Origin: a virus
Virus record (IMG/VR): IMGVR_UViG_3300023227_000017
Coordinates: 1-31,426 of that record
Direction: 5' to 3' (one strand)
DNA length: 31,426 nt
Part shown: one piece after another, positions 1 through 31,426 of the stretch
How positions within the stretch are numbered: the stretch's first letter is position 1
Layout: each line of letters starts with the position of its first letter
Program-made: the position numbers and the translations under genes
The notes under the pieces: generated by a model
Seen by the model: the letters and a program-made list of their open reading frames with translations, nothing else
Database searches by the model: none
What the model was told of the DNA's origin: nothing

Positions 1-2
1 AT

Positions 3-1694
3 AAAATATTAGAGATGAATGTTAACCTTGACTTAGAAGGTTTTGAGGATGAAGACGATGGAGAAAAAACCGGCATTGCATTACCTTATATTGTAACGAT
101 AGATAAAGGTACTTCTGAGATATTATCTGTTAGACGTAATTGGAATCAGTTTGATGAGCAACAAAAACGCCGTGAACATTTTGTTCATTATGGATACATC
201 CCAGGATTTGGTTTTTATTGTTTTGGTCTGATCCATTTAATTGGGGGTTTCTCAAAATCAGGAACCATGTTACTAAGACAGTTAGTAGACGCAGGGACAT
301 TATCTAATCTTCCAGGTGGTTTTAAAGCCAGAGGCTTACGTATTAAAGGTGATGATACACCAATTGGACCAGCTGAGTGGCGTGATGTGGATGCACCATC
401 AGGAACTATCCGTGACAATTTGATGCCATTACCATACAAAGAGCCTAGCCAAGTACTTGCAGGTTTGATGGATAAAATTATTGAAGAAGGACGACGCTTT
501 GCTTCTGCTGCAGATATGAAAGTATCGGATATGTCAGCTAACTCTCCCGTAGGTTCTACCCTTGCTATCCTTGAGAGAACACTAAAAGTTATGTCCGCAG
601 TCAATGCGCGTATCTATTACTCAATGAAGAAAGAGTTTGGTCTACTTAAAAATATTATTAGAGACTACACCGACCCTAATTACCGCTATGATCCGGCTAC
701 AGGCACTCCCGGCGCTAAACAAGACGACTACAATAAAGTTAACCTTATTCCAGTAGCTGATCCTAATGCTGCAACGATGGCACAGAAGGTTGTGCAGTAT
801 CAAGCTGTTATGCAAATGGCACAGCAGAACCCGGATATCTATGACTTACCTGAACTTAATCGTCAGATGCTTGAAGTGTTAGGTGTTAAAAATATTAATA
901 AGCTTATCCCTAATAAAGAAGATGTTAAGCAGGTAGATCCAGTATCAGAAAACATGAACATTATTAATGGTAAACCGGTTAAAGCATTCCTTGACCAAGA
1001 TCATGAAGCACATATGGTGGTTCACTTAGCGTTTGCTAATGATCCTAAAATTAGACAACTTGTTGGCCAAAGCCAGAAAGCAGGGATGATACAGTCAGCT
1101 ATGGAAGCTCATGTTGCAGAACACATTGCCTTCCAGTACCGAATAGAAATTGAGAAACAACTCGGTGTACCGTTACCTCCAAGTGATGAAGCATTACCTG
1201 TTGATGTTGAGAATGAAGTAGCTAGGCTTACTGCTCCAGCAGCAGAGAAATTATTACAGTCTAATACTGCTGAGGCTCAACAAGAAAAAGCTCAACAGCA
1301 AGCGCAAGATCCTATCTTACAAATGCAAAAAGCTGAACTACAAATTAAACAAGAAGAAGCGAAAGTTAAAGCTCAAAAAACTATGGCTGATATAGAGCTA
1401 GACAAAGCCAAGCTTAAATTTGAAATTGATAAAGCTACTGTTAGCGCACAAAAAGATGTGATGTTAGAACAAGCTAGAATGGAAACACAGAAAGAGATTG
1501 CTGGGGCTCAAATAGGTGCTAAAGCAGAGATGGAGCAGAAACAAATAAATACTAAAGAAGTATTAGAAGGTGCAAAATTAGGCGCGGCAGCTGTTAATAA
1601 ACAAAAAGATATTAACCTCCGCGAAAAAGAATCTCAGTTGCGTAATACAACTAAGGTAAAAGAAACAAAACTCAAGGACGATAACATCAACTAA
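3..1694 (+). CDS. Portal protein, P22-like, C-terminal part (5' end off window)
   Basis: The reading frame is open to the left edge, so the ATG at 15 is probably internal and the gene is partial. The visible ~560 residues start with an acidic stretch and a 'GIALPYIVTIDKG' segment typical of the mid-part of P22-type portals. A helical region follows with NARIYYSMKKEFGLLKNII, and a long Gln/Lys/Glu-rich coiled coil fills roughly the last 150 residues. In the family, twelve subunits form the ring at one capsid vertex through which DNA is packaged and ejected, and to which the tail adaptors bind. Position before the scaffold and capsid genes fits. The long charged C-terminal helix resembles the portal 'barrel' of P22-like phages; that structural match is inferred. 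Confidence 0.8.
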   Translation, partial: KILEMNVNLDLEGFEDEDDGEKTGIALPYIVTIDKGTSEILSVRRNWNQFDEQQKRREHFVHYGYIPGFGFYCFGLIHLIGGFSKSGTMLLRQLVDAGTLSNLPGGFKARGLRIKGDDTPIGPAEWRDVDAPSGTIRDNLMPLPYKEPSQVLAGLMDKIIEEGRRFASAADMKVSDMSANSPVGSTLAILERTLKVMSAVNARIYYSMKKEFGLLKNIIRDYTDPNYRYDPATGTPGAKQDDYNKVNLIPVADPNAATMAQKVVQYQAVMQMAQQNPDIYDLPELNRQMLEVLGVKNINKLIPNKEDVKQVDPVSENMNIINGKPVKAFLDQDHEAHMVVHLAFANDPKIRQLVGQSQKAGMIQSAMEAHVAEHIAFQYRIEIEKQLGVPLPPSDEALPVDVENEVARLTAPAAEKLLQSNTAEAQQEKAQQQAQDPILQMQKAELQIKQEEAKVKAQKTMADIELDKAKLKFEIDKATVSAQKDVMLEQARMETQKEIAGAQIGAKAEMEQKQINTKEVLEGAKLGAAAVNKQKDINLREKESQLRNTTKVKETKLKDDNIN

Positions 1695-1708
1695 ACGAAA
1701 GGAACATC

Positions 1709-1939
1709 ATGAAAGAAACGCTTATGCTTCTATCAACCCGGATAGAAGAAAGACGCAAAGAGTTATTAGAAAGTATGGGTGCAGGAACTGCTAAAGATTT
1801 TGGTGGTTACCAACACGCGTGCGGCGAAGTTCGGGGATATCTAATAATACAAAATATGATTTCAGAAGCTATTCGTACGCATGAACACGAAGAAGAAAAT
1901 TTTGATAGCAGCCCAACGGACAGCGTGGTGAAAAAATGA
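1709..1939 (+). CDS. Small conserved-looking phage protein, function unknown
   Basis: This is a 76-residue, mostly helical, charged protein. An AAAGGA ribosome site lies just upstream and it follows the portal gene after a 14-base gap. Its last four bases overlap the start of the GroES-like gene, so the two are probably translationally coupled. The N-terminal half (LLSTRIEERRKELLESMG) looks like an amphipathic helix; the tail is acidic. It has no catalytic motif, signal peptide or membrane segment. Its place in the head module suggests a head-assembly role, but I do not recognise the family. Confidence 0.6.
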   Translation: MKETLMLLSTRIEERRKELLESMGAGTAKDFGGYQHACGEVRGYLIIQNMISEAIRTHEHEEENFDSSPTDSVVKK

Positions 1940-2394
1940 ATAACACCATCGCAACTCCAGACAAAAAAATAGTCTCCATTTCAGGAGCTCCTATTAAAAC
2001 AAAAAACACATCCACTAAAGAAGGCGTTAAGCTAACTGAAGAAGAGGCTATAGCGAAAGCAGCAGCTCAACTTCCTGACGTTAAAGGCTATCGTATTTTA
2101 TGTATGGTACCTGAAGCAGAAGAAGCTTATGAAAGTGGCTTAATTAAATCCGATTCTGCCAAATATATAGAGGAACATTCTACAGTTGTTTTATTTGTTA
2201 TGCAGTTAGGTGATCTTTGTTATAAAGACGAAGCTCGTTTCCCTACAGGCGCTTGGTGTCAAGAAGGTGACTTCGTTATCACACGTGCTTACGCAGGGAC
2301 TAGAATCAAAATTCACGGAAAAGAATTCCGCATTATAAACGACGATACCGTAGAAGCAGTGGTCGATGACCCTCGTGGCTACGAACGCGCATAG
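1936..2394 (+). CDS. GroES-like co-chaperonin (Cpn10 fold)
   Basis: This 152-residue protein has a ~50-residue N-terminal extension followed by a Cpn10-like domain (about residues 51-144). The clearest signature is the C-terminal strand pair 'YAGTRIKIHGKEFRIINDD' (119-137) followed by TVEAVV, which closely parallels the GroES ending YAGTEVKIDGEEYLI..DDILAVV. Residues ~63-80 (EAYESGLIKSDSAKYIEE) sit where GroES has its mobile loop, with GLI in place of the hydrophobic tripeptide that contacts GroEL. T4 gp31 and similar proteins replace host GroES so that GroEL can fold the major capsid protein. Location between portal and scaffold fits capsid folding. The insertion before 'WCQEGDFVIT' is longer than in bacterial GroES. 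Function is inferred from family and position. Confidence 0.75.
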   Translation: MNNTIATPDKKIVSISGAPIKTKNTSTKEGVKLTEEEAIAKAAAQLPDVKGYRILCMVPEAEEAYESGLIKSDSAKYIEEHSTVVLFVMQLGDLCYKDEARFPTGAWCQEGDFVITRAYAGTRIKIHGKEFRIINDDTVEAVVDDPRGYERA

Positions 2395-2403
2395 GAGAAT
2401 AGC

Positions 2404-3453
2404 ATGGCTGAAATAATTAATGAAATGCCTGATGAACTAGAAATGGAAGGTGATGAATTAGAAGTAGATTTAGACGAAGGTAAAAAAGAGACTAAAGGTA
2501 CAAAGTCTACTGCTGATGTAGAGCGAGTACAACAAGCACCTAAGCAAGAAGAAATGGAGTTAGAAATTGAAGAGGAAGACGATACCCCTCCTGAAGATAG
2601 GAACAAAGAACCTTTACCAGAAAAAATAGTTAAGGAACTTGAAGAGGATAATCTAGAAGACTATTCGGACCGCGTTAAACAAAGGATGGCTCAGCTTAAA
2701 AAAGTTTATCATGATGAACGTCGTGCTAAAGAAGAAGCAGGTAGGGAAAAGGAAGAAGCCATTGCTTATGCACAAAAGGTGTATCAGCAAAACCAAAAGC
2801 TTCAGACCACATTAAGTTCAGGTGAAGAAGATTACCTTAAAACATTAATAGGCTCTGCTGAAAAAGAACTTGCTTTAGCTAAGCGCGATTATCGAGAAGC
2901 TTATGATTCTGGAGATACAGATAAAATTGTTGAGGCTCAAGCTTTAATGAACAGTGCTCAATATAAATTGTCACAAGCTAGTAACTTGAAGCCACAATAT
3001 AAGGCTTCACAAACACCTCAAAATAGTGTACAGTCACCACAAGAAGTGACTCGACCTAGAGCACCCCAACCAGATGCCAAAGCTCAGGCTTGGCAGGCCA
3101 AAAACCAATGGTTTGGTAAAGACGAAGAAATGACATCTTTAGCTTTAGGAGTTCACGAAAGATTAGTCAGGAGTGGAATACAACCTACTTCTGAAGAATA
3201 CTACCTTCGTATAGACGAAACGATGCAAAAACGATTCCCCGAGAACTTTGAAATTGATCTCGTGGAAACTTCGTTGGAACCGGGAAGACCCGCCCAACGC
3301 AAACCTTCGAATGTAGTTGCTCCGGCCTCGCGTAGTACCGCGCCTAGAAAAGTACGTTTGTCTAAAACACAAGTTGCTTTTGCTAAGAAGCTTAAGTTAA
3401 CTCCGGAACAATATGCAAGAGAAATGATAAAATTGGAGAACGCAAATGGATAA
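2404..3453 (+). CDS. Probable capsid scaffolding protein
   Basis: This 349-residue protein is highly charged and has no recognisable enzyme motif. Residues 1-70 are very acidic (runs of Glu/Asp). Residues ~85-190 are predicted coiled coil (RMAQLKKVYHDERRAKEEAG and following). A Gln/Pro-rich linker comes next, then a basic C-terminal region with KLTPEQYAREMIK near the end. This build and the position immediately upstream of the capsid gene are typical of scaffolding proteins, whose basic C-terminal helix binds the inner face of the coat shell and which leave before DNA enters. The RBS is AGGAG eight bases upstream. Its end overlaps the next gene by eight bases. Assignment rests on composition and gene order. 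Confidence 0.7.
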   Translation: MAEIINEMPDELEMEGDELEVDLDEGKKETKGTKSTADVERVQQAPKQEEMELEIEEEDDTPPEDRNKEPLPEKIVKELEEDNLEDYSDRVKQRMAQLKKVYHDERRAKEEAGREKEEAIAYAQKVYQQNQKLQTTLSSGEEDYLKTLIGSAEKELALAKRDYREAYDSGDTDKIVEAQALMNSAQYKLSQASNLKPQYKASQTPQNSVQSPQEVTRPRAPQPDAKAQAWQAKNQWFGKDEEMTSLALGVHERLVRSGIQPTSEEYYLRIDETMQKRFPENFEIDLVETSLEPGRPAQRKPSNVVAPASRSTAPRKVRLSKTQVAFAKKLKLTPEQYAREMIKLENANG

Positions 3454-3907
3454 AGTTATCAAAAGAACTGACCGAGATTTAGAAGTAAGAGAAGAAAGCC
3501 TAAAAGTAAAGAAGTGGCAACCTGCATCATTACTGCCCGAATTTAAACAGCAGCCAGGTTTTGACTATCGATGGATTAGGATTTCCTTACTTAATGAACC
3601 CGATAACATGAACGTCTCTTCAAAAATGCGTGAAGGCTGGGAACCGGTGCGGCATGCGGATCACCCAGAGATATTAATACATAGAAACCCTAACTCTCAG
3701 TACCAAGAAGGTGTTGAAATTGGTGGTTTATTACTATGTAGAGCTCCTTCCGAGTTGATGGACCAAAGACGAGCGTATGTAAATGAAAAAACACGTGCTC
3801 AAACTGAAGCAGTAGACTCATCATATTTGAATCAAAATGATCCACGTATGCCTAAGTTTGCTGAAGGTCAGGAAAATGGTCGATCGTTTGGTAAGGGAAA
3901 TAAGTAA
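3446..3907 (+). CDS. Hypothetical head-module protein
   Basis: This 153-residue protein lies between scaffold and decoration genes, overlapping the scaffold end by eight bases. Residues ~20-105 look like a compact alpha/beta domain (WQPASLLPEF, YRWIRISLLNEPDNMNVSSK, GVEIGGLLLCRAPSELMDQR). The last ~45 residues are low-complexity and polar. Similar small proteins often sit just before the capsid gene in environmental podoviruses, but no function is established that I can name. It has no signal peptide or membrane segment. A head completion or assembly role is only an inference from position. Confidence 0.6.
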   Translation: MDKVIKRTDRDLEVREESLKVKKWQPASLLPEFKQQPGFDYRWIRISLLNEPDNMNVSSKMREGWEPVRHADHPEILIHRNPNSQYQEGVEIGGLLLCRAPSELMDQRRAYVNEKTRAQTEAVDSSYLNQNDPRMPKFAEGQENGRSFGKGNK

Positions 3908-3928
3908 AAATAATTAGGAGAAACAATC

Positions 3929-4540
3929 ATGGCTTCAACAGCTAGTCCTTACGGACTTAAAGCGGTAAACCATGTAGGCGGTACCCCATATGCGGGTTCT
4001 ACACGCTTACTATCGATTGCTTCTGGATACGCTACAAATCTTTACAACGGTACTATCGTTCAAATTGGAACAGACGGAACAATACAACTAATGCCTAGCA
4101 TTGGTTCAGCCGCTGATCCTTTTGACGCAGGTACAATTGGTGTATTTGTAGGATGTACATATTCAGATCCAGTCACAAGTGTATTAACATTTAATCAGTA
4201 TTGGCCAGCAAGCACAGTAGCAGCAGATGCGAAAGCATACGTTGTTGACGATCCTGATGTAGTATTTATGGTTCAAGCTGATGCAGCAGTTGCACAAACA
4301 GGTTTAGGTGGTAATGTACCTTTAGCTGAAGTGCAATCTGGTACAACAGGATCAACAGTAAACGGTAATTCTGATATTGCAGCAGATGCTACTTATGCAG
4401 CTACTGACGGTATTGCATTACGAATTGTTGATTTTGTAGATTCACCAACTTCAACCGTGGGCGATGCGTTTACAGACTTACTCGTTAAGTTTAATCCTGT
4501 AGCACATTCATATACTAACCCTACTGGTGTAGGCGATTAA
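3929..4540 (+). CDS. Probable capsid decoration / structural protein
   Basis: This 203-residue protein is rich in Ala, Thr, Val, Gly and Asp and poor in Lys/Arg, with alternating hydrophobic residues that suggest beta strands. The N-terminus 'STASPYGLKAVNHVGG' recurs in structural proteins encoded next to the coat gene of marine phages. An AGGAG site precedes the ATG, and the capsid gene follows after 17 bases with the same kind of RBS, consistent with high expression of both. The likely role is binding the outside of the capsid lattice; this is inferred from composition and position, and a minor virion protein is the alternative. Confidence 0.6.
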   Translation: MASTASPYGLKAVNHVGGTPYAGSTRLLSIASGYATNLYNGTIVQIGTDGTIQLMPSIGSAADPFDAGTIGVFVGCTYSDPVTSVLTFNQYWPASTVAADAKAYVVDDPDVVFMVQADAAVAQTGLGGNVPLAEVQSGTTGSTVNGNSDIAADATYAATDGIALRIVDFVDSPTSTVGDAFTDLLVKFNPVAHSYTNPTGVGD

Positions 4541-4557
4541 TTTTAGGAGAATAAAAC

Positions 4558-5466
4558 ATGGCAATTTCAAGAGCCCAGCTCCTAAAGGAGCTATTACCAG
4601 GACTTAACGCGCTATTCGGTTTAGAGTATGCACGTTATGGCGAAGAGCATAAAGAGATTTACGAAACTGAATCTTCAGACCGTTCTTTCGAAGAAGAAAC
4701 AAAACTAGCTGGCTTCGCTGCAGCACCTCTGAAATCTGAGGGAGCAGCAATTGCGTATGATAACGCACAAGAAGCTTTTACAGCACGTTACAACCACGTG
4801 ACTATTGCTTTAGGATTCAGTTTAACTGAAGAAGCAGTTGAGGATAATCTATATGATTCATTGTCAGCTCGTTATACTAAAGCACTTGCACGATCAATGG
4901 CTAACACTAAGCAAGTTAGAGCGGCTAACGTTCTTAACAACGGCTTCAATGCCGGCTTTGCAGGTGGTGACGGTGTATCATTGTTTAACGCAAGCCATCC
5001 ATTAGTATCAGGTGGTGTTAACAGTAATACACAAGGTGTTGCTACAGACTTGAACGAAACAGCATTGGAAAATGCAGTTATTCAAATCGCAGCATGGACC
5101 GATGAGCGTGGCTTACTAATTGCGTCTAAACCACGTAAGTTAGTTATTCCACCAGCACTTCAGTTCGTTGCAACTCGTCTATTAGATACAGAGCTTCGTG
5201 TAGCTACTGCAGATAATGACATCAACGCATTAAGAACTAATGGTGCAATTCCAGAAGGTTATACAGTAAATCACTTCTTAACAGACGGTGACGCTTATTT
5301 CCTAACAACTGACGTTCCTAACGGTATGAAGCATTTTGAAAGAACACCGCTTACTACTTCTATGGACGGAGATTTTGATACTGGCAATGTACGTTACAAA
5401 GCCCGTGAAAGATATTCATTCGGTTGGTCTGATCCATTAGGTATGTGGGGTTCAGCAGGTGCATAA
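4558..5466 (+). CDS. Major capsid protein (Mu gpT-like HK97 fold)
   Basis: This 302-residue protein has the features of the gpT-like coat family. The N-terminal helix 'LLPGLNALFGLEYARYGEE' comes first, then a strand region ending in YNHVTIALGFSLTEEAVED, then 'GVSLFNASHPLVSGG' in the central domain. Next come the spine-helix region ALENAVIQIAAWTDERGLL with 'PRKLVIPPALQF', and finally 'RYKARERYSFGWSDPLGMWG' at the end. Hexamers and pentamers of this fold build the head shell. It is followed within 60 bases by a strong terminator, so it ends the head operon. Length is normal for this family and no cleavable leader is evident. Confidence 0.88.
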   Translation: MAISRAQLLKELLPGLNALFGLEYARYGEEHKEIYETESSDRSFEEETKLAGFAAAPLKSEGAAIAYDNAQEAFTARYNHVTIALGFSLTEEAVEDNLYDSLSARYTKALARSMANTKQVRAANVLNNGFNAGFAGGDGVSLFNASHPLVSGGVNSNTQGVATDLNETALENAVIQIAAWTDERGLLIASKPRKLVIPPALQFVATRLLDTELRVATADNDINALRTNGAIPEGYTVNHFLTDGDAYFLTTDVPNGMKHFERTPLTTSMDGDFDTGNVRYKARERYSFGWSDPLGMWGSAGA

Positions 5467-5478
5467 CTTGCTACTCTC

Positions 5479-5509
5479 TAGCGCTTAGTTTTCATAGTTC
5501 TGAGCGCTA
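5479..5509 (+). terminator. Hairpin just after the capsid gene
   Basis: Bases 5479-5487 (tagcgctta) pair with 5501-5509 (tgagcgcta): nine base pairs with one G-U, around a 13-base loop. It lacks a T-run of its own but sits 9 bases ahead of the stronger terminator. It may be an RNA-processing or 3'-stabilising hairpin for the capsid transcript. Confidence 0.5.
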
Positions 5510-5517
5510 TCCTCCTG

Positions 5518-5550
5518 AAAAACCCGGCACCTCTCAGCTGGGTTTTTCTT
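5518..5550 (+). terminator. Rho-independent terminator of the head operon
   Basis: Bases 5518-5528 (aaaaacccggc) pair with 5537-5547 (gctgggttttt), with one G-U pair and an 8-base loop. The 3' arm ends in a T-run continued by ctt. Placement 51 bases after the capsid stop fits termination of the head transcript. Confidence 0.85.
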
Positions 5551-5597
5551 TATCTAAAACTCATGAATATGCTTAGGGCACAAACTAAATAGATAGA

Positions 5598-5603
5598 TAT
5601 AAT
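5598..5603 (+). promoter_or_regulatory. Candidate -10 box (TATAAT) upstream of the PqqA-like gene
   Basis: A perfect TATAAT lies 46 bases before the PqqA-like ATG and after the capsid terminator. No good -35 hexamer is present at 16-18 bases; ttaggg at 5573-5578 is a poor match with a 19-base gap. Being the first promoter-like element after a terminator supports it, but A+T-rich DNA produces such boxes by chance. Confidence 0.45.
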
Positions 5604-5610
5604 TCTCTTA

Positions 5611-5625
5611 TCAGCTTCATGCTGA
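5611..5625 (+). promoter_or_regulatory. Short leader hairpin before the PqqA-like gene
   Basis: tcagc (5611-5615) pairs with gctga (5621-5625) around a 5-base loop, 10 bases upstream of the AAGGAG ribosome site. It may stabilise the short mRNA or tune access to the ribosome site. The stem is only five pairs, so this is tentative. Confidence 0.35.
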
Positions 5626-5649
5626 AATCTAACTTAAGGAGATTCTATT

Positions 5650-5721
5650 ATGTGGACAACACCATCAGCAACAGAAATGAGATTTGGTTTCGAAGTAACC
5701 ATGTACGTAATGAACAAGTAA
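5650..5721 (+). CDS. pqqA: PqqA-like PQQ precursor peptide (23 aa)
   Basis: This 23-codon gene is too short for routine ORF calling. A strong AAGGAG site at 5636-5641 sits eight bases before the ATG. The peptide begins MWTTPS and ends RFGFEVTMYVMNK. It matches PqqA, the ribosomal substrate for pyrroloquinoline quinone, in length and in key positions: Trp2, Pro5, Arg11, Gly13, Glu15, Val16, Thr17, Tyr19 and Asn22 (compared from memory with Klebsiella PqqA). In PQQ synthesis the radical-SAM enzyme PqqE, with PqqD, joins Glu15 to Tyr19, and the linked pair becomes PQQ. Both residues are present at exactly these numbers. No pqqB, C, D or E gene is in the window, so the host would have to supply the enzymes. 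Flanking terminators suggest independent transcription. Confidence 0.85.
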   Translation: MWTTPSATEMRFGFEVTMYVMNK

Positions 5722-5733
5722 GTGATATAATTG

Positions 5734-5826
5734 TTTAACGGGGAGCATTTAACGCTTTCCATTAAAACTTATTATCTATCCGGTCCGGTGGCTTGGAAAC
5801 AGCCTGAGCCGTTTAAAAGAGATAAT
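5734..5826 (+). ncRNA. Candidate structured RNA downstream of the PqqA-like gene
   Basis: There are two foldable elements between the peptide stop and the terminator. First, 5734-5738 with 5762-5766 and 5740-5746 (ggggagc) with 5754-5760 (gctttcc) form a long hairpin with G-U pairs. Second, 5771-5777 (attatct) pairs with 5820-5826 (agataat), enclosing an inner stem: 5786-5789 with 5808-5811 and 5790-5793 (ggct) with 5801-5804 (agcc), with a 3-base bulge. All frames here are stop-rich. It matches no tRNA or riboswitch class I recognise. It could be a 3' UTR stabiliser or a regulatory RNA. Confidence 0.4.
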
Positions 5827-5846
5827 ATTTTAAAAGAACCAACACT

Positions 5847-5868
5847 AAGGGGCTTCGGTCCCTTTTTT
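5847..5868 (+). terminator. Rho-independent terminator with UUCG tetraloop
   Basis: aaggggc (5847-5853) pairs with gtccctt (5858-5864) around TTCG, with one G-U pair, followed by a T-run to 5868. This is a textbook stable terminator. It ends the PqqA-like transcript before the next structural genes. Confidence 0.88.
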
Positions 5869-5872
5869 GTTG

Positions 5873-5878
5873 TATAAT
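5873..5878 (+). promoter_or_regulatory. Candidate -10 box for the downstream structural operon
   Basis: A perfect TATAAT lies directly after the terminator and about 109 bases before the ATG at 5987. Seventeen bases upstream lies the terminator stem, which offers no -35 match. A promoter is expected here because transcription from the left is terminated, but the element itself is weak evidence. Confidence 0.4.
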
Positions 5879-5917
5879 AATGTAAAACCGTGTACCATTA
5901 ATTATCTGGGTAAAACC

Positions 5918-5963
5918 AGCTTATCATGACTGCCCCAGCAGACGCATACACGACAGATAAGCT
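5918..5963 (+). repeat. Inverted repeat before the structural operon
   Basis: agcttatc (5918-5925) is a perfect inverted repeat of gataagct (5956-5963). Inside, ctgc (5930-5933) can pair with gcag (5938-5941). It lies just ahead of the GGAGAA ribosome site of the next gene, so as RNA it could affect translation; as DNA it could be an operator. It also overlaps a tiny ORF. Confidence 0.5.
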
Positions 5964-5994
5964 TAACTTTGTATGGAGAAATTCAAATGTCTAG
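5926..5994 (+). CDS. Possible 22-residue leader ORF
   Basis: An ATG at 5926 opens a 22-codon frame (starting MTAPADAYTTDK, ending NFVWRNSNV). Its TAG overlaps the start of the next gene by eight bases, as a translationally coupled leader would. However, no Shine-Dalgarno sequence precedes it, and the same bases form the inverted repeat at 5918-5963. It may be chance; the protein-like composition is the only positive evidence. Confidence 0.25.
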   Translation: MTAPADAYTTDKLNFVWRNSNV

Positions 5995-6400
5995 AACCAC
6001 ATTTTCAGGACCAGTCGTGTCCCAAAACGGCTTTATCACAGACCACGCAACAGCCTCATCAATTAATGCAACTGCAGTAGCAACTGCGGCACAAGTAGCC
6101 ACAGGTTATATTGATTCAACATCCGCAGCAGCTACAAGTATTACATTTCCAACTGGAACTCTTTTAGGCGCTGAATTACAAGCAACTGCAGGAACAGTTT
6201 TTGAATTAGTAGTTGATAACACAGGCGGTGCATCGCTCGTAACAATGGTAGTTGGAGTTAACGCAATTATGTCAGACGCTGCTACTACTACTGCAGCCTC
6301 TTTCGGTGATTTAACTATTGCCTTCGGCGTTACAGGTATGGCTCGGTATACTTTATTATTTAGTAGCGCTACTGCTTATACAATAACCCGTACTGCTTAA
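5987..6400 (+). CDS. Beta-rich virion structural protein
   Basis: I place the start at the ATG at 5987 (GGAGAA six bases upstream), giving 137 residues; a TTG at 5969 in the same frame would include the ribosome site in the gene. The start 'SRTTFSGPVVSQNGFI' recurs in structural proteins of marine podoviruses. The rest is Ala/Thr-rich with a beta pattern (FELVVDNTGGASLVTMVVG, ARYTLLFSSATAYTITRTA). The next gene begins 12 bases downstream after an AGGAG. A surface or fibre-associated role is likely but unproven. Confidence 0.6.
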   Translation: MSRTTFSGPVVSQNGFITDHATASSINATAVATAAQVATGYIDSTSAAATSITFPTGTLLGAELQATAGTVFELVVDNTGGASLVTMVVGVNAIMSDAATTTAASFGDLTIAFGVTGMARYTLLFSSATAYTITRTA

Positions 6401-6412
6401 TAGGAGAACGAT

Positions 6413-7009
6413 ATGCAAGGAGATATTTGGGCAGTAAACCCCTCCGTAAGTGCTACGTTCTATAGAGCGGCTGATTCTATTGCAGGTGCTGGTGCTATTA
6501 CACTGTTAACAACAGACGCGGGTCCTAACGGCGTTGGATATAAGATACTTATTACTTCCGCCGGTGATGATACAGGAATTACTTTCACTGTCACAGGCAC
6601 AAAAGTGGGCAACTTAACAAGTCATGTACCCGCAGTTGAAGTTATTACTGGCGCAAACGCAACGACTGCTGCCTCTACAAACTATTGGGCATCAGACATT
6701 AGTATAGTAGCTAGTGGCGCATCAGCAGGGGATGTTAGTATAGGCACTACAGGCGATGTAGCGCTACCTAGAACCCGCATTAAGGCCTTCTATGTATTAT
6801 GTAGTGCGTCTGCGGGAAGTTTAAAAGTTAATATAAATGGTCTTACCACCGGTAATAATACCGTCTTTGATGTATCAACTCCTGCGGGAGCTACATTAGT
6901 TCAAGACTTACTATTAGCTGGTAATGGTATTTTAACTGCTAGACAAAACAATGACTATGCAGTTGTAGTACCAACTAATCTTACAGACTACACATTGTTC
7001 TGCGGATAA
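6413..7009 (+). CDS. Beta-rich virion structural protein
   Basis: This 198-residue protein is rich in Thr, Ala, Gly and Val and looks all-beta (KILITSAGDDTGITFTVTGT; TRIKAFYVLCSASAGSLKVN). It has no enzyme motif or membrane segment. It is preceded by AGGAG and paired with the preceding structural gene. The composition is that of capsid- or fibre-bound surface proteins of phages. I do not recognise a named family. Confidence 0.55.
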   Translation: MQGDIWAVNPSVSATFYRAADSIAGAGAITLLTTDAGPNGVGYKILITSAGDDTGITFTVTGTKVGNLTSHVPAVEVITGANATTAASTNYWASDISIVASGASAGDVSIGTTGDVALPRTRIKAFYVLCSASAGSLKVNINGLTTGNNTVFDVSTPAGATLVQDLLLAGNGILTARQNNDYAVVVPTNLTDYTLFCG

Positions 7010-7012
7010 GTT

Positions 7013-7096
7013 ATGGAACCTGAGCCCTCCAAGTCAATGCAACAACGTTTAGAAGAATTGAAGCGTTGGTTTGAAGCTCAACAGGACTGTGTATAG
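7013..7096 (+). CDS. Small 27-residue protein
   Basis: ATG at 7013 to TAG at 7094-7096 encodes a 27-residue, probably helical peptide with the core 'QQRLEELKRWFEAQQ'. The stop shares one base with the GTG start of the next gene, which fits translational coupling and fills an otherwise empty 86-base gap. No clear ribosome site precedes it (only gcggataag). Function is unknown; an amphipathic helix is all that is visible. Confidence 0.5.
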   Translation: MEPEPSKSMQQRLEELKRWFEAQQDCV

Positions 7097-7392
7097 TGGC
7101 AGACGCGAAAAAAAGAGGAATGGGGATTAAAACTTCGGTTAAGTCTGGTAATTTTAGAAAGACTAAATCCGGCGCGGGTATGACAACGAAAGGAGTAAAA
7201 GCCTATCGTAAAGCTAATCCGGGCAGCAAGTTAAAAACCGCCGTAACAGGAAAAGTCAAAGCTGGCTCTAAAGATGCAAAGCGACGCAAGTCATTTTGTG
7301 CAAGAAGTGCAGGGCAAATGAAAGACTTTCCTAAAGCAGCTAAAGACCCTAATTCAAGATTAAGACAAGCACGTAAACGATGGAAATGTTAA
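7096..7392 (+). CDS. Small basic conserved phage protein with terminal Cys motif
   Basis: This 98-residue, strongly basic protein starts at GTG 7096, coupled to the upstream mini-gene. The second half carries a pattern I recognise from many environmental phages: RRKSFCARSAGQMKD, then DPNSRLRQARKRWKC as the very C-terminus. Spaced Cys residues in such a motif may bind metal or form a disulfide. The Lys/Arg load suggests DNA or RNA contact, perhaps packaged in the virion. No biochemical role is known to me. Confidence 0.65.
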   Translation: MADAKKRGMGIKTSVKSGNFRKTKSGAGMTTKGVKAYRKANPGSKLKTAVTGKVKAGSKDAKRRKSFCARSAGQMKDFPKAAKDPNSRLRQARKRWKC

Positions 7393-7604
7393 AAATGGAT
7401 GAATCGACAAAACAATTATTAGACGCCACGTCTATCTTTACCGCTATAGGATCACTGCTTTCGTGGTTACCTCATATAGCTTCACTTTTCACTATTGTAT
7501 GGCTTGGTATTCGCATATGGGAAACTCCTACTGTGCAAAAGATAGTAGAGAAAAGACGGGTAGCAAAAACTAAAAAGGCAATTAACGATGCCCGCAAAAA
7601 GTAA
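7380..7604 (+). CDS. Small membrane protein, holin-like
   Basis: This protein has up to 74 residues; the ATGs at 7386 and 7395 are alternative starts and the last would remove most of the overlap with the preceding gene. Residues ~18-48 are hydrophobic (SIFTAIGSLLSWLPHIASLF, then IVWLGIRIW), giving one or two membrane helices. A basic tail of about 20 residues follows. Size and layout resemble small class II or III holins. A separate three-TM holin lies beside the endolysin, so this may be a second holin or an unrelated membrane protein. It overlaps the next gene by 17 bases. Confidence 0.5.
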   Translation: MEMLKMDESTKQLLDATSIFTAIGSLLSWLPHIASLFTIVWLGIRIWETPTVQKIVEKRRVAKTKKAINDARKK

Positions 7605-8184
7605 GAAGCAAAAAAAGTTTATGCAAGCGGTGGCTAATAACCCAGAGTTTGCTAAAAAGGTAGGGGTTAAACAAACAGTAGGAAAAGAATTCACTAAGGA
7701 GAAAGACATGAAGAAAGTTAAGAAAATGATGGGCGGTGGTATGACAGCTCCGGGTATGGCAGGAATGGCTGGTGCTCAAGCAATGGACCCCAGAATGAAA
7801 ATGGCAATGGAAGCTCAAAGACAACAAGCGGCTATGGGTGGCATGAAAGAAGGGGGTAAGGTTAAAAAAGGTAAAAGTACGGATAAAAGTACTGTGTTAT
7901 TTAATAAAGTTAAAAATGAAGTTAAAAAATCAACAGGGCCTGAGAAAAATATAAGTGCAATGACATCAGCGAGAATGGGTGCGAAAAATAAAATGAAAAA
8001 AGATTTTGTTTCAGGTTATGGAAGAGTTTATGACATGGAAGAAAAAAGAAAAAATGAATACAAAACGGGCTCTAAAAATGTTAAACCTAAAGCTATGAAA
8101 AAAGGTGGAGCAGTTAAAGGTTCCGCATCTAAACGAGCTGATGGTATTATAACTCAGGGCCACACACGTGGTCGCATGGTCTAA
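7588..8184 (+). CDS. Lys/Met-rich basic protein with C-terminal RADGI..G.TRGR motif
   Basis: This protein has 198 residues. The N-terminus 'SKKQKKFMQAVANNPEFAKK' is a motif seen in many phage small proteins. A Met/Gly-rich stretch (MMGGGMTAPGMAGMAG) and a Lys-rich middle follow, and the end is GGAVKGSASKRADGIITQG then HTRGRMV. The same kind of ending recurs in two other basic proteins of this window. The net charge is very positive, so nucleic acid binding or packaging with the genome is plausible. No catalytic motif is seen. The start overlaps the membrane-protein gene. Confidence 0.6.
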   Translation: MPAKSKKQKKFMQAVANNPEFAKKVGVKQTVGKEFTKEKDMKKVKKMMGGGMTAPGMAGMAGAQAMDPRMKMAMEAQRQQAAMGGMKEGGKVKKGKSTDKSTVLFNKVKNEVKKSTGPEKNISAMTSARMGAKNKMKKDFVSGYGRVYDMEEKRKNEYKTGSKNVKPKAMKKGGAVKGSASKRADGIITQGHTRGRMV

Positions 8185-8195
8185 GGAGAACTAGA

Positions 8196-9044
8196 ATGTC
8201 AAAAGCATCAGAAATATTAAAAAGAATTAAGGACGCTAAGAACTACGTAAAGAAAAAAGCAAAAAGTTTTGGGGACGGTGCTCCTAAGAAAAAAACTAAG
8301 CCTAAAGCTAAATCAAATGGGATGAACGCGGAACAGAAGAAAGCGTTAAAAGAAACCCAAGCTCGTAATAATTTAAATAAGCCTAAAGCTAAGCCTAAAG
8401 CTAAGCCTAAAGCTAAGCCTTCAGCACAAAATAAAGCTACTAATACTAACAAAGCTAACACCGGCGGTTCTAACGCTCCAATGAAAGATAAAGGTAAAGC
8501 TAAAGTTCAGCCTAGACAACTTGATTTTAATAAGGCTAAAAAATCTGTTGTAGGTATTGCAGGTGCAGGTGCAGGTGCAGGGTATTTAGCAGGTAGAAAT
8601 AGTGGTAGTAAGTCAGCTCCTACTAAATCAGCTTCTACTAAAGGTAATGGTGGATCACAAAGAACAGCTCCTAAGTATGTAGAGCCTAAAGGTGGTAACA
8701 TTGCTTCTAGAACTGACAACTCAGACGGGTCTAAAGTAGGACCTAACATGAGCCAAGTTAATAAACCTAATGCTAATAAACCTGATGCTAATAAACCAGA
8801 AAGGCGTAAAGGACCTAGTGGACCTACTATGACTTCTATGGGTAGACCAAGTACCGGACCTAAACCTACAAACAAAGATGAGAAAGTTGATCTTAAGAAA
8901 CGTGGACCTAGTAGACCAAGCATGACCGGGTTTAGGCATGGTGGAGCTGTTGGTGCCACTAAGATGGGTAAGGTTAGAACTGCAAAACCTCGCAACATTA
9001 ATGGTATTGCTAAACGAGGCTTAACTAGAGCGAAGCATAGATAA
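8196..9044 (+). CDS. Histone-H1-like lysine-rich protein with KPKA repeats
   Basis: This protein has 282 residues, mostly Lys, Pro, Ala, Asn and Gly, and is likely disordered. It holds tandem KPKA units (residues ~62-75), NKPxA units (~189-200), and a short Gly/Ala segment (GIAGAGAGAGYLAG, ~116-129) that could be a weak membrane or hinge piece. The C-terminus is GGAVGATKMGK followed by RNINGIAKRGLTRAKHR, a variant of the shared terminal motif. The composition resembles histone H1 tails and bacterial H1-like DNA-binding proteins. DNA condensation in the head is an inference. The stop overlaps the next ATG (TAATG). Confidence 0.6.
   Translation: MSKASEILKRIKDAKNYVKKKAKSFGDGAPKKKTKPKAKSNGMNAEQKKALKETQARNNLNKPKAKPKAKPKAKPSAQNKATNTNKANTGGSNAPMKDKGKAKVQPRQLDFNKAKKSVVGIAGAGAGAGYLAGRNSGSKSAPTKSASTKGNGGSQRTAPKYVEPKGGNIASRTDNSDGSKVGPNMSQVNKPNANKPDANKPERRKGPSGPTMTSMGRPSTGPKPTNKDEKVDLKKRGPSRPSMTGFRHGGAVGATKMGKVRTAKPRNINGIAKRGLTRAKHR
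8379..8420 (+). repeat. Tandem 12-bp repeat encoding KPKA
   Basis: Three perfect copies of aagcctaaagct (8379-8390, 8391-8402, 8403-8414) and a half copy to 8420 lie in frame within the lysine-rich gene; another single copy starts at 8298. Such repeats can change number by slippage without breaking the frame. Confidence 0.85.
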
Positions 9045-9313
9045 TGAGAGCCTCTCGTGGCATGGGAATAATTAACCCTAAAAAAATGAAAGCTGGAGGC
9101 CAAGTTAAAGCCAAAGTTAACAAAGTCGTAAAGGGCTTAAAAAAAGCTTCTAAGACACATGCTAAACAAGCGAAGACTCTTGAGTCACTTAAGTTAAAAA
9201 AAGGTGGTGCTGTAAAAGACGCATGCTATAAAAAGGTAAAGGCGAGTTATAAAGTCTTTCCTAGTGCGTATGCTTCCGGTGCCATTGCTAAGTGTAGAAA
9301 GAAAGGTAAATAA
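9044..9313 (+). CDS. Small basic protein with YKVFPSAYASGAIAKCRK motif
   Basis: This 89-residue Lys-rich protein starts in a TAATG overlap. Residues ~57-87 carry CYKKVKASYKVFPSAYASG and AIAKCRKKG. This Cys-flanked module occurs in small basic proteins of diverse large and environmental phages, with no function I can state. The first half is an amphipathic, basic linker with another GGAV tetrapeptide before the module. It lies in a run of four to five basic proteins with the same overlap pattern, so probably belongs to the same complex or particle. Confidence 0.6.
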   Translation: MRASRGMGIINPKKMKAGGQVKAKVNKVVKGLKKASKTHAKQAKTLESLKLKKGGAVKDACYKKVKASYKVFPSAYASGAIAKCRKKGK

Positions 9314-9603
9314 TGGCAGTCAGAAAAACAGCTAAAGGTGCTGCATTAAAACGATGGTTTAAAGAAGACTGGAAAGACGTAAAGACTGGCAAAGCTTGTG
9401 GTAGGAAAAAAGGTGACGGAAGAGCAACTCCGTATTGCCGACCTACTAAAAAAGTATCTAGTAAAACTCCAAAGACATCTGGAGAAATGACAGCAGCTGA
9501 GAAGAAGTCAAGGATAGCACAGAAGAAAAGACTCGGTCAGCCAGCAGGGAAGCCGCGTAGAGTAGCTTCACTTAGAAAGAAAAAGACAACTAGGAAAACA
9601 TAA
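9313..9603 (+). CDS. Small basic protein with KRWFKEDWKDVKTGK / CGRKKG motif
   Basis: This 96-residue protein is coupled to its neighbours by TAATG junctions at both ends. The first half holds KRWFKEDWKDVKTGKACGR, then ATPYCRP; the second half is KTPKTSGEMTAAEKKSRIAQ and a Lys/Arg tail. The two Cys and the aromatic patch form a recognisable domain shared with other small basic virus proteins. It may bind nucleic acid. I cannot assign a biochemical function. Confidence 0.6.
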   Translation: MAVRKTAKGAALKRWFKEDWKDVKTGKACGRKKGDGRATPYCRPTKKVSSKTPKTSGEMTAAEKKSRIAQKKRLGQPAGKPRRVASLRKKKTTRKT

Positions 9604-10286
9604 TGGCTACAACAGATACACATAATTTTAATCTAGATTTAAACTTGCTTGTTGAAGAGGCATTTGAACGATGCGGATCAGAGCTAAGAACAGGATATGA
9701 TTTAAGGACAGCTACACGTAGCTTGAACTTATTAACTATTGAATGGGCTAATCGGGGAATCAACTTATGGACTGTGGAGCAAGGAGAGATACCACTAGTT
9801 GCCGGAACTGCCACTTACAATTTGCCCGCGACTACCATCGACCTCATGAGCCAAGTCATAAGAACTGGGTCTGGAACAACTCAGTCAGATATAGCTATCT
9901 CGAGGGTGTCAAATCCTACCTACGCGTCCATACCGAGTAAGAATGACACGGGCAGACCAATACAAGTCTATATAAATAGACAAGCAGAGATTCCTACAGT
10001 CACTATGTGGCCTATTCCTGATACTACTCAGCCTTATACTTTTGTATACTGGATGCTGAAAAGAATAGATGATGCAGGTACCGGGGTTAACACACAACAC
10101 ATACCCTTTAGGTTCTTACCTTGCTTGGTTGCAGGACTAGCTTATTACCTAGCAATAAAGATTCCAGAAGCTGGGGATAGAGTGCAGTTTTTAAAACAAG
10201 AATATGAAGAGCAGTGGTTACTCGCATCTACTGAAGATAGAGAAAAAGCTACACTAACTATTGCACCAAGAAGTTCATACGTATAA
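9603..10286 (+). CDS. Head-to-tail adaptor, P22 gp4-like
   Basis: This 227-residue protein opens with a helical core typical of gp4-type adaptors: LLVEEAFERCGSELRTGYDL followed by RSLNLLTIEWANRGINLW. A beta-rich middle (AGTATYNLPATTIDLMSQVI, TVTMWPIPDTTQPYTFVYWM) and a C-terminal helix with LVAGLAYYLAIKIPE complete the pattern. In P22-like phages twelve copies sit under the portal ring and extend the DNA channel. Its start overlaps the upstream gene at TAATG. A second adaptor-like gene lies at 11376. Confidence 0.75.
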   Translation: MATTDTHNFNLDLNLLVEEAFERCGSELRTGYDLRTATRSLNLLTIEWANRGINLWTVEQGEIPLVAGTATYNLPATTIDLMSQVIRTGSGTTQSDIAISRVSNPTYASIPSKNDTGRPIQVYINRQAEIPTVTMWPIPDTTQPYTFVYWMLKRIDDAGTGVNTQHIPFRFLPCLVAGLAYYLAIKIPEAGDRVQFLKQEYEEQWLLASTEDREKATLTIAPRSSYV

Positions 10287-10296
10287 GGATAATAAA

Positions 10297-10845
10297 ATGG
10301 CAGACCCAAAAAAAGAAAAGATGACTCCAACTCAAGAAGCATATGCAGAGGGTATAAGAACTGGAAAAAAAGCACCTGTTATAAGAAATATGGCTAAGGG
10401 ATTATCTAAAGCAGTATCTACACCTAAAGAAAAAAGAATGATTGATAAGGGTTATAGTGATATACGCAAAGCTGTAGAAGCAGAAGCTAAAAGAAAGAGG
10501 GTGAAAAAAGCTGCTGGAGGCATGTTAAAAGCTGCACCAAATAAAGGGGTTACAAAACTACCTAAAGATGTACGAAACAAAATGGGCTTTATGAAAAAGG
10601 GTGGAGCAGTACACACTATGCCCGACGGCTCTAAAATGAAAGGCGCTAAACACGGAATGAAAGCTGGTGGATATGTATTAAGTGCTGAAGACAAAGAAAG
10701 AAAGAAAATATTTGAGTCCTCACCCCCTGCAAGAAGAAAGGCTGCAAAAAAGATGAAACATGGTGGTGCAGTTAAAGGCAAAAAATGTAGAATGGATGGC
10801 ATAGCTGTTCGTGGTAAAACTAGAGCTAAACAAAGAAGCAAATAA
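10297..10845 (+). CDS. Basic protein with C-terminal MDGIAVRGKTRAK motif
   Basis: I start it at the ATG at 10297, which has AAGGA eight bases upstream; the frame's TTG at 10261 lies inside the adaptor gene. The 182-residue product is Lys-rich with repeated Gly patches (GFMKKGGAVHTMPDGSKMKG). It ends KHGGAVKGKKCRMDGIAVRG then KTRAKQRSK. This is the third protein with the shared terminal motif. It is probably disordered and DNA-binding or virion-associated. A TAATG junction links it to the next gene. Confidence 0.6.
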   Translation: MADPKKEKMTPTQEAYAEGIRTGKKAPVIRNMAKGLSKAVSTPKEKRMIDKGYSDIRKAVEAEAKRKRVKKAAGGMLKAAPNKGVTKLPKDVRNKMGFMKKGGAVHTMPDGSKMKGAKHGMKAGGYVLSAEDKERKKIFESSPPARRKAAKKMKHGGAVKGKKCRMDGIAVRGKTRAKQRSK

Positions 10846-11213
10846 TGAGCAATAAGTACACCACTAATAAGAACGCACTTGCGGATTGTGATATTTGTGG
10901 CTTTCAATATAAACTAAAGACATTAAAAAGTTTATTTGTAAGAAAGACTAAGACAAACATATTAGCGTGTACCGAGTGTTGGAACCGAGATCAACCACAG
11001 AACATGCAGGGGATGTACCCGGTCGAAGACCCACAAGCTGTACGTGATCCACGACCAGATAAAAGTTTTACGGAAGCGGGACCATATAGTAGTAGAGATA
11101 TACAATGGGGGTGGAACCCTGTAGGGTTTGCTAATCCTTTAGATTTACCCGGCATTCCAGATAATTTAGAGGGTGACGGAGAAGTAGGGACTGTGACCAT
11201 AACAACAACTTAG
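10845..11213 (+). CDS. Zinc-finger-like structural-module protein
   Basis: This 122-residue protein has two CxxC pairs, Cys15/Cys18 (ADCDICGFQYK) and Cys42/Cys45 (LACTECWNRDQP), arranged as a four-Cys zinc finger. The remainder has an RDPRPDKSFTEAGPYSSRDI segment and an acidic, Thr-ending tail. Near-identical CDICGFQYK proteins are common beside tail genes of marine phages. Zinc probably stabilises a small fold; binding to DNA or a tail partner is not shown. Confidence 0.65.
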   Translation: MSNKYTTNKNALADCDICGFQYKLKTLKSLFVRKTKTNILACTECWNRDQPQNMQGMYPVEDPQAVRDPRPDKSFTEAGPYSSRDIQWGWNPVGFANPLDLPGIPDNLEGDGEVGTVTITTT

Positions 11214-11222
11214 GAGAAAGAA

Positions 11223-11366
11223 ATGACTGAATATACACAACCACAAAATGTACCTATACCTAACGTAGCAGGTTACCCAGAGAAGAATGTTAAAACCACT
11301 GGCGTTGTAACAAGGGGTAACGGCGCAGCTACTAAAGGGAAAGTAGCTCGTGGCCCATTAGCATAA
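11223..11366 (+). CDS. Small 47-residue protein ending GAATKGKVARGPLA
   Basis: A 47-codon gene with AGGAGA six to eleven bases before its ATG fills the gap between the zinc-finger protein and the second adaptor. The end KTTGVVTRGNGAATKGKVAR then GPLA is a motif I associate with tiny proteins in this kind of phage. The TRG...TKG...ARG pattern echoes the Gly-Thr-Arg endings of the basic proteins. No function is known. Confidence 0.6.
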   Translation: MTEYTQPQNVPIPNVAGYPEKNVKTTGVVTRGNGAATKGKVARGPLA

Positions 11367-11375
11367 GGATAAGTA

Positions 11376-12035
11376 ATGAATTACACAGAATTAATTGCAG
11401 CAATAGAAAGTTATACAGAGAATTCTTATTCTACTGCGGACGTAAATACGTTTATTCAAAACGCTGAGCAAAGAATATACAATACGGCGCAGTTACCTGA
11501 TTTACGTAAGAATGTAACAGGGACTATGACTAGTGGGAATAAATACTTTTCTTTACCTTCTGATTGGCTATCTACTTTTAGTATTGCGGTGATTGACCCG
11601 GCAACCAATGCATATACCTTTTTACTAAATAAAGATGTTAATTTTGTTAGAGAATCTTTTCCTGATACTGATGCACCTTTTTATGGTAAGCCTGAGTATT
11701 ACGCTATATTTGATGATACAACCATGATACTAGGACCAACACCTGATGCAAATTATGAATCTGAGTTACATTATTACTATTATCCTGAGAGCATTGTCAT
11801 TGCTGGCACTTCTTGGCTTGGGAATAACTTTGATACTGCACTCCTTTATGGTTCATTACTGGAAGCAGCTGCGTTTATGTTGTCAGAACCTGATACAATA
11901 GCTAATTATACGGCTAGGTATCAAGAAGCAATGGGGTTATTAACTAACCTCGGTGAAGGTAAAAACCGACGTGATGCTTATCGAAGTGGACAAGCTAGAA
12001 TTCCCGTTCCAGGTACAAGCCGTCGTATAGGATAA
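11376..12035 (+). CDS. Second tail adaptor-like protein
   Basis: This 219-residue protein starts with a helix pair (YTELIAAIESYTENSYSTAD, VNTFIQNAEQRIYN). Then comes a beta section (GTMTSGNKYFSLPSDWLSTF; YAIFDDTTMILGPTPDA; ELHYYYYPESI) and a C-terminal helical part (LLYGSLLEAAAFMLSEPDTI). This is the layout of phage tail-adaptor proteins of the gp4/SU10-adaptor type that form a ring between portal and nozzle. Together with the gene at 9603 it suggests two stacked adaptor rings. Residues 190-219 are basic and flexible. Confidence 0.65.
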   Translation: MNYTELIAAIESYTENSYSTADVNTFIQNAEQRIYNTAQLPDLRKNVTGTMTSGNKYFSLPSDWLSTFSIAVIDPATNAYTFLLNKDVNFVRESFPDTDAPFYGKPEYYAIFDDTTMILGPTPDANYESELHYYYYPESIVIAGTSWLGNNFDTALLYGSLLEAAAFMLSEPDTIANYTARYQEAMGLLTNLGEGKNRRDAYRSGQARIPVPGTSRRIG

Positions 12036-12055
12036 TTTTAAATGAAAGGAATAAA

Positions 12056-12328
12056 ATGGAATTAGGTAATATAGATTTTGAAGTACATACAACATCGGGT
12101 CGGGGTCATACACCAGAAGAAGTAGCAGAGTTTGCTTTAGATAAGATTATGTATGTTAGCAAGGATGCAAACCCTCTCATAAGAGAGCAAGCAGAAGCAT
12201 TTAAGGGCTATATTAGACAAGTTCTGATAAAATACTTAAAACAAGCGGTGCAGTCAGACCGCACAACTTTAGCGAATCGATTGCGTGAAGCAGGACATTC
12301 AGATTTAATTAAAATTTTGGAGATTTAA
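12056..12328 (+). CDS. Small helical hypothetical protein
   Basis: This 90-residue protein, preceded by AAAGGAA, has helices at ~18-33 (PEEVAEFALDKIMYV) and ~43-65 (REQAEAFKGYIRQVLIKYLK). It ends RLREAGHSDLIKILEI. It lies between tail genes, one base from the next start. No motif points to an activity; it is probably a tail-assembly or virion component. Confidence 0.5.
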   Translation: MELGNIDFEVHTTSGRGHTPEEVAEFALDKIMYVSKDANPLIREQAEAFKGYIRQVLIKYLKQAVQSDRTTLANRLREAGHSDLIKILEI

Positions 12329-12329
12329 C

Positions 12330-12782
12330 ATGGCAATTTCACAAGCAATGTGTACATCATTTAAAGTTGAGTTGCTTAGCGGCGGTCACAACTTTAATAC
12401 AACAAACGTAGCACGAACTGTAAATACACAGGATACATTTAAAATCGCGCTGTTTACATCAGCAGCAACATTAGGTGCAACTACAACCGCATATTCAACA
12501 TCAAATGAAGCGTCAGGTACAGGGTACTCAGCAGGTGGTAATACACTGGCTATATCACAAGTGCCTACAAGCACTTCAACTACTTCGTGGTTAGACTTTA
12601 CAGACACAACTTGGTCATCAGCTACAGTTACTGCTAACGGTGCTTTGATTTATAATAGTAGTTATAGTGATACCTCTGTGGCCGTACTAGCATTTGGTGG
12701 GGATAAAACTTCAACTGCAGGTGATTTTACAATCGTATTCCCAACAGCTGATTCAACAAGCGCTATTATTAGAATCGCTTAA
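12330..12782 (+). CDS. Conserved beta-rich tail/structural protein
   Basis: This 150-residue protein is rich in Thr, Ser and Ala. It shows a sequence pattern widespread in marine phages: MCTSFKVELLSGGHNF, FKIALFTSAATLGATTTAYS, then GALIYNSS, and AFGGDKTSTAGDFTIVFP near the end. Strands dominate. Position between adaptor and repeat-protein genes suggests tail or fibre assembly. Function in the particle is unproven. Confidence 0.65.
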   Translation: MAISQAMCTSFKVELLSGGHNFNTTNVARTVNTQDTFKIALFTSAATLGATTTAYSTSNEASGTGYSAGGNTLAISQVPTSTSTTSWLDFTDTTWSSATVTANGALIYNSSYSDTSVAVLAFGGDKTSTAGDFTIVFPTADSTSAIIRIA

Positions 12783-12795
12783 ATAGGAGCGGTTA

Positions 12796-13965
12796 ATGGC
12801 TTCGTCTGCTAGCTACGAAGGGTGGGGTAGAAATACCTGGTCGTCAGGGTCCTACGGTTCACCTATGATAGATGTTTTTGTAGACGCTGTGTCTGCAAAT
12901 GCAACGCTGGGCGACGAAACTGTAAATGCCGCTGCCAATGTAAGTGTAAGTGGAGTATCTGCAACTACTCAACTAGGCACAGCGACCACTACAAGTAACA
13001 ACACTATATCTGTTACCGGTGTTACTAGCACTGGAGCCATAGGCACAGTTGATATTAGGATTATCTATAATGAAGAGGTTACCGGTGTTACTGGCACTGG
13101 AGCCGTAGGCACTCAAAGTTTAATAACTAATAACAATGTTTCTGTTACTGGATTAGCAGGCACTACACAACTTGGTACTGAAAGTGTAAATACAGGTCAA
13201 AACATTTTGGTATCAGGCGTATCTGCTACAGGCGAAACAGGTACAGTTAATATTGATGTAGCTTATGTAGGTTGGGGCGCTGGTCCTTGGAGTGAGGGCC
13301 CTTGGGGCACAGACACAATATTTATTCTTGTCAATGGTGTTAGCGCTACTGGGGCTGTTGGAGATGAAAGTGTTACTGCTGACGCTAATGTAACATTAAC
13401 AGGGGTTGTAGGAACTACTCAACTAGGCACTGCCACAACAATAAGTAACAACACTATATCTGTTACCGGTGTTACTAGCACTGGAGCCATAGGCACAGTT
13501 GATGTTCAAGGCCAACAAAATATTAGCGTTACAGGTGAAGAAGCTACATCTGCATTAGGCACTGTAACAACAATAAGTAACAACAATATATCTGTTACTG
13601 GGTTAGTTGGCACAACACAGCTTGGTACAGCTACCGTCGAAGCCGACGCTAATGTAAATGTAACAGGTGAAGAAGCTACAGGAACTTTAGGTACCATATC
13701 GGTTGAGACCGACCAAGTTATATCTGTAACAGGCGTTCTTGGTACTATGCAGTTAGGTACGGCAGAAGTTGACGCTGCTGCAAATGTAAATGTGACAGGT
13801 GTTCTTGGTACTATGCAGCTAGGAAGTGCCAGTGTTATAGGTGCAGCAACAGTTAATGTAATAGGGGTTGAAGGCATAGGCGAAGTTGGCAACAATATAT
13901 TTACTTTAGTGTGGGGTGAAATAGATACATCACAAACCCCCAATTGGGTTAAAATTGCAGCATAA
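12796..13965 (+). CDS. Repeat-built surface or fibre protein
   Basis: This protein has 389 residues. Most of it is built from about a dozen degenerate units of 20-25 residues with the core (V)SVTGVxxTxxLGTxxV. Two WG-W-G patches (GWGRNTWSSGSYGSP near the start; GWGAGPWSEGPWGT in the middle) separate repeat blocks, suggesting duplication of a larger module. The C-terminus (LVWGEIDTSQTPNWVKI) is a short cap. Such beta-repeat proteins extend from virions and often bind host surfaces. Exact DNA repeats inside the gene show recent internal duplication. Role is inferred. Confidence 0.6.
   Translation: MASSASYEGWGRNTWSSGSYGSPMIDVFVDAVSANATLGDETVNAAANVSVSGVSATTQLGTATTTSNNTISVTGVTSTGAIGTVDIRIIYNEEVTGVTGTGAVGTQSLITNNNVSVTGLAGTTQLGTESVNTGQNILVSGVSATGETGTVNIDVAYVGWGAGPWSEGPWGTDTIFILVNGVSATGAVGDESVTADANVTLTGVVGTTQLGTATTISNNTISVTGVTSTGAIGTVDVQGQQNISVTGEEATSALGTVTTISNNNISVTGLVGTTQLGTATVEADANVNVTGEEATGTLGTISVETDQVISVTGVLGTMQLGTAEVDAAANVNVTGVLGTMQLGSASVIGAATVNVIGVEGIGEVGNNIFTLVWGEIDTSQTPNWVKIAA
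12993..13053 (+). repeat. 61-bp direct repeat, copy 1
   Basis: These bases are identical to 13443-13503, 450 bases downstream in the same frame of the repeat protein. Both encode a unit with SNNTISVTGVTSTGAIGTVD. Confidence 0.9.
13443..13503 (+). repeat. 61-bp direct repeat, copy 2
   Basis: This is identical to 12993-13053. The flanking bases are similar but diverged, so the exact identity points to recent recombination or gene conversion between units. Confidence 0.9.
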
Positions 13966-13980
13966 ATATAAGGACAAGAT

Positions 13981-14184
13981 ATGTTAATTGAATCAAAAAC
14001 GGAAAAAGATGGTAGAATAGTAAATAAATACGAAGTGCATTTAGAATGCGCTGAATGTGGCATGAATGTAGATGCCGAAGAATACAAATCAGGAACCTGC
14101 TCTGATTGTGGTGCCGCGTGGAATGGCAAGCAACATACCAAAGTTCACGTAACAAGTGTGCCTGCAAGCGGTGGAACCAGCTAA
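13981..14184 (+). CDS. Small zinc-ribbon protein
   Basis: This 67-residue protein has two knuckles, Cys23/Cys26 (LECAECGMNV) and Cys40/Cys43 (GTCSDCGAAW), the spacing of a zinc ribbon. An acidic linker lies between them and a basic strand (TKVHVTSVPA) follows. It is sited directly before the tail fibre gene. Zinc ribbons commonly bind nucleic acid or other proteins; in this position a chaperone-like or virion role is as likely as gene regulation. Confidence 0.6.
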   Translation: MLIESKTEKDGRIVNKYEVHLECAECGMNVDAEEYKSGTCSDCGAAWNGKQHTKVHVTSVPASGGTS

Positions 14185-14199
14185 TTAGGAGAAATAACA

Positions 14200-15369
14200 A
14201 TGGCAAGCACATGGTCCGACTTAAAGATAGAACTCATTACCACAGGCGAACAGTCTGGTACATGGGGCGACACAACTAATAGCAACTTAGGCACTGCTCT
14301 CGAACAAGCGATTGTAGGCCAAGCAAGTGTAACTTTTTCTAGTGGGGATATTACTCTTACACTATCTAACTCAAACTCTTTACAAGACGCACGAGCACTA
14401 AGGTTATACCTAACAGGAACAACAGGTGGATCAGTTAGGAACTGTACAGTCCCAGCGATTGAAAAACCCTATCTTGTTTATAACAATTGTGCAGAAGCTA
14501 TTACAGTTTTAGCATCAGGTGGTGCGGGTATCTCCGTCCCAGCGGCAACAGCTATGTGGTTATACAATAACGGTACTAACGTTGTTGATGCAGAAAACCA
14601 TAAATCAGTCTTAACTCTTGCAACTCCATTAGCAGTTTCATCAGGTGGTACAGGATCAGCAACCGCAGGTGGTGCTAGAACTAATTTAAGTACAGCAGCT
14701 TTAGGGGCAAATGCAGATATTACTTCCATAACTGGACTAACTACTCCACTAACAGTGCCTCAAGGTGGTATGGGTGCAGCTACACACACAGCTAATAACG
14801 TGTTAGTAGGTGCCGGGACAGGGGTTGTTACTTCAGTCGCTCCAGGTACATCAGGTAATGTATTAACCTCTAACGGAACTGTTTGGCAAGCGGCGGCGGC
14901 GGCGGCTTTTGATTCAGGCACTCGATTGATGTTTGCACAAAACGCAGCTCCAACAGGATGGACAAAAGACACAACAAACTATAACCAACACGGTATAAGA
15001 ATAGTTACTGGAACCGGCGGCGGTACAGGGGGTACAGTAGACTTTACTACTGCATTTACTTCCCAAGCAGTAACGGGTTCTGTAACAATTACAGCTGTAG
15101 CGGGTACCGCAGGGGCTACAACACTCTCAACAGCACAGATACCAAGCCATACCCACACTTACCAAAGAACAACAAATGCTAGTAATGGTAACCAAGGAAA
15201 GGCAGGTCCTGCCTCAAAAACACCTCAAACTGTAGCATCAGGAGCAGCAGGTGGCGGGGGTTCTCATGACCACGCATTTACTTTCTCTAGTGGTAGTGGT
15301 ACTTTTAGTGGAACAGCAATTGATTTAGCAGTAAAATACTTAGACGTTATAACAGCAACTAAAGACTAA
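14200..15369 (+). CDS. Tail fibre protein with collar-like metal-binding tip
   Basis: This protein has 389 residues. The N-terminus (WSDLKIELITTGEQSGTWGD) is the common start of fibres and particle-attachment regions in this phage group. The shaft has Gly/Thr-rich repeats such as LAVSSGGTGSATAGGARTNL and LTVPQGGMGAATHTANNVL. After an Ala-6 hinge (231-236), residues 237-389 match a tail-collar-type tip: MFAQNAAPTGWTK, GGGTGGTVDF, IPSHTHTYQ, SHDHAFTFSSG and a final DLAVKYLDVITATKD. The HxH motifs bind metal in such tips. It recognises the host receptor, probably with the DUF4376 protein as partner. Confidence 0.78.
   Translation: MASTWSDLKIELITTGEQSGTWGDTTNSNLGTALEQAIVGQASVTFSSGDITLTLSNSNSLQDARALRLYLTGTTGGSVRNCTVPAIEKPYLVYNNCAEAITVLASGGAGISVPAATAMWLYNNGTNVVDAENHKSVLTLATPLAVSSGGTGSATAGGARTNLSTAALGANADITSITGLTTPLTVPQGGMGAATHTANNVLVGAGTGVVTSVAPGTSGNVLTSNGTVWQAAAAAAFDSGTRLMFAQNAAPTGWTKDTTNYNQHGIRIVTGTGGGTGGTVDFTTAFTSQAVTGSVTITAVAGTAGATTLSTAQIPSHTHTYQRTTNASNGNQGKAGPASKTPQTVASGAAGGGGSHDHAFTFSSGSGTFSGTAIDLAVKYLDVITATKD
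14890..14907 (+). repeat. GCG trinucleotide run in the tail fibre
   Basis: Five GCG codons followed by GCT encode six alanines at residues 231-236, precisely between shaft and tip. Runs of this kind may vary in number and change hinge length without a frameshift. Confidence 0.8.
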
Positions 15370-15388
15370 TAAGTTTGAAGGGGATATA

Positions 15389-15679
15389 ATGCAGCTAGAA
15401 AAAGGTACTTACTGTCCTTTATTAAAGAAAAAATGTATTGGGTTAAAATGTGCTTGGTTTGTTAGAGTCCAAGGATTTGATAAAAATACAGGGAAAGAAG
15501 TAGATGAATACAACTGTGCAATAGCTTTAATGCCCTTGTTACAGATAGAGAACTCAGGTACTCAAAGAGAAACGGGTGCAGCAGTAGAGTCATTTAGAAA
15601 CGAGATGGTAAAAGCTAATGAAGCTACCACAAGGTTATTAATGCAGGAACAGAACAAATTAATAGGAGATAAGAAATGA
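15389..15679 (+). CDS. Four-cysteine protein of the tail-fibre module
   Basis: This 96-residue protein has Cys9, Cys16, Cys21 and Cys43 in TYCPLLKKKCIGLKCAWFV and DEYNCAIALMP. These may bind zinc or an Fe-S cluster. A charged helix follows (GAAVESFRNEMVKANEATTR). Similar proteins often follow tail fibre genes in marine phages. It ends with a four-base overlap (ATGA) with the DUF4376 gene. Function is unknown; a fibre-assembly role is suggested by position. Confidence 0.55.
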   Translation: MQLEKGTYCPLLKKKCIGLKCAWFVRVQGFDKNTGKEVDEYNCAIALMPLLQIENSGTQRETGAAVESFRNEMVKANEATTRLLMQEQNKLIGDKK

Positions 15680-16671
15680 AATTAACGATCGTAGTAACAG
15701 ATAATGCGGCTTCTAAAAATGGAGTTGGGCATGGTGGCCTAGATTTTTCATCGTGCAATATACCAGTTACCGTTTGGGCATTACAATGGAATAATGACTC
15801 AGGGCATATTGAATATGAGGGCTTATCCCAGAATACTGTAATAACAGAGCTCCCAGCTTGGGCAACTGCCGTAGAAGAAGTATGGCAAACTGCGGAAGAT
15901 GCAGCTACAGCTGCTATTGAAGAAGAAGAAGTGCTAATAGAATCACAACAAGATGACCCTGCACTAGATGCTATTATGGCTCAGTACCCAACAGTAACAA
16001 AAGCCTACGCAGAAGTAGTAATTGCTAAAGTATCTTCTTTAGAGTTTGAGCTTAAAGTAATTAGTGGGTCTTATCTGTATGATAGAGATGTTCAAAATAC
16101 TATGCCATTTAAACCCATAGGAATAGCTTGTATTAATTTGGCAGGTTCTGGAGTAGCTGTTCTTAATAAAATGTCACTGTTTGCTAACGAAGCAGCTAAA
16201 TATGGTATCCCTATATTTTCATACCTTAATGATAAAAGCACACAAGATGCTTTAGCACAATACAGTGTAGACCACATGGAGCAAACTCAATATACTTATG
16301 ATGGAAATCCATTTATGTATACTGTGTGGACCCTTGAAAAGGAAAAACAAAAAGCAGATAAAGACATTAACTTAGATAGAATAGCTACTTTAGATGCAGG
16401 CTTTACATGGAATGGTAATACCTTTGATGCTGACAACTTAAGCAGGACTAACCTAGCAGGATATGTAGCTATGGTTGATGCAAGCATAAGTTTACCTGCT
16501 GATTTTACATGGCGTGATGTAGATAATAATGATATAGTTTTAACTAACGAAACAATTAAAGCCTTTGCAACAGCTATGAATACTTTTGTTAATGATACTT
16601 ATGTAGCCTCATGGGCGAGGAAAGTTAATGTCCGTGCAGCTTCAACTATTGATGGGATACGTGCAATTTAA
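15676..16671 (+). CDS. DUF4376-containing tail fibre-associated protein
   Basis: This protein has 331 residues. The N-terminal part (1-75, LTIVVTDNAASKNGVGHGGL; VTVWALQWNNDSGHIEYEG) resembles the small beta domain of tail-fibre assembly proteins. The C-terminal ~105 residues match DUF4376: INLDRIATLDAGFTWNGNTF, DADNLSRTNLAGYVAMVDAS, then FTWRDVDNNDIVLTNETIKA and AFATAMNTFVNDTY. DUF4376 is common in tail fibre and fibre-chaperone proteins. The gene follows the fibre and likely helps it fold or forms part of it. Its last 44 bases overlap the first desaturase gene. Confidence 0.7.
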   Translation: MKLTIVVTDNAASKNGVGHGGLDFSSCNIPVTVWALQWNNDSGHIEYEGLSQNTVITELPAWATAVEEVWQTAEDAATAAIEEEEVLIESQQDDPALDAIMAQYPTVTKAYAEVVIAKVSSLEFELKVISGSYLYDRDVQNTMPFKPIGIACINLAGSGVAVLNKMSLFANEAAKYGIPIFSYLNDKSTQDALAQYSVDHMEQTQYTYDGNPFMYTVWTLEKEKQKADKDINLDRIATLDAGFTWNGNTFDADNLSRTNLAGYVAMVDASISLPADFTWRDVDNNDIVLTNETIKAFATAMNTFVNDTYVASWARKVNVRAASTIDGIRAI

Positions 16672-17497
16672 TCTAAGTAATAATGTTAAAATAAAAGTAG
16701 TACAGGCTTTCGCATACCTAGGTGCAGCAGCCACGCTTATTTTTTGGTGGAATACGACTTTATTTATACTAGCAATGATATGGGGATGGCTTCTTACAGG
16801 TTTTGGCTCTAGTATGTCTCTCCATAAAATGTCTGCCCACCAGTCTTTCAAACCAAAGAATAGACTAATAAAAATAATACTTCTATTTATGGGTACCATT
16901 GTAAGTATGGGTAGTACTATTTATTGGTGTGATACACATAGATTACATCATGGAACATCAGATACAGATAAAGACCCTCATCCTCCTAATGGAACTTTAT
17001 GGAATAAAATAAAGATATGGTTTTATTACTTTGCTCCTTATCAGATTAATCCTATGAGAGTAAAGGATTTGATTGCAGACAAAGACCATATGTTTTTTCA
17101 TAGGCATTACTATAAAATAGTGTTAGGATGGATTGGACTACTAGCTTTAATAGATATTAAGATAGCAGCTTACTTTTATTGCGTTAGTATGTTGTATGTA
17201 TTTTTTGGTATTAGTTATATAACTGTAATAGCTCATGTACCTAAATTAGCAGTAAAAGGATATAGACTATTTAACTCCTCTGATTATACATATAACAGCC
17301 AACTTTTTGCATGGCTTTTATGGGGTGAAGGGTATCATAATACTCATCATAGTAATCCTAGATTATATAACTTAGCATTACTTCCTAATGAGTTTGATTA
17401 CTCTGCTAAAGTAATAGAATTTATAGGGGTACCTTATAAACAAAAGCCAAAAGCTTTTAACAAAATAGTAAAGGTTGAACATGGACATTACAGATAG
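16628..17497 (+). CDS. Membrane fatty acyl desaturase (delta-9 type), first copy
   Basis: This protein has 289 residues. It carries the three histidine boxes of the membrane-bound di-iron desaturases: HKMSAH (66-71), HRLHH (104-108, followed by SDTDKDPH) and HNTHH (237-241, in WGEGYHNTHHSNP). Hydrophobic helices lie at ~30-60, 82-100 and 165-203. The family introduces double bonds into acyl chains on CoA, lipid or ACP; the SCD/DesC-like boxes suggest delta-9 type. The start at 16628 has GAGGAAAG upstream, though it overlaps the DUF4376 gene by 44 bases; ATG 16652 is an alternative. The 17-base overlap with the ACP gene suggests linked function. Confidence 0.88.
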   Translation: MSVQLQLLMGYVQFNLSNNVKIKVVQAFAYLGAAATLIFWWNTTLFILAMIWGWLLTGFGSSMSLHKMSAHQSFKPKNRLIKIILLFMGTIVSMGSTIYWCDTHRLHHGTSDTDKDPHPPNGTLWNKIKIWFYYFAPYQINPMRVKDLIADKDHMFFHRHYYKIVLGWIGLLALIDIKIAAYFYCVSMLYVFFGISYITVIAHVPKLAVKGYRLFNSSDYTYNSQLFAWLLWGEGYHNTHHSNPRLYNLALLPNEFDYSAKVIEFIGVPYKQKPKAFNKIVKVEHGHYR

Positions 17498-17711
17498 AGT
17501 ATTAAAAATTATATCTGATGAAACAAAAACACCAATCAAAGATATAGATTTAGAAGCCGACATAAGAGATATGGGAATAGACTCTCTAGCTACAGTAGAA
17601 ATAATCATAGCAATAGAAGAAAAATTAGGAATTGAAATTCCTGAAGATAAGGCAGATGACCTGATAGTTATAAAGGATATAATAGCTTTATGCAAAACAT
17701 TGCATACATAA
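17481..17711 (+). CDS. Acyl carrier protein
   Basis: This 76-residue acidic protein has the ACP layout: helix 1 (ITDRVLKIISDETK), then the modification site in 'DMGIDSLATVEIIIAIEEKL' with Ser35 as the 4'-phosphopantetheine attachment residue, then GIEIPED and a last helix. Length is standard. I use the ATG at 17481 (AAGG six bases upstream) rather than the TTG at 17475. It overlaps both flanking desaturase genes, so all three are surely co-expressed. It needs a host phosphopantetheinyl transferase, as none is in the window. It likely carries the acyl chain on which the neighbours act. Confidence 0.9.
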   Translation: MDITDRVLKIISDETKTPIKDIDLEADIRDMGIDSLATVEIIIAIEEKLGIEIPEDKADDLIVIKDIIALCKTLHT

Positions 17712-18499
17712 ACCTTAGAATTTTATGGGTGTTTGTTCACTTAGGAGCTATTGCAGCAATAGCCTTAGCTATATTTTATGGTTATGGGTGGTGGCTTTTA
17801 TTATCATTTTTAATTTCTAGAGTATGGGTAATAGGTGGTATGAGTATGAGCCTACACAGATACTTTTCTCATCACCAATTTAAAACCACGACTTTTAAAC
17901 ATAAAGTATTATGTTTTCTAGCTACAATGGCAGCCCAGGGAAGTCCTATCGGTTGGGCAAATGTTCATAGACATCATCACAAGTACTCTGACCAAGAACT
18001 TGATATACACTCTCCTAAGGGAGGAGCTTGGCATGGAGCTTGGTGGATGCTTGAAAATCCTAAAATGTGGAGTCAAAAATTAGGAATGAAACTTACTACT
18101 ATTGATTTATTTAAAGATAAAGCAGTAGCCTTTGTTGACAAATGGTATTATGTTTTTTGGTTTAGTTTAATAGCAATTAGTTTTCTTATTGACTGGAAGA
18201 TTGCGTTATTTTTAGTATTAGCTCCTCCAGGTATAGGCTATATGTTGGATATGTATTTTGTTAATTACTTAACTCATACTGCATTGCTACCTAAAGGGTA
18301 TAGAAACTTTGATTCTACCGATACTACTTGGAACTATACTTGGGTTATATGGTTAGGAATACCAGATGGTTTACACCATAACCATCATTCAGAACCTTGG
18401 AAAATAGATGCGGCAATTAAAAAGGGTGAGTTTGATATAACAGCTTGGATAATTAATAAGTGGTTTGCTATAGAAGAAACAGAGATTAAAGTAAAGTGA
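17690..18499 (+). CDS. Membrane fatty acyl desaturase, second copy
   Basis: This protein has 269 residues. Histidine boxes: HRYFSH (56-61), HRHHH (93-97, followed by KYSDQELDIHSPKGG) and HHNHH (229-233). This is the delta-9 desaturase-type pattern with a di-iron centre. Hydrophobic helices lie at ~10-50, 72-90 and 152-190. It differs clearly from the first copy in box 2 and box 3, so it is not a recent duplicate. It overlaps the ACP gene by 22 bases. It may act on the product of the first desaturase, giving a diene or a triple bond (acetylenase-like), but this cannot be read from the boxes. Confidence 0.88.
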   Translation: MQNIAYINLRILWVFVHLGAIAAIALAIFYGYGWWLLLSFLISRVWVIGGMSMSLHRYFSHHQFKTTTFKHKVLCFLATMAAQGSPIGWANVHRHHHKYSDQELDIHSPKGGAWHGAWWMLENPKMWSQKLGMKLTTIDLFKDKAVAFVDKWYYVFWFSLIAISFLIDWKIALFLVLAPPGIGYMLDMYFVNYLTHTALLPKGYRNFDSTDTTWNYTWVIWLGIPDGLHHNHHSEPWKIDAAIKKGEFDITAWIINKWFAIEETEIKVK

Positions 18500-18512
18500 A
18501 AAAACAAGGGCA

Positions 18513-19034
18513 ATGGACTTACATAACTTAATGTTAGAACCAAATTTAGTAGAGACTCTTGATTTACAGTATGTAACAGCAGATAAGTATAGTCTTAAAG
18601 ACATTAATAAAGAAAGTTTAATAGAAGAAGTACTAGAAGATAAGAATATAAGGCTTACTAATGATGTAAATAGTTCTATTTATGAAGATACTTTATGGGA
18701 GCCAAAGCAAGAAGGGCTAAAAGTTTTAAACCAAATAAATTCTATTGTTAACCCATTAGGATTAAAGGTAACTGAAAAATGGGCTTTGATACATAGACCT
18801 TTTGAAAGCACTAACTCTCATAGGCACCCTGCGACAGAGTTTGGTTTTGTATACTACGTGAAGGCTCTACCTGGAGCAGGTAACTTGGTGTTTGAATTTG
18901 ATAATATGAATACTGTTATTCCCCCAGTAGAAAATACCCTGCTTATATTTCCAGGATGGTGTAAACACAAAGTAACAAGAAATTTAAGCAATGATACAAG
19001 GATAAGTCTTTCAGGAAATATTAATTATATATGA
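18513..19034 (+). CDS. Putative 2OG-Fe(II) oxygenase (2OG-FeII_Oxy_5-like)
   Basis: This protein has 173 residues. The C-terminal half fits the double-stranded beta-helix type used by a family of phage and bacterial 2-oxoglutarate oxygenases: NSHRHPATEFGFVYYVKALP, then GAGNLVFEF, ENTLLIFPGWCKHKV and TRISLSGNINY. Likely iron ligands are His103/His105 and His152, with Arg163 for 2-oxoglutarate. The N-terminal 80 residues are a helical cap. An AAGGG site lies only two bases before the ATG; ATG 18531 is an alternative. It overlaps the next gene at ATGA. Substrate unknown; hydroxylation of a lipid-linked or protein substrate is possible. Confidence 0.65.
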   Translation: MDLHNLMLEPNLVETLDLQYVTADKYSLKDINKESLIEEVLEDKNIRLTNDVNSSIYEDTLWEPKQEGLKVLNQINSIVNPLGLKVTEKWALIHRPFESTNSHRHPATEFGFVYYVKALPGAGNLVFEFDNMNTVIPPVENTLLIFPGWCKHKVTRNLSNDTRISLSGNINYI

Positions 19035-19558
19035 TATACGAATTTCCTAACTATATAGACTTAGAGTTGATTCAAGAAATAAAGAATCAAAGTAGAAAGC
19101 ATATTCAATTAGATAAGGCGGGTAGTTATAACAGGGAAGGAAATACTGTTGATATTACCAATACGCCTGAGTTAAAAGAGCTAGATAATAAAATACATAG
19201 CCTGATGGAAAGCATTCAAACGGAGTTGGTGCAACTAAGATTTAAACCTCAGTTTGATTCGGCAGATAGTGGGTATGAGTACCATAGATATAATGTAGGT
19301 GAGCAGTGCTTACATCACGCTGATGGCGAAGTAATGAATGGCTTGCTTAGGTATGCTTCGGTAATTATACATCTAAGCACTAACGATGGAGAGACTATCT
19401 TTCCACAACAAAACAGAAAGATTAAAACAGAAGAGGGTAAGGTTGTGATATTTCCACCTTATGGAGGCTTTGGACATTATGTGTCGCCATCAACCACACC
19501 AAGAGAGGTATTGGTTAGTTGGTTTGTTTATGTGGGGGTATCAATAAATAATGGATAA
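19031..19558 (+). CDS. Prolyl-4-hydroxylase-like 2OG-Fe(II) oxygenase
   Basis: This 175-residue protein has the complete motif: His96-x-Asp98 in QCLHHADGE, distal His149 in GGFGHYVSP and Arg158 in TPREVLVSWF, plus the strand GYEYHRYNVGE and the core GETIFPQQNRKIKTEEGKV. This is the P4H-type fold, which uses O2, Fe(II) and 2-oxoglutarate to hydroxylate proline or other C-H bonds. It overlaps the genes on both sides (ATGA upstream, eight bases downstream). Compared with bacterial P4H proteins it is short, with little N-terminal domain. Substrate unknown. Confidence 0.8.
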   Translation: MIYEFPNYIDLELIQEIKNQSRKHIQLDKAGSYNREGNTVDITNTPELKELDNKIHSLMESIQTELVQLRFKPQFDSADSGYEYHRYNVGEQCLHHADGEVMNGLLRYASVIIHLSTNDGETIFPQQNRKIKTEEGKVVIFPPYGGFGHYVSPSTTPREVLVSWFVYVGVSINNG

Positions 19559-20093
19559 AAAAATAGACAGCTTAGGAAGAGAAATAATAATATATGATGA
19601 TTTATTTCCTAAAGAATTTCATGAATACCTTTATGGTTATGTTAGGAATAAAAAAAATTATGCTCTTGGATTTGAAGATACTGCGGCAGTAGAAAGGCTA
19701 ACACATAAATATTATACGGCTGACTTTGGGGTAGAAGACTTAGAAGAGTCTAAATTGTTTGACCAACTTTATAAGACACCTATGGGCGAATTTATTAAAG
19801 ATAGGCAACTTACTAGAGCTACTATTAACACATCAGTTCCTAGTCAAACTAATTTTCCTCATACACATTTAAATAATTGGTCATTTATCTATTACCTAAA
19901 CTTGGACTGGAAGCCTGAGTGGGCAGGAGAAACGCTGTTCTACAATGATAAATGTGATGAAATAGAGTTTGCTTCTGTATACAAGCCTAACAGGGGGATA
20001 CTATTTGATGGGGCAATACCCCACACGTTAAGAACGCAGAGTATTACTGCTCCACACTATAGGTTCAGCCTAGCAATGTTTTTTGAAAAATAA
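19551..20093 (+). CDS. 2OG-Fe(II) oxygenase-like protein with HTH in place of HxD
   Basis: This protein has 180 residues. The fold signature is clear in NNWSFIYYLNLDWKPEWAGE, TLFYNDKCDEIEFASVYKPN, RGILFDGAIPHTLR and HYRFSLAMFFEK. The proximal ligands read His104-Thr-His106 instead of His-x-Asp; distal His158 and Arg171 are present. A replaced carboxylate can open an iron site, as in 2OG halogenases, or the alignment may shift. The start overlaps its neighbour by eight bases and the stop gives TAATG. Activity is likely but untested. Confidence 0.7.
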   Translation: MDKKIDSLGREIIIYDDLFPKEFHEYLYGYVRNKKNYALGFEDTAAVERLTHKYYTADFGVEDLEESKLFDQLYKTPMGEFIKDRQLTRATINTSVPSQTNFPHTHLNNWSFIYYLNLDWKPEWAGETLFYNDKCDEIEFASVYKPNRGILFDGAIPHTLRTQSITAPHYRFSLAMFFEK

Positions 20094-20629
20094 TGAATAA
20101 AAAGAAAATAATAGTCCTTGATGATGTTATAAGTATGGATTCAGTGCGTGCCTTCAGTGAAAATCATTTTAACGATATGCCATCCGAACAATCAAGATGG
20201 GTAGACAAAGGTAAACAACCCCAGTACATAACAGACCTTATTAAGGTAGCAGAGACCCATTTTGATTTGTCTACAGCTGTAGGGTATGAGTGGTGGACTC
20301 AAAATAATACTTATTCAAATAAAGCATGGCATTATGATGTAGATGAATCAAATAAAGAGAAATTAAAAAGCCCTTTATGCAGCATAATATATTATCCGTT
20401 TGTTGCCCATTTAAACGGGGGGTATTTATCTACGGAGGATGTGAAGATAAAGCCAAAGTCTAATAGAATGATTATAATAGCTCCTGAAATAATGCACAGA
20501 ATTGAAACTTATAATATAGAAGAAGCAACAAGGTGGTCATTTTTAATCAACCCTTGGACATATAAACCAGAAGCAGCAACGCCTTCATGGCATATAAAAG
20601 AAGAAAATCCAGAAAATATGGTAAAATAA
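20093..20629 (+). CDS. 2OG-Fe(II) oxygenase-like protein
   Basis: This 178-residue protein has motif His80-Tyr-Asp82 in KAWHYDVDE, distal His135 in APEIMHRIETY and Arg147 in EATRWSFLINPW. The strand region GYEWWTQNNTYSN and the core SIIYYPFVAHLNGGYLSTED match the double-stranded beta-helix. It is the last gene of the metabolic cassette; 24 bases later the lysis genes begin. It is preceded by a TAATG overlap with the previous oxygenase. Substrate unknown. Confidence 0.75.
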   Translation: MNKKKIIVLDDVISMDSVRAFSENHFNDMPSEQSRWVDKGKQPQYITDLIKVAETHFDLSTAVGYEWWTQNNTYSNKAWHYDVDESNKEKLKSPLCSIIYYPFVAHLNGGYLSTEDVKIKPKSNRMIIIAPEIMHRIETYNIEEATRWSFLINPWTYKPEAATPSWHIKEENPENMVK

Positions 20630-20653
20630 GGGCGTTGCGTTAGGAGTAAAAAT

Positions 20654-21136
20654 ATGTTATCTATATTATCAGCAGTATTAGGATTTGCTACATCCGGTCT
20701 ACCCAGTGTGCTGAAGTTCTTTGAGCAAAAAGGTGACCAAAAACATGAACAGTCTATGGCTAGGTTAGAAATAGACAGAACTATAGAAATGGCCAAGGCA
20801 GGTTATGCATCCCAAGAAAGAATTGAAGAGTTTAGAACCGATCAAGTGGAAATGGAAACCTATGCGGAAGAACGCGTTGCGTTATATAAACATGATACGC
20901 AGTTGGCGGAAGGTGCGTCTCGTTGGGTTATTAATCTCCGTGCTAGTGTTCGCCCCATTATCACCTATATTTTTGTTTTTATTCTTTTGGTGGTCGACTT
21001 TGTAGGTTTATACTGGGCTATTCAGTCTGGTCATAATTATGCAGAAGCTATGCAGATTGTATTCAGTGATGAAGAAATGGCTATTGTTGCATCTATTATA
21101 GGATTTTGGTTTGGGTCTAGACACTGGAATAGATAA
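20654..21136 (+). CDS. Holin, three-TM gene-transfer-agent type
   Basis: This protein has 160 residues. Hydrophobic segments lie at ~2-22, ~103-125 (YIFVFILLVVDFVGLY) and ~142-158 (MAIVASIIGFWFGSRHW). Between the first two is an 80-residue charged helix with KHEQSMARLEIDRTIEMAKA. This is the layout of 3TM holins first noted in gene transfer agents. Holins form lesions in the inner membrane and set lysis timing. The next gene, the endolysin, starts in a TAATG overlap, which supports the call. Confidence 0.75.
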   Translation: MLSILSAVLGFATSGLPSVLKFFEQKGDQKHEQSMARLEIDRTIEMAKAGYASQERIEEFRTDQVEMETYAEERVALYKHDTQLAEGASRWVINLRASVRPIITYIFVFILLVVDFVGLYWAIQSGHNYAEAMQIVFSDEEMAIVASIIGFWFGSRHWNR

Positions 21137-21582
21137 TGAAGGTAAGCGATGAAGGCATCAAACTTATTAAACACTTTGAGGGTGTACATAAAAAACCTTA
21201 TATCTGCCCTGCCGGCTATTGGACTATTGGCGTTGGTCATCTTATCAGTCGTGGTGCTAAGCTACCTTTTGAATGGGATAGGGTTTTATCACCTAGGGAA
21301 ATAGATGATTTACTTAGAAAAGACCTACGACGCTTCGAGTTGGGAGTACTTCGTTTGTTGGGTACTGTGCAACCAAACCAGTCTGAGTTTGATGCTCTTG
21401 TCAGTTTTAGCTTTAATCTTGGCTTGGGATGCTTTCAACGAAGTACAGTTCGCTCAGCGTTTATACGCGGTGATAAGAAAAGGTCTGGGGAAGTTCTTTT
21501 AAAATATCGTTTAGCTGGCGGAAGAGTGCTTCCGGGATTAGTAAGACGACGACAGGCAGAGCTCGCCTTATTAATGAGATAA
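21136..21582 (+). CDS. Endolysin, GH24 lysozyme
   Basis: This 148-residue protein has the catalytic triad of phage lysozymes: Glu15 in KHFEGVHKKPY, Cys24 and Thr30 in YICPAGYWTIGVGH, at the spacing E-8-C-5-T. In T4 lysozyme the middle residue is Asp; Cys is used in P1/R21-type enzymes. Later motifs NQSEFDALVSFSFNLGLG and LVRRRQAELALLM are typical. It cleaves the MurNAc-GlcNAc bonds of peptidoglycan. It has no N-terminal signal or SAR anchor, so release depends on the upstream holin. Confidence 0.9.
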   Translation: MKVSDEGIKLIKHFEGVHKKPYICPAGYWTIGVGHLISRGAKLPFEWDRVLSPREIDDLLRKDLRRFELGVLRLLGTVQPNQSEFDALVSFSFNLGLGCFQRSTVRSAFIRGDKKRSGEVLLKYRLAGGRVLPGLVRRRQAELALLMR

Positions 21583-21586
21583 CACT

Positions 21587-23755
21587 ATGGCACTAAGAAA
21601 ATTAGTATTTCAACCGGGTATTAACCGGGACAGAACCGATTATGCCTCTGAAGGTGGGTGGTACTCTGGGGATAAAATACGTTTTAGGCAAGGCTACCCT
21701 GAAAAAATAGGTGGCTGGACTACGGTCAACTTTGATCCCTACGTAGGCACTGCGTCGAGCTTAATATCTTACGGAACCTCTGACAGCGAGCAGGTAATTG
21801 GCATAGGTACCAATGAAAAAATGTATGTACTGACCGGTACTACTCTAATTGACACCACTCCTATTCGCGAAACATTCACTACTACTACTTCCCCCTCTAC
21901 TGATAATATGTTTACCACTACGGCAGGGTCAAATGTTATACGGTGTACCCTTATCAGTGGGGCTAACGAAGGAGATTGGGTTACTTTTAGCGGAGCCGTG
22001 GATATTGGTGGAATTCCTGCAGCGGACATAAACAAAGAGTTTAAAATAACTGACGTAACTACCACAACGTTTGACTTTACTGTAGACACTGCCGCAACCT
22101 CAAGTATAGCTGCAGGTGGTGGGGTTAGTATTGTAGCTGCATTCCAACTTAATATAGGCTACCCGTTTATTACTTATGGCTATGGCTGGGGGTCAGACGC
22201 TTGGAGTAGACTAACTTGGGGATCAGGCGGCACCACTCCTATTGCTCTACCTGCGCGAATTATATATCAAGACAAATTTAACAATAATATTATATGGAAT
22301 CTTTATAATGGACCTATTTACTTCTGGGAATACGACAGTACATTAAGTAATCGGGGTGTTCTTTTAAGTAGTTTACCTAACGCAAGGGCAGTACCTAATC
22401 AAACAGGCAAAACTATGTTTGCCCCAAGTGGACATTTACTAGCACTAGGTACTCAAGAATATAATAGAGTTTTAGGTGCTAGTTTAGTAGTATCTGGAAT
22501 AGTAAGGTCAAGTCTTGTAGCCACTGCTACCGTATCTACCTCTCATGGTTTAGTAGAAGGAGATTGGGTTTTACTATCTAATCAAGCACCCCAAGCATAT
22601 CAAGGGGAGTATCAAGTAACCTCTGTCCCTAGTGGAACGACGTTTACTTATACTCTGCCTTATGATCCAGCTAGTGATGCTACAACGCCGGGCACTATGA
22701 ACAAAGTAGATTATAGTGGGGGATCATATGACTTAAACCTTATTCGGTGGGCTAATGTCAGTGCTGATGTAGGTCCTAATCCTGAAGAATGGAAACCAGA
22801 AATTACTAACTCAGCCGGGTTCTTACGCGTTAAGCAAGGGTCGGGCATTGTTACTGGGTTTATTGCTCGCCAAGAAGTATTAATATTTACTGATATAGCC
22901 CTTACTACTCTACAGTTTACACAAACAGCTGAGGTATTTTCCCAGCAAGAAATATCTACCTCTATTAATATTATGGGTGGCAAAGTAGTAGCCGAAGCAA
23001 ATAACGTAGTATATTGGATGGGAACGGATAAATTCTTTGCTTACGATGGTAGAGTAAACACCCTTCCTTGTACACTAAAACAGTATGTATTTGAAGATAT
23101 GAACAAGGTACAAGGCAATGATTTCTTTGCTGGGATTAATAGTGAGTTTAATGAGGTAATATGGTTCTACGCTTCGGGGGGCTCAGCTTCAATAGATAGG
23201 TATGTTATATACAACTATGAGGATAAAGTTTGGTATTATGGTACATTAACAAGAACTACATGGGCAGATACAGGGACTATTCCTTACCCTCTTGCTACAA
23301 ATGCTGGGTACGTATATCGACACGAAGACGGGAATGACGATGGTCAGCCTTTAGGAGCCGCACCGGTAGCTATTGATGCATTTATACAGTCAGCCGATAT
23401 GGGCATAGAAGATGGTGATTTGTTTGTATTAACTAAAAGAGTTATACCTGATGTAAACTTCACTAAATCATTAACTTCTAATCCTGTAACAGGAGCCCCG
23501 CTAGTACCTGAAGTACAAGTAACAGTAGGCGTAAGAAACTTCCCCGGTTCAAGCTTAGCTACTTCTGATGTCGAGGGTAATACACTGACTAGAGAAGTTA
23601 TCACTACAGCAACTATTGACCAGTATACTAACCAAGTATTTGTAAGAGCACGAGGAAGACAGATGGCGTTTAAGATTGCATCTGAAGACGTAGGAGTGCA
23701 ATGGCAACTCGGTGTCACTCGCGTAGACTTTAAACCCGATGGCAGGAGAGGCTAA
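21587..23755 (+). CDS. Tail stabilisation protein, P22 gp10-like
   Basis: This protein has 722 residues. Opening 'LVFQPGINRDRTDYASEGGW' then SGDKIRFRQGYPEKIGGW, followed by blade-like repeats (LALGTQEYNRVL; WYYGTLTRTTW; YRHEDGNDDG) and the C-terminal RARGRQMAFKIASEDVGVQW, match the gp10-type nozzle of P22-like phages and its T7 gp12-like relatives. It forms a beta-propeller hexamer under the adaptor. Two FCCH-like beta modules are inserted: ~108-187 (GDWVTFSGAVDIGGIPAADI) and ~308-371 (EGDWVLLSNQAPQAYQGEYQ). The first of these is shared with the protein at 23940. The normal family core is otherwise intact. Confidence 0.85.
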   Translation: MALRKLVFQPGINRDRTDYASEGGWYSGDKIRFRQGYPEKIGGWTTVNFDPYVGTASSLISYGTSDSEQVIGIGTNEKMYVLTGTTLIDTTPIRETFTTTTSPSTDNMFTTTAGSNVIRCTLISGANEGDWVTFSGAVDIGGIPAADINKEFKITDVTTTTFDFTVDTAATSSIAAGGGVSIVAAFQLNIGYPFITYGYGWGSDAWSRLTWGSGGTTPIALPARIIYQDKFNNNIIWNLYNGPIYFWEYDSTLSNRGVLLSSLPNARAVPNQTGKTMFAPSGHLLALGTQEYNRVLGASLVVSGIVRSSLVATATVSTSHGLVEGDWVLLSNQAPQAYQGEYQVTSVPSGTTFTYTLPYDPASDATTPGTMNKVDYSGGSYDLNLIRWANVSADVGPNPEEWKPEITNSAGFLRVKQGSGIVTGFIARQEVLIFTDIALTTLQFTQTAEVFSQQEISTSINIMGGKVVAEANNVVYWMGTDKFFAYDGRVNTLPCTLKQYVFEDMNKVQGNDFFAGINSEFNEVIWFYASGGSASIDRYVIYNYEDKVWYYGTLTRTTWADTGTIPYPLATNAGYVYRHEDGNDDGQPLGAAPVAIDAFIQSADMGIEDGDLFVLTKRVIPDVNFTKSLTSNPVTGAPLVPEVQVTVGVRNFPGSSLATSDVEGNTLTREVITTATIDQYTNQVFVRARGRQMAFKIASEDVGVQWQLGVTRVDFKPDGRRG

Positions 23756-23940
23756 TGTCACGCATACCTTCAACTAAAGCTCCTAACTTAGCGCCACCTC
23801 AGAGTGAGTATAATAGGGATCAGGCACTGCAGTTTGCTAATCAATTACGACTTTATTTTAATCAACTAGATACTAATAACAACGCTGTTAAGTCTAGCAT
23901 TGATGGGCTTATCACTTTACAATGGTTAGGAGATAACTAA
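23755..23940 (+). CDS. Small tail-module protein
   Basis: This 61-residue protein is linked to both neighbours by TAATG overlaps. A Pro-rich N-terminus (RIPSTKAPNLAPPQSEYN) is followed by a helix (DQALQFANQLRLYFNQLDTN) and a short end, GLITLQWLGDN. It is commonly found after the gp10-like gene in this kind of phage. Its small size and helix suggest a tail cofactor, but nothing more is visible. Confidence 0.55.
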   Translation: MSRIPSTKAPNLAPPQSEYNRDQALQFANQLRLYFNQLDTNNNAVKSSIDGLITLQWLGDN

Positions 23941-24566
23941 TGGCTTTTCAATCAGTTACACCTATAAGATTAGCTCAGGCCGTTATTACTGAAAGTTACC
24001 TTGCTATATACACATGCCCTACAAACGCAAGGACCTACGTAAAAGATATGCTAGTGTGTAATACACAGCCGGGGGCGGTTACTGTGTTTATTAATATAGT
24101 GCCAGACCAAGCCGTAGTAGGAGAAGCTAATTCTATATATAATAGTTATGCAATAGCGGCGAACACAACTTTTCATTGGAAAGGGACACAAGTACTAAGC
24201 CAGGGGGATACAATACAAGTTAAAGGTACAGCACCAACAGCAACTTTTGTTTCCACGGCAACTGACAATTGCTTTACTACTAATACTACCGGTGGCACTG
24301 AAAGTAATGTTCTAGTAACTATTGCAAACCACAATGCATCGGATGGTGATTCGGTCACCTTTAGTGGAGCTGTTGCCGTAGGGGGTATTACTGCTCCACA
24401 GCTTAATACAACATTGACTGTCACTAGTGCAACTACTAACACTTTTATTGTCGTAACAGCGGGCACAGCATCGTCTGCCACCACAGGTGGGGGCACAGGA
24501 ATTACAGCAGTTTTTGATTATGGAGAAGGGCCAACCATCACAATATCTGGTGGAGAAGCCACATAA
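23940..24566 (+). CDS. Tail-module structural protein with inserted FCCH-like domain
   Basis: This protein has 208 residues. The first ~100 residues form a beta domain (ESYLAIYTCPTNARTYVKDM; GDTIQVKGTA). Residues ~103-196 are a second beta module with GDSVTFSGAVAVGGITAPQL and a Gly-rich close (TTGGGTGITAVFD). The last residues, GPTITISGGEAT, read as the natural continuation of the first domain, so the module looks inserted near the C-terminus. The same module occurs in the gp10-like protein just upstream. It is likely a tail-surface protein. Confidence 0.55.
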   Translation: MAFQSVTPIRLAQAVITESYLAIYTCPTNARTYVKDMLVCNTQPGAVTVFINIVPDQAVVGEANSIYNSYAIAANTTFHWKGTQVLSQGDTIQVKGTAPTATFVSTATDNCFTTNTTGGTESNVLVTIANHNASDGDSVTFSGAVAVGGITAPQLNTTLTVTSATTNTFIVVTAGTASSATTGGGTGITAVFDYGEGPTITISGGEAT

Positions 24567-24628
24567 AACGGTTTATACGTAGCACATTACGTGGTATTAT
24601 ACAAATTATATAAATAGGAATTTTTATT

Positions 24629-26083
24629 ATGTCTTTAGGAAATGTATTAGGCTCGATAGCCCCAATAGCCGCGGGATATTTCACAGGCGGAGCAGCGGGC
24701 GGAGCAGGATTATGGTCTAGTTTAGGCTCTACAGGAAGTGCTATGCTAGGTGGCGCTTTAGCTGGTGGAGGTATTGCTGCATTATCCGGTGGAGACATTT
24801 TAGGTGGGGCTGCTATGGGTGGTCTTAGTGGTATGGGTGGAGGTGCAATGCAAAGCGCTTTTAATCCAGCAAACGCAGTTGCTATTCCTGGGGCAACCAC
24901 TCCAGTAATGAATTCTAATCTGTTAAGTCCTTATACTAATATGGCTCCTGGCGCTATGGGTGGAAATGTTGGTATGATGTCTAATCCAGCTGCGTTATCA
25001 GGTACTGCGGGTGCTGGAGGAATTGCTGGAATAAATCCTGGGGTTACAGGTGCTTTGTCTCCTGTACCAAGAGGCGGTGCTATATCAGGGATAGGAAATG
25101 TGGCTAAGCCCACTACAGGCTTTGCAAGTAAAACACCCGGTGTTATTGATCCATTAAAACCAGGGTTATCAGGGGGGTATGCAGGTAACCCACCTCCTCT
25201 AGACACTAGTTTTATGGGTAGTATGGAAAGATTAGGTAATGGTAGCAAAGCAATGGGTATGGGTAAATTAGGATTGACTGCCGCAGGCCCTCTAACTGAA
25301 GCATTTGCACCAGAACCTTTAAGCTACGACGATTATAATAAAGATGAAAAATACGACCCTTATAGAACCCTTAATCTTAATATGGACACAGGGATTAACG
25401 AAGCATTACAAAAAGATTCTGGTCTAAGACTATACGCTGATGGCGGCCCCGTAAGTACTGGTGCAGATAGTTCAAGATTACCCATTGGAACAACTTATAA
25501 AAACATGGTAGCTTCTGGGGTTGATCCTTTAAACGCAGCGACTCAACTTAAATTACCTAATGTGCCGGGCGGAAACTACCCAGACTATGTGAACCCTCTT
25601 GCTACACCCTATGAACAGACAGGAATAGCTTCACTATCGGGTTCAACTGACGAAGAAAGACTTGCATCACTTAGGTCTCCTACCCCCGTTTATGGTGGAG
25701 GGTATGATGCCTCAGAGTTTATTAGAAGTGCAGGTGAAAATTCAGGTGTGTACGCAACTCCATCAGGCGGCGGAACTACGAGGCGTATATACGAGAAAAT
25801 GCGAAATGAAGGATACGCTCAAGGTGGTTACTTAGATGGTGGTATGCTACCCGGTGATGGTATGAGTGATGATGTACCTGCGAACATAGATGGTGAGCAA
25901 GAAGCAGCTTTATCACAAGGTGAATTTGTTGTGCCAGCGGACGTAGTTAGTCATTTAGGTAATGGCTCTTCCGACGCAGGATCAAGAAGATTATATGCTA
26001 TGATGGATAAAGTAAGACAAGCGAGAACAGGAAACAAACAACAAGGGAATCAAATTAATCCCGAAAGGTATATGCCTGCTTAA
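24629..26083 (+). CDS. Gly/Ala/Met-rich internal or tail protein with conserved C-terminal motif
   Basis: This protein has 484 residues. The first ~80 residues are hydrophobic and glycine-zipper-like (GGAAGGAGLWSSLGSTGSA; LAGGGIAALSGGDILGG), as in phage proteins that enter membranes during DNA ejection. The C-terminus holds a motif widespread in phages: GMLPGDGMSDDVPANIDGEQ, then EAALSQGEFVVPADVVSHLG, NGSSDAGSRRLYAMMDKVRQ and ARTGNKQQG. It follows a 62-base A+T-rich gap. It is probably packaged with the virion; which step it serves is not shown. Confidence 0.6.
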   Translation: MSLGNVLGSIAPIAAGYFTGGAAGGAGLWSSLGSTGSAMLGGALAGGGIAALSGGDILGGAAMGGLSGMGGGAMQSAFNPANAVAIPGATTPVMNSNLLSPYTNMAPGAMGGNVGMMSNPAALSGTAGAGGIAGINPGVTGALSPVPRGGAISGIGNVAKPTTGFASKTPGVIDPLKPGLSGGYAGNPPPLDTSFMGSMERLGNGSKAMGMGKLGLTAAGPLTEAFAPEPLSYDDYNKDEKYDPYRTLNLNMDTGINEALQKDSGLRLYADGGPVSTGADSSRLPIGTTYKNMVASGVDPLNAATQLKLPNVPGGNYPDYVNPLATPYEQTGIASLSGSTDEERLASLRSPTPVYGGGYDASEFIRSAGENSGVYATPSGGGTTRRIYEKMRNEGYAQGGYLDGGMLPGDGMSDDVPANIDGEQEAALSQGEFVVPADVVSHLGNGSSDAGSRRLYAMMDKVRQARTGNKQQGNQINPERYMPA

Positions 26084-26496
26084 TGAAGACATCACTTGTT
26101 CCTAGAGAACATATTCCCGTAGTTTGGGATAGTATAAAAGGGTTTGCAGAACGGTGTGCCAAGTATACTTATGGCAGATTTACCGCAGAAGATATGTTAC
26201 AAGGTCTTCTTACTAAAGATCAACAATTGTGGATTGCTTTTGATGACGAAGGTATTCATGGATTTTGGGTAACAGAGGTATTAATATACCCCCAGACAAA
26301 AACCCTAGTACTTCATTTTACCGGAGGAAAAGATTTTAACGAATGGTTACCTGACGGATACCCTAAACTACAACAGTTCGCAAAAGACACAGGTTGCAGT
26401 AAAATAGAATCCTACGGCAGACCCGGGTGGGAAAAGATGTGGAAGAAACAAGGATATATAAAAAGACTCGTGTTTTACGAGTTACCATTGGAGTGA
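26083..26496 (+). CDS. GNAT-like virion-module protein
   Basis: This 137-residue protein is linked by TAATG to its neighbour. Strand-helix order (QLWIAFDDEGIHGFWVTEVL, YPQTKTLVLHFTGG, YPKLQQFAKDTGCSKIESYG, RPGWEKMWKKQGYIKR) matches a short GNAT fold, including the end GRPGWEKMWKKQGY seen in T7 gp13-like and other phage proteins. The usual acetyl-CoA loop (Q/RxxGxG/A) is not evident, so enzyme activity is uncertain. Position among ejection proteins suggests a structural or assembly role. Confidence 0.6.
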   Translation: MKTSLVPREHIPVVWDSIKGFAERCAKYTYGRFTAEDMLQGLLTKDQQLWIAFDDEGIHGFWVTEVLIYPQTKTLVLHFTGGKDFNEWLPDGYPKLQQFAKDTGCSKIESYGRPGWEKMWKKQGYIKRLVFYELPLE

Positions 26497-26501
26497 TATA
26501 A

Positions 26502-27788
26502 ATGTTGTTAAAACTAATACCAAATAAAATTAAAGTATGGCTAATCAAACACCTGTATGCAGACATTGCAGCTATGGGTGATGGTGGTGACACTACATTA
26601 GCTCACGTCAACTCTATGGAAGTAGCTCTCTTAAAAGCTCACGGCGGTGCAGGCACTATTAATCCTCGCACAGGTCTTGTAGAGTTTAAAGGCAAAGGTG
26701 GTGGTGGTGGTGGTGGTGCTCCTCAAGAAAACACTACTTATACTTCTGACCTTCCTGAATATGCTAAGCCCTTCTATGAAGAACTATTAAAACAATCAGG
26801 TAAGCAAACATATACTACTGATGCGGCTGGTAATGTTACCGGGGTTAAAACTGACACTCCCTATGCTGGAGATAGAGTAGCTGGATTTACTGACTTACAA
26901 GAGCGTGTTCAAACTGATGTAGCAGGTATGAGCCCAAGAGGTGAGTTTGATTTAGCACAAACAAATATAGCTGATGCCATTGGCACTAGTAGAACAGCTG
27001 CAGGGGGTATTGGTTCGGCATTAGGATACACTCCAGGAACAGTAGAATCGTTAGGTATGACTACACCGGGCACGTTTGATGCAACAGCTGCCGCTACATA
27101 CATGAGTCCTTATCAAACTAATGTTACTGATGCAGCTATTAGAGAAGCTAAAAAACAAGCAGATATACAAAAAAATGCTAACGCAATGAGCTCTATAGGT
27201 CGAGGTACATTTGGGAGTGGGCGTGAGGCTTTAATGACAGGTGAGGCAGATGCTCAGACTAGGGCATTGATAGCAGATTTAAGGGCACAAGGACAAGAAA
27301 AATCTTTCCTCAATGCGCAGTCACAGTTTGAAAGAGATAGAGCTGCGGGCATGACAGCCGAAGAAAGAACTCTTCAAGCAGAAATGGACCGAAGAAAACT
27401 ACAGCAACAAGGCGATCAGTATGGTGCGGGTTTACAAAAAGATATTGGTCTTGCTGGGTTACAAGCTCAGATGGCAGGAGCTGGGCAACAAGCTACAATT
27501 GGAGCAGCAGATCAAGCGACTGAGTTAGAAAGACTTCAAGCTCAAGCTGCAACAGGCGCTGAGCAACAAGCTATGTCGCAAGAAGAATTAAATATTGCTT
27601 ATCAACAGTTTATGGAAAATCAAGATGCTGAAAGACGGGCTCTTGAGTTCCAGTCAAACATCCTACGTGGTACAGCGGGTGCATTAGGTTCAACACAGAC
27701 ACAGTATGCGCCAGCTCCAAGCATGGCTTCTCAAATTGGTGGTTTAGGGCTAGCAGGTCTAGGCTTATATAATGTATTAGGTGGGTAA
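26502..27788 (+). CDS. Probable DNA ejection/internal virion protein
   Basis: This protein has 428 residues. Its N-terminus has a hydrophobic amphipathic start, then GDTTLAHVNSMEVALLKAHG, GAGTINPRTGLVEFK, a conserved phage opening. A Gly-7 linker (GGT codons) follows. Residues ~215-400 are Gln/Ala-rich coiled coil (AQTRALIADLRAQGQEKSFL; DQATELERLQAQAATGAEQQ). The C-terminus is a glycine zipper (IGGLGLAGLGLYNVLGG). This layout matches P22 gp7/gp20/gp16-type pilot proteins that exit the head ahead of DNA. Assignment is by composition and order. Confidence 0.6.
   Translation: MLLKLIPNKIKVWLIKHLYADIAAMGDGGDTTLAHVNSMEVALLKAHGGAGTINPRTGLVEFKGKGGGGGGGAPQENTTYTSDLPEYAKPFYEELLKQSGKQTYTTDAAGNVTGVKTDTPYAGDRVAGFTDLQERVQTDVAGMSPRGEFDLAQTNIADAIGTSRTAAGGIGSALGYTPGTVESLGMTTPGTFDATAAATYMSPYQTNVTDAAIREAKKQADIQKNANAMSSIGRGTFGSGREALMTGEADAQTRALIADLRAQGQEKSFLNAQSQFERDRAAGMTAEERTLQAEMDRRKLQQQGDQYGAGLQKDIGLAGLQAQMAGAGQQATIGAADQATELERLQAQAATGAEQQAMSQEELNIAYQQFMENQDAERRALEFQSNILRGTAGALGSTQTQYAPAPSMASQIGGLGLAGLGLYNVLGG
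26697..26717 (+). repeat. GGT trinucleotide run (seven units)
   Basis: Seven GGT codons encode a Gly-7 linker between the N-terminal domain and the rest of the ejection-type protein. It can expand or contract in frame. Confidence 0.85.
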
Positions 27789-27791
27789 CAT

Positions 27792-29402
27792 ATGAATATT
27801 ATTCAGGTACAAGACAGATTAAAAGGTGTAGATGATCAATCGTTAGTGGGATATGTAGAACGACCTACCCCTGACGTCCCTACATATTTAGCACTTGGTG
27901 AACTTCAACGTAGAGAACAGATGCGAGCAAAGTATCAAGCGCAAGCTACCCCTACTGAAACCGTATCAGAAGAAATTGTAGCCAAAGCTACTCCACAAAT
28001 GGGTATTGGTGCTTTAACTAATAGTATGTCAGCTCCACAAATGCCACAACCAGAAGTCATGTCAGAGTCTGAAACTATCACGGAAACCGGCATAGCTAAC
28101 TTACCTGCACCTAATGTAGGTAACTACGCAGAGGGTGGTATTGTAGGTGAAGAGCGAGACATGTTTGATATAGTTGTTGATGACTACGTCAGTCCTGGAT
28201 TAGATGCAGCTGGGTTATTTATGGGTAAATTTGCTGGCCCTATTGTAGGTGGTATGTGGCCAGGAGAAGTACAAGCAGCTGAAAGATATAGTCCTGAAGA
28301 AATGGCAGGCATAATGGGATACGCTCCCGGCGGTCTTGTTGACAACTTACGTGGAAGAAACCCTAATCTTAGCGGAGTCACACGGCCAACAGAAATAGCA
28401 GAAGCCGGACAGTTTTTCTTTGAAGATTTACCCGGTGGAAACGAAGCATTTGAGTCTTTTACAGAAGCACAAAAAAGAGCAGCTCCTCCACTATTTGCTG
28501 CAGATCAACGACAACAAACAGAACAGTTAAAGAAACAGTTTAAATCCCCTTACGCGATAGAGTTAGAAAAATTAGACCAAAAACCATACAGCGAATATAC
28601 GCAACAAGACATAGCAAACAAAAGGTATCTTAAAGAACAAGAGGATAAGTATTGGGAAGGAAGTTCTGATGTTCAAGAAAAAGCTAAAAAATCAGCCCTA
28701 GAAGCAGAAGTGCAAAAGAACTTAGCTAATCAACAACCTCCAGCTGCTCCAGCTAAAGAAGTTACTATGGCAGACAGGATAGCAGAGTTTAAATCCCTCA
28801 TGGGCGATGATACATATAATGATATGTTAGCTGAAAAAAGGAAAAAAATGGATGCGTCAGCTGATAGACAAGCAGAGATAGCTCCGTGGATGGCATTAAC
28901 AGAAGCAGGACTGGCAATAGCTGCAGGTCAAGATCAAAACGCTTTAACTAATATTGCATCAGGAGCAACTAGAGGTATTGAATCCTATGCTGCATCTGAA
29001 AAAGAACGAAGAGCGTTAGAAGAACAACAATTTGATACCGCTATACAACTACGTCAAGCTGAAAGAGCTGAGCAATTAGCTGCGGTACAATACGGTATGG
29101 ACAGTAAACAATTTGAAGATACTCGAGCTATGAAACTTCAATTAGCTCAACAAGATATGCAGCTAAAAGTAGCATTAAAACAGATGGCTGATCCAGGAGA
29201 TAGATTAGATGCAACTGAAAATGAACAAGTTCTATTAGAAGTAGCTAATTGGGAAAAAGGTATGATAGAATCAAAAGGTAAAGATGTAGTAAATCAACCT
29301 AACTATGCAGCGGCTAAACAACAAGTATTAGATAATGCTGCAGCAAAAGCACTATCAGCTGGCACACAACGTGGTGGTCTTACATATGTAGGTTCAAGAT
29401 AA
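27792..29402 (+). CDS. Internal virion / ejection-module protein
   Basis: This protein has 536 residues. Its opening is MNIIQVQDRLKGVDDQSLVG with PTYLALGELQRREQMRAKYQ, found at the start of internal proteins in marine podoviruses. The middle has a hydrophobic Gly-rich part (LDAAGLFMGKFAGPIVGGMW). The second half is Ala/Gln/Glu-rich coiled coil with IAPWMALTEAGLAIAAGQDQ. It has no enzyme motif. It is preceded by a three-base gap and lies between two ejection-type genes, so a role in genome delivery is inferred. Confidence 0.6.
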   Translation: MNIIQVQDRLKGVDDQSLVGYVERPTPDVPTYLALGELQRREQMRAKYQAQATPTETVSEEIVAKATPQMGIGALTNSMSAPQMPQPEVMSESETITETGIANLPAPNVGNYAEGGIVGEERDMFDIVVDDYVSPGLDAAGLFMGKFAGPIVGGMWPGEVQAAERYSPEEMAGIMGYAPGGLVDNLRGRNPNLSGVTRPTEIAEAGQFFFEDLPGGNEAFESFTEAQKRAAPPLFAADQRQQTEQLKKQFKSPYAIELEKLDQKPYSEYTQQDIANKRYLKEQEDKYWEGSSDVQEKAKKSALEAEVQKNLANQQPPAAPAKEVTMADRIAEFKSLMGDDTYNDMLAEKRKKMDASADRQAEIAPWMALTEAGLAIAAGQDQNALTNIASGATRGIESYAASEKERRALEEQQFDTAIQLRQAERAEQLAAVQYGMDSKQFEDTRAMKLQLAQQDMQLKVALKQMADPGDRLDATENEQVLLEVANWEKGMIESKGKDVVNQPNYAAAKQQVLDNAAAKALSAGTQRGGLTYVGSR

Positions 29403-29414
29403 TAGGAGCTCTTA

Positions 29415-31426
29415 ATGGCTATATATGATGTAGCGAGCCCTGATGGTAAAATCCATAGCTTTGAAGGACCTGATGGCCTCTCCCAAGATGAAGTGATAAG
29501 AACTGCGACGGAGCAACTATATACTCCTGAGCTAGAAAGAGATTACTCACTAGGCGAAATCGTTAGCAAAGGTTTTGGTCGTGGTGCGAAACGTATTGGC
29601 TCTACTATTGGTGACGTGTTACCCGCAATGGGTGCAAGTGCATTAGGTTTTGATGAATATGCTAAAAAGCAAATGCAAGAAGCCCAAGCTAGTGAAGCTA
29701 CAATTGCTAAAACTATGGCACCTCAATACCCTTCCTATAAAGACGTTAAAGGTGTAGGAGATGCTGGAAAGTTTGTATTAGAAACAGCCTTTGAACAAAT
29801 CCCTAATCTATTTGGTATCATAGGTACCGGCGGTGTTGGTGGTGTTGCTGGAGGTATAGCAGCGAAAACTGCAGCGAAGAAAGCAACCGAAGCATTAACT
29901 AAAAAAGAATTTAAAAAACAAATATCAGAACAAGCCTCAGCTAGAGCCGCAAAAAAGATTCTATCAGACATCAATAAAAGTAAGGCAAAGGGGCAAGCCG
30001 CCGGTGTATTTTTAGGTTCTTATGCTCTCAATGCTCCCGAAGTATTCCAAAATATCTACGAGCAGACAGGGGACTTTGAACCTCTAGCAGCCTCTCTTGC
30101 AGGGATTGTTAATGCTTCTCTTGATAGCATCCTACCTACTAGTATTATGAAAAGCTTTAGTAAGCCTGGTAGAGCATCAGTTGTTACTGAGATACTACAG
30201 AAGTCAGGTATGCAACCCGGACTTGCTCGTCGTGCTACAGCTAATATATTAGGTGGACTTGGTACCGAAGGATTGACTGAGGCTACACAAGAGGCCGTTA
30301 GTATTGCAGCGGAGAAGTTTGTGCAAGGCCATTCAGTTATCTTTGATTCTGATGACTTTGATCGTATGTTAGAAGCTGGTATAAAAGGTGCTGTTGCTGG
30401 TGGTACATTCAAGGGTGTAGCTTCTATACCAGAACATCTTAGAGAAAAAGCATTAACTAAAAAAGCATCTCCAGAAAAACAAGAAGAGATTATAGAAGAA
30501 ACTAAGCTAGTAGACACTACAGTAACAACTCCTGTGGCTACTACACAGACAGCGACTACAACAACAGAAGCAGTAATAGAACCACAGCCCTCAACAGAAG
30601 CTAGAGATCAAGAAGCAGCTAACGTATTAGCTCAGCAAGCAAAAGTTGAACAACTTCAGAAAGATTTAGACACCCAGCTACTCGACGAAAAAAGTATTAC
30701 TCAAGTTATGGAGAAAGATTTAGATACATACTTTGGCGGGTATAATGAAAATGAAAGAAAACAAATAAGAAATGATTTAAAAAAATTACGTAGTGAAATT
30801 ACTAAAGCTAAAGCATTAGGAAGAACTGCAGAAACTGATGCGAAATTAGCCAATAGTAAACAAAACATAGCTAATAAAGTAAACCCTGATGAAGTAGTCA
30901 TTACTCCTGCTATGTTAGAAAGTGCAGGTATTACGGCCGACACAGTAGACCAAGGATTAGTTAACTATTTTACTGAAAGACCTTTTTCTTCAAAAGAATT
31001 AGCAGACTTTGGTAAACAAGCACAAGCTATGCTTACTAAAGCAAAAACGGATAATAATGTAGAAGCAATTACAAAGTTTGGAAACCTTAAAAAAGCTCTA
31101 CCTAAGTTAAGGAAGGAGATAGAAAATGCTAGAAACAGAACTGCAGAATATACCGCTGGAACAGCTGGAGTTAGCAATGATAGCATTGGAGTACCCGACA
31201 GCATCCCTACCGAGAGCGCTATCCCAACTGACGGATCTCCAGTGGTGGTCGATCCAAATGTTGCTGGAACAGTTGAAAGCGGAACAAGCGGAGAGCCTCG
31301 TTCACTAACACAAAGAATAAATGCACTTAAAGCACGTATTAAAATAGATGATCCTCAGTCAGATATTATTACCGAGCTAGATAATATTGTTGACGAAGAT
31401 CCTGCAATGGCTTTAAATTATGTAGA
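29415..31426 (+). CDS. Large ejection-type protein, 3' end off window
   Basis: ATG at 29415 with AGGAG nine bases upstream opens a frame that stays open to the right edge (at least 670 residues). The N-terminal ~35 residues (GKIHSFEGPDGLSQDEVIRT) match the small opening domain of phage internal virion proteins. A Gly/Ala-rich hydrophobic stretch at ~130-160 (GIIGTGGVGGVAGGIAAK) and a second at ~195-225 may enter membranes. Long helical, charged regions follow from ~370. Large proteins of this kind often carry a peptidoglycan-degrading domain further on, which cannot be checked here. Confidence 0.7.
   Translation, partial: MAIYDVASPDGKIHSFEGPDGLSQDEVIRTATEQLYTPELERDYSLGEIVSKGFGRGAKRIGSTIGDVLPAMGASALGFDEYAKKQMQEAQASEATIAKTMAPQYPSYKDVKGVGDAGKFVLETAFEQIPNLFGIIGTGGVGGVAGGIAAKTAAKKATEALTKKEFKKQISEQASARAAKKILSDINKSKAKGQAAGVFLGSYALNAPEVFQNIYEQTGDFEPLAASLAGIVNASLDSILPTSIMKSFSKPGRASVVTEILQKSGMQPGLARRATANILGGLGTEGLTEATQEAVSIAAEKFVQGHSVIFDSDDFDRMLEAGIKGAVAGGTFKGVASIPEHLREKALTKKASPEKQEEIIEETKLVDTTVTTPVATTQTATTTTEAVIEPQPSTEARDQEAANVLAQQAKVEQLQKDLDTQLLDEKSITQVMEKDLDTYFGGYNENERKQIRNDLKKLRSEITKAKALGRTAETDAKLANSKQNIANKVNPDEVVITPAMLESAGITADTVDQGLVNYFTERPFSSKELADFGKQAQAMLTKAKTDNNVEAITKFGNLKKALPKLRKEIENARNRTAEYTAGTAGVSNDSIGVPDSIPTESAIPTDGSPVVVDPNVAGTVESGTSGEPRSLTQRINALKARIKIDDPQSDIITELDNIVDEDPAMALNYV

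Follow-up and report, generated by a model that had tools for sequence, protein, structure and literature searches.

The stretch of DNA analyzed here, hereafter the window, is a linear virus record of 31 kb (31,426 nucleotides; IMG/VR record IMGVR_UViG_3300023227_000017). It is a fragment of a larger genome, so the absence of a gene from the window is not its absence from the phage. Its genes for a portal, major capsid, ejection, and endolysin protein show that it comes from a tailed phage. The capsid protein has 66% identity to that of pelagiphage HTVC023P and at most 70% to those of Planktothrix and Synechococcus phage records. A megablast search of the window against named phages found no near DNA relative. 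Behind the capsid gene lies an open reading frame (ORF) of 23 residues, with its own candidate signals and a terminator on either side (Table 1).

Table 1. Features of the pqqA locus and their positions in the window.
Feature	Position	Strand	Basis
Major capsid protein gene, upstream neighbour anchoring the pqqA slot	4558..5466	+	Capsid similarity, relatives
Intrinsic terminator of the major capsid gene, left cassette border	5517..5556 (stem 5517-5548 plus tail)	+	12-bp stem, T-rich tail
TATAAT, candidate -10 element, 52 nt upstream of the pqqA ATG	5598..5603	+	Putative; no clear -35
Small 5'-leader hairpin, TCAGC TTCAT GCTGA	5611..5625	+	Also in relatives L132 and L133; weak folding, z -1.8
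Ribosome-binding region TTAAGGAGATTCTATT, directly before the pqqA ATG	5634..5649	+	Sequence
pqqA, 23-aa PQQ precursor peptide MWTTPSATEMRFGFEVTMYVMNK	5650..5721	+	Sequence, PqqA profile matches, relatives
Intrinsic terminator after pqqA, right cassette border	5847..5872 (5847-5864 plus tail)	+	AAGGGGC TTCG GTCCCTT TTTTG

The first-pass annotation of this DNA had pointed to the resemblance of the ORF to PqqA, and profile searches bear this out. The Pfam profile PF08042 gives 41.3 bits (E=1.4e-10; cut-off 21.1 bits) with all of its 19 positions covered, and the NCBIfam equivalog TIGR02107 gives 38.5 bits (cut-off 20 bits). The E-x-x-x-Y pair of PqqA is present as E15 and Y19, the residues that are cross-linked in known PqqA. 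Compared with the Methylophilaceae PqqA, which belongs to the same two families, the phage peptide has the same length and all conserved residues, and is identical to some host copies; it differs in being phage-borne, with neither PqqD nor PqqE found in the window. PHROGs yielded no family for the 23-aa peptide, and an Rfam search around pqqA gave no match above threshold. Judged by its sequence, the ORF is a true PqqA. A chance ORF is excluded, because nine database phages and some 120 viral contigs encode an intact peptide of this kind.

In capsid relatives, pqqA occupies the same place, mostly 138-190 nt past the capsid stop codon. Those that have the gene keep its ORF intact, as the first-pass annotation had anticipated, and several of them also keep the TATAAT candidate. 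The slot behind the capsid gene is empty in one close relative (L139) and holds another gene in a second (L135), so pqqA is not essential. In fifty capsid relatives that lack pqqA, the sequence extends for 1 kb or more past the capsid gene, and the absence of pqqA from the slot is therefore real. On a capsid tree, the pqqA label changes at least five times on well-supported branches, a rough number in view of long branches and patchy sampling, so that the gene must have been gained or lost repeatedly. With presence and absence among close relatives at a single site, pqqA in this capsid lineage has the structure of a moron cassette lying between two terminators. Between the pqqA stop codon and the right terminator (5722-5846), the window also has around 105 extra bases with a predicted long stem. 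These bases are shared with L129 and L130, and are absent from L133, L134, L137, and L138.

To assess the constraint on the peptide, we analyzed its variation among viral copies. With residues 14-23, and hence both reacting residues, left free in the scan pattern, Glu15 and Tyr19 are kept in 119 of the 119 listed viral copies, all of them full length. This is as the first-pass annotation had expected. The pN/pS ratio is 0.079 in codons 14-23, left free by this pattern, and 0.284 in codons 3-12 and 20-23, left free by another (112-129 distinct DNA variants). Strong purifying selection acts on the viral PqqA peptide. The DNA varies freely and the peptide does not; the product is therefore the peptide, and its reacting residues matter.

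For the host, we searched 84,980 species genomes with a DNA pattern for EMRFGFEVTMY. The matches listed are mostly of Methylophilaceae type (Methylotenera, Methylophilus, Methylopumilus, OM43), and among them at least three Methylophilales genomes encode the exact window peptide. With one of these genomes, the pqqA DNA has 68 of its 72 bases in common. From PqqA itself, we infer that the host is a Methylophilaceae methylotroph of the freshwater LD28 or marine OM43 type. In these methylotrophs, methanol dehydrogenase requires PQQ. The core genes of the family include XoxF and those for making PQQ (PMC4109929). Of the 150 genomes of the host family that we searched, 149 have PqqA (median of 4 copies) and 140 have PqqE over the cut-off, in agreement with the expectation of a host with pqq enzymes; most of the genomes without PqqE are probably incomplete. 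Methylophilaceae have been described as carrying 3-12 pqqA copies but, as a rule, a single set of the remaining pqq genes (PMC4109929). Hence, the hosts amplify only the component that is consumed, and it is this component that the phages carry too.

Profile searches of the window for PqqD, PqqE, and PQQ alcohol dehydrogenase found none. This agrees, for the two pqq genes searched, with the earlier remark that the window has no other pqq gene. The same pattern holds in 26 larger PqqA-bearing phage records, where PqqD was found in none, PqqE over the cut-off in none, and a PQQ methanol/alcohol dehydrogenase in one. That record (L049, 72,356 bases) encodes PqqA and a full-length dehydrogenase (608 bits), like a published virus from Lake Baikal. 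The locus thus has the features of an auxiliary metabolic gene: a host-derived gene in a genuine phage (from its capsid neighbour, the slot in relatives, and the isolated phages described below), selection on the protein (pN/pS of 0.08 and 0.28), and, for the presumed host family, the rest of the pathway in the host, as indicated by PqqE in 140/150 genomes.

We then searched 50,697 phage records for PqqA by tblastn. It was found in nine Methylophilales phages: P19250A, Venkman, MEP301, MEP401, MEP402, and four Melnitz isolates. These include all complete isolates named in the publications that we consulted. They span unrelated groups (Kyanoviridae, Zobellviridae, and others). Their PqqA has 73-96% identity to the window peptide, while the phages belong to other lineages and carry pqqA at other genome positions, next to recombination genes in Venkman and MEP301 and to a tRNA in Melnitz. 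PqqA is annotated in none of the nine records: the site bears no annotation at all in five, and a "hypothetical protein" label in the four Melnitz records, on the opposite strand in the one that we opened. In other words, gene callers overlook peptide genes this small. Four publications on these isolates, that on P19250A not among them, do not mention a phage PqqA, and their single mention of PQQ is as a medium component. The remaining tblastn matches were one spring metagenome phage and two pieces labelled "Acinetobacter phage". We rejected the latter as phage, since pqqBCD follow in the one that we opened and indicate bacterial DNA. This record (L008, CAKLQF020000010.1, "Acinetobacter phage MD-2021a") also has other chromosomal genes and is probably mislabelled bacterial DNA.

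In IMG/VR, one scan, in which Glu15 and Tyr19 were fixed by design, revealed at least 119 contigs with an intact PqqA. An AGGA-type site lies upstream of pqqA in 134 of 142 viral copies. Clustering of the gene contexts by shared neighbours gives between 9 and 23 groups as the threshold is varied. Another type of viral PqqA, MWTKPTYExIRLGFEVTMYFKNx (IRLGFEVTMYF), occurs in L011, L020, L025, and L030, and its sequence suggests phages of another PQQ-making host group.

The known route to PQQ begins with the cross-linking of a Glu and a Tyr in PqqA by PqqE, acting with PqqD; proteolysis then sets the linked residues free, and PqqB and PqqC carry out the remaining steps. Each molecule of PQQ costs one PqqA, which is not true of the enzymes. 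On the sequences at hand, the most likely reading is that the phage feeds the PQQ pathway of its host, and hence methanol dehydrogenase. The infecting phage would express PqqA as a small transcription unit of its own. The PqqD of the host would present the peptide to the host radical-SAM PqqE, which would join Glu15 to Tyr19, after which a host protease would free the cross-linked pair and host PqqB and PqqC would finish PQQ. This processing of the phage peptide is likely because it is identical to host PqqA. As PqqA is spent in this way and the enzymes are not, added PqqA alone could raise the output of PQQ. Methanol dehydrogenase, the energy entry point of the host, would then stay loaded with PQQ as host transcription fails, with a presumable gain in phage fitness. 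Cyanophages, with photosynthesis genes such as psbA, likewise prop up an energy-supplying step of the host during infection; psbA encodes a short-lived enzyme subunit, whereas the phage PqqA is a consumed peptide substrate. According to the passage of PMC9851590 that cites Wang et al. 2021, a cell extract turns added PqqA into PQQ with a yield of 70-80%, so substrate alone can drive the pathway. Against substrate supply, the hosts already have several pqqA copies, and PqqA therefore need not be limiting; moreover, PQQ is mostly a periplasmic need and is already present at infection.

One might instead expect such a gene to be a mere passenger, i.e., a host pqqA that entered by recombination and has persisted while mattering little to the phage. 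This fits its location past the capsid gene, in a variable slot that is bordered by two terminators and is empty or otherwise filled in relatives. Yet the strong purifying selection over 112-129 distinct DNA variants and the recurrence of the gene in unrelated methylophage lineages, at differing genome positions, make a neutral passenger unlikely in general, if less so for this particular phage. That the gene derives from host DNA by contamination or misassembly might be suspected from a pqqA sequence nearly that of host genes, but phage capsid genes flank it in independent contigs, and phage isolates with complete genomes have it too; these observations refute an artefact, whose probability we regard as negligible.

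The first-pass annotation had also considered that the peptide could be a decoy or serve to make a modified peptide. A decoy would occupy PqqD and PqqE, lower host PQQ, and slow host metabolism, and with no other pqq gene found in the phage records tested, the peptide could indeed act only via host enzymes. These alternatives are nevertheless unsupported, as the phage sequence is the same as the host substrate: a peptide that is identical to a host PqqA does not differ from what the enzymes normally process, which makes a decoy very unlikely. A decoy would also be freer to lose the reacting pair, which is present in every copy of the unbiased scan, and the methanol dehydrogenase carried by one phage (L049), and by the Baikal virus alongside PqqA, points to boosting. 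We give slightly less credence still to another use of the peptide or of its cross-linked product by the phage, such as redox protection, a virion component, or a signal. The location just behind the capsid gene suggests late expression in this lineage, but the placement differs in others (Venkman, MEP301, Melnitz), and no feature has been added beyond those of PqqA. We thus consider it quite probable that the ORF is a functional pqqA from a Methylophilaceae host, kept as a one-gene auxiliary metabolic gene that supplies the synthesis of PQQ. The suggestion, made from the sequence, that the phage provides substrate to a PQQ-making host fits the evidence well; the hosts appear to be PQQ-dependent methylotrophs and not sugar or ethanol oxidisers. 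It is an even call whether methylotroph phages are generally characterized by an orphan pqqA, which unrelated lineages would have taken or kept because the supply of PqqA limits methanol oxidation in the infected cell.

In lakes and coastal seas, methylotrophs are important as methanol consumers. If phages routinely supply them with the PQQ precursor, viruses would be directing C1 oxidation by means of a metabolic gene that is among the smallest known from phages, and the PqqA signature would be a simple marker of methylotroph phages in metagenomes. Direct testing is possible, as cultured methylophage-host pairs exist. The first-pass annotation knew of no described phage role for this peptide, which proved wrong: Coutinho et al. 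2020 (PMC7678222) reported PqqA and methanol dehydrogenase in the Lake Baikal virus population VP_266, and proposed a role in PQQ supply. Like the window, VP_266 has a phage-encoded PqqA, a predicted methylotroph host, and the same proposed role. In contrast, it has a methanol dehydrogenase, while the window has none and carries pqqA alone behind the capsid gene. A 2026 paper described virus-borne pqqA, pqqD, and pqqE in sediment (PMC13188868). Within the literature that we searched, the novel elements are the occurrence of the gene across unrelated methylophages, cultured ones among them, the test of selection, the rule that the gene is an orphan, and the cassette.

The window has other features of potential interest. 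Downstream of the cassette, the leader of the gene ending at 6400 (5904-5985, + strand) is a conserved structured RNA. It has a hairpin GCTTATC/GATAAGC enclosing CTG/CAG, a pseudoknot GCATACA/TGTATG adjoining the ribosome site, and, by eye, a likely third pairing CTGGG/CCCAG. Across 13 capsid relatives, pairing is kept in every one of the 208 cells, and two-sided changes occur in 5 of the 16 pairs (mean of 2.0 in shuffles). Rfam has no family matching this leader, which may be a translational switch. Further downstream, four consecutive genes (18513-20629) resemble 2OG-Fe(II) oxygenases, with only two over the Pfam cut-off. Just before them, at 16628-18499, an acyl carrier protein gene is enclosed by two genes for fatty acid desaturases; the three lie in phage structural surroundings and form a possible lipid-modifying set.

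Follow-up and report, generated by a model that had tools for sequence, protein, structure and literature searches.

A conserved phage cassette of two membrane desaturases and an acyl carrier protein, a candidate module for acyl-chain desaturation

Why would a phage carry two membrane fatty-acid desaturases with an acyl carrier protein (ACP) between them? The question is raised by the virus record IMGVR_UViG_3300023227_000017, analysed here over its full 31,426 bp (the window). The record probably covers only part of the phage genome, leaving the remainder out of view, and the evidence on the trio described below comes entirely from metagenomic contigs. The locus and its flanking genes are listed in Table 1.

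Table 1. Genes at the desaturase locus of the window. The Pfam scores of DES1, ACP and DES2 all exceed the gathering thresholds.
Feature	Position	Strand	Profile match
DUF4376-domain protein, tail-fibre-associated, overlaps the start of DES1	15676..16671	+	PF14301 2.1e-15
DES1, membrane fatty-acid desaturase, 289 aa	16628..17497	+	PF00487 (FA_desaturase) 5.9e-17
ACP, 76 aa from ATG 17481, phosphopantetheine serine S35 in GIDSL	17481..17711	+	PF00550 (PP-binding) 2.8e-14
DES2, second membrane fatty-acid desaturase, 269 aa	17690..18499	+	PF00487 (FA_desaturase) 2.4e-14
Four 2OG-Fe(II) oxygenase-like genes	18513-19034, 19031-19558, 19551-20093, 20093-20629	+	PF13759/PF13640, PHROG 81, 61, 274
Phage lysozyme, closes the variable slot	21136..21582	+	PF00959 7.7e-33

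The three genes are closely interlocked, with the ACP gene starting 17 nt inside DES1 and DES2 starting 22 nt inside the ACP gene, while the first ATG of DES1 lies 44 nt inside the preceding DUF4376 gene. For the ACP, the open reading frame listing gives a TTG start at 17475, which is possible, and the ATG at 17481 is conserved among relatives. The order DES1-ACP-DES2 is found in six further distinct viral contigs in our scans (L003, L005, L007, L009, L010 and L011/L012), where the genes again overlap or abut; in L011/L012 a third desaturase lies immediately downstream of DES2. Near-identical copies of the window come from two other samples (L001 and L002), and a truncated copy is also present (L006). 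Leaving the most distant relative aside, dN/dS against the window (Nei-Gojobori, with dS saturated in some pairs) is 0.04-0.08 for DES1, 0.07-0.21 for DES2 and 0.19-0.30 for the ACP. All three genes are under purifying selection, with the ACP evolving faster than DES1. With the order recurring in six contigs and dN/dS well below 1, the arrangement is beyond chance. The desaturase-ACP-desaturase operon described in an earlier note on this DNA is therefore upheld, with two full sets of His boxes, an intact DSL site, overlapping genes and a conserved order.

The phage context of the window is confirmed by genes for a portal, a major head protein, a virion protein and an endolysin. The capsid protein encoded there shares 64-70% identity with those of Pelagibacter phages HTVC023P and HTVC027P, phage DSL-LC04, phage 023Pt_psg01 and three Planktothrix/Synechococcus phage records. 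The trio occupies a variable slot that lies between the tail-fibre and lysis/stabilisation genes of HTVC023P-like podophages. In HTVC023P and 023Pt_psg01, neither of which gave a match when searched for desaturases, the corresponding slot is occupied by 2OG oxygenases. G+C is 0.32-0.37 across 16-21 kb of the window, as opposed to about 0.38-0.45 in the remainder. Because of this low G+C, the slot position and the oxygenases found there in desaturase-free phages, the trio looks like cargo of the variable slot. As to a bacterial source, a first genome scan found no relative, and a second returned generic desaturases only, at 26-32% identity and with no adjoining ACP.

The four 2OG-Fe(II) oxygenase-like genes downstream (18513-20629) are consecutive and mutually different. 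We considered them as pathway members and dropped the idea: their set and order vary among the trio contigs, and phages without desaturases carry 2OG genes in the corresponding slot. Since these genes differ from contig to contig, the conserved unit is the trio, and the oxygenases are probably slot cargo outside it. Upstream, a relative of the DUF4376 gene precedes DES1 in L013 as well as in the trio contigs. More generally, DES1 regularly comes after a gene of DUF4376 type, or a similar one associated with tail fibres, in the window, L013, L023, L024, L026 and L027 (the Pfam check covers the window copy only), and a shared insertion site behind such a gene in different phages is possible. A scan of the window for promoters and terminators gave signals no better than those in shuffled sequence.

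DES1 and DES2 are about 33% identical to each other and have the His boxes HKMSAH/HRLHH/HNTHH and HRYFSH/HRHHH/HHNHH, respectively. DES1 keeps the nine SCD-type histidines (H66, H71, H104, H107, H108, H203, H237, H240 and H241), eight of which are invariant in an alignment of 69 sequences, with H237 present in at least 90%. DES2 has the corresponding SCD-type set, which is invariant in an alignment of 68 sequences except for H229, again present in at least 90%. The confident AlphaFold models (pLDDT 93.9 for DES1 and 94.5 for DES2) find significant Foldseek matches in the PDB to SCD1 only, with TM-scores of 0.70-0.72; the best is 4zyo in both cases (E 5e-10, TM 0.71 for DES1; E 5e-9, TM 0.72 for DES2). 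By profile, His boxes and the SCD-like fold of the models, both proteins belong to the membrane fatty-acid desaturase superfamily (PF00487). They share this fold and the nine His ligands with SCD1 (4zyo, 4ymk, 6wf2) and bacterial DesC, but are only about 20-25% identical to them and fall in a distinct clade.

A further difference concerns the position of SCD1 Asn265. The asparagine is kept in 8 of 8 window-type DES2 rows, as in 17 of 17 bacterial and 6 of 6 SCD/DesC rows, whereas all 12 DES1 rows have threonine. Judged from this substitution, the two enzymes may differ in chemistry. DES1 is a basic protein (28 K+R, 14 D+E).

The small protein between them is an acyl carrier protein by its PF00550 profile and its DSL serine, and the D-S-L of the GIDSL site is invariant in 15 viral ACPs. 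It is acidic (19 acidic and 9 basic residues). Its scores lie below the AcpP equivalog cut-offs (50.0 bits vs 70.45 for TIGR00517, 51 vs 71 for NF002148); by these curated cut-offs, it is not the housekeeping AcpP.

Desaturases proved far more numerous in viral contigs than the window alone would suggest, including tandem runs of three to seven or more. Where a clear ACP is also present, the two tend to be neighbours: in 21 of 23 near-distinct viral loci, recruited through their desaturases and not all independent, the ACP lies at most 300 bp from a desaturase, compared with 3.5 loci on average and a maximum of 10 in 5000 runs of random placement. The order is DES-DES-ACP in L024, L027/L028 and L207/L208, contigs with phage structural genes or a terminase, and DES-DES-gene-ACP in L023 and L026. 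In a 355-kb viral record with a terminase (L059, 4882-7103), a desaturase, an opposite-strand ACP, a second desaturase and an AcpS-type phosphopantetheinyl transferase are followed by tail-fibre genes. A 77-kb viral record, also with a terminase (L068, 1591-11418), has an ACP, a TauD-type dioxygenase, an SDR-like protein, a type III PKS/KAS III-like synthase, AcpS, a 2OG oxygenase and seven tandem desaturases, and looks like a phage biosynthetic gene cluster. L046 (70-10048), L083 and L049 combine a ketosynthase, AcpS and an ACP with seven to eleven desaturases and two or more rubrerythrin/ferritin-like proteins; no terminase was found in these three, so their viral status rests on IMG/VR.

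How, then, could the trio work? We consider it likely that it is an ACP-dependent double-desaturation module, with holo-ACP formation, loading and electrons left to the host. Host supply is proposed because searches of the window for a phosphopantetheinyl transferase, an AMP-ligase, a ketosynthase, a Fer2 ferredoxin, a rubredoxin and a 4HBT thioesterase found none, which bears out the earlier statement that an acyl-ACP ligase and a phosphopantetheinyl transferase are missing. The three genes would work together as a single functional unit, and their expression would probably coincide with that of the late genes. Host AcpS would supply the 4'-phosphopantetheine arm, and the acyl chain would come from the host fatty acid synthase or an acyl-ACP ligase. 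The dedicated ACP would then present this chain to the two SCD-fold di-iron membrane desaturases, with DES1 and DES2 introducing two unsaturations in turn and host ferredoxin or an equivalent providing the electrons. The likeliest fate of the di-unsaturated acyl-ACP would be transfer by host acyl-ACP-using acyltransferases into a membrane or envelope lipid, the main alternative being release as a small molecule.

Pointing to such a module are the order kept in six contigs, the purifying selection, the SCD fold with its nine histidines, the ACP serine and the proximity in 21 of 23 loci, together with the independent DES-ACP-DES and AcpS genes of L059, the DES-DES-ACP contigs and the L068 cluster. 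Counting against a strict module are viral contigs with DES1-like genes and no ACP, the faster evolution of the ACP relative to DES1, and the lack of redox, loading and release enzymes in the window. Because strong selection has kept the trio in several related viruses, these phages probably make an unusual unsaturated acyl chain on a carrier of their own, by a route similar to the known bacterial alkyne pathways but not one of them. The specialised chain on a phage ACP that the earlier note envisaged gains indirect support from other phages in which a phage-encoded AcpS, and sometimes a ketosynthase or type III PKS-like enzyme as well, accompanies the desaturases and ACP; the acetylenic chemistry it suggested gains none, and an acetylenic product, an LPS change or a small molecule is speculation.

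A broader reading, which we put forward tentatively, is that these loci belong to a phage-own branch of fatty-acid specialised metabolism that makes polyunsaturated, perhaps acetylenic or otherwise oxidised, chains produced by no known cellular family. On this view, desaturases acting on phage ACPs would have radiated specifically in viruses, with loci ranging from the minimal two-step cassette to clusters that add AcpS, a ketosynthase or type III PKS-like enzyme and up to nine or more desaturases. The trio, and those relatives that encode a phosphopantetheinyl transferase and synthases as well, suggest that dedicated acyl-ACP pathways operate in phages, which may thereby produce their own lipids or small molecules; the trio itself is a three-gene system open to direct expression and profiling.

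The phylogeny agrees with a viral grouping. In a tree of 117 rows, 82 viral rows and one bacterial row fall together across a short branch (SH-aLRT 91), with SCD, DesC, the alkyne enzymes, nearly all bacterial rows and four viral rows on the other side. Mid-depth branches are weak, and the sampling is biased by the choice of bacterial rows, which were picked for their similarity to DES2. DES1 and DES2 group with the mostly viral side of 83 rows, as viral fatty-acid desaturases (vFADs) would, although the vFAD sequences of PMC7300359 themselves lie outside the tree. A single viral clade was not rejected by the AU test on a reduced set (p 0.47), whereas a clade joining the DES1 rows (D1) with the DES2 rows (D2) was rejected (p 0.005); the pair thus did not arise by simple duplication inside the cassette.

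The current view of viral desaturases is that they aid membrane fluidity. Those of cyanophages were reportedly described in Roitman 2018. The vFADs of Arctic brine viruses, two of which have five copies each, resemble DES1 and DES2 in being phage-encoded SCD-fold desaturases with three His boxes, sometimes several per virus, and were interpreted as membrane lipid fluidity genes with no ACP coupling reported (PMC7300359). Applied here, that interpretation would have the desaturases act as auxiliary genes on lipid- or CoA-bound chains and the ACP boost host fatty-acid synthesis as a separate passenger, which we consider unlikely. It draws on this precedent and on the existence of each part alone: about seven distinct viral contigs encode a DES1-like desaturase (43-50% identical) but no ACP domain anywhere in the record, so this desaturase family does not strictly require an ACP, and prophage acpP/fabF/fabG sets, which share with the trio a phage-carried ACP in a fatty-acid context, consist of elongation genes and have no desaturase (PMC8224337). 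It does not account well for three genes that overlap strictly and keep their order, for an ACP adjoining desaturases in otherwise different phages, or for AcpS beside DES-ACP-DES. The earlier note had named grouping with ordinary lipid desaturases as the outcome that would tell against its proposal; in the tree, neither DES1 nor DES2 groups with SCD1 or DesC, and a D2+DesC/SCD clade is rejected with an AU p of 7e-38 (this clade test was for DES2 only).

We regard it as very improbable that a phage has acquired a genuine JamABC/TtuABC-type pathway for alkynes or polyynes and makes an acetylenic acyl-ACP with it. JamA/B/C, TtuA/B/C and the bacterial polyyne clusters, which include those for caryoynencin, cepacin and protegencin (PMC8406139), do encode membrane di-iron desaturases and a dedicated ACP side by side. 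Our references came from plasmids of Polaromonas (AMP-ligase, desaturase, ACP, second desaturase), Thalassospira (desaturase, ACP), Tistrella and Streptomyces, whose polyyne-type cluster even has the order desaturase-ACP-desaturase. The trio differs in being phage-borne, in lying apart in the tree and in its lack of partner enzymes. The ligase profile PF00501 is absent from the window, a possibly partial record, and from 19 of 20 viral relatives searched, and the three desaturases, thioesterase and rubredoxin of a polyyne cluster are matched by two desaturases and no PF00301 or PF03061 in the window. Kinship with JamB, TtuB and polyyne enzymes, the systems that the earlier note drew on, was rejected: the fetched JamB-type rows group separately, and AU tests on the reduced set reject both D1+alkyne (p 1.5e-5) and D2+alkyne (p 1.8e-6), the former in a fair test that included the L02x D2 rows adjoining that clade. 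The threonine of DES1 is suggestive, since one desaturase of the Streptomyces cluster has glycine at the Asn265 position, but we discarded it as a diagnosis of alkyne formation because it is not specific, being shared by six other viral rows and two L02x D2 rows.

That the ACP is a decoy, binding or titrating host ACP-dependent enzymes beside desaturases that are neighbouring cargo, is hardly credible: ACPs are hubs of host metabolism and the window has no ACP-loading enzyme, but the DSL serine is invariant across the viral ACPs, the adjacency is specifically to desaturases, and some phages also supply AcpS.

Phage desaturases (PMC7300359) and phage ACPs (PMC8224337) are each already known. 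Their coupling is apparently unreported, as a literature search of incomplete coverage, with most subscription journals outside it, found no report of a viral desaturase coupled to an ACP.

Several other genes were seen beside viral desaturases. A cupin-like gene that matched no Pfam family and was not found in the window adjoins the cassette in L005 (5338-5808), L007 (7860-8300), L009 (9854-10291), L013 (7155-7610) and L023 (7632-8096), and has weak relatives in other phages, some annotated as cysteine dioxygenase. In L038, L076 and L086, inspection by eye places desaturases among radical SAM-like, asparagine-synthase-like, Rieske-like and GNAT-like genes, and in L086 a weak AcpS-like gene (PF01648 0.0056) lies between the desaturases and the ACP. 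In two of the ACP-free phages, a gene resembling, by eye, a NeuD-type hexapeptide acyltransferase directly follows the DES1-like desaturase (L217, 5897-6595; L222, 6552-7259).
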